DNA from: Actinomycetes bacterium
GTDB lineage: Bacteria > Actinomycetota > Acidimicrobiia > Acidimicrobiales > SZUA-35
NCBI GenBank assembly: GCA_024280015.1
Contig: JAJRQY010000121.1
Coordinates: 1 to 54,902 of the forward strand
DNA: 54,902 nucleotides
Direction of reading: 5' to 3'
Below the pieces are notes generated by a model that saw nothing but the letters and a program-made list of their open reading frames with translations, made no database searches and had not been told where the DNA came from. The position numbers were made by a program, and so were the translations under genes. Position 1 is the stretch's first letter. Every line of letters begins with the position of its first letter. This document shows positions 1 through 54,902 of this stretch, in pieces.

Positions 1-1507
1 CCAGCTCCACTACCCCTTCGAGAACCAGGACCACTTTGAGGCCCACAATCCGGCGGACTTCATCGTTGAGTACACCGCCCAGACCCGTGGCTGGTTCTAC
101 ACCATGCATGTGCTTGGTACGGCCCTGTTTGATAAGCCCGCCTTCTCAAACGTGATCTGCCACGGAACACTGCTGGACTCCGATGGGGTCAAGCTGTCCA
201 AGAAACTGCGAAACTACCCCGACCCTCTTGCCGTCTTTGATGAGGTCGGCTCCGACGCCATGCGCTGGTACTTGATCAGCTCACCAATCTTGCGGGGGCT
301 GGACACCCGGATCGAGAAGGACGACTCGGGCATTCGCGATGTCGTGCGCCACACCCTCAATCCGCTGTGGAATGCCTATTCGTTCTTCACCCTCTACGCC
401 AATGCCGAGGGCTACACCGCTACCGAACGAACCGACTCGACCAACCTTCTTGATCGCTACATCCTGGCCAAAACCCACCAACTGGTACGCGACATGACGA
501 CGTCAATGGATGACTATCAACTGGCCAACGCCTGTGACCATGTTCAGACCTTCCTTGACGCGCTGACCAACTGGTACATCCGACGGAGTCGGGAACGGTT
601 CTGGAACACCGACCCTGCTGTTGATCTTGACACCGATGCACTGGACACCCTGTACACAGTCCTACGGCTCTTTGTCCGAGTTGCTGCTCCCCTGCTACCG
701 CTAACAACCGAGGAGATCTGGCTGGGACTAAACGGCGACACAGGTTCGGTCCATCTTGAATCCTGGCCATCAGCCTCCGATATTCCTGCTGATGACGATC
801 TGGTCGCCGCCATGGATCAGCTCCGTCAGGCAGCATCGGCTGCCCTGTCCCTACGCGAGGATCGCAATCTGCGGGTTCGTCTTCCGCTAGCCAGTGCAAC
901 ACTTGCCGGTCCGAGCGCAAGTTCTATCAAGCCGTTCGCTGAGCTTCTGGCCAGTGAGATCAACGTGAAGCAGATTTTCTTTACCGATGAGGTTCAGGCC
1001 TATGGCTCGTTCCGCCTGCAACCCAACGGTCGTGTTCTCGGACCCAAGATTGGCAAGGATGTTCAGAAGGTGATCCAGGCAGCCAAGGCGGGCGATTGGT
1101 CGGCGAACGAAGATGGCACTGTCTCGGTTGCCGGACATCGCCTGGAAGCAGCCGAGTTCAGTCTGGCTCTGGATCCGCTCGAAGGAGTCGCTGCGGCGCC
1201 CCTACCCGGAAACCAGGTTGTCATTGCTTTGGATGTTGAACTAACCGATGAACTCGAAGCCGAAGGCCGGGCCAGGGACACGGTTCGTGCTATTCAGCAG
1301 ATGCGCAAGGACCAAGATTTCCACCCGACCGATCGTATTCGCCTCGAGTACGGCGAACTGCCACAGGGAACCCAGGAGTACCTGGAATGGATTTGTCGGG
1401 AAGTGCTAGCGGTCGAGGTTGAACACAACCCCAATTTCGGGATGGTCTCCAACTATGCCGTGGACGGCAAACCACTCGAAGTCTGGATTACGCGGATTTC
1501 GGTCTAG
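1..1507 (+). CDS. ileS: Isoleucyl-tRNA synthetase, C-terminal part (5' end outside window)
   Basis: Cytosolic enzyme that charges tRNA-Ile. The frame is open from base 2, so the start and most of the catalytic domain lie before the window; about 500 C-terminal residues are visible. The first bases encode the end of the Rossmann domain (TRGWFYT). The class I KMSKS loop appears as KLSKK followed by RNYPDP near bases 196-222. The KxLRNYPDP form resembles the eukaryotic-like IleRS2 type found in many actinobacteria. The anticodon-binding helical domain follows (NWYIRRSRERFW near bases 571-606), then a C-terminal alpha/beta extension. The stop overlaps that of the convergent divIVA-like gene by two bases. 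The ileS-divIVA neighbourhood is common in actinobacteria, usually on the same strand. Confidence 0.95.
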   Translation, partial: QLHYPFENQDHFEAHNPADFIVEYTAQTRGWFYTMHVLGTALFDKPAFSNVICHGTLLDSDGVKLSKKLRNYPDPLAVFDEVGSDAMRWYLISSPILRGLDTRIEKDDSGIRDVVRHTLNPLWNAYSFFTLYANAEGYTATERTDSTNLLDRYILAKTHQLVRDMTTSMDDYQLANACDHVQTFLDALTNWYIRRSRERFWNTDPAVDLDTDALDTLYTVLRLFVRVAAPLLPLTTEEIWLGLNGDTGSVHLESWPSASDIPADDDLVAAMDQLRQAASAALSLREDRNLRVRLPLASATLAGPSASSIKPFAELLASEINVKQIFFTDEVQAYGSFRLQPNGRVLGPKIGKDVQKVIQAAKAGDWSANEDGTVSVAGHRLEAAEFSLALDPLEGVAAAPLPGNQVVIALDVELTDELEAEGRARDTVRAIQQMRKDQDFHPTDRIRLEYGELPQGTQEYLEWICREVLAVEVEHNPNFGMVSNYAVDGKPLEVWITRISV

Positions 1508-2982
1508 CGGCGGCGTCCGAACCAGCTACTACGGGTTGGCTCTTCGGTGTCCTGGCTCATGAAGCGAGAAAGCGCGTCGTCATCTTCACCTTCGACCGTC
1601 GTCGCCTTACGCAACTCATCCAGAAACGGATCCGATGACGCATCTCCCGAAGCTTCGGGCACTGCTTCGGCCCACGCTGGACGCTCGACATCTTCGACAC
1701 TGTCCTCATCAGTATCCGCTGAGCCAAGTGTCTTCTCCTGAACTGCACCAACCTGGCTCGTGTCCATCAACAGGCTACGACGAACCCCCATCCGGCTCGC
1801 TGGGCTCACGGTCATTCCCGCTGTTGCTGTCTCTCCATCAGGATCCTCAGCCAGATCGGTAGGATCTCCAAAGAGAGCCTGAGCTGGCTCTTCTGTCTCA
1901 ATAACGACCTTGTCGGTGAGGTCTATGCCAGCCTCATCCTCACCATGGCCATCGGCATTGTCCGACGGCGTCTCCGGCGCAACGTCACCCAGAGCGGCAA
2001 CCGGAATTGCTTCGGTCCGATCTTGTCGATCGTCTCCACCGGGCTCGACGCCATCAGGCGTGATCTCCTCTTGGGATGCCTCGCCTTCGTTGCCGACGTC
2101 GTCCTTCTCGCTGTGAGGACCGTCAGTCTTGGCGCGATCTAGCTCGTCGTTGACTGCGAGCAAGGAATCAAGTTCTACCCGGGCAGGTTCATAGGACTGC
2201 TCACCAAGAGCTCCGACATCTGTCGACTGTGGCGGGATAGCGGGACGAAGACGCTCCGGGTCATCAAGAACCGTGTTGATCTCGGACATCGCGCTACGCA
2301 CGATCTCGCGTCGCTCAGCTAGATGGCCTTCGAAATTCTCAATATCGGTGGCCAGAAGGTCGCGAACCGCTTCAAGCTCTCGGATCTGGTCCAGGATCTC
2401 TTCACGACGAGCAGCGTGTACGTCCTCTAGCTCGGCTTCGATTTCCGTGATCTGCGCATTCGCCCGATCTCGGGCCGCTGCCAGCAGTGCGTGACGTTCT
2501 CCCTCGACCTCGGCAAACATGCTGGAGCGGGCATTCTCGCCTTCGGCCAGCAGTCGCTCGGACTCGGCTCGACTACTGCGGGTGAGTTCTTCAGCTTCGC
2601 TGTTGGCCGACGAACGGGTTAGGTCTGCCTCTTGGGTTGCCTCGCGAACAATGGTGTCAGCAGTTCGCTGAGCCGAAACCAAGGTGTTGCGAAGGGTCTC
2701 GTCAAAGTCCTGGGATGGGACTGGAACTGGTTGGCTAGCAATGGCAATCGCTGGGGACGAACCGTCGGAATCCCGCTGCTCTAGAAGACGAGCCTCAGCC
2801 GCCGCAGCCCTGCGTTCGGCCGCTGCCAGCTTGTCTTGAAGCTGTTCGACATCTTGAGCCAACGGACTCAGGGTCTCAAGAACCCGGTCGACCTGGTTCT
2901 TGCTATAGCCCCGCAGTTCGTCCTCAAAACGAATCTCGGTCAAGCGATGTAGTACTCGGAATCTGTCAGACTGGGCACTCAT
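1504..2982 (-). CDS. divIVA: DivIVA/Wag31-like coiled-coil polar growth protein
   Basis: About 492 residues. The N-terminus carries the DivIVA signature (RFEDELRGYSKNQVDRVLETL) that in the family binds curved membrane. A long Ala/Glu/Arg coiled coil follows, roughly residues 35-230, and then a very acidic, Pro/Thr/Ser-rich low-complexity half. The protein ends in a basic tail (WFGRRR). In actinobacteria such proteins mark poles and septa and organise wall synthesis. It is the last gene of the dcw cluster and lies downstream of sepF. I use the ATG at 2982; an ATG at 2991 and a TTG at 3027 are also in frame, and none has a strong Shine-Dalgarno sequence. The disordered acidic half makes it longer than typical DivIVA (about 260 residues in mycobacteria). 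Confidence 0.85.
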   Translation of the reverse strand: MSAQSDRFRVLHRLTEIRFEDELRGYSKNQVDRVLETLSPLAQDVEQLQDKLAAAERRAAAAEARLLEQRDSDGSSPAIAIASQPVPVPSQDFDETLRNTLVSAQRTADTIVREATQEADLTRSSANSEAEELTRSSRAESERLLAEGENARSSMFAEVEGERHALLAAARDRANAQITEIEAELEDVHAARREEILDQIRELEAVRDLLATDIENFEGHLAERREIVRSAMSEINTVLDDPERLRPAIPPQSTDVGALGEQSYEPARVELDSLLAVNDELDRAKTDGPHSEKDDVGNEGEASQEEITPDGVEPGGDDRQDRTEAIPVAALGDVAPETPSDNADGHGEDEAGIDLTDKVVIETEEPAQALFGDPTDLAEDPDGETATAGMTVSPASRMGVRRSLLMDTSQVGAVQEKTLGSADTDEDSVEDVERPAWAEAVPEASGDASSDPFLDELRKATTVEGEDDDALSRFMSQDTEEPTRSSWFGRRR

Positions 2983-3053
2983 AGTGACCATAGGGTAACC
3001 AGTCGAAACGCCATCACCGGGGATCAATGGGCAAAACTCTTGTTTGCTAGCCC

Positions 3054-3073
3054 ATGGCTCCAGCTGGAGCCAT
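3054..3073. repeat. 20-bp perfect palindrome between sepF and divIVA
   Basis: ATGGCTCCAGCTGGAGCCAT reads identically on both strands. It lies in the 119-bp gap between the sepF stop and the divIVA start. It could be a protein-binding site or part of a hairpin that attenuates transcription into divIVA; no T-tract follows. Which of these it does is unknown. Confidence 0.6.
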
Positions 3074-3101
3074 CTTCATCGACCAGTCTTACACCACGGA
3101 G

Positions 3102-3749
3102 CTATTCGCGATCGAAACCGCGCTCGTCAATCCGACGACGGTCATCATCACTGACCTCGACCGACTTAGGAATCAAGAGGAAGACCTGCGGAGCGATCTT
3201 CTCCATCTTGCCACCGAGCGAATAGCACGAACCGCTGGCAAAGTCGATGAGTCGCCGAGCCAGGTCACGATCCAGGCTCCTCAGATTCATGACAACGGGC
3301 ACGGACTTTCGCAATTCATCCGCCAGCACTTTGGCGTCGCCGAATGACTGTGGAGTGAGGGTTCGCGGCTTGGTCCGCTGGATCGATAGGGGTCTGACGG
3401 CGGAATCGTCAACCCGGACAGTCATTCGGGCTGGGGCCTCATCGCCGCCGTGCGCATCAAAGTCTGAACGGTTGGCCATGTCACTGGGTACCGCACGCAG
3501 GGGTCGAACCTCGCCGACCGCCGAGGGCGTGCGAGGCGTCGCACCAGCGCCAAATGAACCTCGGGGTGCTGCCGGCCTACCAGCCGTTACTCCTTCGCTC
3601 CCAGCTGGGACCGCGATAGGTCCCCGGGCTGGTTCAGCGTCTCGGCCACCAGCGGAACTCGAACGCGAGTCTTCTGCGAGGTAGTTGTCGTCATACTCTT
3701 CGTCCGCCCCAAGTCCGAGGTAGACCATCACATTTCGAAATACTGACAT
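3102..3749 (-). CDS. sepF: SepF cell-division protein
   Basis: A 215-residue SepF. The N-terminal 12 residues (MSVFRNVMVYLG) form the expected amphipathic membrane-binding helix. A long Gly/Ala/Pro/Arg-rich linker follows, residues 20-120. The C-terminal SepF (DUF552) domain occupies about residues 125-215, with the typical PRTLTPQSFGDAKVLADELR and the YSLGGKMEKI loop. SepF tethers FtsZ to the membrane and stands in for FtsA in actinobacteria, which fits the absence of ftsA from this cluster. An AAGGAAG sequence lies just upstream of the ATG. The gene sits downstream of yggS with a 137-bp gap in which I see no further gene. Confidence 0.93.
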   Translation of the reverse strand: MSVFRNVMVYLGLGADEEYDDNYLAEDSRSSSAGGRDAEPARGPIAVPAGSEGVTAGRPAAPRGSFGAGATPRTPSAVGEVRPLRAVPSDMANRSDFDAHGGDEAPARMTVRVDDSAVRPLSIQRTKPRTLTPQSFGDAKVLADELRKSVPVVMNLRSLDRDLARRLIDFASGSCYSLGGKMEKIAPQVFLLIPKSVEVSDDDRRRIDERGFDRE

Positions 3750-3886
3750 CCGGCTTCCTTCTCGCGTATCCGGTCCAACTATTCGCCCGGTATCTCTTGC
3801 TCTTTGTCAACACATTCAATCTTGATCTTCGACCCGTCTCCCGGCTAGCAGAAGGCGAGACGAGTACATGATCTCACGCGTGGTGA

Positions 3887-4546
3887 CTAGTTTGCCCGAT
3901 CGCGCGGCCCAAATAGCGCCGTGCCCACTCGAATCATTGTGCTGCCCTCAGAAACTGCTGCTTCGATGTCTCCACTCATGCCCATGGAAAGCTCGTTTAG
4001 CCCAAGCTCAGTTGCTAATGCTCTGAGGGAGGAAAATGCTGGCCGAGGGTCATCAGAACGGCTGGTCGGGCCAATAGTCATCAAACCACGCAGATCCAAC
4101 CCAAGGGAACGCAGACCCTCAGCCAGCTCTGCTACCTCGGTGGGGTCACAACCCGCCTTTGTCGCTTCTCCCGTGGTGTTGACCTGGATCATGACCTTGG
4201 CTGCGGGCGCCCGCTTCGCTATTTCTGTTCCGATCGACAGTCGATCAACGGTTTGCCACAAGGACACAATTGAAGCCAGCTTCTTCACCTTATTTCGCTG
4301 CACATTGCCGATCATGTGCCAGGCCGCACTGGCATCATCGACTTCCGCTGATTTCGCAACCAGCTCTTGTGCATAGTTTTCACCGAGATTGTGGATGCCT
4401 TGCTCCAATGCCAGGCGAGCACTGGATGCGGGCAAGGTCTTGCTGACGGCAACAATGGTGACATCATCCAGCGAACCTCCACCTGCTTCAATTCGTTGCC
4501 GAACAATGGCAAGGCGCTCGGCAAAGCTGTCGGCCAACGCGTTCAT
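3887..4546 (-). CDS. yggS: YggS/PLPBP-family pyridoxal-phosphate homeostasis protein
   Basis: A 219-residue PLP-binding TIM-barrel protein without known enzymatic activity; the family buffers pyridoxal phosphate. Visible family motifs are TIVAVSKTLP with the PLP lysine near residue 37, LGENYAQEL, WHMIGNVQRNK, the Q/N-rich strand VMIQVNTTGEATKAG, LRGLMTIGP, and the phosphate-binding end LSMGMSGDIEAAV followed by IRVGTALFG. The start at 4546 is preferred over upstream codons because AGAGGAG lies 7-8 nt before it and the homologous region begins there. It follows pgeF by 13 nt, matching the ftsZ-pgeF-yggS-sepF order of many Gram-positive dcw clusters. Confidence 0.94.
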   Translation of the reverse strand: MNALADSFAERLAIVRQRIEAGGGSLDDVTIVAVSKTLPASSARLALEQGIHNLGENYAQELVAKSAEVDDASAAWHMIGNVQRNKVKKLASIVSLWQTVDRLSIGTEIAKRAPAAKVMIQVNTTGEATKAGCDPTEVAELAEGLRSLGLDLRGLMTIGPTSRSDDPRPAFSSLRALATELGLNELSMGMSGDIEAAVSEGSTMIRVGTALFGPRDRAN

Positions 4547-4559
4547 TACTGACTCCTCT

Positions 4560-5243
4560 TCATTGCTGGATCCACCCAACCATGGTTTGACGGCCAGTAT
4601 CAGCACGAGTTCGGTGACTGAAATAGGACGGGCCACTAGTACAAGTCGGCTCTCCGGAAATCGGGGTGAGCTCCTCCCAGCCTTGCTGGCGGCATGCTTG
4701 GGCTACCAGCGCAGGCAGGTTCAATGCTGGTTTTCCGGTTCGGGTCTCCGACTGCACTCCGATTCCGAACTGGTTGGTAATTGGTTTGAGGTCACCAGCG
4801 GAGAACTCATAGGCGCCAGCGTGAATGCAGGGCCCCAAAACAGCCGCAACCGGCCGGGCTCCCCGGCGGCTGAGCTGCTCACTCGCTCGCTCAACAATTC
4901 CTGCGACCACCCCGCGCCAGCCGCAATGCAAGACGGCAAGACCAGCGCTGCTGACCAGGGCCAGCGGGGCACAATCTGCGGTCAATACCGCAACCGGAAC
5001 GTTCGGAACCGTGGTCAGTGCTCCGTCGGCTTGGGCACCGGCATGCTCGCCAGCAAACGTCGCCTCCACAATGGTGGCCCCGTGGACTTGCCTGAGCCAG
5101 GTCCACGATTGCGGGACCAACTTCGATCGGCGAACCCCAAGCTGGTCCTCAGCGACGGAGAGACCGAAGTCACCATCGGATGTATTGGTGCAGCTGAGGT
5201 GGACGTGGCCAATATCGGTATCAATTGTGCGAGTGACTGCCAC
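4560..5243 (-). CDS. pgeF: YfiH/PgeF-family multicopper-like purine nucleoside phosphorylase
   Basis: A 227-residue protein of the YfiH/LACC1 family, described as polyphenol oxidase-like and as purine nucleoside phosphorylase/adenosine deaminase. PgeF is also reported to edit misincorporated L-Ser in peptidoglycan precursors. Key motifs are present: LRQVHG (metal His), LTADCAPL, AVLHCGWRG, VLGPCIHAGAYE and the C-terminal YFSHRTRADTGR. The start is GTG at 5243 with a GAAGGGA sequence upstream. It lies 36 nt after the ftsZ stop in the same direction and is probably co-transcribed with it. The exact substrate cannot be told from sequence. Confidence 0.9.
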   Translation of the reverse strand: MAVTRTIDTDIGHVHLSCTNTSDGDFGLSVAEDQLGVRRSKLVPQSWTWLRQVHGATIVEATFAGEHAGAQADGALTTVPNVPVAVLTADCAPLALVSSAGLAVLHCGWRGVVAGIVERASEQLSRRGARPVAAVLGPCIHAGAYEFSAGDLKPITNQFGIGVQSETRTGKPALNLPALVAQACRQQGWEELTPISGEPTCTSGPSYFSHRTRADTGRQTMVGWIQQ

Positions 5244-5279
5244 GTCCAGTCCCTTCAGTTCAGCTCAAGAAGGCTGGAT

Positions 5280-6386
5280 CTACTTCAAGAAGGACGGAAC
5301 ATCGAAATCATCATCCGGATCATCATCATCAGAAGCGAAAATATCAATGGTGTCCCTGGCTGCTTCGCTCTCGAAGTCGTCATCGGCCAGAAGGTCCGTG
5401 ATTGCCCGTTGGCCGGTCGAAGACTCTTCGTCTCCTTGGGCGTCCCAACGGTCGAAGCCAGCGGCGATCACAGTCACTCGAATTTCTTCTCCCATGCCTT
5501 CATCAACGACGGTGCCAAAGATGATGTTGCAATCTTGGTGGGCAACATCGTGGATAATTTCTGCCGCCTCGTTGACTTCGAACAGGCCGAGGGCGCTGGA
5601 CCCGGAGATAGAAAGCAAGATGCCGCGGGCTCCCTCGATTGAAGACTCCAACAGGGGGCTGGCAATTGCTGCACGAGCAGCAGCCAAGGCCCGGCCCTCA
5701 CCGCTGGCCTTGCCAATACCCATCAGGGCACTGCCAGCATCGCGCATGATCATACGAACGTCGGCGAAGTCGGTGTTGATCAGGCCAGGTGTGGTGATGA
5801 GGTCGGTTATGCCGCTGACTCCGGAAAGCAAGATCTCATCCGCCAGTCGAAAGGCATCAATCATGGTGGTCTTCTCGTCGGCAATGGAGAGAAGCCGGTC
5901 GTTAGGAATGACGATCTGGGTGTCGACCTTTTCGCGAAGTTTCAAGATGCCAGAGTCCGCCTGGGCGGAGCGGCGGCGCCCCTCGAAGCCGAATGGCCTG
6001 GTCACAACACCAATGGTTAGTGCACCCTGGCTCTTGGCCAACTCGGCAATGATCGGTGCGGCACCAGTTCCGGTACCGCCTCCTTCTCCGGCGGTGATGA
6101 ACACCATGTCGGACCCATCCAGAGCAGCGGCGATCTCGTCGCGATGGTCCTCAGCTGCTTGCTCGCCAATCGCGGGATCGCTACCGGCTCCCAAGCCACG
6201 TGTGAGCTCTCGACCAATATGGATCTTTGTTTCCGCATCGTTCATCAACAGAGCTTGTGCATCAGTATTGATAGCGATGAATTCGACGCCACGCAGTCCA
6301 GCGTCGATCATGCGGTTGATGGCATTGCAGCCACCACCGCCGACACCGACGACCTTGATGACGGCAACATAGTTCTGGGTTGTCAT
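5280..6386 (-). CDS. ftsZ: Cell division GTPase FtsZ
   Basis: A 368-residue bacterial tubulin homologue that forms the Z ring. The nucleotide-binding glycine motif [15 protein letters not shown] is at residues 12-26 and the tubulin signature GGGTGTG at 102-108. The T7 loop region ([13 protein letters not shown]) supplies the catalytic Asp for the neighbouring subunit. After the globular part comes a short acidic linker, then a conserved C-terminal peptide ([10 protein letters not shown]) that binds SepF and other tethers. It is downstream of ftsQ with a 74-bp gap containing a duplicated ribosome-binding sequence. Confidence 0.98.
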
Positions 6387-6387
6387 A

Positions 6388-6413
6388 CAGTTCCTACTCG
6401 CAGTTCCTACTCG
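6388..6413 (-). repeat. 13-bp exact tandem duplication containing the ftsZ ribosome-binding site
   Basis: On the minus strand, GAGTAGGAACTG is followed by C in the upstream unit, and the two 13-bp copies (plus-strand 6388-6400 and 6401-6413) are identical. The copy nearer the gene places AGGAA about 6-7 nt before the ftsZ ATG. The second AGGAA lies 13 nt further upstream, so ftsZ has a duplicated Shine-Dalgarno region. Confidence 0.8.
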
Positions 6414-6460
6414 CCCTTGCGAGACTCGGTGCTTAACTTCTGTGCGCTAACTTATCCACC

Positions 6461-7333
6461 CTAGGAGCAGTCAGCGAGGTTCGTCAATGCTGCACCAATT
6501 TCTCCTTCTCCGCTAATGCGGAGTAATGCCGGAGCCGTTGGCACGCGCAGGTCAATCTGCCAGAGACATCGCAGATCTACCTTGTTCAACATTGTTTCCA
6601 AACTCACCAATTTGTCGGTGAGTCCACTGTCAGTCCCCATCAAAACATGACCACCGTCGCGTAGGGCCAGATTGAGGTCATTGCCTTCGAAATAGACGCT
6701 GTCAATCCGTCCGGACAGTTCGGGGCCGAGGGCAGCGATCAGGTGCATGGCCCCTTGTGCCGCCGGTGGAGCAGGGGTTCCAATGACTCCGCTCGCCTGG
6801 ATTCCGTGGATCGGTACGAATCCTGCTGGATTTGTGTCAACGGTCTCCAACTGACGCCCGCTCCGGTCGACGAGAACCAGGCCGACGGGAGTTGGAATTG
6901 CGGCAACTGGCACTCGTTCTTCAACATGAATGGTCACGGTGCCGTCCAGTTTCCGTTCAACCCATGCCGTTTCGACCCAAGCAAGATTGCTTACCGACTC
7001 ACCAGCCTGCCCAAGGTCAAGTTCAAGAAGCGGATCGCCGGCTTCGATTCCCGTGGCGTCACGAATCTCAAAGACATCACTCTGTATTGCTCCGGTGATA
7101 ACAATCTGATCGACATCCATCCAGCTGCTCTGAACCAAGAACATGGACCCGATAGCGCCAACGGTTACCAACGCCAGGGCCAGGATTGTGCGACGTTGCC
7201 GCCGTCCCGCCTCCTCAGCGACCTCGGTTCGCCGTTGTTTCATTCGAGGATCGACCGAGTTGGCTGCCCTGGTCGACTTCGTCTTCTGAACTGTTCGCTT
7301 CTTTGTCGTTGGAGTTTTTGTCGTCGTTGTCAT
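6461..7333 (-). CDS. ftsQ: Divisome protein FtsQ
   Basis: A 290-residue bitopic membrane protein. It has a Lys/Thr/Arg-rich cytoplasmic N-terminus (about 50 residues), one transmembrane helix near residues 51-67 (ILALALVTVGAIGSMFLV), and then a POTRA domain (MDVDQIVITGAIQSDVFEIR). The FtsQ/DivIB beta domain follows (LAWVETAWVERKLDGTVTIHVEERVPVA). FtsQ joins FtsB and FtsL to activate septal wall synthesis. It lies 4 nt after murB and just before ftsZ, as in most dcw clusters. Confidence 0.93.
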   Translation of the reverse strand: MTTTTKTPTTKKRTVQKTKSTRAANSVDPRMKQRRTEVAEEAGRRQRRTILALALVTVGAIGSMFLVQSSWMDVDQIVITGAIQSDVFEIRDATGIEAGDPLLELDLGQAGESVSNLAWVETAWVERKLDGTVTIHVEERVPVAAIPTPVGLVLVDRSGRQLETVDTNPAGFVPIHGIQASGVIGTPAPPAAQGAMHLIAALGPELSGRIDSVYFEGNDLNLALRDGGHVLMGTDSGLTDKLVSLETMLNKVDLRCLWQIDLRVPTAPALLRISGEGEIGAALTNLADCS

Positions 7334-7337
7334 CGGT

Positions 7338-8405
7338 TCACGATTCGGATTCGGATTCGGATTCGGGTTGGGATTCTGGCTCAGGGTCTGGATTCAGATC
7401 CTCAGATTGCAGGTCTGGGTGTTCGTCGAACCCGATGAGGCGGTTCTCGGCTCGCAACACGAGCCCTTGAGTCTCGAAGATTTTGCCTTGGATGGCGCGG
7501 ATCAAGGCAAAAACATCGTCAGCCGATCCATTCGGGTCAGCCTGGATGAAGTTTGCGTGCTTGTCCGAGACCACCGCCGAACCAATTCTCAGACCCTTCA
7601 GGCCGGCTTGGTCGATGAGACGACCAGCAGAGTCTCCGTCCGGGTTGGCAAACACACTTCCGGCATTCTGACCCCCGGGCTGGTTGGAGCGACGCCACTG
7701 AACAATCTCTGACAGCTTGGCCTCGGAGGTTGCGACATCACCTGACCGAAGCTCGAACCGGGCAGAAATCACTAGTTCACTGTCGCTGATCGCTGACTGT
7801 CGGTAGCCGAAGCCCAATTCTTCGACCGTTCGTTTGGAGATTTCGCCGCTGCCTTTCCCCTCAGTCCTGTCGCCGCACTTGTCGCCTCGAAGATCAACAA
7901 TGGTCGCTTCGACCAGGCTGCTGGCGATGTCGGAGCCATGCCCGCCAGCATTCATCCGTACTGCTCCGCCAACTGAGCCCGGAACGCCAACCGCCCATTC
8001 GAATCCGGCCAACCCGCTGCGAGCAGAGAAGCGAGCGACAATTGGGAGCATCGCTGCTCCCCCCGCATCCAGCATGACCCCATCCACAGACATCTCCGAG
8101 AACCCGTCCCCGAGGTGGATAACGAGGCCATCAAATCCCTGATCAGCGACCAGCAAGTTGGAACCCTTGCCAACAACAAGAACGGCAACACCTGATGAGC
8201 TGACAGCAGCGGTGACCCGCTGCAGATCGTGTTCGGAGTCGACGGTGACCAGCAAGGCAGCGGGACCACCAACACGGTAGGTGCACCAGGCAGCCAGGCT
8301 TGCGTCTCGCATGGCGAGGGCACCCAGCTGAAGCCCAGCTGCTTCGGTTGCCGCGCTCCAGAGGCGGCCATCGGCCGTATCGAATCCGGTATCAAACCCA
8401 CTCAC
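7338..8405 (-). CDS. murB: UDP-N-acetylenolpyruvoylglucosamine reductase MurB
   Basis: A 355-residue FAD-dependent reductase making UDP-MurNAc with NADPH. FAD-binding motifs are YRVGGPA, VVGKGSNLLVAD and GVPGSVGGAVRMNAGGHG. The catalytic region includes FGYRQS, NAGSVFANP (proton-donor Ser) and the C-terminal GRLIDQAGLKGLRIG with VSDKHANF. The lack of the extra loop of type I MurB is not certain from sequence alone. An odd low-complexity tail of about 30 residues (PEPESQPESESESES) is encoded by a GGATTC hexanucleotide repeat at the 3' end. The 5' end overlaps murC by 4 bp, and ftsQ starts 4 nt after the stop. Confidence 0.95.
   Translation of the reverse strand: MSGFDTGFDTADGRLWSAATEAAGLQLGALAMRDASLAAWCTYRVGGPAALLVTVDSEHDLQRVTAAVSSSGVAVLVVGKGSNLLVADQGFDGLVIHLGDGFSEMSVDGVMLDAGGAAMLPIVARFSARSGLAGFEWAVGVPGSVGGAVRMNAGGHGSDIASSLVEATIVDLRGDKCGDRTEGKGSGEISKRTVEELGFGYRQSAISDSELVISARFELRSGDVATSEAKLSEIVQWRRSNQPGGQNAGSVFANPDGDSAGRLIDQAGLKGLRIGSAVVSDKHANFIQADPNGSADDVFALIRAIQGKIFETQGLVLRAENRLIGFDEHPDLQSEDLNPDPEPESQPESESESES
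7344..7370 (-). repeat. Hexanucleotide repeat at the 3' end of murB
   Basis: Four near-perfect GATTCG units encode the Ser-Glu tail of MurB. Unit number could change tail length without changing frame. Confidence 0.7.
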
Positions 8406-9784
8406 CGTTGATCCAACCTGGCCAAGACGACGGCTGGAATCGTTGTCAGGTCACCGGCACCCAGAGTCATACACAGGTCGCCAGATTTCAGCTCAGCGGT
8501 CAGCATCTCAACCACATCACCCAGCGACTCGATGTACCGGATGTCAGCATTGGGGTGTGCTCCCCCAACATCATCGGCAATCAGCTTGCCGGTCACTCCC
8601 GGCCTCGGTGCCTCACCCGCACTGTAGATACCAGTCACAATAAGCACATCGGCATCAACAAATGAATCGGTGAAGGTCGGCCAGAGATGCTCGGTTCGGC
8701 TGTAGCGATGAGGTTGGAACACCGCAACTAGCCGGTTCGGATTCAGGCTTTTGCCAGCGGCTAACGCAGCTTCGACTTCGGTTGGAAGATGGGCGTAGTC
8801 ATCAACTATCTGGATCCCATTGCTCTCACCGCGGACTTCGAATCGGCGCCCCACACCGCCAAATCCAGAAAGTGCAGTCGCTACCAGGGTTGGGTCAGCC
8901 CCAAGGGAACAGGCCATGGCGAGGGCAGCCGTTGCGTTTCGAGCATTGTGCATGCCTGGTTGGCGCAGCTGCATGCTGAGTGTTACGTCTGGTCCAGCGA
9001 CATCAAATCGGATGCCGTCAGGGGTTGGCAATGGATTGATGATTCGCCAACTCGCAGCCTCCGCCGTCCCATAGGTCACGATGTCATCGCGGCCACGAAT
9101 CAACTCAGCAGATCCGGGATCATCAAGGCACACCACCTTGGGCCCCGTTGCCTCATCCACGAAACGGACAAAGGCGGCTCGCAGTCCGTCGAACCCGCCA
9201 TAGTGTTCCAGGTGATCGGGCTCGACGTTGGTGATGATGATGCCGCTGGACTGCAGCTCGACAAAGGTGCCATCACTTTCGTCAGCTTCCACTACCAGGA
9301 GGTCACCGGTTCCAACGGCGGCTCCGGTGCCGAGATCTCGCAAGTCCCCACCAACGATGAATGCCGGGTCAAGATTGGCGCCCCGCAGGCCAACCGTCAA
9401 CATGGCCGAGGTCGTGGTCTTGCCATGGGTTCCCGCCACGGAGATCGTCTTCCATGACCCCGTGATCGCCGCCAATAGTTGTGCTCGCCGCAGGACAGGG
9501 ATGCCAGCCTTCTCCGCAGCGAGAACTTCAACATTGTTCGCCGGAATGGCAGTTGAAATTGCCACAAGCTCGGCATCACCGATCTGCTCGGCCAGGTGGC
9601 CGACAAAAGTCTTTACACCAGTCTTGCTCAATCGTTCCAAAGGAGCTGAGGTCTGCAAGTCTGATCCAGAAACCTGGTGTCCGGTCCCCACCAGAACCTC
9701 AGCAATGGCACTCATGCCTGCACCGCCCAACCCAACAATATGGATCCGGCGAGGCTCTCGAAGATCAATAAGGCCCTGCTTCAT
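8402..9784 (-). CDS. murC: UDP-N-acetylmuramate--L-alanine ligase MurC
   Basis: A 460-residue Mur ligase adding L-Ala to UDP-MurNAc with ATP. The N-terminal UDP-binding loop is IHIVGLGGAGMSA (residues 14-26). The P-loop is GTHGKTTTS (118-126), with the MurC-specific His. The central domain contains VEADESDGTF and the EPDHLEHYG motif. The C-terminal domain carries VDDYAHLPTEV and VFQPHRYSRTE. The gene overlaps both neighbours (murG and murB) by 4 bp, so translation is probably coupled. Confidence 0.97.
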   Translation of the reverse strand: MKQGLIDLREPRRIHIVGLGGAGMSAIAEVLVGTGHQVSGSDLQTSAPLERLSKTGVKTFVGHLAEQIGDAELVAISTAIPANNVEVLAAEKAGIPVLRRAQLLAAITGSWKTISVAGTHGKTTTSAMLTVGLRGANLDPAFIVGGDLRDLGTGAAVGTGDLLVVEADESDGTFVELQSSGIIITNVEPDHLEHYGGFDGLRAAFVRFVDEATGPKVVCLDDPGSAELIRGRDDIVTYGTAEAASWRIINPLPTPDGIRFDVAGPDVTLSMQLRQPGMHNARNATAALAMACSLGADPTLVATALSGFGGVGRRFEVRGESNGIQIVDDYAHLPTEVEAALAAGKSLNPNRLVAVFQPHRYSRTEHLWPTFTDSFVDADVLIVTGIYSAGEAPRPGVTGKLIADDVGGAHPNADIRYIESLGDVVEMLTAELKSGDLCMTLGAGDLTTIPAVVLARLDQR

Positions 9785-11022
9785 CTTGCTGCCTCCCGCA
9801 AAAGGATCTCGGCCACCGCGCGTGCCGCCCCTGGCCGCCCAACCCGTCGTGCGGCCGCCCTCATTGTCTGAAGAGTTTCGGGTTGGGCAAGAATCAGCTC
9901 CAGCTGTTTCTGCAATTCGTCACCGTCTTGCTGGTTGCCGTCTTGCTGGTTTACGTCGTGCTGGGTGCCGTCTTGCTGGTTGACGTCGTCCAGGTGACTG
10001 GCCAGCTGGCAATCATCGAGTTGGATTGCTCCACCTGCTTCGACCAGTTCGCGCCCGTTGGCCCGCTGATGATCTCGTGGCGCGTTAGGCAGAGGGATCA
10101 GGACTGATGGCAAGCCAGCGACGGCAAGCTCAGCCGCGGTTGATGCTCCACCACGACAAACCGCAATATCCGCGGCGGCAAGCAGCAGGGGCATACGATC
10201 CTCGTACTCAACCATCTGGTAGCACAAGCCGTTCTCGCCCGACCCCGGTAATTGTGACGCAGCTGGCGACACAGCCGATTGGGATGCAAGATCCGACGTT
10301 TCCGGACCGTACTGATCCCAGTCTCGTCGGCCAACGACGTGATAGAGACAGATGTCGGAACGGTCGGCCCAGGAAATGGCTAACCGTGAAACGGCACGAT
10401 TGATGGAACGAGCACCCAACGAACCAGCCCATACCGCGACAATGGTTCGGTCCTGGGGCAGTCCTAGCTCGGTACGAGCGACAGACTTTTCGGTGTTTCG
10501 CACCGCGTCGACGACAGATTGTCGGATGGGATTGCCAGTCAGCTCCCCCCGAGGCAGGTCAGTATCGGGATAAGGCAAGGCACAGACCTTTGCCACACGT
10601 CCGAAGAGTCGGTTCACCGCACTTGCTCGGGCGTTCTGCTCCGAGATCACCAAAGGTATACGAAGTAATGTCGCCGCCAAGGACCCGGCGAAGGCGGCAT
10701 AGCCGCCAAGGCAAAGCACAACATCGGGTTGCTGAGCTCGAACGAGTCGCACCCCTCTGACAACAGCGGTAACCAACCCAATGACCGAACCGACATTCTG
10801 CCGGATTGCCTTGGGTGAGGCCGAGCGAAGGATGCCGCGTCCAGGCAAGAGGTCAATCTGAAAACCAGCCTCGGGGACCAGTGTTCCTTCGTTACCGCGT
10901 TCACCACCCATGAAAGAGATGTCGGTTCGGTCAACTCCAAGCTCTACCAGAGCTTGGGCTACAGCGATCCCCGGATTCGTGTGCCCAGCAGTCCCACCGC
11001 CGGTGATGAGCACCTTGCTCAC
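9781..11022 (-). CDS. murG: UDP-GlcNAc:lipid I GlcNAc transferase MurG
   Basis: A 413-residue GT28 glycosyltransferase that makes lipid II at the inner face of the membrane. The first glycine loop TGGGTAGHTNPGIA is at residues 7-20. VLCLGGYAAFAGSLAA, EQNA, ELTGNPIR and the UDP-GlcNAc-binding VCRGGASTAAELAVAGLPSVLIPLPNA follow. Between the catalytic core and the last helix lies an unusual Gln/Asp/Asn-rich insert near residues 347-371, encoded by 15-bp tandem repeats. It overlaps ftsW and murC by 4 bp each. Confidence 0.96.
   Translation of the reverse strand: MSKVLITGGGTAGHTNPGIAVAQALVELGVDRTDISFMGGERGNEGTLVPEAGFQIDLLPGRGILRSASPKAIRQNVGSVIGLVTAVVRGVRLVRAQQPDVVLCLGGYAAFAGSLAATLLRIPLVISEQNARASAVNRLFGRVAKVCALPYPDTDLPRGELTGNPIRQSVVDAVRNTEKSVARTELGLPQDRTIVAVWAGSLGARSINRAVSRLAISWADRSDICLYHVVGRRDWDQYGPETSDLASQSAVSPAASQLPGSGENGLCYQMVEYEDRMPLLLAAADIAVCRGGASTAAELAVAGLPSVLIPLPNAPRDHQRANGRELVEAGGAIQLDDCQLASHLDDVNQQDGTQHDVNQQDGNQQDGDELQKQLELILAQPETLQTMRAAARRVGRPGAARAVAEILLREAAR
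9925..9984 (-). repeat. Four 15-bp tandem repeats inside murG
   Basis: Units at 9925, 9940, 9955 and 9970 each begin GTC(T/G)TGCTGG on the plus strand. On the coding strand they encode a DVNQQDG-like, Gln-rich insert that is not part of the MurG fold. The period is a multiple of three. Confidence 0.85.
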
Positions 11023-12305
11023 GCTCGTGTCCGACGGGCAACACTGGTGAGTAGACCGGCAGCGCCAAGCACAGCACAGAGACTGGATCCGCCAGCCGAA
11101 ACAAAGGGAAGCGGCTCACCAGTAATCGGGAGTAGTCCGATGGCCATTCCAATATTGAGAAATGCCTGCACGATCAGCCAGCTGGTCAGGCCAGCGGCGA
11201 GCAGCATGCCGAAACGATCTGGCGCCTTCATCGCAGTCCTCATGCCAAGGTAGCCAAGCAAGAGAAACGAGATGATGAGCGCTGCGCTGCCGATCAGTCC
11301 GACTTCTTCGGCAACGATGGCGAAGATGAAGTCTGTGTGGGCATAAGGAAGAAAGCCCCACTTGGCTCGTCCCGCTCCAAGACCAACACCGACCAACCCG
11401 CCAGAGGCAATCCCGACCTGGCTCTGGATCGATTGCAAGCCGATTCCCGTCGGGTCACCCCACGGATCCAGGAATGCGGTGATGCGGAGTCGCCGGTAGG
11501 GCGAGCTAAAGGCAAAGAAGGTTGCGGCCGATCCGGCAAGTACCGTCCATCCGGCCAGGTGATCGAGGCGACCACCAGCAACGAAGAGCATCATCAGCCC
11601 AACGGCCCCAAGGATGACCGGGGTGCCAAGTTTCGGTTGCATCAAGAGAAGGACTGAGACCAAGGCCAACACGGCCATGACTGGGCGAACGGTCAGATCT
11701 GGACGGTCCATCCTCTTGTGACGACGGGTCAGAAGATCGGCGATGAAGATGACAACAGCAAGTTTTGTGAGCTCGGAAGGCTGGAAAACCACGGGACCGA
11801 TACCGAGCCAGCGACTGGACCCATTGATGTTTCGACCGACCCCGGGAATGAGAACCGCCACCATCAGCCCAATGGCAACCACCAGTAGCGGTGTTGCAAT
11901 CTTCTGAAGCCATCGATAGTCCATCCGCCTGGCTGCGACAAATGATGCGGCACCAAGACCGGCCCACATCAGCTGGCGGCGGAATTGAGAAAACGGTGAA
12001 GCGTCGGTGTCATGCAGGCTTGTCACCGACGAAGCCGAAAGCACCATGACGAGACCAAACAGGGTCAAGCCGAGCACCAGCAGGGTCAGCATGAGCGCTA
12101 GGCGCTGTCCCGAGGGGGTGACCTTGAGGGAACCGGCCCGGCGACTCGTCCGTTGCACCCGGGTACTGGATCGCTCCTTGGTCTGACGCTGTGACGAGAC
12201 CGGCCGTCTCGAACCAGTCGTGGTCTTCGCCCTTGTCGCGGTTCTCGACCGTGTCGTGGTTCTCGCCTTGGCTGTCTTGGTTGGTCGTGTTCGTGTCGCG
12301 GTCAT
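11019..12305 (-). CDS. ftsW: SEDS peptidoglycan polymerase FtsW
   Basis: A 428-residue polytopic membrane protein of the SEDS family. The N-terminal ~75 residues are an Arg/Thr/Lys-rich cytoplasmic tail, and about ten hydrophobic helices follow. SEDS features include GVGRNINGSSRWLGIGPVVFQPSE (seen around residues 151-175, with the conserved Asn/Gly/Ser-rich loop), the long periplasmic region with GLVGVGLGAG, FAIVAEEVGLIGS (putative catalytic Glu region) and the C-terminal NIGMAIGLLPITGEPLPFVSAGGSS-type signature. FtsW polymerises lipid II together with FtsI. Its genes on both sides overlap by 4 bp. Confidence 0.95.
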   Translation of the reverse strand: MTATRTRPTKTAKARTTTRSRTATRAKTTTGSRRPVSSQRQTKERSSTRVQRTSRRAGSLKVTPSGQRLALMLTLLVLGLTLFGLVMVLSASSVTSLHDTDASPFSQFRRQLMWAGLGAASFVAARRMDYRWLQKIATPLLVVAIGLMVAVLIPGVGRNINGSSRWLGIGPVVFQPSELTKLAVVIFIADLLTRRHKRMDRPDLTVRPVMAVLALVSVLLLMQPKLGTPVILGAVGLMMLFVAGGRLDHLAGWTVLAGSAATFFAFSSPYRRLRITAFLDPWGDPTGIGLQSIQSQVGIASGGLVGVGLGAGRAKWGFLPYAHTDFIFAIVAEEVGLIGSAALIISFLLLGYLGMRTAMKAPDRFGMLLAAGLTSWLIVQAFLNIGMAIGLLPITGEPLPFVSAGGSSLCAVLGAAGLLTSVARRTRA

Positions 12306-13690
12306 GCCACTAGCCGTTCTGTCGCCCGTCGAACGAAGTCATTGCCTCGTTGTTCGTAATTCTTGTACCAATCAAAAGATGTGCATGCCGGAGAGAGGAT
12401 CACAACATCGCCGGGCCTCGCGGCATCAGCGGCCCGATCAACCGCATCGGCCATGTCCGAAGCAATCTCGACCTTGACGAGATCGTCAAAGACTCCAACC
12501 AGCTCCGGGGCGGAATCGCCCATGGCTATGACCAGCTTCACCGGCGGCACACATGATCGGAGGGAGGAGAGATCCAAACCCTTGTTTCTGCCTCCGGCCA
12601 GCAGGATTACCGAATCGAACCCACTGACAGCAACGACAGTCGCTTGAGGCACCGTTGCCTTTGAGTCGTTGAACCAGCGAACTCCCCCTGCTTCACCGAC
12701 CAGCGCCAGCCGGTGGGGCAAGCCCGAGAAGGATTCCAACATGTCGCAGATGCCCTGCATCGTTGCTCCGGCGGCAAAGGCAGTTGCCGCCGCCGCCGTT
12801 GCATTGTCCAGGTCGTGGGGTTGCTGACGAGGCAATTTCGCTACCTCAACGATTGGCCCGGTTGGACCCATCACCACACCATTGGCAATGTGCCAGTCCG
12901 CCTCGGCGGTGCCAAAGGATTGGATTTGCGGGTGATCAACCCCGGTCACAGAATCAACCGCGGTGCAATCAGTTCCTCGGTCGCTGGAGGGAGCAGCATC
13001 ACTCACAATCGGGTCAGCAATATTGACTACGGCCGTACACATCTGCCCAAGATTGGACCAGATACTGGCCTTGGCCTGGCGATAGCTCTCCAAGGTGGCA
13101 TGAGCATCCAGGTGATCGGGAGAAAAGTTTAGCCAGGTGGCAACGGTCGGTTGAAAGTTCAAGCTGTGGCCAAGACGGAAGGATGAAGCCTCAACGACAA
13201 ACACCTCGATCGATGGGTCATCAATGGCCTGCACCAGGGGAAGGTCAGTATTGCCGACAGCGGCTGCCCGAACTCCGCTGCGTTCCAGAGCATCGGTCAC
13301 CATCATGGTCACCGTGGTTTTTCCGTTGGTCCCGGTAATAGCTACAAGGGGCCGATTGTCCCAGAGTTGCGCCAGGTCAAACTCACTGGCTGTTCGGAGA
13401 CTCGCAAGCCTGGCCGCGGCAAAGACTGGATGGTGATCGGGCACTCCCGGACTCGGCAGCAGGATCGATGCCTGGTTGACAATCTCGACAAGTTCATCTT
13501 GATCCGGGGCAATCACAAGGTCAACGCCAAGATCGGCTGCTACCTCGACCGAAGATGGAGAGGGCCGGTCATCAATAACCGTGACACGATGGTTGCGGGC
13601 CAGCAGGGCGCGCACCACGGCTTGGCCGGTGATACCAAATCCGACAACCAGCGGACCATTCAGGGTGAACCCAACCGTGTCAGTCATCAA
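12302..13690 (-). CDS. murD: UDP-N-acetylmuramoylalanine--D-glutamate ligase MurD
   Basis: A 462-residue Mur ligase adding D-Glu. The N-terminal Rossmann loop is VVGFGITGQAVVRALL. LLPSPGVPDHHPVF marks the uracil site, and the P-loop GTNGKTTVTMM is at residues 120-130. VEASSFRL, LNFSPDHLDAH, GLPHRLALVGEAGGVRWFNDSKATVPQA (the MurD-type FNDSKATN region) and LLAGGRNKGLD follow. The C-terminal DVVILSPACTSFDWYKNYEQRG contains the conserved SPACASFD-type motif. The start is followed by a second ATG one codon later. It lies 6 nt after mraY and overlaps ftsW by 4 bp. Confidence 0.96.
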   Translation of the reverse strand: MMTDTVGFTLNGPLVVGFGITGQAVVRALLARNHRVTVIDDRPSPSSVEVAADLGVDLVIAPDQDELVEIVNQASILLPSPGVPDHHPVFAAARLASLRTASEFDLAQLWDNRPLVAITGTNGKTTVTMMVTDALERSGVRAAAVGNTDLPLVQAIDDPSIEVFVVEASSFRLGHSLNFQPTVATWLNFSPDHLDAHATLESYRQAKASIWSNLGQMCTAVVNIADPIVSDAAPSSDRGTDCTAVDSVTGVDHPQIQSFGTAEADWHIANGVVMGPTGPIVEVAKLPRQQPHDLDNATAAAATAFAAGATMQGICDMLESFSGLPHRLALVGEAGGVRWFNDSKATVPQATVVAVSGFDSVILLAGGRNKGLDLSSLRSCVPPVKLVIAMGDSAPELVGVFDDLVKVEIASDMADAVDRAADAARPGDVVILSPACTSFDWYKNYEQRGNDFVRRATERLVA

Positions 13691-13696
13691 TGGCCC

Positions 13697-14752
13697 TCAT
13701 CCGATAAGATCCACGGTGCGAACCCAGTCGGCATAGAACAAGCCGAGGCCAAGGGCGGTGAGGGCACCACAAATCAGCCAGAAGCGAATGATGACCTTTG
13801 TCTCTTTCCACCCGAGAATCTCGAAGTGGTGGTGAATGGGGGCCATGCGAAAGAGCCGCTTGCCCTTGGTCAACTTGTAGTAACCGACCTGCAACATCAC
13901 CGAGACTGTTTCGGCAACGTAGAGGCCACCAATGATTGGTAGCAGGAGGTGGGTATTGGTGGCGAGCGCCAATCCGGCCAATCCGGCGCCGATGGCCAAC
14001 GAGCCAGTATCGCCCATGAAAATCTCGGCAGGGGCGGCATTGAACCAGAGGAATCCGGTTAGGGCGCCGACCATTGCCAGCGCAACCACGGCCAGGTCCA
14101 GGGCGTGGGGAACGTCATAGATGTCGCGAATTGGATCCTCAGCCTGGCGGAAGATCCAGAAGCCGATCACGGCATAGGCCAAGAAGGAGAATATCCCTGA
14201 CCCAGCGGCGAGGCCATCGAGGCCATCGGCAAGGTTCGTTCCGTTGGTGGTGCCAATAATGATGAGGATCGCCCACAGCATCCAACCAACAAGGCCGATA
14301 CTGATGCCCGGGCTCCCAACTCGAGTGAAGCTGATTTGGTAATGGACCGTGGTGAGGGCAGGCAAGGCAATGGCAAAACCACCAGCAACGAGCAAGAGGC
14401 CAGCAATCTTGGCCTTCTTGTTGAGGCCAAGGTTTCGTTCTCGGCTGACCTTGAGCCAGTCGTCCATGAACCCAACCGCGGCCGCAGCGCAAATGGTTGC
14501 CATCACGATCAGGCCGGCACGGGTGAACGTTCCGCCAGCAATGACGTCAGAAAGCACGTAGCCCGACGCTGCGCCACCAACAATGGCCAAGCCCCCCATT
14601 GTTGGGGTTCCCGCCTTGATGAGGTGGCCTTGGGGTCCGTCTTCTCGGATGGGCTGTCCGATCTTTTGACGAGTCAAAACGTCGATCAAAATTCGAGTCC
14701 CCAGGGCAGTAATACTGAAGGAGAGGGCGGCGGCGAGCAGGAGTCTGATCAT
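13697..14752 (-). CDS. mraY: Phospho-MurNAc-pentapeptide transferase MraY
   Basis: A 351-residue membrane enzyme making lipid I from UDP-MurNAc-pentapeptide and undecaprenyl phosphate. About ten hydrophobic helices are visible. Signatures include AGTPTMGGLA near residue 48, FMDDWLKV (Asp-Asp motif), GTTNGTNLADGLDGLAAG, FMGDTGSLAIG and the HHHFE loop near the C-terminus. It follows murE after a 76-bp gap. murF, which normally lies between these two genes, is absent from that gap. Confidence 0.97.
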   Translation of the reverse strand: MIRLLLAAALSFSITALGTRILIDVLTRQKIGQPIREDGPQGHLIKAGTPTMGGLAIVGGAASGYVLSDVIAGGTFTRAGLIVMATICAAAAVGFMDDWLKVSRERNLGLNKKAKIAGLLLVAGGFAIALPALTTVHYQISFTRVGSPGISIGLVGWMLWAILIIIGTTNGTNLADGLDGLAAGSGIFSFLAYAVIGFWIFRQAEDPIRDIYDVPHALDLAVVALAMVGALTGFLWFNAAPAEIFMGDTGSLAIGAGLAGLALATNTHLLLPIIGGLYVAETVSVMLQVGYYKLTKGKRLFRMAPIHHHFEILGWKETKVIIRFWLICGALTALGLGLFYADWVRTVDLIG

Positions 14753-14828
14753 CGCTGACTACACCGTCCAGCGCTAGACCGTGTTAGGCGGCGTTTCCAG
14801 TTCTCTAGCGGGAGATGAGGCAAGTCCA

Positions 14829-16274
14829 TCATTGTGACGCCTCCAGAAGCTCGAGTGCGATCAATCGGTCATCAAAATCTCGTCGTTCACCGTTGATCTC
14901 TTGATATGTCTCATGCCCCTTGCCTGCGATCAAGACGAAGTCACCATCGTTGGCCAAGTCGATTGCCGCAGAAATTGCTTGAAGACGATCCGACTCAACC
15001 ACGAGAGTGACCCCTGTCGAAGTCTGCAGGCCGCCAACAATCTCCTTGATGATCTGGTCGGGAGACTCACTTCTCGGGTTGTCCGAGGTGACAACAACGA
15101 CGTCGGCGTTCTCTCCTGCGATCTTGCCCATCAGCGGTCGCTTTCCACGATCGCGATCACCCCCGCATCCAAACACAACGATCACACGGTTCGTGCCTGC
15201 AATTTGTCGTGCTGCCCGGAGCGCTGCTCCCAGGGCCTCTGGCTTGTGGGCGTAGTCAACGGCAAGGTGGAAAGAACGCTCACTGGCGATGACCTCAAAT
15301 CGACCTGCCGGAGCGTTGACCGCAGAGAGGGCTTGGGCGATCTGCTGCTGGTCGTGCCCAAGCGCTTCAACCGCGGTGGCAACGGCTAGGGCGTTCATGA
15401 CGTTGTATTCCCCAGCCAGATTCAAGCGGACCGGATGGCCGCGCCACACAAAGGTGCTGGTTGGCCCGTCGATCTTGAGGTCTTCGGCATCTGCGAGCCC
15501 ATAGGTCAAGACGCGAGTATTGGTAGTGCGTGCGATCTGTTGTCCGGCCTCGTCATCTCGGTTGAGGACAGAGACCTTGGTCAGTGCCGTATCAAACAGC
15601 GTGGCCTTGGCTTCAAGGTAGGCCTCCATCGTCAGGTGAAAGTCCAGATGATCATGACCAAGGTTGGTAAAGATCGAGATATCGAAGCGTGTCCCCGCCA
15701 CTCGGCCCATGGTCAGCGCATGAGAAGAGACCTCCATGGCCAAGGCTTGGACGCCGCGTTTCACCATGTCAGCAATGGTGGCTTGCAGCTCGGGAGCTTC
15801 GGGTGTTGTCCGCGCTCCGGTGAGGGTACCGATTGACTCGGTGAGGACTCCAAGCGAACTCAACACAGATTCCAGCAGGTGAACAATGGTTGTCTTTCCG
15901 CTCGTTCCGGTAACCCCGATGGAGATCAGCGAATCTGATGGCCGCCCATAAATCAGATCAGCGAGCGGGCCCAGGGTTGTACGAACGTCAGGTACCAGGA
16001 TCTGCGGAACGCCTTGCTCAACCGGTCCGGCGAGTTGGTGGTCGACTAGTAAAGCAGCGGCGCCGGCTTCGATGGCCTGACGAGCAAAGGCGTGACCGTC
16101 GAAGGACTCGCCCGTAACACAAGCGAACAGGCCGCCACTGGCGACCTGTCGTGAATCGTGAGTGAATGAGGTTAGTTCAACATTGACAGGGTTCGCCTCG
16201 CTTGTTTCTTGCTTCCCTGGCCGAATGGTTCCACCTGTCAACGAGGCGACTTGTTCAATCGTCACAGCCATCAT
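14829..16274 (-). CDS. murE: UDP-MurNAc-tripeptide synthetase MurE (meso-DAP type)
   Basis: A 481-residue Mur ligase adding the third residue of the stem peptide. TSFTHDSRQVASGGLFACV is the N-terminal UDP-binding part. The P-loop GTSGKTT is at 123-129, with MEVSSHAL and FTNLGHDHLDFH in the centre. VDYAHKPEAL and VFGCGGDRDRGKRPLMG lie in the C-terminal half. The substrate signature reads SDNPRSE; DNPR is the meso-diaminopimelate form, so the wall is probably DAP-type. Two consecutive ATG codons begin the gene. It is separated from ftsI by a duplicated 14-bp sequence and has no clear Shine-Dalgarno sequence. Confidence 0.96.
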   Translation of the reverse strand: MMAVTIEQVASLTGGTIRPGKQETSEANPVNVELTSFTHDSRQVASGGLFACVTGESFDGHAFARQAIEAGAAALLVDHQLAGPVEQGVPQILVPDVRTTLGPLADLIYGRPSDSLISIGVTGTSGKTTIVHLLESVLSSLGVLTESIGTLTGARTTPEAPELQATIADMVKRGVQALAMEVSSHALTMGRVAGTRFDISIFTNLGHDHLDFHLTMEAYLEAKATLFDTALTKVSVLNRDDEAGQQIARTTNTRVLTYGLADAEDLKIDGPTSTFVWRGHPVRLNLAGEYNVMNALAVATAVEALGHDQQQIAQALSAVNAPAGRFEVIASERSFHLAVDYAHKPEALGAALRAARQIAGTNRVIVVFGCGGDRDRGKRPLMGKIAGENADVVVVTSDNPRSESPDQIIKEIVGGLQTSTGVTLVVESDRLQAISAAIDLANDGDFVLIAGKGHETYQEINGERRDFDDRLIALELLEASQ

Positions 16275-16300
16275 CTTGTTGCCATCATGTTGTTGCCATC
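16273..16300 (-). repeat. 14-bp near-tandem duplication at the ftsI-murE junction
   Basis: Two units (16273-16286 and 16287-16300) match at 13 of 14 bases; a partial third unit covers the murE start codons. The duplication sits between the ftsI stop and the murE start and generates extra ATG triplets upstream of murE. Confidence 0.7.
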
Positions 16301-18215
16301 AGTCAGTCTCCGGGACTGGTTCATCTGACTGAGCCACTTGGTCTGCTGGTTGGCCCAGAGCAACGACTTGCTCGCCCGGCTGTGGCGCCGGTGTTCCTCG
16401 GACCAAATCTTGCCCAGAAGGGTCGACCAGTGAACGATCACTCGGGGGAATAGCCAGAATCCGAATGGCGTATTGAGCAATGTCGGCAAAGACGGGTGCC
16501 GCGATCTTGCTGGCGGTCGTTGCCGTCTTGGGTTCGTTGACGACGACCACGATGGAGAGTTCTGGAGATTCTGCGGGCAAGAAGCCGGCGAACGTCACCA
16601 CATATTTGCGGTTGCCACTCTCTCCATAGCCATAGGAGCCGTTGGCCTGCTCAAAGGCCTGCCATGCCGTCCCCGTTTTTCCAGCAACCGTGTAGCCCGG
16701 CACTGCAGCCGAGACTCCCGTGCCGCCCGCTACCACGTCAGTCAACATGGTAGTCACTTCTTCGGCAGTCTCTGAAGAGACAACTCGATGTGAGGGTTGA
16801 GCTTGGCCCAAGATCTGCTCACCATCGGGACCAACCATGGTCCGGATGAGAGAGGGCGAAATATAGAGCCCGTCATTGGCAATGACGTTGTATGCGGCTG
16901 CGAGCTGGACCGTGTTCACCGAGACGCCCTGACCAATGGCGATGGAGCCAAGGTCTGACCCGAACCATTCTTCGGGAACATTGCCGCGAGCCTCGTACCG
17001 AAAATCGAGGCCCGTCGTCTTGCCAAATCCGAAGCCACCTAGATAGTGACGCAAGCGCTCGGGGCCGACCATCTGAGCTAAGCCAATGGTGCCAGTATTC
17101 ATCGAGTCGGCAATGACTTGGCGAACCGGGTACGGGGCTGCCGGAGAATGGTTGAAGAACTGCTTGTCGCCGACCGTGATCTCTGCGGGTACCTCAATAA
17201 TGGTGTCCGCTGTTATCCCGTGGTCCTCAACGGCGGCCGCTGCCGTCACCATTTTGATGACCGATCCCGGTTCGAATGTTGCGACCAGTGGAGCGTTTTG
17301 GCGCGGGACGAAACAGCCATGCTCGCCACGGATGACCGTGGCCATAGCCAGCAGTTCACCGGTACGAGGATCAGACACGACCGCGTTCGCTCCTTCGGCT
17401 TGGGTCTCGTCACAGTGAGCAATGAGGGCTTGTTCGGTGACGTACTGGATGCGATGGTCAAGGGTGAGCACAATGTCGTTGCCGGGAATCGCTGGCTCGA
17501 ACACATATTCACCACCGGTGATTGATCCGAAAGCTCCTGCCTCGCTCCGTTCGTATCCGCCGGATCCTTGCATGATTTCGTCGAACTGCCACTCCAAACC
17601 GGAATAGCCGATCTCCTGAGGATCCACTCGACCGACCACGGGAAGGGCTAATGAGTCGGCTGGATATACCCGGTTCTCTTGGGCCCGAACAAAGATCCCC
17701 ACTAGGGCCTTGTTGTTGTCCTCGTCTTCCTTCAGCAAGGCAATGCGAGCTGTCCGTTCATCATTGAGATCAGCAGCAACCATGGCGTAGCGGTCACCGT
17801 CGTTGGCCGGACGCAAGGTCTCGGTCAGCTCATCAACGGACAGGTCAAGAATCGGGGCGAGCAGCGCAGCGGTTGCGGCTGGGTTCTCGATCATTAGTGG
17901 ATCGGCAACGATCTCTACACCCGGGGTGGAAAGGGCAAGGACGAATCCGTCCCGATCAGTGATAGTGCCTCGGTATCCAGGTAGATGGACAGTTCGAGTC
18001 CGCTGGTTCTCTCCGATCGCCACATACATATCGGGTCGGACTGCTTGCAGGTCAATCAGGACGCCAACGAAACCAATTCCAACCAGGAGGAACGCTCCGA
18101 GCAGGACCAGAAGCCGTTTCCGAACGTCCACCGAACGCTTGGCGCCTTGGCTCTTGCTAGTAATTCGCCGCGCCCGAGCACGCGATGCCGAGCGGGTCTG
18201 CCGAGTTGGGGTCAT
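16299..18215 (-). CDS. ftsI: Septal peptidoglycan transpeptidase FtsI/PBP3 (class B PBP)
   Basis: A 638-residue class B penicillin-binding protein. A basic cytoplasmic tail (about 33 residues) is followed by one transmembrane helix (residues 34-55) and the PBP dimerisation domain (GYRGTITDRDG). The transpeptidase domain has the active-site SVIK tetrad at 318-321, SMN at 371-373 and KTG at 513-515. No PASTA domain follows; the C-terminal 45 residues are a Pro/Gln/Glu-rich tail. It crosslinks septal wall made by FtsW. The start overlaps the ftsL stop by 4 bp. Confidence 0.95.
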   Translation of the reverse strand: MTPTRQTRSASRARARRITSKSQGAKRSVDVRKRLLVLLGAFLLVGIGFVGVLIDLQAVRPDMYVAIGENQRTRTVHLPGYRGTITDRDGFVLALSTPGVEIVADPLMIENPAATAALLAPILDLSVDELTETLRPANDGDRYAMVAADLNDERTARIALLKEDEDNNKALVGIFVRAQENRVYPADSLALPVVGRVDPQEIGYSGLEWQFDEIMQGSGGYERSEAGAFGSITGGEYVFEPAIPGNDIVLTLDHRIQYVTEQALIAHCDETQAEGANAVVSDPRTGELLAMATVIRGEHGCFVPRQNAPLVATFEPGSVIKMVTAAAAVEDHGITADTIIEVPAEITVGDKQFFNHSPAAPYPVRQVIADSMNTGTIGLAQMVGPERLRHYLGGFGFGKTTGLDFRYEARGNVPEEWFGSDLGSIAIGQGVSVNTVQLAAAYNVIANDGLYISPSLIRTMVGPDGEQILGQAQPSHRVVSSETAEEVTTMLTDVVAGGTGVSAAVPGYTVAGKTGTAWQAFEQANGSYGYGESGNRKYVVTFAGFLPAESPELSIVVVVNEPKTATTASKIAAPVFADIAQYAIRILAIPPSDRSLVDPSGQDLVRGTPAPQPGEQVVALGQPADQVAQSDEPVPETD

Positions 18216-18700
18216 GAGTCGCCGGCATCAGCGAGTACGCCAGCCAACGCATCCTGTGAAGCCTGTGTCTGCTGGGCAGTCTGTGTCTGCTGGGAAGCCT
18301 GTGTCTGTTGGGTGGCAGTGAGATAGACCGGGTTCTCCGCTCGCACCATGCCAAGACTGACTGCTTGTTGCACAATGGCTTCGGGAGAAGAGGCCAAGAC
18401 AACATCATGCTCAAGCCGGGCAATCTCAGCCTCAGACTGGCTAATGTCGCGGCGGATCGAGTCCAGTTGCTGCTGCCCCTTTGCCAGCTCGGCATAGCCA
18501 AGAGCGACCGCAAAGACCCCGGCGGCGATCGTGGCGGCGGATACCCCGAGGACAGCACGACGGCGGGCCCGACGCTTGAGCGCACCCTTGTCAACTATGC
18601 GGAGCTTGGGCCGCCTTGACTCGGACTCATTGGAGCTTGAGCGTCCCTTACCAGGTGACGCCGTCTTGTTTTCCTTGCGCCGCGTAACTGTCGCTGTCAT
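18212..18700 (-). CDS. ftsL: FtsL-like bitopic divisome protein
   Basis: A 162-residue protein in the ftsL position between rsmH and ftsI, with 4-bp overlaps on both sides. A basic cytoplasmic part (residues 1-47) is followed by one hydrophobic helix (about 48-70), then a short coiled coil (ELAKGQQQLDSIRRDISQSEAEIARLEHD), as expected for FtsL. The section AIVQQAVSLGMVRAENPVYL matches the common end of FtsL-type proteins. The last ~35 residues are a Gln/Thr/Ala-rich repeat encoded by 18-bp units, not usual for FtsL. The assignment rests on topology and position rather than strong sequence identity. Confidence 0.8.
   Translation of the reverse strand: MTATVTRRKENKTASPGKGRSSSNESESRRPKLRIVDKGALKRRARRRAVLGVSAATIAAGVFAVALGYAELAKGQQQLDSIRRDISQSEAEIARLEHDVVLASSPEAIVQQAVSLGMVRAENPVYLTATQQTQASQQTQTAQQTQASQDALAGVLADAGDS
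18261..18314 (-). repeat. Three 18-bp tandem repeats at the 3' end of ftsL
   Basis: Units start at 18261, 18279 and 18297 and share (g)cctgtgtctgctgg on the plus strand. They encode the QQTQAS / QQTQTA periplasmic tail, and the period keeps the frame. Confidence 0.85.
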
Positions 18701-19704
18701 GCAGCAAATCCGATCGAGTTTCGGTCGATGACACGAAGGCGGGCGCTGGCAGCACGCCGATTCACTGCCACTTCGTGTTCAGTTGGACGGCGGCCTAGTG
18801 GACGCAGCAGGGTGAACTCGGGATCGGTTGCGGGTACCGGTAGCCCAGGTGGAGTATTCACCGTACTGCGTCCACGAAATATGTCTTTGACGATCTTGTC
18901 TTCACCGGAGTGGTAGGTCAGGACCAGGCCGCGACCGCCTACGCACAACGCGTCGATGGCAGCTTCAATGGCCGGGCGAAGAATCTGCAACTCACTATTG
19001 ACGTGGATACGCAGAGCTTGGAAGCTTCGTTTTGCTGGATGACCGCCCTTGCGGCGGGCAGCAGCAGGAATGGCTTGAACAATGACTTCGGCCAGTTCAG
19101 CCGTTGTCGACAGTGGCCGGGCCTTCAAGATCGCCGAGGCAATGCGCCCGGCGAAACGTTCGTCACCGTTCTGTTTCAAGATGGCGGCAATCTCACCGTG
19201 CTCGAAGGTGTTAACGATGGTCTCAGCCGTCAGCGGTGAGTCAGGATCCATTCGCATATCCAAAGGACCATCATGACGAAAGCTAAACCCGCGTTCGGAT
19301 CGATCAAGCTGCGGGCTGCTGACACCAAGGTCGAACAGAAAGGCCGAGATTTCCGTCACTTCAAGCTCGGACAAGACACTGTCCAGCTGATCAAAGCGAG
19401 AGCGAACGAGGCGAGTTCGGCTGCCAAAGCCACTCAGCTTGTCCGTCGCTGCCGCTAATGCGGACGGGTCCTGGTCAATGCCGAGGAGATCGAGGTCGGG
19501 ATGAGCACCGAGTACAGCCGCGGCATGGCCTGCACCACCCAAGGTGGCATCGAGGTAGATGCCGGCAGGGGCCGAACCAAGAAGGTCAACAATCTCCTCA
19601 CACATGACTGGCGTGTGCTGGAATGATTGGATCGAAGGCTGGCCGTGAGATTGATCAGACGGCGGCACAGACGGAAGATGATCGGAAGGAACGTTGTCGC
19701 CCAT
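18697..19704 (-). CDS. rsmH: 16S rRNA m4C1402 methyltransferase RsmH (MraW)
   Basis: A 335-residue SAM-dependent methyltransferase acting on C1402 of 16S rRNA. The N-terminus FQHTPVMCEEIVDLL and the SAM loop YLDATLGGAGHAAAVL are typical. DLLGIDQDPSAL, FLFDLGVSSPQLD, RGFSFRHDGPLDMRMD and the C-terminal LTYHSGEDKIVKDIF complete the signature. The frame stays open upstream to 19893, but homology begins shortly after the ATG at 19704, so I choose that start; no strong Shine-Dalgarno is visible. It overlaps ftsL by 4 bp and is 324 bp from mraZ, a wider gap than usual. Confidence 0.94.
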   Translation of the reverse strand: MGDNVPSDHLPSVPPSDQSHGQPSIQSFQHTPVMCEEIVDLLGSAPAGIYLDATLGGAGHAAAVLGAHPDLDLLGIDQDPSALAAATDKLSGFGSRTRLVRSRFDQLDSVLSELEVTEISAFLFDLGVSSPQLDRSERGFSFRHDGPLDMRMDPDSPLTAETIVNTFEHGEIAAILKQNGDERFAGRIASAILKARPLSTTAELAEVIVQAIPAAARRKGGHPAKRSFQALRIHVNSELQILRPAIEAAIDALCVGGRGLVLTYHSGEDKIVKDIFRGRSTVNTPPGLPVPATDPEFTLLRPLGRRPTEHEVAVNRRAASARLRVIDRNSIGFAA

Positions 19705-20028
19705 GGCTCGCAGCCAGCAAGAACCTGTTATTCGTATCGAGCATCGGTAGCCCCCCGGATAACGGGCGTGTCCAGAATTTGGCTCCTGGAGCACTAGAGG
19801 GGTAGCGGGCGGAGTTGTGGGGCAGAAGCACCCTTCTCCATTGCCCGGGAGGCAACCGATGTGCGAACGTGTGGTCTCGCCATCTCCTTTCAATCTTGTT
19901 GTTCGATTTTCCTATTGTCAGCCTTTGCGTTTGCTCGGACCTTGTCGTTCTTGACTTGCTTTGTTCGGAGTTGCTTTGTTTCTGGCTTGCTCTGTTCGGA
20001 GTTTCGAAGAAGGGGTTTGAGTCCGCTT
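19705..20028. other. 324-bp gap between mraZ and rsmH with a 31-bp-period direct repeat
   Basis: No gene is recognised here. The sequence cttgctttgttcggagtt at 19955-19972 recurs at 19986-20003 with one mismatch. The minus strand is open in the rsmH frame for 189 bases upstream of 19704, but that translation resembles nothing I know. The gap could hold a second promoter for the rest of the cluster. Confidence 0.5.
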
Positions 20029-20451
20029 CTACAACCCAAGTCGGGTGATAGCCGCAGCGAGTTCATCCCCTGCTTCATCGTCTTGATCGTCCTGGTACTT
20101 CTCGATCGGCCAGATCTCGACCCGGTCATACAGGCCACTCACGACGACCTGAGAGTCAAATCCCAGTTCGTCCAACAGTTCCCGAGGGAGCGTGACCCGA
20201 CCAGCTGCATCCAGCTTCACATCGCTCACACTGTTCATGAGTTTCCTGAATACCCGAAGGCTGATATTGCCTGCCTCAAGTTCTGCCTTCCAACGGTCAG
20301 CCACCGAAGCGAAGCCATCGTGGCTCCACAAACCAATGCACTGATCGAGACGGGTGACGTACCCACGATCAGCAACCGACGCCCGGAAGGGTGCAGGCAG
20401 CACAACTCGACCCTTGCGGTCAAGTGAGTGTTCGTGCTGTCCAACAAACAA
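20029..20451 (-). CDS. mraZ: Transcriptional regulator MraZ
   Basis: About 140 residues with two AbrB-like swapped-hairpin domains. The first is HEHSLDRKGRVVLPAPFR; the second is SDVKLDAAGRVTLPRELLDELG. Each has the DxxGRVxLP motif. MraZ is the first gene of most dcw clusters and represses it by binding repeated boxes upstream. I choose the TTG at 20451 because FVGQHEHSLD is where MraZ proteins normally begin and GGAG lies 8 nt upstream; the frame is open to an ATG at 20544. The C-terminal acidic stretch (EKYQDDQDDEAGDE) is somewhat extended. Confidence 0.92.
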   Translation of the reverse strand: MFVGQHEHSLDRKGRVVLPAPFRASVADRGYVTRLDQCIGLWSHDGFASVADRWKAELEAGNISLRVFRKLMNSVSDVKLDAAGRVTLPRELLDELGFDSQVVVSGLYDRVEIWPIEKYQDDQDDEAGDELAAAITRLGL

Positions 20452-20585
20452 CGAGGTAACTCCGACTTTCAAGTAGCAGTGCCACTCAATGAGTGGCGGT
20501 TCAGTTCGTCCGCATCCAGGTTTCCCACCACGCCCCCGCATCAACTACCGACACGGATTGAAGGTGTGTATTCCTTTTGCGGGCT

Positions 20586-20625
20586 TGCATCCCACTGCGT
20601 GACACATTATGACACTTTGACCCAC
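20586..20625 (-). promoter_or_regulatory. Putative MraZ-binding boxes (four GTG boxes at 10-bp spacing)
   Basis: Read on the minus strand, four consecutive 10-bp units begin GTGGGT, GTGTCA, GTGTCA and GTGGGA. MraZ in other bacteria binds direct repeats with a GTGGG/TGGGA-like core at 10-bp phase through a ring-shaped oligomer. The array lies about 135 bp upstream of the mraZ start, and a CATAAT -10-like hexamer falls inside it (20606-20611). Confidence 0.75.
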
Positions 20626-20922
20626 TTCGCAACCCCTTTTTCTAACAACGAGTGGTTACTCAACTACCCATGGTGAGAACACTTGTTCGACCCGTTCTGT
20701 TTCTAGCCTTCTGACCAGGACAAACAGCACGGAGTGCTGGTTGACGCACGCTGAGCAAGCTCTGAGAAATGTCATAAAGCGATCCCCCACCACGCCCCCC
20801 GACGCGCCCTCACGCGAGTCCCCACCCAGGTTGCGGCCAGGTCCTGCAGGTCAGTGTTCGTGTCCTGTGGTTCGAAGTTCATGCCCTGCAGATCGAGTTG
20901 CAGATCGAGTTACGGTGCAGCA
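20626..20922. other. Rest of the mraZ / lipoate-ligase divergent intergenic region
   Basis: No gene is recognised. It contains an exact 12-bp tandem duplication TGCAGATCGAGT at 20887-20898 and 20899-20910. A TACGGT box at 20911-20916 lies six bases before the ATG at 20923. Confidence 0.5.
20911..20916 (+). promoter_or_regulatory. Leaderless-type -10 box (TACGGT) for the lipoate-ligase-like gene
   Basis: TACGGT followed by six bases and ATG fits the actinobacterial leaderless pattern, in which transcription starts at the start codon. No convincing -35 is seen. Confidence 0.45.
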
Positions 20923-21630
20923 ATGAGCAATTGGGTGGTGCGAACGAGCATTGGGTCAGCCCAGGATTTCCACCACCGACCCTTCCCGGGCGATACGAAC
21001 CAGCTAGCCGGCAACACGGCTCAATTCGAGCCGACCGTGTGGATCCACCGGGTCAAACGACCAACATTGGTTCTTGGAAGTACCCAGGACGAATCCATCT
21101 TGCTCGCCGAAGAAGCGAGGGCGGCCGGATATGAGATCAGCACTCGCCGGAGTGGAGGCGGACTTGTTCTCGTTTCACCAACAACATCGTGTTGGATCGA
21201 CATCTTGGTTCCGACCAATCACGACAAGTGGGAGCACGACATTTCACTGGCCTTTCACTGGGTTGGCGAGCTATGGGCCCAAGCCTTACAAGAACTCGGC
21301 ATTCATGACTGCCAGGTCCACCGAGGGCCACTACTCAACCGAGAGCACGGACGAGTCTTGTGCTTCGCTGGCCTTGGGCCTGGCGAAGTAACCCTCGGAG
21401 GTCGAAAGGTTGTTGGTCTCTCACAGCGACGGGTTCGTGCTGGGGCCCGATTCCAAGGCCTGCTTGTCGGCTCCTGGGACAGTGCCCCGTTGGAGCAGTT
21501 TCTTCACAAGGCAGCCCTACCAAAGGATCTGAACCTCCAACAGGTACTGGTTGGCCATCCCTTGCTTAGCCCAGTCATCATCGATGCCGTGCCCGACACA
21601 CTCGTCTCCCTGCTCAGAGACGAATCCTGA
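20923..21630 (+). CDS. Lipoate--protein ligase A family protein
   Basis: A 235-residue BPL/LplA/LipB-fold protein. Family marks are RRSGGGLVLVSP (ligand loop with the RRxxGGG motif), WIDILVP, and LGGRKVVGLSQRRVRAGARFQG, whose Lys is the residue that contacts the acyl-adenylate in LplA. It probably attaches lipoate or octanoate to carrier domains, or acts as an amidotransferase; the substrate is not determined by sequence. The start at 20923 is chosen because the upstream in-frame part is Cys/Ser-rich noise and a -10-like box lies six bases before this ATG. It is transcribed divergently from mraZ. Confidence 0.8.
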   Translation: MSNWVVRTSIGSAQDFHHRPFPGDTNQLAGNTAQFEPTVWIHRVKRPTLVLGSTQDESILLAEEARAAGYEISTRRSGGGLVLVSPTTSCWIDILVPTNHDKWEHDISLAFHWVGELWAQALQELGIHDCQVHRGPLLNREHGRVLCFAGLGPGEVTLGGRKVVGLSQRRVRAGARFQGLLVGSWDSAPLEQFLHKAALPKDLNLQQVLVGHPLLSPVIIDAVPDTLVSLLRDES

Positions 21631-21757
21631 TCAACTCCCGTAGCGGTTCAGGACATAGGTACGGGCGGGTCTGACGAGGCCAGCTTGAGCCAGCGGATGT
21701 TGGGATGCGTCGAAATCTTCGGGCCAGCCAAGCCAGCGACGACTACGGTTGTTCGCT

Positions 21758-22372
21758 ATGCCCAGGACTCGTGAAGGTGAGACGAAACAGCAACCAAGCG
21801 CAAACCACTCAAAGAGCTCAGTCTCTCCTCTTGAGCAGGCCCACTCTCGACACGAACTGCGTGGCGAGACCACATCGAGCACGCTGGTCCTGAATGCCAC
21901 CTTCGAACCAATCGGGGTGATTCCGGGTCGTCGGGCCGTCGTCCTCGCTCTGGGCCAGAAGGTAGACGTGCTGGCAGAAAGCGGTACTCGAATGCGCAGC
22001 GAGCGATGCAGCATCGCCCTGCCCTCGGTTGTCAGGCTGCGCTACTTCGTCAAGGTTCCGTACCGCCGACAAACGCCAGTCACCCGGAAGGCAATATTTG
22101 GGCGAGACAATGGGCGTTGCCAATACTGTGGCCAAAAGGCCGAGAACATTGACCATGTTGTGCCGCGCTCACTCGGTGGACGCCACATCTGGACAAACGT
22201 TGTTGCTTGCTGTCGGCGTTGCAACAGCACCAAGAGCAACCATCTACTCAAGCACACCTCCTTGAAACTTCGCTCAACCCCTCAACCTCCAGCAGACCTG
22301 GCCTGGATCCGAGTGGCGGCCGGAGCAATTCCCGCGGCGTGGAATCCGTACTTGGATCTCAAGGCAGCCTAA
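21758..22372 (+). CDS. HNH endonuclease family protein
   Basis: About 204 residues. The conserved core starts at STLVLNATFEPIGVIPGRRA, typical of a widespread actinobacterial HNH family. The zinc-finger-type HNH motif is RDNGRCQYCGQKAENIDHVVPRSLGGRHIWTN-like (CxxC near residue 126, DHV, then CCRRCNSTKSN); all metal-binding pairs (CQYC, CRRC) and the catalytic His of DHV are present. The function of the family in cells is not well defined. About 40 extra N-terminal residues precede the core. TACGGT lies eight bases before the ATG, suggesting leaderless transcription. Confidence 0.85.
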   Translation: MPRTREGETKQQPSANHSKSSVSPLEQAHSRHELRGETTSSTLVLNATFEPIGVIPGRRAVVLALGQKVDVLAESGTRMRSERCSIALPSVVRLRYFVKVPYRRQTPVTRKAIFGRDNGRCQYCGQKAENIDHVVPRSLGGRHIWTNVVACCRRCNSTKSNHLLKHTSLKLRSTPQPPADLAWIRVAAGAIPAAWNPYLDLKAA

Positions 22373-22429
22373 GAACGCCCTCAGGGCCAGCCAATCCGTG
22401 TGGCATTGGTCCTGTCTTGGGTTCTGGTC

Positions 22430-22458
22430 TTGTTTGCTTGCGCCAGTCGGTCTAGATT
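22430..22458 (+). promoter_or_regulatory. Leaderless promoter of the acyl-CoA dehydrogenase
   Basis: TTGTTT (22430-22435), a 17-bp spacer, TAGATT (22453-22458), then seven bases to the ATG at 22466. Spacing fits a housekeeping promoter whose transcript starts at the start codon. Confidence 0.6.
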
Positions 22459-22465
22459 TCCGGGC

Positions 22466-23713
22466 ATGCAGCCAACGTATGCTCCCGAAGCCGAGATCTT
22501 CCGAACCAGAATCAAGGGGTTCCTCAGCGACAATCTCCCGGACAACTGGGTCGGCATCGGCGCCCTCGATGCCGAGGCCGCTCAAGTGTTCATCGACAGT
22601 TGGCGAAAAATCTTGTCAGAGAATCAGCTTCTTGCTGCCTCTTGGCCCAAGGAGTTCGGCGGGGGCGGCTTGTCTCACCTCGAGTCTGTCATCTTGGCGG
22701 AGGAGTTCCAGAAGGCCGGTGTGCCAACCGGTGGCTCCAACGATGCCTTCAGTATCCAGATGGTCGGCAACACCATCATCCAATGGGGCACTGATGAGCA
22801 AAAGGCTCACTTCTTACCTCGGATCATTTCCGGCCAAGACATCTGGTGCCAGGGCTACTCCGAACCCAACGCCGGCTCGGACCTCGCCAATGTCGGTTGC
22901 AAGGCCGAGCTAGACGGAGACGAATGGCAAATCAACGGCCAGAAGATCTGGACGTCGGCTGGCCACCTAGCAAACTGGATATTCGTGCTCGCGCGTACAG
23001 ATGCCGACGTTGTCAAGCATCGCGGCATCACCTTTCTACTCGTCCCGATGGAACAAGAAGGAGTCGACGTTCGTCCAATCAAGATGATCTCGGGCGACTC
23101 CGAATTCAACGAGGTGTTCTTCACTGACGCCAAAACGGCGAAGGAAAACGTGATCGGCGAGGTCAACGGCGGCTGGGGCGTTGCCATGACTCTGCTTGGC
23201 TATGAACGAGGCGAGGCAGCAGCCACAATGCCCCTCACATTCAAGAGTGAGGTAGGTCGGCTTCTCGACCTAGCCAAGGAGAACGGCACCAACGAAGACC
23301 CCGTTATTCGTGACCAGCTGGTCGCCGCCTACATGCAGACACAGATCATGGGGTACCTCGGTATGCGGACCTTGACCAAGTTCTTGGCTGGTGAGCATCC
23401 AGGTGCTGACGCATCGATCTTCAAGCTCTTCTGGAGCGAATACCACCGGGAAGTAACCGAACTCTCCATGGCTGTTCTTGGCGCCAATGGGATGATCATC
23501 GACGGCAAGTTCCCCTCCAGCGCCTTCGGCCCCGATTCACCCGGAGCCGCCAACAATTCTGGTAGCTGGATCGGCACCTTCTTGAACGCTCGTGCTGGCA
23601 CCATTTATGCCGGGACGAGTCAGGTCCAGCGCAATATCATTGGCGAGATGGTCCTCGGACTTCCCAAGGAGCCAAAGCTCGATCGTGGACCGTGGAAAGA
23701 CGTTCCGAAGTAG
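22466..23713 (+). CDS. Acyl-CoA dehydrogenase family flavoprotein
   Basis: A 415-residue FAD enzyme oxidising acyl-CoA thioesters at C2-C3. The N-terminal helical domain holds AASWPKEFGGGGLS. The middle FAD-binding strand is WCQGYSEPNAGSDLA, with GQKIWTSAGHLANWIFVLART. The C-terminal domain ends with the typical ARAGTIYAGTSQVQRNIIGE. The NAGSDLA and WTSAGHLA forms resemble the group acting on branched, long-chain or sterol-derived substrates, but the substrate is not fixed. No partner enzyme lies next to it, and the leaderless promoter suggests its own transcript. Confidence 0.92.
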   Translation: MQPTYAPEAEIFRTRIKGFLSDNLPDNWVGIGALDAEAAQVFIDSWRKILSENQLLAASWPKEFGGGGLSHLESVILAEEFQKAGVPTGGSNDAFSIQMVGNTIIQWGTDEQKAHFLPRIISGQDIWCQGYSEPNAGSDLANVGCKAELDGDEWQINGQKIWTSAGHLANWIFVLARTDADVVKHRGITFLLVPMEQEGVDVRPIKMISGDSEFNEVFFTDAKTAKENVIGEVNGGWGVAMTLLGYERGEAAATMPLTFKSEVGRLLDLAKENGTNEDPVIRDQLVAAYMQTQIMGYLGMRTLTKFLAGEHPGADASIFKLFWSEYHREVTELSMAVLGANGMIIDGKFPSSAFGPDSPGAANNSGSWIGTFLNARAGTIYAGTSQVQRNIIGEMVLGLPKEPKLDRGPWKDVPK

Positions 23714-23747
23714 CCGGACAGGCTGACCAGTTGGCTAGATTGAGGGT

Positions 23748-24020
23748 GTGGGGTCATTGTCGAAGTCGACAGCCAGGTTGATCAGCGTCGAACTCGTTTT
23801 CGCCATCCTGCGACGCCCTGATCTCTGGTCGACGGCAATACGTTCGGCCCAAGATCATGCGCCAACTAGGTGGTGGCGCCGCCGGCCATTCGTTCCTCTT
23901 CCTGATCCAGCCTGGATCAATTTCCGATTGGAGACTGCCTATGGCCACGATCAGGGTCAGCCAATCGGTGCCGACGAGTTTGTGACCTGGCTCGAGTGGC
24001 AAGCCTCAAAACCCATCTAG
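23748..24020 (+). CDS. Conserved small actinobacterial protein, function unknown
   Basis: A 90-residue protein starting at GTG. The pattern RPDLWSTAIRSA, then a Trp/Arg-rich WWRRRPFVPLPDPAW, then FRLETAYG and FVTWLEWQ, recalls a small conserved protein seen across actinobacteria; I know no function for it. It has no signal peptide or membrane helix. Its stop codon falls inside a 17-bp tandem repeat, so the gene end was produced or altered by a duplication. Confidence 0.65.
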   Translation: MGSLSKSTARLISVELVFAILRRPDLWSTAIRSAQDHAPTRWWRRRPFVPLPDPAWINFRLETAYGHDQGQPIGADEFVTWLEWQASKPI

Positions 24021-24035
24021 CCTCAAAACCCATCT
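24002..24035 (+). repeat. 17-bp exact tandem duplication spanning a stop codon
   Basis: agcctcaaaacccatct occurs at 24002-24018 and 24019-24035, with a partial third unit after it. The TAG of the preceding small gene lies at the junction. The period is not a multiple of three. Confidence 0.8.
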
Positions 24036-24076
24036 AGCCTCACCAAAAGGCCCGAGCCACCATCCCAACTCGTTCT

Positions 24077-24116
24077 GGCACCGACCAGATGTCGCATATG
24101 GATCGCTACCGGTGCC
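24077..24116 (+). repeat. 40-bp dyad element, copy 1
   Basis: Begins GGCACCGACC and ends CTACCGGTGCC, so the 7-bp ends are inverted repeats around a 26-base centre. The same 40 bp, with three differences, occurs on the opposite strand at 52215-52254. It lies in the 105-bp gap between two convergent genes. Confidence 0.8.
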
Positions 24117-24125
24117 AGGTCGCAG

Positions 24126-25097
24126 TTAATTTGGGAGGACGGCTCCGAGCTGCATTCCTTGGGCCCGAAAGGCTAGGGCCCCGGCGCCGATCAGCGGGCT
24201 CGCATCACCATTTCCTGCAGACAGAATCTTGGTGCCTCGGGAATAGTCCAGATCACAAACCCGGTCGATCTCCAACTGGGCGCTGGAGAAAAACAGCTCG
24301 CCAAAGCCAAGACCCACCGAGCCACCAACCACCGCGAGTCGAAGATCAAGCAAGTTAGCTGTTGAGCCGACTGCCTGGCCAACCAACCGACCGGTTCGGA
24401 TCTTGATCTCATCGCTCGCCTCCTTCGCTGGCTTGCCGGTCCAGCTGGCAATCGAGGTACCCGAGCACTCCGCTTCCAGCACCCCTCGTATCTGCCCCGG
24501 CGGCTGATGAGTGTCGCCACAGTCTTGCGGACGAACAACGATCTGGCCGATATGCCCGGCATTGCCATCGGCACCGGCCAGGAGTCGCCCGTTGCACACG
24601 ATTCCACCACCAACACCGGTGGAGACCACCATGCCGATGTAGTCCGACTCCCCCGCAGCGGCACCGACCCACCCCTCACCAAGAGCAAAGGCCTTGGCAT
24701 CATTGTCGACCGTTGTTTGCAGGCCCGTGAGCTCGGCCACCCGTTCGGCCAATGGGAAGGATCGCCAACCGGGAATGTTCAGTGGAGATACCAAGACCCG
24801 CTGTTCACTATGGAACGATCCGCCACCCGTTGCCGCTCCGGTTGAACGCCCTCCGGTTGAACCTGTCATCGGCCCACCACAGCCGACCCCACAACCGACA
24901 AGGCCAGCCAGCGCTGCACTCGCCCGGTCGGCAAATCCGAGCTGTTCCACGAGGGACATGAGGACCCCAAACAGTTCTTCCGCCGAGCCTGCGACCGGTG
25001 TCGGTTTCGCTACGCGTCTGATCAGGTTGCCCTCCTGATCGACGACTCCAGCCGCCATCTTTGTTCCACCGACATCAATAGCCAACACAGATTTCAC
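24126..25097 (-). CDS. ROK-family sugar kinase or regulator, atypical
   Basis: A 323-residue ROK protein. The phosphate-1 loop LAIDVGGTKMAAGVVD is at residues 5-20, VDNDAKAFALGE carries the catalytic Asp region, and STGVGGGIV is the second ATP loop. Two departures are clear. The ROK zinc motif (normally CxCGxxGCxE) is replaced by DCGDTHQPPGQIRGVLEAE, so the usual Cys ligands are missing. A Gly/Ser/Thr-rich insert with a 15-bp repeat lies near residues 72-98. It may be a divergent glucokinase or N-acyl hexosamine kinase. The start is GTG with TAGACT six bases upstream, again a leaderless pattern. It is divergent from moxR with only 40 bp between the starts. Confidence 0.8.
   Translation of the reverse strand: MKSVLAIDVGGTKMAAGVVDQEGNLIRRVAKPTPVAGSAEELFGVLMSLVEQLGFADRASAALAGLVGCGVGCGGPMTGSTGGRSTGAATGGGSFHSEQRVLVSPLNIPGWRSFPLAERVAELTGLQTTVDNDAKAFALGEGWVGAAAGESDYIGMVVSTGVGGGIVCNGRLLAGADGNAGHIGQIVVRPQDCGDTHQPPGQIRGVLEAECSGTSIASWTGKPAKEASDEIKIRTGRLVGQAVGSTANLLDLRLAVVGGSVGLGFGELFFSSAQLEIDRVCDLDYSRGTKILSAGNGDASPLIGAGALAFRAQGMQLGAVLPN
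24836..24865 (-). repeat. 15-bp near-tandem duplication in the ROK gene
   Basis: ctccggttgaacgcc at 24836-24850 is followed by ctccggttgaacctg. It encodes part of the Gly/Ser/Thr-rich insert and preserves the frame. Confidence 0.65.
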
Positions 25098-25137
25098 TGC
25101 CTGAGTCTAGGTCAGGTCTTTGGGCTACTAGCCTGCG

Positions 25138-26124
25138 ATGGTGACTATGACAGAGGCAGCGGCGTTGGACGAGAATCAGGCATCGAGATTTGCAGCCGCC
25201 CACAAGGCAATCGCCGACAATATGGAACAGGTAATCCGAGGCAAACGAGATGTCATCGAGAAAACCTTGCTCTGCCTCCTTGCTGGAGGGCACCTCCTGG
25301 TCGAGGACATACCCGGGGTCGGGAAGACAACCCTGGCTAAGACGCTTGCCGCCAGCATCCACGCCAACCTTGGTCGAATCCAGTTCACTCCCGACTTGCT
25401 GCCCGCCGACGTCACCGGAGTCAGTATTTGGAACCGCAATGATTCCGTCTTTGAGTTCCGCGCTGGACCCATCTTTGCCGAGATGGTGCTGGCCGATGAA
25501 ATCAATCGGGCTTCTCCCAAGACCCAGTCGGCCCTTCTTGAGGCAATGGCCGAGGCCCAGGTCACGGTGGATGGAGTCACCCACCCCCTTCCAAAACCGT
25601 TCATGGTCCTCGCCACCCAGAATCCGATCGAGCAAGAGGGGACCTATCCCCTGCCGGAAAGCCAGCTTGACCGATTCTTGATGAGGATCTCGGTCGGTTA
25701 CCCCGATCGAAATGACGAATTTGCCATCCTTCAGACTCATGAGTCCGACGGGGTCGTTGATCAGCTTCAGCCGATCGCAAGCATCGCCGACATCACAGCG
25801 ATGATTGCCATGGTGAGCAAGGTCCATATTGAGCCCGGCCTGCGGGCTTACCTGATTGATATTGCCGAGGCCACCCGCCAGCATCCATCTATCCAACTCG
25901 GCATGTCGCCCCGGGCAACACTCAGCCTGCAGCGAGTTGCCAGAGCCAAAGCCGCTGCCTCGGGTCGAAACTTCGTCACCGACGACGACATCAAGGCCGT
26001 TGCCTCCGATGTTGTGTCTCATCGCCTGATCCTGAAGTCCGACTCGTTACTTCGAGGAATCAGCAGTGAAGATCTCATCCAGGACATCCTGGGAGCGGTA
26101 CCCGTTCCCCACGATCGGTCCTGA
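25138..26124 (+). CDS. MoxR-family AAA+ ATPase
   Basis: A 328-residue AAA+ protein. Walker A is PGVGKTTLAKTL (around residues 59-70). FTPDLLPADVTG is the MoxR-specific stretch, Walker B is EMVLADEINRASPKTQSALLEAM, and VLATQNPIEQEGTYPLPE follows with sensor 1. The C-terminal lid is GMSPRATLSLQRVARAKAA. MoxR proteins act as chaperones with DUF58/VWA partners. It is first in a tightly coupled MoxR-DUF58-transglutaminase operon, whose stop and next start overlap (TGATG at 26122-26126). The cellular client is unknown. Confidence 0.94.
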   Translation: MVTMTEAAALDENQASRFAAAHKAIADNMEQVIRGKRDVIEKTLLCLLAGGHLLVEDIPGVGKTTLAKTLAASIHANLGRIQFTPDLLPADVTGVSIWNRNDSVFEFRAGPIFAEMVLADEINRASPKTQSALLEAMAEAQVTVDGVTHPLPKPFMVLATQNPIEQEGTYPLPESQLDRFLMRISVGYPDRNDEFAILQTHESDGVVDQLQPIASIADITAMIAMVSKVHIEPGLRAYLIDIAEATRQHPSIQLGMSPRATLSLQRVARAKAAASGRNFVTDDDIKAVASDVVSHRLILKSDSLLRGISSEDLIQDILGAVPVPHDRS

Positions 26125-27344
26125 TGCGCTTCACCCGAGCAGGCATTGGTCTCCTCGTTGTCATTGGCCTCTGCCTGGCCTTGGGTCGAACCTTTGGGGT
26201 TCCTGAACTGTTCTTGCTCGCAGGAATGGGGTTCGTTGCCCTCATTGTCGCCATTGTCGCAACCCTGTCCGCCCGCCTCGAACTCTCCGTTCTGCGTGTT
26301 GCCAGCCCCAACCGACTTCGGGTGGGCACACCGGCTCGGGTTGACCTCTCTCTTCAGAATCAATCACGGCGCCGAACTCCTGTTCTTCATCTGCGGGACG
26401 AAGTCCAGAACAGTTCAGGTGCTTCACTCATCCTGGCTCCAATCAGGGGTAAAGAAGCAGCCAAGGTTGCCTATCGCTTGCCGACCCAACAGCGAGGAGT
26501 TCTCAGCATCGGACCGCTGGACCTACGAATCGGCGACCCGCTTGGACTCACAACCTCGCTGATCCGAGCATCAGATCAGGTTTCGCTCGTCGTCCACACT
26601 GAACTTGTTGATCTCGGGGTCCTTCACTCGACAGCAGGCAATGACCCGACGGCCGACCAGCAACCAATACGCACCCTGGCCTCGGGCGGCGATGAGTTCT
26701 TTGCTCTCCGGCCCTATGTCGTTGGCGACGAGCTTCGCCGAGTCCATTGGAGGGCATCGGCGCGGTCAGATGAGCTTGTGGTCAAGCAGGAGGAACGACC
26801 GCGAACTGGTCGGGTGACCGTCATCCTCGATCGACGATCTGAGTCCTACTCTGATGCCGGATTTGAACGTGCAGTCTCGGCAACCTTGAGCGTGCTCTAT
26901 GCCGGATGGCGGGGCGACGATGCGCTGCGTTACGTAACCTCGGGATCCGGAACCTTTGCTGACATTCGAAGCCGCGCGGAGCTGGACGCCATTGATGAAC
27001 AGTTGGCAATTGTCCAGCCAACCCAGTCCGCTTCACTCGTTCGTACCATTGATGAGACAACGAGAATCGGTCGCGGCGGCACACTCGTTGTCATCACCGG
27101 CCAACCAGGGTCTGAGTTCGAAGCATCCCTGGCTCTTGCCCGTCGCACCTACGGACAGGTGATCACCGTCATATGCGAAAGTGGTGGCTCCACCCCTTCT
27201 GCTGACTGGATCTTGCACGACGGTGCTTCGTCCTTGCCTCATGCGTGGTCAAAGGCTGTCGCCAGTCCAACAACCAGTCGTGGGTCTGTTGCTGGCGCGT
27301 CGGCCTATCCGGTCCGCTCATCTCGCGCCGGTGTCCAGCGATGA
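26124..27344 (+). CDS. DUF58 domain membrane protein
   Basis: A 406-residue protein. Two hydrophobic helices near residues 5-48 are followed by a beta-rich segment. The DUF58 signature FFALRPYVVGDELRRVHWRASARSDELVVKQEE is around residues 193-225; its GDELRRVHW part is diagnostic. The rest is VWA-like (VTVILDRRSES, with an Asp-x-Ser-type site). It is the usual partner of MoxR. The stop overlaps the start of the next gene (ATGA at 27341-27344). Confidence 0.92.
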   Translation: MRFTRAGIGLLVVIGLCLALGRTFGVPELFLLAGMGFVALIVAIVATLSARLELSVLRVASPNRLRVGTPARVDLSLQNQSRRRTPVLHLRDEVQNSSGASLILAPIRGKEAAKVAYRLPTQQRGVLSIGPLDLRIGDPLGLTTSLIRASDQVSLVVHTELVDLGVLHSTAGNDPTADQQPIRTLASGGDEFFALRPYVVGDELRRVHWRASARSDELVVKQEERPRTGRVTVILDRRSESYSDAGFERAVSATLSVLYAGWRGDDALRYVTSGSGTFADIRSRAELDAIDEQLAIVQPTQSASLVRTIDETTRIGRGGTLVVITGQPGSEFEASLALARRTYGQVITVICESGGSTPSADWILHDGASSLPHAWSKAVASPTTSRGSVAGASAYPVRSSRAGVQR

Positions 27345-29692
27345 ACAGTTCAGGGACAGCTGGTTCGGCCATGGGTGTACCGACTACGTTCCATGCCAAC
27401 AAGTCAGCAACGAGGGCGAGCAATCCTGGCGCGGGGGACACCGCAGAGCAGTTGAACACCGCCAACCCGATCCCAGCCAGCAGCCCCGCTCTCATTGTTG
27501 CCTCATTACTCCTGGTGCCCGCCGCCTGCTATGGCTTCATCCGCCTGTTCCAGGACAGTTCGGCGGTACTCCCAATAATCGCCGCAGCCGTCGTCTCGGG
27601 AGGGCTTGTTGTCCTCCTGCGTATGGCGCGAGTCTCGCTCCTTGCTTCATTCGTCTTGTCTGTTCTCGGGCTCGCCTTGCTGCTCGAGCTGCGCTACGCA
27701 TCGGGAACCCAGCAATTCTTCCTCTTGCCCACCCGCGCCACTCTGGACAGTTTCACCGAACTGGCTCGTCAGGGTGTGGTCGACTTCCAAAAGCAGCGTG
27801 CGCCAGTCGAGACCGGCGACCCGTTCATTGCCGCCTCCATCATCACCGCGTGGACAATGTCCTTCCTCACGGACTGGGGTGCACTACGACTACGGCTGGC
27901 CTTCGAGCCGGTTCTTCCTGCCTCTCTCATCTTTCTTTTCGCCTCAATCTTGGGATCGGGTGACTTCCAGAAACGCTCGACCATCGTATTTGCGGCGGCC
28001 GTAGTCTTCTGGGCAGTCACTCAACGCTCAACCAACCTGGCCACCAGTGGAGTCTGGCTCCTCGCTGACTCGCGCCGAGGCCCCCGAGGTATCGCCCGTT
28101 CTGGGTTCGCCATCGGCGCGGTCGCCTTGTTGACTGGGCTTTTCATCGGACCTGCCTTTCCAGGTGCGGATGCCGACGAGCTCTATTACTGGCGAAATCG
28201 GGGAGATTCGACTCGTTACGTCATCAGTCCCTATGTCAGCATCCAGAATCAGCTTGCTGAACAGACTGATGTCACCATGTTCACCGTCATCGCTGATCGT
28301 CCCTCCTACTGGCGAGTTGCTGGACTCGACACCTATGACGAGGGGTTTTGGCAGACAAAGGGCAAGTTCGAACCAGAGTCCGGGCGTCTTCCCGGAGGCG
28401 CCACCACTGGGGAAACCGAAACACAACTGCTGCGCCAAGAGTTCCATATCGAAGCGCTTAGTTCGATCTGGCTTCCGGCGGCGTTTAGCCCAAGCCAGAT
28501 CATTGAAAGTGATGTTCCCGCAACCTGGAATAGCGAGACCAGCTCGCTCACCGTCAGCAGCGAGCATTCGACCAGCGATGGTGCCGTCTACGTGCTGGAG
28601 TCGAACATCGCTCAGTTCTCTGCCGAGCGACTCAACGCAGCACCAGCTGCAGTCCCTCAAGACATTGCTGCGCAGTATCTTGATCTGCCCAATGACCTGA
28701 CGGGTCGGGTCGCCAGCGAGGCTCTCCAGATCACAGCCGGCACCACGACCCGCTATGAGCAAATGTTGGCGCTGCAGAGTCACTTCCGGACCTTTGAGTA
28801 CAACATCAACCTAAGCAAACGTGAAGGCGATCCCATCGAGCAGTTCCTCGATGAGCGGATCGGGTTCTGTCAACAATTCAGCGGAACGTTCGCCTTGATG
28901 GCGCGTTCCTTGGGAGCACCAGCTCGGGTAGCCGTTGGCTTTACTTGGGGGGAAGCAACCGAAAATGAGAACGAGTACCGAGTGACCGGACGCAATACCC
29001 ACGCCTGGCCAGAAGTCTGGTTCGAGGGCTTGGGGTGGGTTGCCTTCGAACCGACACCGGGACGAGGCGCACCTGATGCGGACTACACCCAACTCTCCCA
29101 GGCCCAAGACGCCGAGCCAGCTGTAGGCGAAGACGGCCCAACAACCACCATTGCCCCCATCAATACCTCTCCAACCGACTTCGATCAGGACCTCCTGGGC
29201 ATCAACGACGGGGAGACTCCCCAAACCGGCGACCTGGCGACGAACCGGCGCGGCCTTGGCGTCAGTTGGAAGCTGCTCGGCATGATCGGGCTGGTACTCG
29301 CCTACCTTGGTGGCCTCCCCCTCTTTCACTTTCTGAGGCGTAGGACCTCACTACAACGGGCCTCAACTCCAGCGAGCAAGATTGATGTCGCCTGGGGGCA
29401 GGCCTCTGAAGCTCTGGAACTCGGCTACTCCCTGAAGCGCGAAGGCTGGGAGACACGGAGCGAGTTCGCCGAGCGGGCGAGCCGCAAGCGACGCGTTCCG
29501 TCAGATGCTGTCAACAAATTGGCGCATGTCTCAACGATCGCTCGCTACAGCCGTCGGAAGGACCTAGCCGATGAGGCACTCGTCGCCCAACAACAAGCTG
29601 CTGTCATTGTCGAGACGGTGAAGGGTCATGTCCCGGTTTGGAGGCGCTGGGTCCACGACCTGGACCCACGAAGAGTCTTGTCTGCCCGCTAA
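27341..29692 (+). CDS. Transglutaminase-like membrane protein (DUF3488/DUF4129 type)
   Basis: A 783-residue protein. About six hydrophobic helices lie between residues 50 and 270, then a large extracytoplasmic part with the transglutaminase core. The Cys of GFCQQFSGTFALMARSLG is near residue 510 and the His of NTHAWPEVW near 554. The third position reads GWVAFEPTPG, with Glu where many transglutaminases have Asp. One further membrane helix (WKLLGMIGLVLAYLGGLPLF) is followed by a cytoplasmic DUF4129-type end. The start is fixed by the ATGA overlap; the upstream in-frame sequence is not homologous. With MoxR and DUF58 it forms a conserved trio thought to act on envelope proteins. Confidence 0.92.
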   Translation: MNSSGTAGSAMGVPTTFHANKSATRASNPGAGDTAEQLNTANPIPASSPALIVASLLLVPAACYGFIRLFQDSSAVLPIIAAAVVSGGLVVLLRMARVSLLASFVLSVLGLALLLELRYASGTQQFFLLPTRATLDSFTELARQGVVDFQKQRAPVETGDPFIAASIITAWTMSFLTDWGALRLRLAFEPVLPASLIFLFASILGSGDFQKRSTIVFAAAVVFWAVTQRSTNLATSGVWLLADSRRGPRGIARSGFAIGAVALLTGLFIGPAFPGADADELYYWRNRGDSTRYVISPYVSIQNQLAEQTDVTMFTVIADRPSYWRVAGLDTYDEGFWQTKGKFEPESGRLPGGATTGETETQLLRQEFHIEALSSIWLPAAFSPSQIIESDVPATWNSETSSLTVSSEHSTSDGAVYVLESNIAQFSAERLNAAPAAVPQDIAAQYLDLPNDLTGRVASEALQITAGTTTRYEQMLALQSHFRTFEYNINLSKREGDPIEQFLDERIGFCQQFSGTFALMARSLGAPARVAVGFTWGEATENENEYRVTGRNTHAWPEVWFEGLGWVAFEPTPGRGAPDADYTQLSQAQDAEPAVGEDGPTTTIAPINTSPTDFDQDLLGINDGETPQTGDLATNRRGLGVSWKLLGMIGLVLAYLGGLPLFHFLRRRTSLQRASTPASKIDVAWGQASEALELGYSLKREGWETRSEFAERASRKRRVPSDAVNKLAHVSTIARYSRRKDLADEALVAQQQAAVIVETVKGHVPVWRRWVHDLDPRRVLSAR

Positions 29693-29711
29693 GCCCGAAG
29701 TTGTTGGTGGT

Positions 29712-29751
29712 GGGGGTCAGTCGTTGCCGTCAAAAGAAACGACTGACCCCC
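29712..29751. terminator. 14-bp perfect stem-loop between convergent genes
   Basis: GGGGGTCAGTCGTT (29712-29725), a 12-base loop, then its exact complement (29738-29751). It lies 20 bp after the transglutaminase stop. No T-tract follows, so it is probably a hairpin terminator of the non-U-rich type, usable from both sides. Confidence 0.6.
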
Positions 29752-29830
29752 GGGTTTGTGCTGTGGAGCACATCTTGGTTCACCACGGGTCTGGCCGATG
29801 CTGGCACAGGACTCGGGGTGGACGCGGGGT

Positions 29831-29875
29831 TGGGGGTCGAAGGCTGCGACGCCGTCATGCAACCAGCGACCCCCA
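29831..29875. terminator. Second GC-rich stem-loop facing the minus-strand operon
   Basis: TGGGGGTCG (29831-29839) pairs with CGACCCCCA (29867-29875). It lies just after the stop of the minus-strand membrane protein. It shares the GGGGGTC core with the first hairpin. Confidence 0.45.
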
Positions 29876-29887
29876 GATCAAGTACGC

Positions 29888-30652
29888 CTATCGGCAACTC
29901 GGATCGACAGACTCGGCGGCTGGGTTCTCGACGAAAGTGACCAGATAACTGGCATCGGACAAGGCAATCAGGTCAGTAAGTTGGTAGTGGCCGGGAATGA
30001 GATTCGGGTCGGCATCGGTTTGCACATCACCATCAGCGGTAACGGTTTCATAACGCAGCGTCCCGCCAAGGTCTTGTAGTTGGGAGAGAGCTTCGGGGAC
30101 GATGAGACCAAACAACAGGCTGCAGCGTTGATCGGTAACGTTGGTCTCATAGACCTCCCCGGGTTCGGATTTTCGGCCGTATTCGATAATCAGAGTCCCG
30201 GAGAAACCAATAGGCAAGGTCACGACCTTGACCAAGCCCTCGGCATCGACTTCAACATCAGTTTCGACTGGCCCAGTGTTGCCTACAGATGTGACTTGCC
30301 CAACCAGTTCAGGCGGCACCGGCAAGGCCAGCATTTCAGCGGGGATACCCAACTCGTCCTCCAGTTTGGCGGCTACAGCATCAGGATCCGAAACAACATC
30401 GACAACCCGGATTACCACCCGATCTTCCAACTGAGTGATGGTGACGGCGTCAGCAGCTACGGGCTTGGCACCAAACAAGGTAGAGACACCAAACACGCCA
30501 CCAACGAGCACGGCCATGGAGATTGCGATCGCTAAAACCGGTTTCACCCGACTGGGTCTGGCAGCCTTGGCTGCTGTGTCCAGGTTCTGGCGTCGGGAGG
30601 CAGCGACCAGTTGTTGTTCTAAGTCGTCTTTGAATTTCTGTAGTTCACTCAT
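29888..30652 (-). CDS. Single-pass membrane protein paired with an ECF sigma factor (possible anti-sigma)
   Basis: A 254-residue protein. A charged cytoplasmic N-terminus (residues 1-38) is followed by one transmembrane helix (about 39-58) and a 195-residue extracytoplasmic domain with two Cys late in the chain. The N-terminal part is too short for a classical zinc anti-sigma domain and lacks HxxxCxxC. Its start overlaps the sigma-factor stop by 4 bp, so the two are co-translated. By position it is a candidate anti-sigma or sensor; I do not recognise the outer domain. Confidence 0.6.
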   Translation of the reverse strand: MSELQKFKDDLEQQLVAASRRQNLDTAAKAARPSRVKPVLAIAISMAVLVGGVFGVSTLFGAKPVAADAVTITQLEDRVVIRVVDVVSDPDAVAAKLEDELGIPAEMLALPVPPELVGQVTSVGNTGPVETDVEVDAEGLVKVVTLPIGFSGTLIIEYGRKSEPGEVYETNVTDQRCSLLFGLIVPEALSQLQDLGGTLRYETVTADGDVQTDADPNLIPGHYQLTDLIALSDASYLVTFVENPAAESVDPSCR

Positions 30653-31299
30653 ATTGCTTCTACTTGTGTTGGTGGATCGAATTCGTGTTGCAGCCGCTTC
30701 AAGCCCCGTAGGACCCTCATCCGGGCTGTGCCAGGCATGCAGCCGAGCTGCACAGCTATCTCCTCATAGTCCAGATCCTCTACTATCCGTAGATGCACGG
30801 CCCGACGATTCTTAGCCGGGAGACGCTGCAATGCCAGGCGAAGCCGGTCACCATCTAGTCCCGCATCTGCGGCTTCAAGTTCACGGACAGCTTCTTCAAC
30901 CAGGGTGATGGACTCGATTTCAAGACGGTGTTGTGCCCGGACCGTGGCTCGGTTGCGGCGCCAGAATCTCTTAAGCAGATTGGTGGCTATCCCTTGCAGC
31001 CATTGGCCACCGTCACCCTGCGCCGGGTTGAACGTGTGCAGATTCTCCAACGCTACGGCAAAGGTTTCAGAAGTTAGGTCGGAAGTGACTTCGTGGTCGC
31101 GGGTCCTGTGCCAGAAGTAGGCCAGGATGCTGTCGATGTTGCGTCGGCAGAACAGGGTGAATGCTTGCTCGCCGCCAGCGGCTGCTTGCAACAATTCGGT
31201 GTTGCTTTGCTCATCGTGGCGCGTGGGTCTCACTGGTGGTTGACCAGTGGGACGGTCGGCGCCGGTCACCATAGGTTTTGCTAGCCGTATCGGACGCAT
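30649..31299 (-). CDS. ECF-type RNA polymerase sigma factor
   Basis: About 216 residues from the ATG at 31299; a TTG at 31320 and an ATG at 31269 are also possible. Region 2 is recognisable in FTLFCRRNIDSILAYFWHRTRDHEVTSDLTSETFAVALENL, interpreted as sigma2 helices, followed by QGIATNLLKRFWRRN. Region 4 is LQRLPAKNRRAVHLRIVEDLDYEEIAVQLGCMPGTARMRVLRGLKRL, a helix-turn-helix with the usual YEEIA-x-LG-x-x-x-GTAR pattern. It forms an operon with the membrane protein downstream. Its target promoters are unknown. Confidence 0.87.
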   Translation of the reverse strand: MRPIRLAKPMVTGADRPTGQPPVRPTRHDEQSNTELLQAAAGGEQAFTLFCRRNIDSILAYFWHRTRDHEVTSDLTSETFAVALENLHTFNPAQGDGGQWLQGIATNLLKRFWRRNRATVRAQHRLEIESITLVEEAVRELEAADAGLDGDRLRLALQRLPAKNRRAVHLRIVEDLDYEEIAVQLGCMPGTARMRVLRGLKRLQHEFDPPTQVEAI

Positions 31300-31628
31300 G
31301 ATGTCTTGTTGTTCATCCAACCCAGGCTGGATTTTTGGCTATAGATGGGCTTGTTGTTGCCGGAGCAGGAGGAGGAGTCATAGAACCGGGTGGGGGAGCC
31401 TCCGCAGTAGTGCCCGGATGATTCAATGTTGATGTTCCAGCTGCCGGTTGGCCACCAGACGCCGCCAGCACAGGTTGTGCCAATAATGGTGATGGAGGAT
31501 CCAACGTAGCTCGTGTTTTTGTAGTGCCTGCCAATGAATGAGTTGTCTGTCGTGGTTAGGGCCGAGGTTCGTCCGCTAGCTGGACAAGTTCTGGATCTGC
31601 CAATGTCTCTCCGGTTGGAGAAGTTCAC
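31281..31628 (-). pseudogene. Secreted-type Cys-containing protein without signal peptide (possible remnant)
   Basis: The frame encodes a Gly/Ser/Asn/aromatic-rich, four-Cys domain (IIGTTCAGGVWWPTG, GHYCGGSPTRFYD, SSLGWMNNKTSCVRYG). The ending resembles small extracellular beta/gamma-crystallin or peptidase-inhibitor-I36-like domains, which is a weak similarity judged by eye. Such proteins are secreted, yet the only starts here (GTG at 31628) give a basic N-terminus with no hydrophobic signal, and the frame is closed at 31700. It is probably a 5'-truncated gene. Its end overlaps the start of the sigma-factor gene on the same strand. Confidence 0.45.
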
Positions 31629-32170
31629 ATCAACCCACGGGATTCTATTTGAAGACGATGAGGACGAATCGGTCCTAGTTCCTCGGTCTCGGAATGATCA
31701 GTATCAGAGCCTAGAATCGCTACGGAGATCGCTTCAGGAATTCACCGATGACGTATCGGCCGAATACCACAGGGCGCGTACCTCTCCACTGAGAATCCCT
31801 CGATAGGTCTGTTTGGGTGGCTATCTCTTTTGCGGTGCCGGTCGATCCAGGTCGCCAGTCACCGGTCGCTCGGTCTGGCTGTAGCCAACCCTTACCAACG
31901 TCCCTAGATGCGCGAGGAAGGCGAAGGGAATCCGATGAAGGTGAACCGGGGCAGGAGATGACATGCCTGCGCTTCGGGGTGCACCAGAGTGGACATGACG
32001 TTGAAAGCAATCGGCTTATGACGTCCGATAACATTCCTTTATCGGTCGTCAGAATCGGGGGTGCTTCAGGCCCGGCCTTCGGCTTGCGTTGATTGGTTGA
32101 ATCCGCCACTCGTTTCCTCGCGTCACCCCTCGACCGGAAACAATTCCGGGAGCCTCGCAGGACTTCATGA
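31629..32170. other. No recognisable gene; likely degraded sequence
   Basis: Both strands hold only short or Arg/Ser/Pro-rich frames. One plus-strand frame ending at 31806 has a coding-like tail with EDDEDESVLVP, but no family is recognised. It looks like eroded DNA next to the LysR gene. Confidence 0.4.
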
Positions 32171-33082
32171 TCACGCGATGGCGACTGTGCTTTTCAGTAG
32201 AGCAAGGAACTCCAGAGCGTAAGGGTTCGGAGCAACATGCTTCGGGAGGTAGGCATTGATCAAGCCTGCATTCGACAAGGTGACGCCTGAAACTCGGACG
32301 AGTGCGCCAGCATCGAGACGCGGCCGGACTGAGCGTTCCCAACCCAACGCCAGACCTTCAGCGCGCTCCGCGAAATCAAGGCAGACTCGGTAGGAGGTGA
32401 AGACCATGGCGTTGCCAACTTCTGGTTCGCCTCCATCAGTCGAGGCGAGGAAGCTCCGCCATGTAGCCCAGCCGGGATCGTCGTAGTCAACATCCAATAG
32501 CGGGAAACGGGTAAGGCCTGCCGCAGTGACTGGAGTGGGCAGTTGCGCTGCGAACGTCGGCGAGCAGACGGGGTAAACCTCTTCTTCAGCGATGAACTCC
32601 ACTCGGTACAAACTCGATTGGCTCGGCCCGTACTGAATTGCGAGGTCGAAGACCTCACTGGTGGTCTCGATTGCTTCGCACGCCGACACGACACGCACGT
32701 TCAGCTCCGGGCGAGCGCGCTGTAGGTCTCCCAGGACCGGAGCCACAAAGACCGACGCTAAGGACAAGCTGGAAAGAATCGTCAGTGAATCGGCATCCAC
32801 GGCCGCTTGTCGAAGCTGATTGGCCGTCGACGACAGCTCTCTGAGTGAAAGGCGTACCGAGGCTGCAAAGACCTCGGCCTCAGCGGTCGGAGTCACGTCG
32901 TGGCGGTGTCGTTCGAAGAGGATAACTCCGAGGTCGGTTTCGAGTTCTCGTATTCGTCGGCTCACACTGGCCTGCGACATGAAGAGTTCCTCTGCAGCGC
33001 GGGTGAAGTTCCGATGCCGAAACGCAGCCTCGAAGGAGACCAGCGCTGCGAGTGGTGGCAGAAGCCTGCCGAAATCAGACAC
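32171..33082 (-). CDS. LysR-family transcriptional regulator
   Basis: A 303-residue LTTR. The N-terminal winged helix-turn-helix is LAALVSFEAAFRHRNFTRAAEELFMSQASVSRRIRELE-like (about residues 11-48), followed by LGVILFERHRHDVTPTAEAE. The effector-binding domain occupies residues about 95-300. The N-terminus resembles the GcvA subgroup. It is divergent from a broken DMT transporter gene, a frequent target for such regulators; with the target destroyed, its present role is unclear. Confidence 0.92.
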   Translation of the reverse strand: MSDFGRLLPPLAALVSFEAAFRHRNFTRAAEELFMSQASVSRRIRELETDLGVILFERHRHDVTPTAEAEVFAASVRLSLRELSSTANQLRQAAVDADSLTILSSLSLASVFVAPVLGDLQRARPELNVRVVSACEAIETTSEVFDLAIQYGPSQSSLYRVEFIAEEEVYPVCSPTFAAQLPTPVTAAGLTRFPLLDVDYDDPGWATWRSFLASTDGGEPEVGNAMVFTSYRVCLDFAERAEGLALGWERSVRPRLDAGALVRVSGVTLSNAGLINAYLPKHVAPNPYALEFLALLKSTVAIA

Positions 33083-33130
33083 TTGATTTCCGTATCACTA
33101 CTCGTGAAAACAGACGACCTTGGCACATAT

Positions 33131-33147
33131 AGATCAGTCTACGATCT
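33131..33147. promoter_or_regulatory. Candidate LysR operator
   Basis: AGATC, seven bases, GATCT is a perfect inverted repeat containing T-N11-A-like symmetry. It lies in the 113-bp gap between the divergent LysR gene and the former transporter gene, with CATATA beside it. Confidence 0.5.
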
Positions 33148-33195
33148 TTGGAATCCGAATGACCTACGCTATTCGTGGCTCACTGGAAGGCTCTG

Positions 33196-33521
33196 ATGAC
33201 CAATCTACACAGCGGGGCTACACCTGGTTGGCTCGGACCAGTTCTGGTTCTTGCATCGGCGGTGATGTTCAGCTTCTCGGGCGTGTTGACCAAAACCATC
33301 GACGCAGGGAGCTGGACAATACTGACCTGATTCCAGCAGCTGAGTCCGGACTACTCGGGTCGGCCGAAACCCCGGTTGCGATCGTGCTGGCCTGGATCAT
33401 CTTGAGCGAAACCCCGCCCGTGGCAAGCATGGTCGGGGCTCTAATCGTGCTAGCCACGGTCCTCATGCACGCACGCTCCGATTTCAAGTCCATAGCGAGG
33501 TCCCCGCCAGCCTCTGAGTGA
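33196..33521 (+). pseudogene. EamA/DMT-family transporter with its middle deleted
   Basis: The ATG at 33196 opens a frame with an EamA-type first helix (GPVLVLASAVMFSFSGVLTKTI), closed by a stop at 33328-33330. From about 33325, in another frame, the sequence reads as the last part of the same family (LIPAAESGLLGSAETPVAIVL, then a final helix ending VLATVLMHAR). A complete EamA protein has about 300 residues; some 190-200 internal residues are gone and the join is out of frame. Confidence 0.75.
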
Positions 33522-33613
33522 CTCATTGACCCGCTCTGGTGTGCATTGATGGGCGCGAAGGTCAGCACTGGGATTCTGTGGCCGCTCTCTTAGCCCTTTG
33601 GCACACTGGCAGC

Positions 33614-33721
33614 ATGAACATCGTCCACGTGGGTGTGACCCTTGACTGCATCAACCTGCATCGACTTGGGAAGTTCTGGTCCGAAACACTAGCTCTCAAT
33701 CTCCCATCAAGGGGGGCCTGA
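33614..33721 (+). pseudogene. Glyoxalase/VOC-like N-terminal stub
   Basis: The 35-residue frame begins MNIVHVGVTLDCINLHRLGKFW, matching the start of glyoxalase-like (VOC) proteins, where DCxDxxxLAxFW is typical. It stops at 33721, where the sequence passes directly into a fragment of another gene. Confidence 0.5.
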
Positions 33722-33735
33722 TGGGAGGAGAGTCC

Positions 33736-33945
33736 TCAGAGCCCAACCGGTGTTCCGCCTGACACCGGTATCGCAGCGCCGGTGATATAGGCCGAGGCGG
33801 GACCAGCGAGGAAAGCGATGGTGGCGGCGATCTCCTCGGGTGACCCAGGTCGCCTCAGAGCTACGCCTTTGTAGCGGCCCTTGGCCATCTCCTCGACCGT
33901 CACACCAGCTTCCGACGCGAGCCTTTCCGTCGCTTGAAGGTGCAT
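33736..33945 (-). pseudogene. Short-chain dehydrogenase C-terminal fragment
   Basis: The minus frame encodes an SDR C-terminus: ALRRPGSPEEIAATIAFLAG, then SAYITGAAIPVSGG, followed by a few extra residues. The N-terminal NAD fold and the catalytic YxxxK are missing on this strand. The frame ends where sequence of opposite orientation begins. Confidence 0.7.
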
Positions 33946-33988
33946 GGAAGTTGACCCGATTGACGCATGCGTCGATCTGATCGCGATA

Positions 33989-34051
33989 GGTGAGGTCGAC
34001 CTCGCCTACAACGCCACCAAACATGCTGTGGTCGGTCTCACCAAAAACAAG
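33989..34051 (+). pseudogene. Short-chain dehydrogenase catalytic-site fragment, opposite strand
   Basis: The plus frame reads GEVDLAYNATKHAVVGLTKN, which is the SDR active-site segment (YxxxK) and the following helix. It stops at 34063. It is only about 45 bases from the SDR C-terminal fragment but on the other strand, so the original gene, or two related ones, was rearranged. Confidence 0.65.
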
Positions 34052-34264
34052 ACCCGCACGTGACTTCGCCAAACCTCTGTCGATCTCTCGCATAAAGGCT
34101 TGACCGAGCAAGATGTCCTTTCTCGCTGACCAGACCGACACTCCTTCGGCTTCGAACAGGTCGCTAAGCTCCGTCGCAGCACCGCGGCGATCGTCCCAAG
34201 CGTGACAGAGAAAGAGATCTCGAAGTTCGGACAGCTGGCCTTGAGACTTGACTACCCATCCAAA
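34050..34264 (-). pseudogene. TIR-domain N-terminal fragment
   Basis: The minus frame reads LRDLFLCHAWDDRRGAATEL, then LFEAEGVSVWSARKDILLGQ, then FMREIDRGLAKSRAGLV. This follows the TIR fold order (bA with the box 1-like FLCHAWDD, aA, bB GVSVW, the catalytic-loop region, the helix before bC). The frame has no start codon before a stop at 34265-34267, and downstream it runs into the SDR fragment. It is therefore a truncated remnant of a TIR protein, a family used in NAD-depleting phage defence and signalling. Confidence 0.65.
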
Positions 34265-34753
34265 TCACGAGGGCAGATGTCGGGGGCCACGAACACCATA
34301 AACCCCTTACCCTCCATGGCGTTCCCCACCGGAGGACGTATATGGGTAGTCAAGGAAAAGTCGCCCGACGGCGCATGCAGCGCTACTAGCTTGACGTCAG
34401 ATGCCAGCCCAGAGTCGAAAACCTCACCAACCTTCACCCGACTCCAATCAAGACAATCAAGTTGGAACTCAAAATCCTCAACACTGTTCCCGCCCCCCCC
34501 TGCTCATGTTGGCCACGTACGACTCATAGTCGTTATTCGCCAACGCGTCGACATGTCGCTCTGCGGCGCGATGCGCATCACAACTCCAACCATTCCAGTT
34601 ACATCTGATTGCTGGCACAACCCAAACAATCGACCCAACTAGTAGAGGGACAACAGCGATCTGTCGGATACGCCGACGATTTTCGCTGAGGAATCTAAAG
34701 AGCTTCACATTCACTCGAATCGGCGCTAGTGAGTCGCCTGTGTGTACCACCAT
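34252..34753 (-). pseudogene. Single-pass membrane protein broken by a frameshift at a G8 run
   Basis: From the ATG at 34753 the frame encodes a basic start, one hydrophobic helix (IAVVPLLVGSIVWVV, about residues 33-47) and an extracytoplasmic region ending NMSRGGREQC. Removing one G from the run of eight (plus-strand C at 34493-34500) changes the reading to RGGGNSVEDFEFQLDCLDWS, which continues without a stop to 34252, about 166 residues in all. The product is not recognised. It may be a sequencing error, a slippage-variable gene or a genuine pseudogene. Confidence 0.55.
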
Positions 34754-34813
34754 GGGGAAACGCCGTTCTTATCTATCGCGAGGGCGATCGTTTCATGTAA
34801 GGGCGACGCCGTC

Positions 34814-35191
34814 TCAGTCCTCGTCGACCGACTGTTCTCCGTCGCGAGGTGAGTCTCCCCCGCGCTGCCTGCGAATATTGGGATTAGCGGCTCGGAATGC
34901 GCTGGTGACCTGGTTGACTCCGGCCCGTCCCATCAATCGCAGGTTTCGCTCAAGGGCCAACGCACTGAGCAGCATGACAAGAAATCCGCCGAAGGCGAGC
35001 ATGAAGTGGATTTGTAGCGTGCCGACCATCAGGCCCAATCCGACCAGAAAACCCAGAACGTTCCACCGAACCGAACCCATGACCTGGCGGTAGATCGTCG
35101 CTTCGCCGACCTTGGACAGGTGTGGATCACTCTCGTGAAGGTGCTTTTCTATCTCAAGGAGAATTTTTTGTTCGTTATCAGACAGCGGCAT
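34814..35191 (-). CDS. DUF3040 membrane protein
   Basis: A 125-residue protein of the actinobacterial DUF3040 family. The N-terminus MPLSDNEQKILLEIEKHLHESDPHL is diagnostic, though the family function is unknown. Two transmembrane helices lie near residues 44-80 (LGFLVGLGLMVGTLQ, then MLAFGGFLVMLLSALAL), followed by a charged tail. The start at 35191 is chosen because the family signature begins there and AAGGA lies upstream. In other actinobacteria the gene often lies near dinB or division genes; here it follows dinB on the same strand, 131 bp downstream. Confidence 0.85.
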   Translation of the reverse strand: MPLSDNEQKILLEIEKHLHESDPHLSKVGEATIYRQVMGSVRWNVLGFLVGLGLMVGTLQIHFMLAFGGFLVMLLSALALERNLRLMGRAGVNQVTSAFRAANPNIRRQRGGDSPRDGEQSVDED

Positions 35192-35322
35192 CGCTGATTC
35201 CTTCGGCCCGGAATGTCGAACCCAAGGGGCCCACTCCATCCAACAGTTTGATCATTGTCGCGCACCTTGGCCCATTGAACAACGCGCAAACAACAATCCC
35301 TATTCCATCCCCTCGATTGTAC

Positions 35323-36771
35323 TCATGGTTCGGGCTCATGGTCGGTCCAGTATTTCTCATTCTGACCCGGCCCGCCAATCGCCTCATCTTGACTCGGATC
35401 TGGCACTCGCTTCGCCGGATCTGGGCTGGATTGGGCTAGAGCCGCAGGACCAATAGCTCCTGATCCGAACCTTGAGCGAATCTCATCCACCACCTGATCG
35501 GCCCGCTCCCAGTGTTTCACACGGATCGGGTCGACGGCCAGATCGACTTTCGCCAACTCCCCCTCGGCTGGATCCGGCGCAAACAGTGTTCCCTGACTGT
35601 GCTGACCGACGGACAGCTGACCGAAACCCTGCTGACCGAAACCCTGCTGACCGACGGACAGCTGGTCACCAACGACACTCTGCAACCCCGATACTCCAAC
35701 TCCAAGCAGACGAATGCCAGCACCGATATCCAAGGCCTCGAACAGTTCGCTGGCCACACCCAAGATCCGTTGTCCGCTATCAGTTGGCCGATCGAGGGTG
35801 ACGGAACGGCTCAGAGTCTGGAAGCTCGGATACCTCACCTTGATCGAAACGGTCCGCCCACGATGACCGCCAGCGCGCAGTCGCTCAGCGACCGAATCAG
35901 ACATGCGAACCAGTTCGGTGTGGAGGGCGACCGGGTCGGTGAGGTCGGTTCGAAACGTCTCCTCGTTGCTGATGGACTTGGTTGGCCGATTGGGTTCGAC
36001 TGGTCGCGCGTCTCGTCCGTTTGACACGGCATGGAGGTGCCCGCCGGATGCCTTCCCAACGGCACCGATGAGGACCCCAAGGGGGAGATCGGCCAGATCA
36101 CCGACAGTCACGACACCCAACTCCGACAAACGTTCAGCCGTCTTGGGACCTACTCCCCACATGGCCCGAATCGGCATCGGTCGCACATAGTCAGCTTCCG
36201 TACCGACCTCAACCAACTTCACCCCGAGGCCACGCTCGACCCTGGCACCCACAACCCGAGGCTTCGCATCTTGAGAGGCCAGCTTGGCGATGAGTTTCGA
36301 GCCAGCGATGCCGACCGAACAGTGCAGCCGCTGCTCAGCCCAAACGGTCTGACGAATCTGTCGAGCAATTTCGGGAGCTGGTCCGAGGAGGCGTTCGGCC
36401 CCGACAACGTCAAGGAAAGCCTCATCCAAGGAGAGAGGTTCGACCAGGGGCGTTACCCGCTGGAAGATATCCATGATCCCTGAGCTGACCTCGGAGTAGA
36501 GCTTGTGGTTCCCGGACACAAAGATGGCTTGAGGGCATCGGCGGCGGGCAATAGAAGAAGGCATCGCTGAGTGGACTCCAAAAACTCGGGCCTCATAGTT
36601 GGCGGCAGCCACTACGCCCCTTGGACCCTTCCCACCGACCACAACGGGCTTACCTCGCAGGGACGGATCTTCTCGAATCTCCACCGAGACAAAGAACGCG
36701 TCCATGTCAACGTGAAGGATCGTCGCCGATGAGCGGGGCGGCGTACGCGACGCAGATCCTGGTATCGACAT
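35323..36771 (-). CDS. dinB: DNA polymerase IV (Y family)
   Basis: A 482-residue translesion polymerase. The first metal site is [14 protein letters not shown] (residues 18-31), followed by [22 protein letters not shown] carries the second acidic pair. [21 protein letters not shown] and [17 protein letters not shown] (helix-hairpin-helix) follow. The little-finger domain includes [12 protein letters not shown] and [10 protein letters not shown]. The C-terminal QGTLF matches the beta-clamp-binding motif QxxLF. Just before it lies a Gln/Gly-rich insert ([19 protein letters not shown]) encoded by four 15-bp repeats, lengthening the linker to the clamp motif. Confidence 0.95.
35601..35660 (-). 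repeat. Four 15-bp repeats in an A-B-B-A order inside dinB
   Basis: gctgaccgacggaca (35601 and 35646) flanks two copies of gctgaccgaaaccct (35616 and 35631). They encode the Gln/Gly-rich linker before the clamp motif. Confidence 0.9.
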
Positions 36772-36830
36772 CAGATTCGGTGGGTATCCGTATGTCCGGA
36801 TGTCACGGCCCTGTCCTCATCCGGCAATCC

Positions 36831-36836
36831 TATACT
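36831..36836 (+). promoter_or_regulatory. -10 box TATACT of the two-gene operon at 36844
   Basis: TATACT is followed by seven bases and the ATG at 36844, the leaderless arrangement. A clear -35 is not seen. The 72-bp region is shared with the divergent dinB. Confidence 0.5.
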
Positions 36837-36843
36837 GACAGCA

Positions 36844-37218
36844 ATGCCTGAGCCCTCAGAAGATGAGCCCTCGACGTCCGATGATTTCTCGACTGCGGTC
36901 GAACCGTCGGTGTCCAAGAGCCCAATGCCCTTCGATGGCCTGACAGCTCCTGTTCCCGCCATCGCCACCCCACCGGCCCCCGCCCGCTGGTTGGCCTTTG
37001 CTGGTGTTCTTGTTGGCGGCCTACTCGGTGGGCTCATTGGCTATGGGATCGGTGACATTCTTAGCGACTCGGCCACGGTGGCCGCACTCGGAGCCCTCCT
37101 GGGCGGCCTTATCTGTGCGGTTGGGGTTGGCATCGTCGCCTCATTGACCCTTCGTGCCATGAACGAGTGGAAGGTCAGCATCCACCCCGAAGACCCCCGC
37201 AACCACAACAAGGCATGA
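36844..37218 (+). CDS. Small two-helix membrane protein, function unknown
   Basis: A 124-residue protein. The first ~45 residues are acidic, Ser/Pro-rich and probably disordered and cytoplasmic. Two Gly-rich hydrophobic helices follow (about 49-70 and 80-103: WLAFAGVLVGGLLGGLIGYG and ALGALLGGLICAVGVGIVAS). The end is polar. The stop overlaps the start of the phosphatase gene (ATGA), so the two are translationally coupled. I do not recognise the family. Confidence 0.7.
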   Translation: MPEPSEDEPSTSDDFSTAVEPSVSKSPMPFDGLTAPVPAIATPPAPARWLAFAGVLVGGLLGGLIGYGIGDILSDSATVAALGALLGGLICAVGVGIVASLTLRAMNEWKVSIHPEDPRNHNKA

Positions 37219-38072
37219 GCGAACAGGACACCATGACACCCTCAGACGGCAACCAATCTCCCGACACGACTTCATCCCAGGAGCTCGCGACGCTCCGCGA
37301 CCTCGGTGTCCGACTTGCCCGTGAGGCTGGGCAGCTTGCCTTGTCTATGCGGGACTCGATTGTGTCATCAACAGAAACGAAGTCCTCCTCGGTCGATCTG
37401 GTCACCGCAGCCGACAAGGCCGCCGAGGCCCACATCATCGAAGGCATCCTGGCCAGCCGACCTGACGACGGCATTCTTGGAGAAGAGGGCGGTGAGCGGG
37501 CATCGACTTCAGGAGTTCGATGGATCATTGATCCCATCGACGGAACAACGAACTTCGTATACAACGTTCCAGCTTTCGGTGTGTCAATCGCAGCCGAACA
37601 AGACGGAGTTGTGGTCGCTGGAATCGTGTACCAGCCTTCGACCGACACCATGTATGAGGCTGTTCTGGGACACGGGGCACACAAGGACGGGGAACGTCTC
37701 CACATCAACACTCCCGCCGATCTCGCATTATCCTTGATTGCCACAGGCTTCGGGTACCTGGCTGAGCGCCGGCAGGGCCAAGCTGAGGTTCTGGTAGAAG
37801 TACTCCCCCGGGTTCGTGACATTCGACGCTTCGGATCAGCTGCCCTCGATCTCTGTTTCTTGGCTGAAGGGCAGGTCGATGCTTACTACGAACGCGGCTT
37901 GAACGATTGGGACATGGCTGCGGGTCTCCTGATTGCTGCGGAGGCCGGAGCCACCATTGGCGATCTGCGAGGATCTCAGCCAACGACCAAATTTGCCCTT
38001 GCCGCTCCGCCCGCACTCTTTCATGAACTTCGGGACCTGTTGCTCGGAGCCAAGGCCGATCAGAGGCCCTGA
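37215..38072 (+). CDS. Inositol-monophosphatase-family phosphatase
   Basis: A 285-residue Mg-dependent phosphatase of the IMPase/FBPase-like family. Motifs are ILGEEGGE (metal Glu), WIIDPIDGTTNFVYNVPAFGVSIA (the DPIDGTT metal and phosphate site), and NDWDMAAGLLIAAEAGA with the catalytic WDxAAG. The substrate may be inositol phosphate, histidinol phosphate or a related sugar phosphate; sequence does not decide. The start at 37215 is set by the ATGA overlap with the upstream membrane protein. Confidence 0.92.
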   Translation: MSEQDTMTPSDGNQSPDTTSSQELATLRDLGVRLAREAGQLALSMRDSIVSSTETKSSSVDLVTAADKAAEAHIIEGILASRPDDGILGEEGGERASTSGVRWIIDPIDGTTNFVYNVPAFGVSIAAEQDGVVVAGIVYQPSTDTMYEAVLGHGAHKDGERLHINTPADLALSLIATGFGYLAERRQGQAEVLVEVLPRVRDIRRFGSAALDLCFLAEGQVDAYYERGLNDWDMAAGLLIAAEAGATIGDLRGSQPTTKFALAAPPALFHELRDLLLGAKADQRP

Positions 38073-38177
38073 ATAGGCTCACCACCTGGTCGCGACAGAT
38101 TGCGACCAGCCACAAAGACGCGGCCAATCACAGAAATTTTCTGCTATGACCACCTCCGCACTCACAGATCAGGCACC

Positions 38178-38870
38178 ATGTTGGGTGTGGGTACACGAAT
38201 TCTGACGGTTGAAGATGATGGTCGCATTCGCCAGGCGGTAAAACTCGCCCTCGAAGATGAGGGCTGGGAAGTCGACGAGGCGGAAACCGGCGAGACGGCA
38301 ATGGAGCAATTCAAAGCTCAAGAGTCTGACGTTGTTCTTATTGACATCATGCTCCCCGGGGTTGATGGCTTCGAGGTCTGTCGCTCAATCCGTCGCATCA
38401 GCGATGTCCCAATCATCATGGTCACAGCCAGGAATGACACCCACGATGTTGTCGCTGGTCTTGAAGCCGGGGCCGACGACTACCTCACCAAGCCCTTTGC
38501 CCCGAAAGAGCTTTCTGCTCGCATTCGGGCCCTCCTCAGGCGGTCCCGCACCTCCGAACATGGCTCGATGGAACGCATTGTCGTTGGCGACCTCGAAGTC
38601 AGTCCCGATGAAGGTCTTGTCCTGAAGAACGGCGAAGAACTGCACCTGACCAAGACCGAATTCAAGCTCTTGGTCGAGCTGGCCTCTCAACCGGGCAAGG
38701 TCTTTAGCCGTGAAGTCTTGCTGGAGCGAGTCTGGGGTTATGACTACTTTGGTGATGGCCGACTGGTCGATGTCCACGTCCGTCGACTGCGAACCAAGGT
38801 CGAGTCCGATCCCAGTAGCCCTCGCTATGTTGTGACTTCTCGAGGACTGGGTTACAAACTCCAACCGTGA
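38178..38870 (+). CDS. mtrA: OmpR-family response regulator (MtrA-like)
   Basis: A 230-residue response regulator. The receiver domain has ILTVEDDGRI (acidic pocket), phosphoacceptor Asp56 in VLIDIMLPG, MVTAR and the Lys of TKPFAPKEL. The C-terminal winged helix is LTKTEFKLLVELASQPGKVFSREVLLERVWGYDYFGDGRLVDVHVRRLRTKV, with the typical GYDYFGDGRLVDVH of MtrA. With the next two genes it forms a response regulator - histidine kinase - GerMN lipoprotein operon, the actinobacterial MtrA-MtrB-LpqB order. The start is uncertain by a few codons (GTG at 38184 or 38190). Confidence 0.87.
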   Translation: MLGVGTRILTVEDDGRIRQAVKLALEDEGWEVDEAETGETAMEQFKAQESDVVLIDIMLPGVDGFEVCRSIRRISDVPIIMVTARNDTHDVVAGLEAGADDYLTKPFAPKELSARIRALLRRSRTSEHGSMERIVVGDLEVSPDEGLVLKNGEELHLTKTEFKLLVELASQPGKVFSREVLLERVWGYDYFGDGRLVDVHVRRLRTKVESDPSSPRYVVTSRGLGYKLQP

Positions 38871-40357
38871 AGCGCTGGCTTGCCCGTTTGGGCCTCCTGG
38901 CCCGAGTCACCTCCATCTATGCACTGGGGGCCATGCTGCTTTCGACCACGGTCGCTTTGGCCACCTTTGGCTTGGCGCAGCGAAACCTCGTCTCCGCTTT
39001 CGAGGAGGCAGCGCAGGAACAGATCTATCGAAACGCTCAAATCTTGCAGAGCGGCCTGGCCGCGCTACCCACCGAGGAAGAAATCACCAGGATTCAAGCT
39101 GAAGCAGCCGAAGCCAACCCTGACGAAGGTGACGACAGCGAGATTGAGGACCCCTCACGCCAGGTCCTCGACAGTCTGTTCACGCCAAATGGCGCCCAGG
39201 TACTCTTCATCCGAGGCACAGGCAAGGAGTACTCCTACGGATTAGAAAGCCAAGCCATTCCGGCTGGTCTTCGAACCTCAGTAATCTCGATCGGGAGTGC
39301 AAAAATGCGCTACGTCGAGGCATCCGGAGATGTGGTGTACGGCATTGGCCTCACCATGCCATCAAACGTCTCCTACTACGAAGTCACCCCAATGAATGAC
39401 TTAGCAGCAACGCTCAACTCGCTGCGCGTCATCCTGATCGGTGTATCAGTCACCGCCAGCGTTGGCGGTGCCCTACTCGGCTACTATTCAGCCAGACGAG
39501 CCTTGCAACCCGTTGCTCACATCGCTGCTGCCGCAGAGGCGATTGCTGAAGGTGACTTCGAGGCGCGGCTGGACCCAAGTGTTGATCGCGACCTCGCTCG
39601 ACTGACGTCATCCTTCAACGAGATGGTCGATGCCCTTCGGACCAGGATCGAACGAGACGAGCGGTTCGCCTCTGATGTCAGCCATGAGTTGAGGTCACCA
39701 TTGATGACGCTGGCGGCCTCGGTTGAGGTGTTAGAACGGAGACGCGACGAACTTCCCGAACCAGCTCAACAGGCGGTGACCTTGCTCAAGCAAGACATCC
39801 AGCGTTTCCAGGGCCTGGTGGAAGATCTGTTGGAAATCTCCAGGCTCGACGTTGGTGCCGCGACCTTGGATCTGAGCCCGCTGGTTCTGGCCGAATTTCT
39901 ACGTGCAGTGGTTGCCCACTCTCAAACGCCGGAGGTTCCAATCACCATTGATCCTCGCTTTGATGAACTCATCATCGTCGCTGACAAGAGGCGACTCGCT
40001 CAAGTCCTCTCCAATCTCTTGGAGAATGCGCGCAAATATGCTGGCGGGGCAACCGGCGTTAGCTACCGACTGGTTGGAACGCGAGTGCAAATCACGGTCG
40101 AAGATGCTGGCCCCGGAGTGCCAGCGGAAGAACGCCTACGAATTTTCGACCGATTCACCAGGTCAAAAGGTGATGCCGGTCGACGTGACACCGCCATGGG
40201 TGTTGGTCTTGGCCTGTCGTTGGTGACCGAACATGTTCGCCTCCACGAGGGACAGGTATGGGTGACTGATCGAGTCGATGGTCGAGATGGAGCACGCTTT
40301 GTCGTCGAAATACCTATCGGCAAGCTCGAAGACTTAGATGATGAGATGGCACTGTGA
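38867..40357 (+). CDS. mtrB: Sensor histidine kinase (MtrB-like)
   Basis: A 496-residue sensor kinase. Two transmembrane helices (about 12-36 and 185-206) flank a 150-residue extracytoplasmic sensor domain with an acidic segment near residues 80-95. HAMP follows (ARRALQPVAHIAAAAEAIAEGD). The H-box FASDVSHELRSPLMTLAASVEVL places the phospho-His at 273. The ATPase domain has LSNLLENARKYA (N box), VEDAGPGVP (G1), FDRFTRSKG and GVGLGLSLV (G2). The GTG start overlaps the regulator's stop. It presumably phosphorylates the adjacent MtrA-like regulator. Confidence 0.9.
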   Translation: MKRWLARLGLLARVTSIYALGAMLLSTTVALATFGLAQRNLVSAFEEAAQEQIYRNAQILQSGLAALPTEEEITRIQAEAAEANPDEGDDSEIEDPSRQVLDSLFTPNGAQVLFIRGTGKEYSYGLESQAIPAGLRTSVISIGSAKMRYVEASGDVVYGIGLTMPSNVSYYEVTPMNDLAATLNSLRVILIGVSVTASVGGALLGYYSARRALQPVAHIAAAAEAIAEGDFEARLDPSVDRDLARLTSSFNEMVDALRTRIERDERFASDVSHELRSPLMTLAASVEVLERRRDELPEPAQQAVTLLKQDIQRFQGLVEDLLEISRLDVGAATLDLSPLVLAEFLRAVVAHSQTPEVPITIDPRFDELIIVADKRRLAQVLSNLLENARKYAGGATGVSYRLVGTRVQITVEDAGPGVPAEERLRIFDRFTRSKGDAGRRDTAMGVGLGLSLVTEHVRLHEGQVWVTDRVDGRDGARFVVEIPIGKLEDLDDEMAL

Positions 40358-41013
40358 GCCCAGCCTCGCGTCAATGGCTTCGCTGGCCAACCCTCACAAT
40401 TCTGGGGGCCTTGCTGGCAGCCACATCTTGTGTCCTGCCCGCCGATCAGCAGGCCAGCGAGTTGGAGGATATCCCACCGGAACTTTTCACGACAACAACC
40501 GGGCTGCCAACAACATCAGAGCCCGAGCCAGCCCAGAGCTTTGAACTTGCCTTGTACTGGCATGACGGTGACGGTCGTTTGGTGAGGGTCAACCGTCTCC
40601 TGGACAATCCGCCAACCATTGAAGATGCCCTTGTCAACCTCGTGGATGGCCCCCAGGCGGAAGAGGTCTTGCTGGATGGTGCGCTCATCAGTCCGCGCGT
40701 CGTTGCTGCCCTGGCTCCCGCCGCAACGCTAGCTGACAATGAGGTCCTGATCATCACTGTTTCCGATTCGTTCTCATTCCGTGACCTCGCAGACCAGAAA
40801 ATACCAATCACCGAAGAACTGGTCTGCACCTTGACTGGTCTCGAAGGTGTCGCAGCCATCCGAATCGAAGACTCCCTTGGCGAGATCGCGCTGACCAATA
40901 TCGAAGCCAGCCCCATCGGAGCAGCCACTCGAGCCGATTTTGCCGAGTGCGTAACCCAGTCTGAGTCGGCGGAGAACTCTGAAGAGGACCCAGGCGACGG
41001 TGACGGCGGCTGA
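40354..41013 (+). CDS. GerMN-domain lipoprotein (LpqB-like, short)
   Basis: A 219-residue predicted lipoprotein. The signal helix ends in a lipobox-like LLAATSC with Cys26. A Thr/Pro/Glu linker (residues 40-60) is followed by a GerMN domain (FELALYWHDGDGRLVRVNR, IEDALVNLVDGP). It is encoded directly after the mtrB-like gene with a GTGA overlap, where LpqB sits in other actinobacteria. LpqB is longer, with a C-terminal beta-propeller that is missing here. LpqB modulates MtrB signalling; the same role is inferred here from position and domain. Confidence 0.78.
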   Translation: MSPASRQWLRWPTLTILGALLAATSCVLPADQQASELEDIPPELFTTTTGLPTTSEPEPAQSFELALYWHDGDGRLVRVNRLLDNPPTIEDALVNLVDGPQAEEVLLDGALISPRVVAALAPAATLADNEVLIITVSDSFSFRDLADQKIPITEELVCTLTGLEGVAAIRIEDSLGEIALTNIEASPIGAATRADFAECVTQSESAENSEEDPGDGDGG

Positions 41014-41029
41014 ACTGGCTAGCACCCTG

Positions 41030-42058
41030 TTAGGCGAAGAACTGGGTGGCAACATCCCATAGTTGAGGATTCACCGTTTTGAGTTCGGCAACCGCATCGC
41101 CCAGATTGACGCGCACGACACGGTTCGACATCAACGCAACCATCTGCCCCCATGCCTGGTCATGAACGGCGTCAATGGCTTCGGTTCCAAACCAGGTGGC
41201 AAGCACCCGGTCATAGGCCGTTGGACTGCCACCGCGTTGCACATGGCCAAGAATCGTGACTCGTGTTTCGAATCCTGTTCGCTGCTCAATCTCCGTGGCA
41301 ATCACATTGGCGATCCCACCCAGCCGCACATGGCCAAACTCATCCAGTTCTTCGTCCGCTATCTGAACGGTGCCTGGCTTTGGCTTGGCCCCTTCGGCCA
41401 CGACGACGATCGAGGCATACTTGCCACGCTGATGGCGCCGCGAGAGTGCTTCACAGACCTCGGCGATATCGAACGGCTCTTCGGGAAGCAACGTCATGGT
41501 CGCACCGCCTGCGATTCCCGCCCATGTTGCGATATGGCCAACATGACGCCCCATTACCTCAACCACAATCACCCGGTTGTGGCTTTCCGCCGTCGTGTGA
41601 AGCCGGTCAATGGCCTCGGTGGCGATCATGACTGCAGTATCAAAACCAAAGGTTCGTTCGGTCAGCCCAATGTCGTTGTCAATGGTCTTTGGCACACCAA
41701 CAATTGGGAACCCCAACTTGACCATCTCGTTAGCACAAGAAAGCGTGCCCTCACCACCAATGGCGATGATCCCGTCCAGCCCCATCGAGTCGATGGTAGT
41801 GCGAGCCTTTTCTAAGCCATCCTCCGTCATGTACGGCGTGATGCGTGAGGTTCCGAGAATAGTTCCACCACGGGGCAAGATGCCGCGTAGAGACTCGACA
41901 TCTAAGGCAATGAAGTCTTGGTCGACGACGCCTCGCCAGCCGTCAACGAACCCGAAAAGCTCGTCCTCGTAGTGCCGTTCGCCCTTGCGGACGACGGCTC
42001 GAATAACCGCGTTAAGACCTGGACAATCTCCGCCTCCAGTCAGGATTCCTACTCGCAT
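41030..42058 (-). CDS. pfkA: 6-phosphofructokinase
   Basis: A 342-residue phosphofructokinase. VGILTGGGDCPGLNAVIRAVV is the phosphoryl-donor loop, GGTILGTSR follows, and IAIGGEGTLS has Gly where PPi-dependent enzymes carry Asp, favouring ATP as donor. VPKTIDNDI is the catalytic loop, with Lys in place of the Gly seen in E. coli PfkA. MGRHVGHIA, GGANVIATE-type and GHVQRGGSPTAYDR binding motifs complete it. This combination matches the actinobacterial group III ATP enzymes. The ATG at 42058 is preferred because GAGGAGG lies just upstream. It is convergent with the LpqB-like gene, 16 bp away. Confidence 0.93.
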   Translation of the reverse strand: MRVGILTGGGDCPGLNAVIRAVVRKGERHYEDELFGFVDGWRGVVDQDFIALDVESLRGILPRGGTILGTSRITPYMTEDGLEKARTTIDSMGLDGIIAIGGEGTLSCANEMVKLGFPIVGVPKTIDNDIGLTERTFGFDTAVMIATEAIDRLHTTAESHNRVIVVEVMGRHVGHIATWAGIAGGATMTLLPEEPFDIAEVCEALSRRHQRGKYASIVVVAEGAKPKPGTVQIADEELDEFGHVRLGGIANVIATEIEQRTGFETRVTILGHVQRGGSPTAYDRVLATWFGTEAIDAVHDQAWGQMVALMSNRVVRVNLGDAVAELKTVNPQLWDVATQFFA

Positions 42059-42178
42059 GGTCCTCCTCATTCATGGCCGCGGACAGCTCGGACATCCTAG
42101 GCCAACAACCAGGGCTATGGTCGTAATAGTTGGTACCCGCTTGAGCCATCAGGCGGGGCAGGTACCCGGGAGTTTGCT

Positions 42179-43699
42179 ATGTCTGTGATTGTCGCGTTGG
42201 ATGCTGGCACGACGGGAGTGCGCGCCCTTGCCATCAACCACGACAGTGAGATCGTTAGCTTCAAGTACCAGGAATTCACCCAGTTCTTTCCCCAACCTGG
42301 TTGGGTCGAGCACGATGCCTCCGAAATATGGGACGCCATCTGTTCAGTGATCGAGGCGCTAATGGCCGAACTCACCGAGCCGGTGCTGGCAATCGGGATC
42401 ACCAACCAGCGAGAAACCGTCGTCGCCTGGGATCGCCAGTCCGGAGAGCCTCGCCATCGAGCCATTGTGTGGCAAGACCGACGAACCGCTGAATTCTGTC
42501 AAAGCCTGACCGATGCTGGCCATCTACCCAAGGTACGAAGCAGCACTGGGCTTGGGCTCGACCCCTACTTCTCCGGAACGAAGTTTCGCTGGATGCTGAC
42601 CGAGGGTGGGGTCGTTGCTGATGAGAGCCTTGCCCTTGGCACCATCGACTCGTGGCTGATCTGGAAGCTCACCGGTGGATCATCCTTCGTGACCGAACCG
42701 TCAAATGCCAGCCGGACCCTGCTCTTTGACATCCGTTCCATGGAGTGGTCACCCGAGCTTTGCCAGCTACTGGAGGTTCCGATCCAATCTCTGCCAGAAG
42801 TTCGTTCGAGCAGCGGCCGGTTTGGGACAACTGCTGACACGACGGCATTCGGTGCAGGCATCCCCATTTCGGGTGTCGCTGGTGATCAGCAGGCGGCCTT
42901 GTTTGGCCAGGCTTGCTTCGAACCAGGAATGACAAAGAACACCTACGGAACCGGCAGCTTCCTGCTGATGAACGTCGGCTCTCGATGTCCGGAACCGGTT
43001 GAGGGTCTGCTCACGACTGTGGCCTGGACTCTTGGACCAGACCACACTCCAACCTATGCCTACGAAGGATCAATATTCGTCACTGGTGCGGCTATCCAAT
43101 GGCTACGTGACGGCCTAGGCATCATCGAGGATGCGTCCGAGATCGGGCCGTTGGCTGAGAGCGTTGACTCGACCGGCGATGTGTACCTAGTACCCGCATT
43201 CGCTGGCCTCGGTAGCCCATGGTGGGATCCCTATGCCCGTGGCACCATTGTTGGCATCACTGGTGGAACAGGCCGGGCCGAGTTAGCAAGGGCAACGGTT
43301 GAGTCCATGGCCTATCAAGTCCGTGGCGTGGTCGACATCATGAGTGAGAGCTCCGGGCTTGAGCTGGGCGAACTCCGGGTCGATGGCGGCGCCTCGGTAA
43401 TGGATCTCTTGCTGCAGCTGCAAGCCAACCAGCTGGGTGTTCCCGTGACCCGGCCTGTGTCTCAGCAAACTACCGCCCTTGGGGCCGCCTACCTGGCGGG
43501 CCTGGCTGAAGGCTTCTGGGAATCTCTGGCTGAGGTGAGCGCAGCTTGGGCCCTCGACACTCGGGTTGAGCCCAATGCGGATCGGGTTGAGGCCGATCGC
43601 CTCTACCAGCGATGGCAACAAGCGGTCGAGCGAAGCCTTGGCTGGGCAGAACCGGCGACCTTGGAACCAAAGACTTCAGACTCGGCATCTACAGACTGA
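42179..43699 (+). CDS. glpK: Glycerol kinase
   Basis: A 506-residue FGGY-family kinase making glycerol 3-phosphate. The N-terminal phosphate loop is VALDAGTTGVRALAI. Glycerol and ATP contacts appear in GWVEHDASEIW, GITNQRETVVAWD, AIVWQDRRT, GTIDSWLIWKLTGG and the Asp-containing ISGVAGDQQAALFGQ. NTYGTGSFLLMNVG and LRVDGGASVMDLLLQLQA complete the signature. No glpF or glpD is adjacent. GGGAG lies 7 nt before the ATG. It is divergent from pfkA. A neighbouring TetR gene begins 60 bp downstream. Confidence 0.94.
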   Translation: MSVIVALDAGTTGVRALAINHDSEIVSFKYQEFTQFFPQPGWVEHDASEIWDAICSVIEALMAELTEPVLAIGITNQRETVVAWDRQSGEPRHRAIVWQDRRTAEFCQSLTDAGHLPKVRSSTGLGLDPYFSGTKFRWMLTEGGVVADESLALGTIDSWLIWKLTGGSSFVTEPSNASRTLLFDIRSMEWSPELCQLLEVPIQSLPEVRSSSGRFGTTADTTAFGAGIPISGVAGDQQAALFGQACFEPGMTKNTYGTGSFLLMNVGSRCPEPVEGLLTTVAWTLGPDHTPTYAYEGSIFVTGAAIQWLRDGLGIIEDASEIGPLAESVDSTGDVYLVPAFAGLGSPWWDPYARGTIVGITGGTGRAELARATVESMAYQVRGVVDIMSESSGLELGELRVDGGASVMDLLLQLQANQLGVPVTRPVSQQTTALGAAYLAGLAEGFWESLAEVSAAWALDTRVEPNADRVEADRLYQRWQQAVERSLGWAEPATLEPKTSDSASTD

Positions 43700-43718
43700 A
43701 CCATGGCCGAGACAGTTT

Positions 43719-43738
43719 TCTTGACTGATCAGTCAAGA
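43719..43738. promoter_or_regulatory. 20-bp perfect palindrome, likely TetR operator overlapping the -35
   Basis: TCTTGACTGATCAGTCAAGA is fully symmetric. TTGACT at 43721-43726 is a good -35, and TAGTCT at 43745-43750 follows after 18 bp. A repressor bound here would block the promoter of the TetR gene starting at 43754 or 43760, suggesting autoregulation. Confidence 0.78.
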
Positions 43739-43759
43739 CATCCCTAGTCTCTAGTGACC

Positions 43760-44386
43760 ATGTCCGTCACCTCCTCCCCCAATGATCGGACGCTGACCAC
43801 CCGCGGCAAGGACCGGCGTGACGCCTTGATGGCCTTCGCCACCACCCAATTCGCTGAAAAGGGATTCCATCCAACAGCAGTTTCAGAAATCGTGGATGGA
43901 GTCGGAGTCGGCAAGGGTGTCTTCTACTGGTACTTCTCCTCCAAGGATGAGCTCCTCCTCAATATTCTTCGAGATGCATTGCGCGATCTGCGTCGGAACC
44001 AGAACCGAGCAATCCGCGGCGCTGATGACCCGATCCAATGTTTGGAACTTGGTATTCGCTCGACCCTGACCTGGTCCATTGAGCATCCAGAAGTCATCCG
44101 ACTGGTCATGTTTGCTTGGACCGAGGAACAGTTCGCCAAGGACATGCGCCGAGGTCGACGAATCGTGATCAGTGATACTGCCAGACACATCAGCCGAGCC
44201 ATGGACGCGGGCTTGATTGAGCAAGGTGACGCCAGGGTGATGGCTACCGCAGTACGCGGCGTGAGTGACGAACTCGCCCGCCAATTCGCCATCTCGGGAG
44301 ACCTGCTTGATGACTCGGTGATCGAAACTGCCGTTCGGTTCTGTCTACGCGGAGTCGTCGGGGACTCCACCCGAACTCCGACTTGA
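43760..44386 (+). CDS. TetR-family transcriptional regulator
   Basis: About 208 residues from the ATG at 43760; a GTG at 43754 is also in frame and sits 3 nt after the -10 box. The N-terminal TetR helix-turn-helix is RRDALMAFATTQFAEKGFHPTAVSEIVDGVGVGKGVFYWYFSSKDELLLNIL, of the standard KGVFYWYFxSKxEL type. The ligand-binding domain is not recognisable to a substrate. The 3' end runs 42 bp into the convergent ROK gene. The palindrome upstream is its likely operator. FadR/AcrR-type fatty-acid regulation is possible but not shown. Confidence 0.9.
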   Translation: MSVTSSPNDRTLTTRGKDRRDALMAFATTQFAEKGFHPTAVSEIVDGVGVGKGVFYWYFSSKDELLLNILRDALRDLRRNQNRAIRGADDPIQCLELGIRSTLTWSIEHPEVIRLVMFAWTEEQFAKDMRRGRRIVISDTARHISRAMDAGLIEQGDARVMATAVRGVSDELARQFAISGDLLDDSVIETAVRFCLRGVVGDSTRTPT

Positions 44387-45346
44387 CGGCTTGAGCAAGA
44401 CGGAGGCAGAAAGGGCGCCACCAATTGCTCCGGCCGCTGGCCCCAGCTTGGCCAAGACAACGGGGACTTCCGGCCGGAACTGGCCACCAACAATGTGGCC
44501 TGCCAAGGAGTCCTGTACTTGTTGGACGAAGTGAATGCCAAAGGGTGTGAGTCCGCCTCCGAGAACAATTATCTCTGGGTCAAGGAGTGACACCAAGCCT
44601 CCGAGCCCAATAGCCACCCAGTTGGCAAAATCGGCAACGAGGGCCACTGCCTCCGGATCGTTCTCTAAGAAGGCAGCCGAAACGTGTTCCCCACGGATTC
44701 CCGCAACCTCTCCACCGACATGGGCAAGAATCTGCTGGCCGCCACCAGAGGCAATCAGGTCTCGGGCCAGATTGACCAGACCGGCTCCTGACGAAACGGT
44801 TTCCCAACAGCCCAAGCGCCCACAGGCACAGAGATAACCCTTAGCATCGACCTGCATGTGGCCGGGCTCACCGGCAAACCCGTTGGCACCACGAAACACC
44901 TCATCGTTGAGGATCACAGCACCACCGATCCCGGTTCCCTGCGTGACCATGATCGCGTGTCGAAACCCGTTGGCGGCACCAAATCGGTGTTCGGCCCTGG
45001 CGAAGTTCGTTGCGTCGTTCTCTACCGCAACGCGAAGTTGAAAGCGAGCTTCGAGCTCACCAGCAATGTCGAGTGAGAGAACGCCTGGCACATTCGGTCC
45101 GTACCGCAAGACCCCATCACGATCGACCAATCCGGGAAGTCCAATCCCGATCGCCCTCGGGCGCTGACCCTTGGCAATCAGATCCTCGATGAGGTCGCCT
45201 ATGGCGGCGGCCAACCCATTGGCGTCCGCAGCCGGAGTCGGTGCTTGAAGCTGTTGAAGAATATGCCCGCTCGTCGGGTCAGCTAGAACACCAAGAATCT
45301 TTGTGCCGCCAATGTCAACCCCGATGCAGTACTCGTTCGACGTCAC
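44345..45346 (-). CDS. ROK-family glucokinase
   Basis: A 333-residue ROK kinase. The phosphate loop is IGVDIGGTKILGVLAD, VENDATNFARAEHRFGAA carries the catalytic Asp, and VTQGTGIGGAVI and GEPGHMQVD follow. The zinc motif CACGRLGCWE is intact, unlike in the ROK gene at 24126. These features and the LLDPEIIVLGGGL end match actinobacterial glucokinases. It overlaps the convergent TetR gene by 42 bp. The minus-strand group that precedes it (QueG, glycosyltransferase, SRPBCC, coiled-coil protein) may be partly co-transcribed. Confidence 0.9.
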   Translation of the reverse strand: MTSNEYCIGVDIGGTKILGVLADPTSGHILQQLQAPTPAADANGLAAAIGDLIEDLIAKGQRPRAIGIGLPGLVDRDGVLRYGPNVPGVLSLDIAGELEARFQLRVAVENDATNFARAEHRFGAANGFRHAIMVTQGTGIGGAVILNDEVFRGANGFAGEPGHMQVDAKGYLCACGRLGCWETVSSGAGLVNLARDLIASGGGQQILAHVGGEVAGIRGEHVSAAFLENDPEAVALVADFANWVAIGLGGLVSLLDPEIIVLGGGLTPFGIHFVQQVQDSLAGHIVGGQFRPEVPVVLAKLGPAAGAIGGALSASVLLKPSSRSSGGVPDDSA

Positions 45347-45376
45347 CCGTCGACCCTACATCCCAAGCCGACGGGA

Positions 45377-47053
45377 CTAGGCGCTCATTCGAATAACGGT
45401 GCTGCGCAGTGCTCGGCGCAATCCAACCTGGGAAGCCCACGTCGCGGCCTTCTCTCGGTCAGTCACAACAATGAGTTGCACACCTTGGGCCAGAACTTCA
45501 AGCTCTCCCAATAGTTCTTCCAGTTCGAAATCCGCCAAGGTATTGAATTCACCAACGAGAACCAGCGGTGCTGCACTACCGGCCTCAGTCCGGACCCTGT
45601 CCGCTAGAGGGGAAATCGTTGCCAGGAGGTCCACCTTCGACAACCCTCCCTGCCCACTAGCGATAGCGAGGCGTTCTTGAACCTCTCGGGCGTAGCTGGC
45701 AGAGCGATTGGCATCAGCTTCGATCCGATCAATTCTGGCCATTGCCCGAGCATGACGGTCAAGAGACGCTTCGGCTCGCTGTAAGTCCTGTTCAAGCCCC
45801 GGCCGATCAATGGAGTTTCGGTCCGATTCCTGAGAGGAGAGGTCATTCTGGAGCCAGTTGGTGGCCCATGCTGCCAGCTCGGTCGGCTCAATCTCTACTT
45901 CAACCGGAGCACCGGCAGCCTTCAGTGTGTCATAGACCTTGGTAATTCCTTCAACCCAAGCCGGGTTCTCCGATGAGTCTTGCAAGCCAAGCAATGCAGT
46001 GGCCAGGTCACTCGGCAACATCGGTCCGAGTTGTTCCCGAGCCTCATCTTTGAGCTTGTTGTGCTGGGCAGCAAGCTTGAGGGTGACCGAATCGTTGGCA
46101 GAGCCATCCTTTGCTGTTTGCAGGGTGTACGCCGCTCGCTCAAGGGCCTTCTTTGCCCGCTCGACATCCGCAAGGCCACGAGGGTCCGCTGTTGGGGCAA
46201 GGCGATACATGGCATAGGCGGCATGCGTTGTTTGACCAACCTTGCGGAGCAGGGTCGTGAGTTCTGCCTCATCAACCTCGGTCCGCTTCTTTGAGCGTCG
46301 TCCTCGTCGGTCAAATCCGATCTCCGCCAGCTCCTCAACCCGAGCGTCCTCCTCCGCGGTCAAGGTGCGCGGTACAGCCCGCTGCTCCGCATCGGCCAGC
46401 GCGTCAGATGCTCGAAGATGATCAGACTGGGCGTCCTTCACCCTTCGGTTGAGGCGAGCAATATGAGACTTGGCTTCGGACTGTGCTTGTTCGTACTCAC
46501 GCAAGCGGGAAATGATTCCCGAAATCTCCGCCTTGGTCTCATAGATCATTGGTTGCACACCAGCGATGGAATCCAGAGCATTCTGGATTGCCTGCGCGTT
46601 CGTTTCTCGAAGAAGCTCAGCCGCCGTGACTGGCGCCGTGCCTGCCAGCTGCTGGCGAAGATGCTGAACTCGAATCAGCGCCGTTGGATCCAAATCAGCT
46701 CGAATTTCCTCGACATGTACGGCATCACTCTCGGCCTTACGGCTGAGCTGGTCCAGTTCTGCTCGAAGAGCAGCCTCATTGTGTTCGCCAAGTTGTGCGG
46801 CATCAACAGCCATGACAACATCTTCGGTAGTGAACGGTCCCAAGACCTCGCCGTTAGCTGTTGCCAGCTCAATCAGCTCACCATTGTTTTCGACCAGTCC
46901 CGACAAATCAGCAGTCGTGCCGCTGACGATGCCGCGCAAGGAGTTGATCAAACCTTCGCGCTTCACATCGTCGAGTCCGTGAACGATCGAAACGAAGGGG
47001 TGAAAGTCAACGGTGCCACTGTCGAGGCCGAGGTCAAGGCGCAGTATTCGCAT
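45377..47053 (-). CDS. Coiled-coil protein resembling an SMC/RecN ATPase with degenerate nucleotide site
   Basis: A 558-residue protein. The N-terminus (MRILRLDLGL, then FVSIVHGLDDVKREGLINSL) has the shape of the SMC/RecF/RecN head strand and Walker A loop, but the GxxGxGK[ST] residues are absent. A long Ala/Glu/Gln/Arg-rich helical region follows, residues about 95-475. The C-terminus, APLVLVGEFNTLADFELEELL followed by VQLIVVTDREKAATWA, resembles the Walker B (hhhhDE) and D-loop end of such ATPases with the Asp/Glu pair altered. It may be a structural relative that no longer hydrolyses ATP. The function is unknown. Confidence 0.6.
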   Translation of the reverse strand: MRILRLDLGLDSGTVDFHPFVSIVHGLDDVKREGLINSLRGIVSGTTADLSGLVENNGELIELATANGEVLGPFTTEDVVMAVDAAQLGEHNEAALRAELDQLSRKAESDAVHVEEIRADLDPTALIRVQHLRQQLAGTAPVTAAELLRETNAQAIQNALDSIAGVQPMIYETKAEISGIISRLREYEQAQSEAKSHIARLNRRVKDAQSDHLRASDALADAEQRAVPRTLTAEEDARVEELAEIGFDRRGRRSKKRTEVDEAELTTLLRKVGQTTHAAYAMYRLAPTADPRGLADVERAKKALERAAYTLQTAKDGSANDSVTLKLAAQHNKLKDEAREQLGPMLPSDLATALLGLQDSSENPAWVEGITKVYDTLKAAGAPVEVEIEPTELAAWATNWLQNDLSSQESDRNSIDRPGLEQDLQRAEASLDRHARAMARIDRIEADANRSASYAREVQERLAIASGQGGLSKVDLLATISPLADRVRTEAGSAAPLVLVGEFNTLADFELEELLGELEVLAQGVQLIVVTDREKAATWASQVGLRRALRSTVIRMSA

Positions 47054-47155
47054 GCAACCTCATCGACACACAAAGCGGCTCGGTAAAGAAAGAATTTAGA
47101 TTTCTGCGGCCCGCAAACCGGCTAGGTACGAGGCGACACTCGCAACGCCAAGTAT

Positions 47156-47647
47156 TCAGCTCGTGATGCTTGGCGGGACGGCCGACTCATTGCTCTCGAC
47201 TCGTCGACAGAAATACGGGAGCGCAGCCTCAATAATTTTGCCTTCGGCCCGACGTTTCACGAAGCCTGGCAATGGCACGGCGAGATCGATCCTGAGCTCA
47301 TAGCGAACATCGGTTCCGCCAGGGAGGTCCACCGACTCGCTGAAGGTGTACGCACCGTCCAATGTCTTCATGATGTCGCCTGATACGAGCGTCCATGAGA
47401 GCTGTCGTGGCGCTTCACTGTAGTCATAGGCCAATTCGTAGCTTGCGGACCGTCCGATGGCTTCGACTTGGAATGAGGCCCGGCTCGGGCGGCCCTGATC
47501 ATCATGCTCGGTAATAACAACCGATGAGATTCCCTGGACCCAATCTGGATACGCCTCAAGGTCACTCACAACTTCGAAACACCGGCCGGTTGTGGCCGAA
47601 ACCGTTGCTTGTTCTACCGCACTCTCAGAATATGACGGGTTAGACAC
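47156..47647 (-). CDS. SRPBCC (START-like/polyketide cyclase) family protein
   Basis: A 163-residue protein of the polyketide cyclase/dehydrase type of the SRPBCC fold. Visible pieces are ATTGRCFEVVSDLEAYPDWVQGI, then the beta strands SASYELAYDYSEAPRQLSWTLVSGD, and the C-terminal helix VKRRAEGKIIEAAL. It probably binds a hydrophobic ligand. I choose the GTG at 47647 because AGAGGA lies upstream and homology begins there, rather than the upstream start at 47725. Mycobacteria keep a similar protein (Rv2185c) near PimB; here a PimB-like gene also lies two genes away. Confidence 0.85.
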   Translation of the reverse strand: MSNPSYSESAVEQATVSATTGRCFEVVSDLEAYPDWVQGISSVVITEHDDQGRPSRASFQVEAIGRSASYELAYDYSEAPRQLSWTLVSGDIMKTLDGAYTFSESVDLPGGTDVRYELRIDLAVPLPGFVKRRAEGKIIEAALPYFCRRVESNESAVPPSITS

Positions 47648-47822
47648 GATGGGAATCCTCTGGTCGGGTGGTCTTTGTCGGGGACCGATACGACGAACGT
47701 TCTCACTAAACACTAGGCCTCGCACGACCTTTTGACCAGAGCAAGGTCGCTCTGAGGTCTTTGGAGGCCTCAGAGCCTTTGCCCATCGGCCGGAGCGGGG
47801 CGTTCTTGATCAGATTCCTTCA

Positions 47823-48266
47823 TCAGATGCTGCCATCGTTTAGGCCCGGTTTCGGGCTGAACGTTCCGCACATCGAGCCGAGTAAGGCAACAATGGCCAT
47901 ACCAGCCAGCGGCACCAACACACTGAAGGCCACGGGAGTGAACGGGGCGAGGCTAGCGGCGACAACCCCAATCACGGTTTGCGCAGCAAGCATGAGGTAG
48001 GCCATCTTTCTCGTTGCCGAATCAATCACCTTGTCAGCCAAGAAAAACGCCCCGGCAAGATGCACTTGCTCATAGCGGCTGCGTCCTACCGCAACCAAGA
48101 ACGCCACGAAACAACCTAGTGCACCACCAAAGAACAGAACGCCGAATACCCCGACCAGGGCATCCTGCATCGTCGGCCCCATCAGCAAGCTTAAGAGTGT
48201 GGCCAGGGCATGGATTCCGGTTATGGCAAAACCGATTCGCAGCAAGGCTTGTTGGCTCAGTCTCAC
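47823..48266 (-). CDS. Four-helix membrane protein, function unknown
   Basis: A 147-residue integral membrane protein with four hydrophobic helices near residues 10-28, 36-60, 88-108 and 112-133. The loop AFFLADKVIDSATRKMAY is polar. It overlaps the glycosyltransferase by 4 bp at its start and is probably translated with it. The family is not recognised. It ends with a short polar tail. Confidence 0.7.
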   Translation of the reverse strand: MRLSQQALLRIGFAITGIHALATLLSLLMGPTMQDALVGVFGVLFFGGALGCFVAFLVAVGRSRYEQVHLAGAFFLADKVIDSATRKMAYLMLAAQTVIGVVAASLAPFTPVAFSVLVPLAGMAIVALLGSMCGTFSPKPGLNDGSI

Positions 48267-49465
48267 GGCCCAACCACGCGTTCGTCAGAGAGGTCAGTTT
48301 CTCTGGAGACGCCCTCTCTGGAGACGTCTTCTCTGGCCGACAGATCGACGGACTCAATGGCGTGGCCCAGCCGATCGGCCAAAGAGTCGTAGTCGAATTC
48401 TGCTTCGATCCGCTGGCGGCTGGCTGCACCCATGCGCTGGCGCGATGTTTCACTGCGCAGCAAGCGGTCTAACGCTTCCTCGATCTGGTGCTGGTCTTCG
48501 GGGTTGTCAACGACCAGTCCCGTTTCCTGATCAACCACCGCTTCGGCAGCACCACCAGAATTGCCAGCAATCTGGGGAATCCCACAGGCCGCCGCTTCAA
48601 GGAACGCGATACCAAAACCTTCTTGTTCCAGGCCCCGCCAGCGGTCATGACACAGCATGGCCATCACGTCGCTTGCCTGATAAAGCCCGACGACCTCCAA
48701 GTCTGAAAGACGAGCAAGTAGTCGAGCCGGAGCTCGTGTTTCGGTGATCAATTGCTCCAACCGTTTGGCTTCTCTGCCCGTACCTCCAATCAGGAGCCGC
48801 AACTGCGGGTACGTCTTGGCTAGCTTCGCACTGGCCAGAATCAGGCGGTCCATTCCCTTACGCGGTACCAGACGATTCACCGACGAAACCACAAGCGCAT
48901 CGTCAGGTAGGTCAAGGTAGCGGCGCGCCTCTGCTCGGGCTTCAGCCGAGGGAGGAACAAACCTCTTGGGATCGACACCGGGAGGGATGACAACCGAAGG
49001 CAAGGACTGCCCAGCACAGGTCTCGGCTTCAGCCAGTGCATACTCGCCAGCAGAAATAACCAAGGATGCTTGTCGCAGTACCCGACGCAGAAGCTGTCGA
49101 CTGCCAGGGATTCGAGCAGGAACGGTGACCTCAGCTCCGTGGAGGACAACACCATAGGGACGGCCAAGGGAAGGCCCAATATGTCCAAGTGGCAGTGCCG
49201 GATCCAGAATGATCAGTTCCGCTCCGACCTCATCAGCCAATCGACAGATTCTCGGCTTGAGCCATGGGTATGGCAACAAGAAAGGCTCGGGCGAGCGTTC
49301 GATCCGAAACTGCTGCGCGGCATCAAAGGCAGCGGCACCAGGATGTGGCGTGCAGTACACGGTTGTGGCCTCACTTGGCAGCCTCCGCCATAGCTCAAAG
49401 AGATAGCTCTGGATGCCGCCAACCTTTGGCGGGAAGTCATTGGTGACCAGAAGGTGTGATCGCAC
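48263..49465 (-). CDS. GT4-family glycosyltransferase, PimB-like
   Basis: A 400-residue GT-B glycosyltransferase. The opening LLVTNDFPPKVGGIQSYLFEL is the hallmark of PimB and related mannosyltransferases acting on phosphatidylinositol mannosides. The C-terminal domain has VNRLVPRKGMDRLILA, LLIGGTGREAKRL and the E-x7-E-type GFGIAFLEAAACGIPQIAG. An odd acidic tail of about 30 residues (REDVSREGVSRET) is encoded by 15-bp repeats. The GTG at 49465 is preferred; the QueG stop lies 4 nt upstream. The exact acceptor is inferred. Confidence 0.85.
   Translation of the reverse strand: MRSHLLVTNDFPPKVGGIQSYLFELWRRLPSEATTVYCTPHPGAAAFDAAQQFRIERSPEPFLLPYPWLKPRICRLADEVGAELIILDPALPLGHIGPSLGRPYGVVLHGAEVTVPARIPGSRQLLRRVLRQASLVISAGEYALAEAETCAGQSLPSVVIPPGVDPKRFVPPSAEARAEARRYLDLPDDALVVSSVNRLVPRKGMDRLILASAKLAKTYPQLRLLIGGTGREAKRLEQLITETRAPARLLARLSDLEVVGLYQASDVMAMLCHDRWRGLEQEGFGIAFLEAAACGIPQIAGNSGGAAEAVVDQETGLVVDNPEDQHQIEEALDRLLRSETSRQRMGAASRQRIEAEFDYDSLADRLGHAIESVDLSAREDVSREGVSRETDLSDERVVGP
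48301..48336 (-). repeat. 15-bp repeats at the 3' end of the glycosyltransferase gene
   Basis: ctctggagacgccct (48301), ctctggagacgtctt (48316) and a partial third ctctgg (48331) encode the RE(D/G)VS tail in frame. Confidence 0.75.
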
Positions 49466-49469
49466 GGAC

Positions 49470-50636
49470 TTAGTCTGGCCCAAACCGGGCGACAACCGAC
49501 ACCGTCAGCTCTTCTTGCACGTCGTCATCTGGGTCATCCATCACTGGCCCGAGGAGATCATCGCGTCCCAGTCGCCGACAGGCCCAAATCGCATGACGAC
49601 GAAGGAGCGGATTCTGATGATCCAAGTATCGCTCGAGAATAGTGACGATTTCTGGATCAGAAGGATCGGCCGTATTGCCAAGATTCACCAAGGCCGTGCG
49701 ACGAACCACCGCCGGGTCACGCTTGGCGATATACCAGCGGCCGACACGGTCCATCAACTCTTCGTCGCTGGCCATGAGTAGCCAAACCAGTGAAACCCAC
49801 GCATCCATCTCCGTTGTGGGAAGGGTGGCAACTGGAGTAGCTTCCTCCGCGATGACCAACGCCCGGTTGGGAGGGCAGACATCCTGGCAGTCATCACAGC
49901 CATAGAGTCGGTCACCGATGGCTTCTCGGAATTCGAGCGGGATTGGCCCTTCGGCTTGAACAATCCAGGCAATGCACCGGCCAGCATCGATGATGCCTGG
50001 GCCAACAATGGCATCGGTCGGGCAGCCTTCAAAGCAACGCTGACAGGATCCGCACTGATCCGCCACTGGTTCAGAATTGGTTGGCAAGTCAGCGTCGGTG
50101 AGAACTGAGCCAAGAACGAACCAGCTGCCAACGTCAGGCAGCAAGAGGTTGCTGTTCTTGCCGTACCAACCAAGTCCAGCCCGATAGGCAACGTTTCGAT
50201 CCACCAGCGAGTTGTCGTCACAGTGAACTTGGGCGGCATAGCCTTCGGAGCGAAGAAGGTCGGCGACCTCTTCAAGCGACGTGCGTAGATCGGCGTAGTG
50301 GTCTCGCCACGAATAGCGGGCAACCCGGCCCGACAACTCAGCTGGTTCTTGCACCACTCCTCCCCCATAGCCAACGGCACCGGCGACTAGTGTTTTGGCT
50401 GTTGGCATGGCTTGGGTCGGGTCAGTCGAGCGATCGGGGTTTCGGTAAGTGAAGTTCATGGTGGCCGACAAGCCGCGGGCCTTGCGGGAATGCAAAACCG
50501 TTCTGGCTGGCTCTAGAACCTCAGTAGAAGCGAATCCAATGGAGTCAAGACTTGTGGAGAGGGCGAGTTCACGTATGCGTCGGGCTAGGTCGTCGCGCTC
50601 ACATGGTGCTCCTTGCTCGGGTCCACGGGTATCCAT
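49470..50636 (-). CDS. queG: Epoxyqueuosine reductase QueG
   Basis: A 388-residue cobalamin-dependent iron-sulfur enzyme that completes queuosine synthesis in tRNA. The N-terminal domain includes GFASTEVLEPART and LVAGAVGYGGG. YRAGLGWYGKNSNLLLPDVGSWFVLG is typical. Two 4Fe-4S clusters are seen in CGSCQRCFEGCPTDAI and YGCDDCQDVCPPNRAL. C-terminal HEAT-like repeats (LLRRHAIWACRRLG) complete it. I use the ATG at 50636; a GTG at 50660 is also open. Its presence suggests the organism modifies tRNA with queuosine, though other que genes are not in the window. Confidence 0.95.
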   Translation of the reverse strand: MDTRGPEQGAPCERDDLARRIRELALSTSLDSIGFASTEVLEPARTVLHSRKARGLSATMNFTYRNPDRSTDPTQAMPTAKTLVAGAVGYGGGVVQEPAELSGRVARYSWRDHYADLRTSLEEVADLLRSEGYAAQVHCDDNSLVDRNVAYRAGLGWYGKNSNLLLPDVGSWFVLGSVLTDADLPTNSEPVADQCGSCQRCFEGCPTDAIVGPGIIDAGRCIAWIVQAEGPIPLEFREAIGDRLYGCDDCQDVCPPNRALVIAEEATPVATLPTTEMDAWVSLVWLLMASDEELMDRVGRWYIAKRDPAVVRRTALVNLGNTADPSDPEIVTILERYLDHQNPLLRRHAIWACRRLGRDDLLGPVMDDPDDDVQEELTVSVVARFGPD

Positions 50637-50698
50637 TGGACCAGCCTGCCACCGTTTCACTGTCTTCCCGACAGCAGGCGCCCGGTGTCGAGCTTCCC

Positions 50699-50896
50699 CT
50701 AGGAACCGGCCGCTGTTTGGTGCCGAAGATCGGGGATCATTCCGGCCGCTTGCAGGCGACGCATGGCCGCAAACTCAGCGACATCAATCACGATTGCGTC
50801 CTCTGGCTCTCGCGAGGTGATGAAGGTGACGAGGCAATCGCCGCAGCTGCCGGTCTCCTGGCGGATACAGATCGAACAATCGATGGAGAAGCTCAT
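50699..50896 (-). CDS. Small Cys-rich conserved protein, function unknown
   Basis: A 65-residue protein with four closely spaced Cys (CSICIRQETGSCGDC), likely a metal site. The rest is FITSREPEDAIVIDVAEFAAMRRLQAAGMIPDLR, which resembles a small protein conserved in actinobacteria. The pattern C-x2-C-x7-C-x2-C fits zinc or iron. It stands alone, convergent to nothing and upstream of queG in the same direction with a 62-bp gap. Confidence 0.65.
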   Translation of the reverse strand: MSFSIDCSICIRQETGSCGDCLVTFITSREPEDAIVIDVAEFAAMRRLQAAGMIPDLRHQTAAGS

Positions 50897-51010
50897 GCCG
50901 ATGACACTAAAGAGCCACAGTGACAGCCAACTGCAGACAGAAGTCCTGACCCAACACCGCTGTGCCCGTCCCGACAGAGGACCAGGACTGAGGGCCCGAC
51001 AGGGATCGTC

Positions 51011-51028
51011 TCTACCAGATGGTAGATT
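51011..51028 (+). promoter_or_regulatory. Inverted repeat overlapping the leaderless -10 of the dehydrogenase gene
   Basis: TCTACC AGAT GGTAGA (51011-51026) is a 6-4-6 inverted repeat. TAGATT at 51023-51028 forms the -10, and seven bases separate it from the GTG at 51036. A repressor bound to the repeat would cover the -10. Confidence 0.6.
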
Positions 51029-51035
51029 CAGCCGG

Positions 51036-52199
51036 GTGAAGGCTCTGGAATTTCGTCGTAACGAAGCACGCTATGTCGCTTCCGCCCTGACCTCCCGACT
51101 CCGGCCGGGCAGCGGCGCTCGTTCCGGTCCCCTTTCTCTCATCGAAGGTGACGCACCCGATCTCCCAGCCGATGGCTGGGTTCGGGTCACGACGCGACTC
51201 GCCGGTATCTGCGGCTCAGACCTGGCCACGGTCGAGGGACACTCCTCCCGCTATTTCGAACCCTGGGTGTCGTTTCCCTTTACTCCAGGGCATGAGGTTG
51301 TTGGCCAGCTGGATGATGGCCAGCGCGTGGTCCTCGAACCGGTACTCGGTCACGCGGCCCGAGGTTTCGAACCACCCTTCGCCGAGGCTGCTCCCGGCGA
51401 TGGAAATGACTATCGACATCTGGTGAGTGGCGACCTAAAGCCCGGCATCCAGACCGGCTCGTGCGCTTCAACTGGTGGCGGCTGGTCCACGGAGTTTGTG
51501 GCTCACGAGTCCCAGCTTCATACGGTGCCTGACGACATGTCCGACGAAGCAGCGGTCATGATTGAGCCGACTGCAGTTGGTGTCCATGCCGCCCTGCGAA
51601 CACCTATCGAGGAAGGCGCAACAGTCGTTGTCCTCGGGGCTGGAACCATGGGACTTGTCACGGTCGCTGCCCTTCGACGTTTCACCCAGGCAGGGACAAT
51701 CTTGGTTGGAGCCAAATATCCCGAACAGGTTGATCTAGCCAAAAGCCTTGGGGCTGACCAGGTAGTCAAGCCCAATGAACTTCTGCGGGCCGTCCGACGC
51801 CACACCAACAGCTTCATGATCGGTGATGATCTTTCCGGCGGAGCCGATGTCACCATTGATGCTGTTGGCAACGCAAAATCGGTCCAGGAGGCCATCGGCA
51901 TGACTCGGCCTCGGGGCACCGTTGTTCTATTGGGTATGCCGGGCCGAGCCACCGTGGACTTCACGCCCCTGTGGCACCGAGAAACCTCGCTGGTTGGGGC
52001 ATACACCTACGGCACCGAAACCTTGCCTGGCGGAGCAACACGAACGTCCTTCGACATGGCAACTGAACTGGTCGAGGCAGCCAACCTTGAACGACTGGTT
52101 GGGGCCAGCTACCGCTTGGACGACTACGAAGAGGCCTTGGCTCATGCTGTGCAGGCTGGTGGACGCGGCACCATCAAGGTCTGTTTCGACCTTCGCTAG
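51036..52199 (+). CDS. Medium-chain (zinc-type) alcohol dehydrogenase, next to mycofactocin genes
   Basis: A 387-residue MDR-family oxidoreductase. The catalytic-zinc Cys is in AGICGSDLATVEG and the His-Glu pair in FTPGHEVVGQL. The Rossmann loop is VVVLGAGTMGLVTVAAL, and TIDAVGNAKSVQEAIGMTRPRGTVVLLGM follows. The four-Cys structural-zinc lobe seen in many members is not visible: the stretch after LEPVLG lacks the CxxCxxC pattern. A GTG start at 51036 is supported by the TAGATT box seven bases upstream. Its position directly before mftA suggests, but does not prove, use of mycofactocin as electron acceptor. Confidence 0.85.
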   Translation: MKALEFRRNEARYVASALTSRLRPGSGARSGPLSLIEGDAPDLPADGWVRVTTRLAGICGSDLATVEGHSSRYFEPWVSFPFTPGHEVVGQLDDGQRVVLEPVLGHAARGFEPPFAEAAPGDGNDYRHLVSGDLKPGIQTGSCASTGGGWSTEFVAHESQLHTVPDDMSDEAAVMIEPTAVGVHAALRTPIEEGATVVVLGAGTMGLVTVAALRRFTQAGTILVGAKYPEQVDLAKSLGADQVVKPNELLRAVRRHTNSFMIGDDLSGGADVTIDAVGNAKSVQEAIGMTRPRGTVVLLGMPGRATVDFTPLWHRETSLVGAYTYGTETLPGGATRTSFDMATELVEAANLERLVGASYRLDDYEEALAHAVQAGGRGTIKVCFDLR

Positions 52200-52214
52200 C
52201 CCTACAGTCGACTT

Positions 52215-52254
52215 GGCACCGATAGCGATCCATATACGACATCAGGTCGGTGCC
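52215..52254 (-). repeat. 40-bp dyad element, copy 2
   Basis: Reverse-strand copy of the element at 24077-24116 (37 of 40 bases equal). It starts GGCACCGA and ends TCGGTGCC, giving 8-bp inverted ends. It lies 16 bp after the dehydrogenase stop and 93 bp before mftA. Confidence 0.8.
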
Positions 52255-52335
52255 AGTTGCAGTGTTCTGGACTGGATCGGCGACCCGTAGGGCTGGCCCT
52301 GCCTCCATGTTTGCATTGAATCGACCTCCTTCCAC

Positions 52336-52341
52336 TACGAT
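52336..52341 (+). promoter_or_regulatory. -10-like box TACGAT before mftA
   Basis: TACGAT, six bases, then the mftA ATG. The spacing matches the leaderless pattern of other genes here. No Shine-Dalgarno and no convincing -35 are visible. Confidence 0.45.
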
Positions 52342-52347
52342 TAAGCC

Positions 52348-52494
52348 ATGAATTCTGCTCCGGCCACCACCACCAGCGATGACCTCAATAGCGACGACAT
52401 GGCTGAACAAGCGATTCCAGCGTCCGACGATCTAGTTGAGGACGAGCTATTGGTAGAAGAGATCTCCATCGACGGCATATGCGGCGTCTACTAG
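52348..52494 (+). CDS. mftA: Mycofactocin precursor peptide MftA
   Basis: A 48-residue ribosomal peptide precursor. The leader is acidic (Asp/Glu-rich, no Cys), and the core ends IDGICGVY immediately before the stop. In characterised systems the radical-SAM enzyme MftC decarboxylates and crosslinks the last two residues, Val-Tyr, to begin making the redox cofactor mycofactocin. The usual ending is IDGMCGVY, so Met is replaced by Ile here while Cys, Gly, Val and Tyr are kept. mftB starts 13 nt downstream. Confidence 0.95.
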   Translation: MNSAPATTTSDDLNSDDMAEQAIPASDDLVEDELLVEEISIDGICGVY

Positions 52495-52507
52495 ATCTGC
52501 CAGATCA

Positions 52508-52801
52508 ATGCCCTTGTTAAGTCTTGATTCTGGCTGGCGGCTTCACCAGAGGGTGTCGCTACGACCCGAGCCCTTCGGGGCGTTGGCCTATCACTACGAT
52601 AATCGTCGTCTGAATTTCCTTCGCTCCCCCGATCTGGTGCGGGTAGTTACTTCGCTAGGCGACCACACGACGGTGGCCCTCGCCCTTTCCGATTGCGGCA
52701 TCGAGCCAACACGCTGGCCGACCTTCGAGCGTGCCCTTCACTCCTTAGCTGCCTCAGATTTTCTCCAGCCCCAGGAACAACAACCAGAGGAACCGGCCTA
52801 G
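52508..52801 (+). CDS. mftB: Mycofactocin binding chaperone MftB
   Basis: A 97-residue protein with a PqqD-like RiPP recognition element. Family features are W near residue 10, VSLRPEPFGALAYHYDNRRLNFLRSPDLV and the C-terminal helix-containing end. MftB binds the MftA leader and presents it to MftC. The C-terminal Gln/Glu-rich tail is short. It lies between mftA and mftC with gaps of 13 and 4 nt. Confidence 0.95.
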   Translation: MPLLSLDSGWRLHQRVSLRPEPFGALAYHYDNRRLNFLRSPDLVRVVTSLGDHTTVALALSDCGIEPTRWPTFERALHSLAASDFLQPQEQQPEEPA

Positions 52802-52805
52802 ATCT

Positions 52806-53918
52806 ATGGCGAAGCTGACCGATGAACTGAAGCTCGGCCTTGACGCCCCGATCTGTATGACCTGGGAGTTGACCTACGCCTGCAATCTGGCCTGCATCCA
52901 CTGCTTGAGTTCATCAGGTCGAACCGATCCTGATGAACTGTCAACGGCCGAGGCCAAGGCCGTCATCGACGAGATGCGCGACATGCAAGTCTTCTACGTC
53001 AATATCGGCGGTGGCGAACCAATGATTCGGCCAGACTTCTTTGAACTGGTCGACTATGCGACCAGCTCCGGGGTCGGCGTGAAGTTCTCCACCAATGGTT
53101 CACGCATCACGCCCGAGCGAGCCCTTCAGCTGGCAGCTATGGAGTACCTGGATATCCAGATCTCGCTGGATGGCGCTGATGCTGCTACCAACGACGCAGT
53201 TCGCGGTGATGGATCGTTTGACACCGCAATCTCGGCCATGGATGCTCTCCAACAAGCTAACTTTGGACCATTCAAAATTAGCGTTGTTGTTACCCGACAC
53301 AATGTGCCCCAGCTTGATGAGTTCAAGGCCCTGGCTGATCAGTACGGTGCCGAACTACGCCTAACTCGCCTTCGCCCCGCTGGACGCGGCGCTGATACCT
53401 GGTCAGAGCTTCATCCTTTGGCTGATCAGCAGGTGGAGCTGTACCACTGGCTGCTGGCCCATCCCGACGTCTTAACCGGTGACTCGTTCTTCCATCTCAA
53501 TGCGCTTGGTGATGAATCGCTACCTGGGCTGAATCTTTGTGGTGCTGGTCGGGTGGTTTGCCTGATCGACCCTGTCGGCGATGTCTATGCCTGCCCCTTT
53601 GTGTTGCATGATGAGTTCAAGGCAGGCAACGTCCGGAGCACCGGCGGTTTCAAACAGATCTGGCAAGAGTCCGATCTCTTTGCCCAATTGCGGGAGCCGC
53701 AATCGGCGGGCGCCTGCGCCAGCTGCGGCCAGTTCGATGCCTGCCAGGGTGGTTGCATGGCAGCCAAGTTCTTCACTGGCTTGCCACTGGATGGACCTGA
53801 CCCTGAGTGTGTGACCGGACACGGAGAAGCATCGTTGGCCTCTGTTGGTTCCGGATCACTGCCGGAGCCGACCACCAACCACTCAAAACCAGTTCCCGTC
53901 ATGCTTGGCCGCCGCTAG
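52806..53918 (+). CDS. mftC: Mycofactocin radical SAM maturase MftC
   Basis: A 370-residue radical SAM enzyme with a SPASM domain. The cluster-binding CNLACIHC gives Cys26, Cys30 and Cys33. FYVNIGGGEPMIRPDFFEL is the GGE region, and the SAM-binding strands FSTNGSRIT and DIQISLDGADA follow. The C-terminal SPASM cysteines are in LNLCGAGRVVCLIDPVGDVYACPF and ACASCGQFDACQGGCMA. MftC acts on the C-terminal Val-Tyr of MftA. The gene is followed after 13 bp by a convergent unrelated gene; mftD, mftE and mftF, usually next, are not there. Confidence 0.96.
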   Translation: MAKLTDELKLGLDAPICMTWELTYACNLACIHCLSSSGRTDPDELSTAEAKAVIDEMRDMQVFYVNIGGGEPMIRPDFFELVDYATSSGVGVKFSTNGSRITPERALQLAAMEYLDIQISLDGADAATNDAVRGDGSFDTAISAMDALQQANFGPFKISVVVTRHNVPQLDEFKALADQYGAELRLTRLRPAGRGADTWSELHPLADQQVELYHWLLAHPDVLTGDSFFHLNALGDESLPGLNLCGAGRVVCLIDPVGDVYACPFVLHDEFKAGNVRSTGGFKQIWQESDLFAQLREPQSAGACASCGQFDACQGGCMAAKFFTGLPLDGPDPECVTGHGEASLASVGSGSLPEPTTNHSKPVPVMLGRR

Positions 53919-53931
53919 CCAACCGCCCGGA

Positions 53932-54902
53932 CTAGATGGTCCATCCGGCTTGCACAATGGCCACCAGAACTGGTTGGACTACCCCTTCTGTTGTTTCGAA
54001 GACGAGCCGGATACTGGTCCAATCTAGATTGGCGTAGTCTTGGGTTCCGGCGAAGTGGTATTCAATAACGGTTGCCCCCGGAAAAGCTTCGGCCACATTA
54101 TTGATGGTGTTACTCCAGCCAATCTCCGTGTCGATCCCGATCACGTCAGTGCTCGTCAGAGCGGTTGACCCTTGCATGGCCTCGAATTGCTCGGACAAGG
54201 TGCGTTCAATCGGGTCGCCGGATCCATCCTGATGGCCCCAGACAACCGTCTCACCTGTGGGATTGCGAAGATCCCTCTCAGAAAGCACAAGATCCTCAGG
54301 ATCAATGAACGCGTTGGTAGACACGACAACCCCGTTCGGTCCGACAAAGTCCGCAACACGATCCGGCGACCAGAGCAGTTCAGATACCTCATTGGCCCAG
54401 CTGAGCACGGCGTCGTCGGTTGATCCCTCGAACTTGAGGTCAGAATTGCCGCTATGGGGACGCAAGAAGGCCAGATTTGCCCAGCCAACAGCACCATCGT
54501 CATCAGTCCCGAGCCGGACTGGTGACCAGCGGTCCGAACCAACGAAGACCACTTCGTCATAAACCGTTAGTTCGCTGCTGGTGAAGCCGATCGATGCGAT
54601 GACCTCGCTGACTACTCCCGGGCCTGACCGAAGGTTCAGCCGGTCATCTTCTTGAACGCCGTAAACCAAGTACGGCCGACTCAACTCATTCCAGTCAGGG
54701 TCGACGGCTTGCAGGTCGCCATCCAGTTGCAGGTCAAGGGCCGTCGTCACACTCCCCTCAGCGGGTTGTGTGGTCACCGGCACCGAGGTTGGGGGTGCAG
54801 AGGTCGCCGATTGATCCTCGTCAGTGGTCGAAGGAGGCGAGGTTTGAGACTGTTCGGTAGTTGTGGCTACCTGGATAGCGACATCAGCCTCCGATGATCC
54901 AG
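53932..54902 (-). CDS. SH3-domain extracytoplasmic protein, 5' end outside window
   Basis: The frame stays open to the last base, so the start lies beyond the window; about 323 residues are visible. The first ~50 visible residues are Thr/Ser/Pro/Gln-rich (ATTTEQSQTSPPSTTDED), typical of a linker after a signal peptide or lipobox. A bacterial SH3 domain follows (LVYGVQEDDRLNLRSGPGVV, then VGSDRWSPVRL and GWANLAFLRP). The remaining ~180 residues have no recognised domain. It is probably secreted or a lipoprotein. A GTG at 54783 inside the linker would be a false start. Confidence 0.7.
   Translation of the reverse strand, partial: GSSEADVAIQVATTTEQSQTSPPSTTDEDQSATSAPPTSVPVTTQPAEGSVTTALDLQLDGDLQAVDPDWNELSRPYLVYGVQEDDRLNLRSGPGVVSEVIASIGFTSSELTVYDEVVFVGSDRWSPVRLGTDDDGAVGWANLAFLRPHSGNSDLKFEGSTDDAVLSWANEVSELLWSPDRVADFVGPNGVVVSTNAFIDPEDLVLSERDLRNPTGETVVWGHQDGSGDPIERTLSEQFEAMQGSTALTSTDVIGIDTEIGWSNTINNVAEAFPGATVIEYHFAGTQDYANLDWTSIRLVFETTEGVVQPVLVAIVQAGWTI

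Follow-up and report, generated by a model that had tools for sequence, protein, structure and literature searches.

The described systems closest to the element reported here are the REPs, the Rickettsia palindromic elements (RPEs) and the MITEs. According to the available part of one account (PMC3733652), REPs of the GTAG and CGTC super-families lie mostly between unidirectional or convergent genes near 3' ends, occasionally fall inside open reading frames (ORFs) or supply stop codons, and form close doublets in some genomes; the CGTC REPs are presented there as short palindromic repeats without a dedicated transposase. RPEs – again as described in the accessible portions of the sources – insert in-frame into unrelated protein-coding genes (PMC10969869, PMC3733652). 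A literature search brought up no article describing a family of palindromic repeats in Acidimicrobiia; in the part that was available, PMC12306157 tabulates Acidimicrobium ferrooxidans.

The window analysed here – contig C152, 54,902 nucleotides, from a 4.80-Mb genome of 175 contigs designated G000 – carries two copies of a 40-bp dyad, for which the initial annotation had offered three readings: a REP-like mobile element, a protein-binding site or a small structured RNA. Judging from sequence comparisons, we consider it probable (roughly 0.78) that the dyad represents a very small mobile palindrome, non-autonomous and REP- and RPE-like in its behaviour. The core of this element is 42 bp long, TGGCACCG-N26-CGGTGCCA, and the whole would measure about 52 bp with the loose CGWNC flanks, should these be part of it.

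With REPs, in so far as they are covered in the available part of PMC3733652, the family has in common its size class, its multi-copy dispersal, a mostly extragenic location (28 of 32 copies here) towards 3' ends, occasional intra-ORF copies and the occurrence of doublets. It differs from them in carrying the same 8 bp at both ends, in its fixed overall length, in interiors that are specific to each lineage and in numbering tens of copies in the genomes examined. Moreover, none of the 32 copies has a GTAG, CTAC, CGTC or GACG tag within 6 nt outside its ends (a count from which the CGTC variants TGTC and CCTC are left out) and, unlike a REP accompanied by its RAYT, the element resides in a genome devoid of any Y1_Tnp match. 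Membership in the tagged REPs therefore fails, as there is no tag and, for the GTAG REPs, no match to the enzyme family.

The likeness to RPEs is one of described behaviour and concerns the in-frame presence in unrelated genes: three ORFs in this genome, two of which encode proteins (P0001 and P0002) whose aligned relatives lack the corresponding peptide in 10 of 10 cases each. The first-reported RPEs are, however, about 150 bp long (PMC10969869, available part), compared with about 42–52 bp here, and most of the present copies are intergenic instead.

MITEs resemble the element in their shortness, their terminal inverted repeats, their multi-copy state and the lack of a coding gene of their own. 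Most MITEs are longer, however, and here neither a convincing target-site duplication nor, at the nine of 15 isolated half-sites that were read (see below), a related full-length insertion sequence was found.

Two inverted copies in the window

Direct reading confirms that two 40-bp stretches, 24077–24116 on the forward strand (GGCACCGACCAGATGTCGCATATGGATCGCTACCGGTGCC) and 52215–52254 read on the minus strand (GGCACCGACCTGATGTCGTATATGGATCGCTATCGGTGCC), are inverted relative to one another and identical at 37 of 40 bases. The likeness also runs into the flanks, as had been proposed, with a T/A and then a loose C-G-W-N-C outside each end. A 21-bp core has two matches in the window, whereas 100 shuffles gave 0.01 on average; these shuffles, together with the zero-count reversed-pattern controls given below, rule out a chance origin.

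Both copies had been placed in short gaps after a plus-strand gene. This describes copy 2, which closely follows the zinc-dependent dehydrogenase gene, but not copy 1, which sits between convergent genes and well away from the acyl-CoA dehydrogenase gene (Table 1). Just upstream of copy 1, at about 24004–24040, 17–18 bp around CCTCAAAACCCATCTAG are repeated head to tail. Beyond copy 2, positions 52348–53918 form the start of a mycofactocin cluster, in which mftA (C-terminus IDGICGVY), mftB and the radical SAM maturase, assigned by NCBIfam equivalog models, are consecutive.

Table 1. Element copies in the window and the genes around them
Feature	Coordinates	Strand	Remark
Copy 1, 42-bp unit TGGCACC...GGTGCCA, type-A interior	24076..24117	+	82.3 bits, best match of the family model (copy 1 is in its training set)
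Copy 1 with outer loose C-G-W-N-C on both sides, 52 bp, borders uncertain	24071..24122	+	Pooled end composition
Copy 2, 42-bp unit, type-A interior, inverted relative to copy 1	52214..52255	-	71.9 bits, family model
Copy 2 with outer flanks matching C-G-W-N-C imperfectly, 52 bp	52209..52260	-	Pooled end composition
ROK-family gene (context)	24126..25097	-	Stop codon 8 bp from copy 1
Acyl-CoA dehydrogenase gene (context)	22400..23713	+	362 bp upstream of copy 1
Zinc-dependent dehydrogenase gene (context)	50763..52199	+	Stop codon 14 bp ahead of copy 2
Mycofactocin precursor mftA (context)	52348..52494	+	Start 92 bp after copy 2

A family of fixed length in the source genome

With up to three mismatches, the pattern of the window copies occurs 16 times in the genome, and a slightly more degenerate version finds 20 copies (type A); the reversed-pattern control gave zero in both cases. 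The covariance model R1, built from the 20 type-A copies, scores them at 70.3–82.3 bits, the next sites reaching 44.7 and 39.3 bits and those that follow falling below 35. A pattern that fixes only the ends (TGGCACC and GGTGCCA) and allows 20–40 bp between them, hence total lengths of 34–54 bp, returns 32 sites (reversed control 0), every one of them 42 bp long. These divide into the 20 copies of type A, the window's own type, and 12 copies of type B, which have interiors around GGTAGAGCACGC...GCGTGCTCTACC and include A/B intermediates. That all 32 have exact ends follows from the design of the search; the retention of the ends rests on type A, for which the model search showed no copies between 45 and 70 bits. 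The search of the genome and its relatives thus uncovered 20 type-A and 12 type-B copies in the source genome, rather than the window pair only or a single long duplication.

The half-site TTCTGGCACCG occurs at 45 places (7 in the reversed control), 15 of which lie outside the 32 units. Nine of these isolated half-sites were read, six proving to be decayed or truncated type-B copies and three looking unrelated, and a tenth (on contig C168) is a longer, altered unit. Given such decayed and truncated copies, type B looks older than type A, as would be expected for an earlier wave.

Over the 42 bp, mean pairwise identity is 0.886 in type A and 0.736 in type B, dropping in the flanks to 0.31 and 0.28, respectively. 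The contrast between 0.31 outside and 0.89 inside type A implies that the copies are not fragments of longer duplications, and a longer recent duplication can accordingly be ruled out. Substitutions in type A are distributed very unevenly: the 320 positions of the 16 end columns contain a single minority letter, and the 26 interior columns include 14 invariant ones, compared with 1.7 expected if changes were evenly spread. The centre is therefore, as first suspected, more conserved than a simple terminator would need; the invariant interior columns fit selection on each copy equally well as a filter acting during copying.

Outside the units, the motif C-G-W-N-C is visible in the composition of the 64 pooled ends (C in 54, G in 43, A or T in all 64, C in 56). 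The idea that the outer NN dinucleotides extend the paired stem was rejected: left and right dinucleotides are combined almost as at random in type A, and type B shows a slight excess of pairing (a level reached by 8.4% and 4.8% of shuffles). Type-B interiors and those of the units in relatives are near-palindromic, so the symmetry of the dyad is of importance at one stage or another, even if subsequent changes go uncompensated. A target-site duplication was sought over several hundred settings, with uncertain borders, and none was convincing, the best excess per base over other pairings being 0.27 versus 0.20 for type A, 0.44 versus 0.27 for type B and 0.38 versus 0.21 for the relative G014.

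Copies between and within genes

Gene context was derived from a simple codon-based gene caller. By this measure, 28 of the 32 copies are intergenic – 10 between convergent genes, 11 in tandem and five in divergent arrangements, and two with one side unclear – while four overlap predicted ORFs. A stop codon is the nearest gene boundary for 21 of the 28 intergenic copies. Beyond the window, 58 neighbouring genes were called, and the proteins of 50 of them were scanned, yielding a Pfam family at E ≤ 0.001 in 44 cases (two of them below the curated cut-off). The neighbours thus supported have ordinary cellular functions, and no transposase or recombinase family was found above cut-off among the 50, so no larger transposon carrying the copies is visible.

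ORFs enclose three of the type-A copies, all translated in a common frame, LAPVATHMRHxxGA; these ORFs encode P0001, P0002 (of the PrpF family) and P0004 (a 4'-phosphopantetheinyl transferase). The shared frame is only suggestive, because it is open in all 20 type-A copies and several frames are open in each of these three (4, 5 and 4 of the six in the copies of P0001, P0002 and P0004, respectively). A fourth copy provides the final residues, QVSHMDR, of an undecaprenyl-phosphate-translocase-like ORF. It is in the frame of this terminal copy that the weak coding reading proposed at the outset (MS-Y/H-MDRYRCQV) finds some substance; it is not the frame used by the three copies within ORFs.

P0002 has matches in 16 of 61 genomes, its own included. 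The peptide is absent from all of its best 10 relatives in other genomes, which are 15–22 residues shorter at this place; among solved structures, where eight chains match, it is also absent from two alignments with (4E)-oxalomesaconate isomerase, that with the best solved relative included. For P0001, matched in 30 of 41 genomes (again counting its own), the best 10 relatives from other genomes likewise all lack the peptide and are 8–13 residues shorter. A 42-bp unit encodes 14 residues, and the gain falls short of that; either this insertion added more than it left or removed residues as well, or the loop was altered afterwards. The same-genus genome G001 shows only 66% and 63% identity in the two proteins compared with relatives.

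Related units in Acidimicrobiia

Whether copies exist in relatives – a point on which the initial annotation had made its proposal depend – has a divided answer. When R1 was searched against 61 genomes (the source and 60 relatives, under filtering that misses some weak matches), scores above 35 bits were obtained in the source genome only, and type A as such is thus missing from the relatives at this threshold. Some relatives do, however, share the ends and a similar length with other interiors: weak R1 matches occur in five of them, the loci of four showing exactly the same ends, and 42-bp-like units with these ends and different interiors number 41 in one relative genome and 3–9 in others.

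A scan of 39 genomes from the family of the source detected at least one end-pattern site in 25. Five genomes stand out by the number or uniform length of their sites: G000 with 32 (control 0), G014 with 44 (control 4), G017 with 11 (control 2), G020 with 6 (control 1) and G036 with 4 (control 0). The remaining 34 have 40 sites in total, against 51 in the reversed control. In G014, 41 of the 44 sites are 42 bp long, with interiors around GTTACTTGTCGC...GCGACAAGTAAC that differ from type A; six pairs lie 61–63 bp apart (loci L149, L154 and L159 among them), in the same orientation as judged by eye, and two of 15 sites read overlap predicted gene ends. The predominant length is 40 bp in G017 (nine of 11 sites, with two pairs 72 bp apart) and in G036 (four of four), and 43 bp in G020 (five of six). 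G008 has five end-pattern sites (control 2), including a pair like those of G017; palindrome pairs spaced at 72 bp are thus seen in both genomes. G001, which belongs to the same genus as the source, has a single end-pattern site of a different length.

Further afield, matches occur in 14 of the 296 genomes of a class-wide sample, for the most part as single sites that vary in length. G050, from another family, has three sites, all of 42 bp, and 42-bp units are also present in G041, likewise from another family; at the G041 loci L049 and L056, these units have the same ends and an interior that holds a nested GGTGCCAGGGCACC palindrome. A scan of named genomes returned 18 stretches, and several copies were found only in two Acidimicrobiia assemblies; the source genome falls into the family of these two, which makes its host a member of the Acidimicrobiia.

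Candidate mobilisers and carriers

Y1_Tnp (PF01797), the family of the RAYT enzymes, has no match in the source genome (96.6% complete), in G020 or in G036. It is present in 10 of the 39 family genomes, including the copy-rich G014 and G017 but also G005, G008, G009, G011, G019, G022, G028 and G029, each with 0–5 end-pattern sites. Mobilisation by a RAYT was rejected on both grounds: PF01797 has no match in the source genome, and its distribution over the 39 genomes does not track copy number.

A parent insertion sequence with shared ends did not emerge either: at the nine of 15 isolated half-sites that were read, the next 1.5 kb or so downstream contained no partner in inverted orientation. 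Carriage by phages or plasmids was likewise rejected: the type-A pattern gave zero matches in viral contigs, a search of phages gave none, and one of plasmids gave a single 22-bp partial match (E 0.07). One IMG/VR viral contig (L270, 13766–13812) has a single end-pattern match, which could be due to chance.

Alternative readings

The copies might instead be DNA sites maintained by the host and selected near gene ends, for example for a dimer of a nucleoid or regulatory protein that reads TGGCACC at a fixed spacing. The constant 42-bp length of all 32 sites, the near-invariant ends and many invariant interior columns of type A, and the closeness to stop codons would all suit such a site. Regulatory sites are usually conserved across a genus, yet the 60 relatives are without a type-A match above 35 bits and the same-genus G001 offers one end-pattern site of another length; in addition, three copies lie inside ORFs, at two of which the aligned relatives are shorter and devoid of the peptide. 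We therefore regard this reading as unlikely. Protein binding survives rather better as an account of the constrained sequence than as the origin of the copies.

Two further readings invoke the transcript. A family of intrinsic or bidirectional transcription terminators is very unlikely: the position of stop codons relative to the intergenic copies and the folding of the outer stem (MFE -17.9 to -23.7 kcal/mol, z -1.6 to -2.6) speak for it, as does a T-rich stretch in seven of 64 flanks (10.9%, versus 4.8% at random positions), but this stretch is missing from the other 57, five copies lie between divergent genes and three inside ORFs, and the type-A interior is more conserved than a terminator requires. 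A terminator scan called neither window copy, though, as it takes loops of 3–8 only, it could hardly have detected this hairpin. We give scarcely any credence to the proposal that each copy yields a small structured RNA or RNA motif. RNAalifold does predict an outer stem and an inner helix, type B and several relatives have near-palindromic interiors, and in type A the 13 altered cells at two inner pairs are without exception A-to-G changes facing a T; these would preserve G-U pairing in the RNA of just one strand and are no more than suggestive. The RNAalifold covariation term is, however, only -0.44, with one pair showing two-sided change, and at almost every variable position of type A, type B and 15 copies from G014, symmetric pairing does not exceed what shuffled partners give, invariant pairs being uninformative. 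Among the variable positions, compensating changes do not maintain pairing across the dyad in type A or the 15 G014 copies and scarcely do so in type B. Nor does Rfam match, either in the window at gathering scores or, around copy 1, at E up to 1; this part of the initial annotation found no support.

A probable mobile palindromic element and its implications

A small mobile palindromic element, REP-like as first suggested, is well supported by the 20 and 12 dispersed copies, their unrelated flanks, the absence of the peptide, for two intragenic copies, from 10 of 10 aligned relatives each, and the lack of a type-A match above 35 bits in the 60 relatives. Copies would arise by insertion at new sites. 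Most survivors would lie in intergenic DNA near stop codons, concentrated there because they do little damage in such places, and some within genes as in-frame additions. Copying would probably be catalysed in trans by an enzyme recognising the TGGCACC ends, as the combination of strict ends with variable interiors suggests; the interiors could drift or be replaced while the ends and the length persist. Any effects on the host, such as folding at the 3' ends of mRNAs, would be secondary.

A bolder version of this scheme, possible but doubtful in our estimation, is that of a minimal transposon in which nothing is fixed but a pair of TGGCACC ends and their spacing of about 42 bp, or some four turns of B-DNA. 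Such a unit would be moved in trans by an enzyme other than a Y1/HUH RAYT, its interior would be replaceable, and each lineage of Acidimicrobiia would carry an interior of its own in the same frame. If this is true, they would rank with the smallest known mobile units and would naturally supply proteins with insertions of about 14–17 residues.

Short palindromic repeats without a dedicated transposase are an open puzzle, for which this family – with its fixed length, its strict ends, its interiors varying between related genomes and its copies in identifiable genes – is a clean test case. If mobility is confirmed, the enzyme might be traced by comparing carrier genomes with relatives that lack the element. 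The copy in the PrpF-family gene offers a direct test of whether an enzyme tolerates an inserted peptide.
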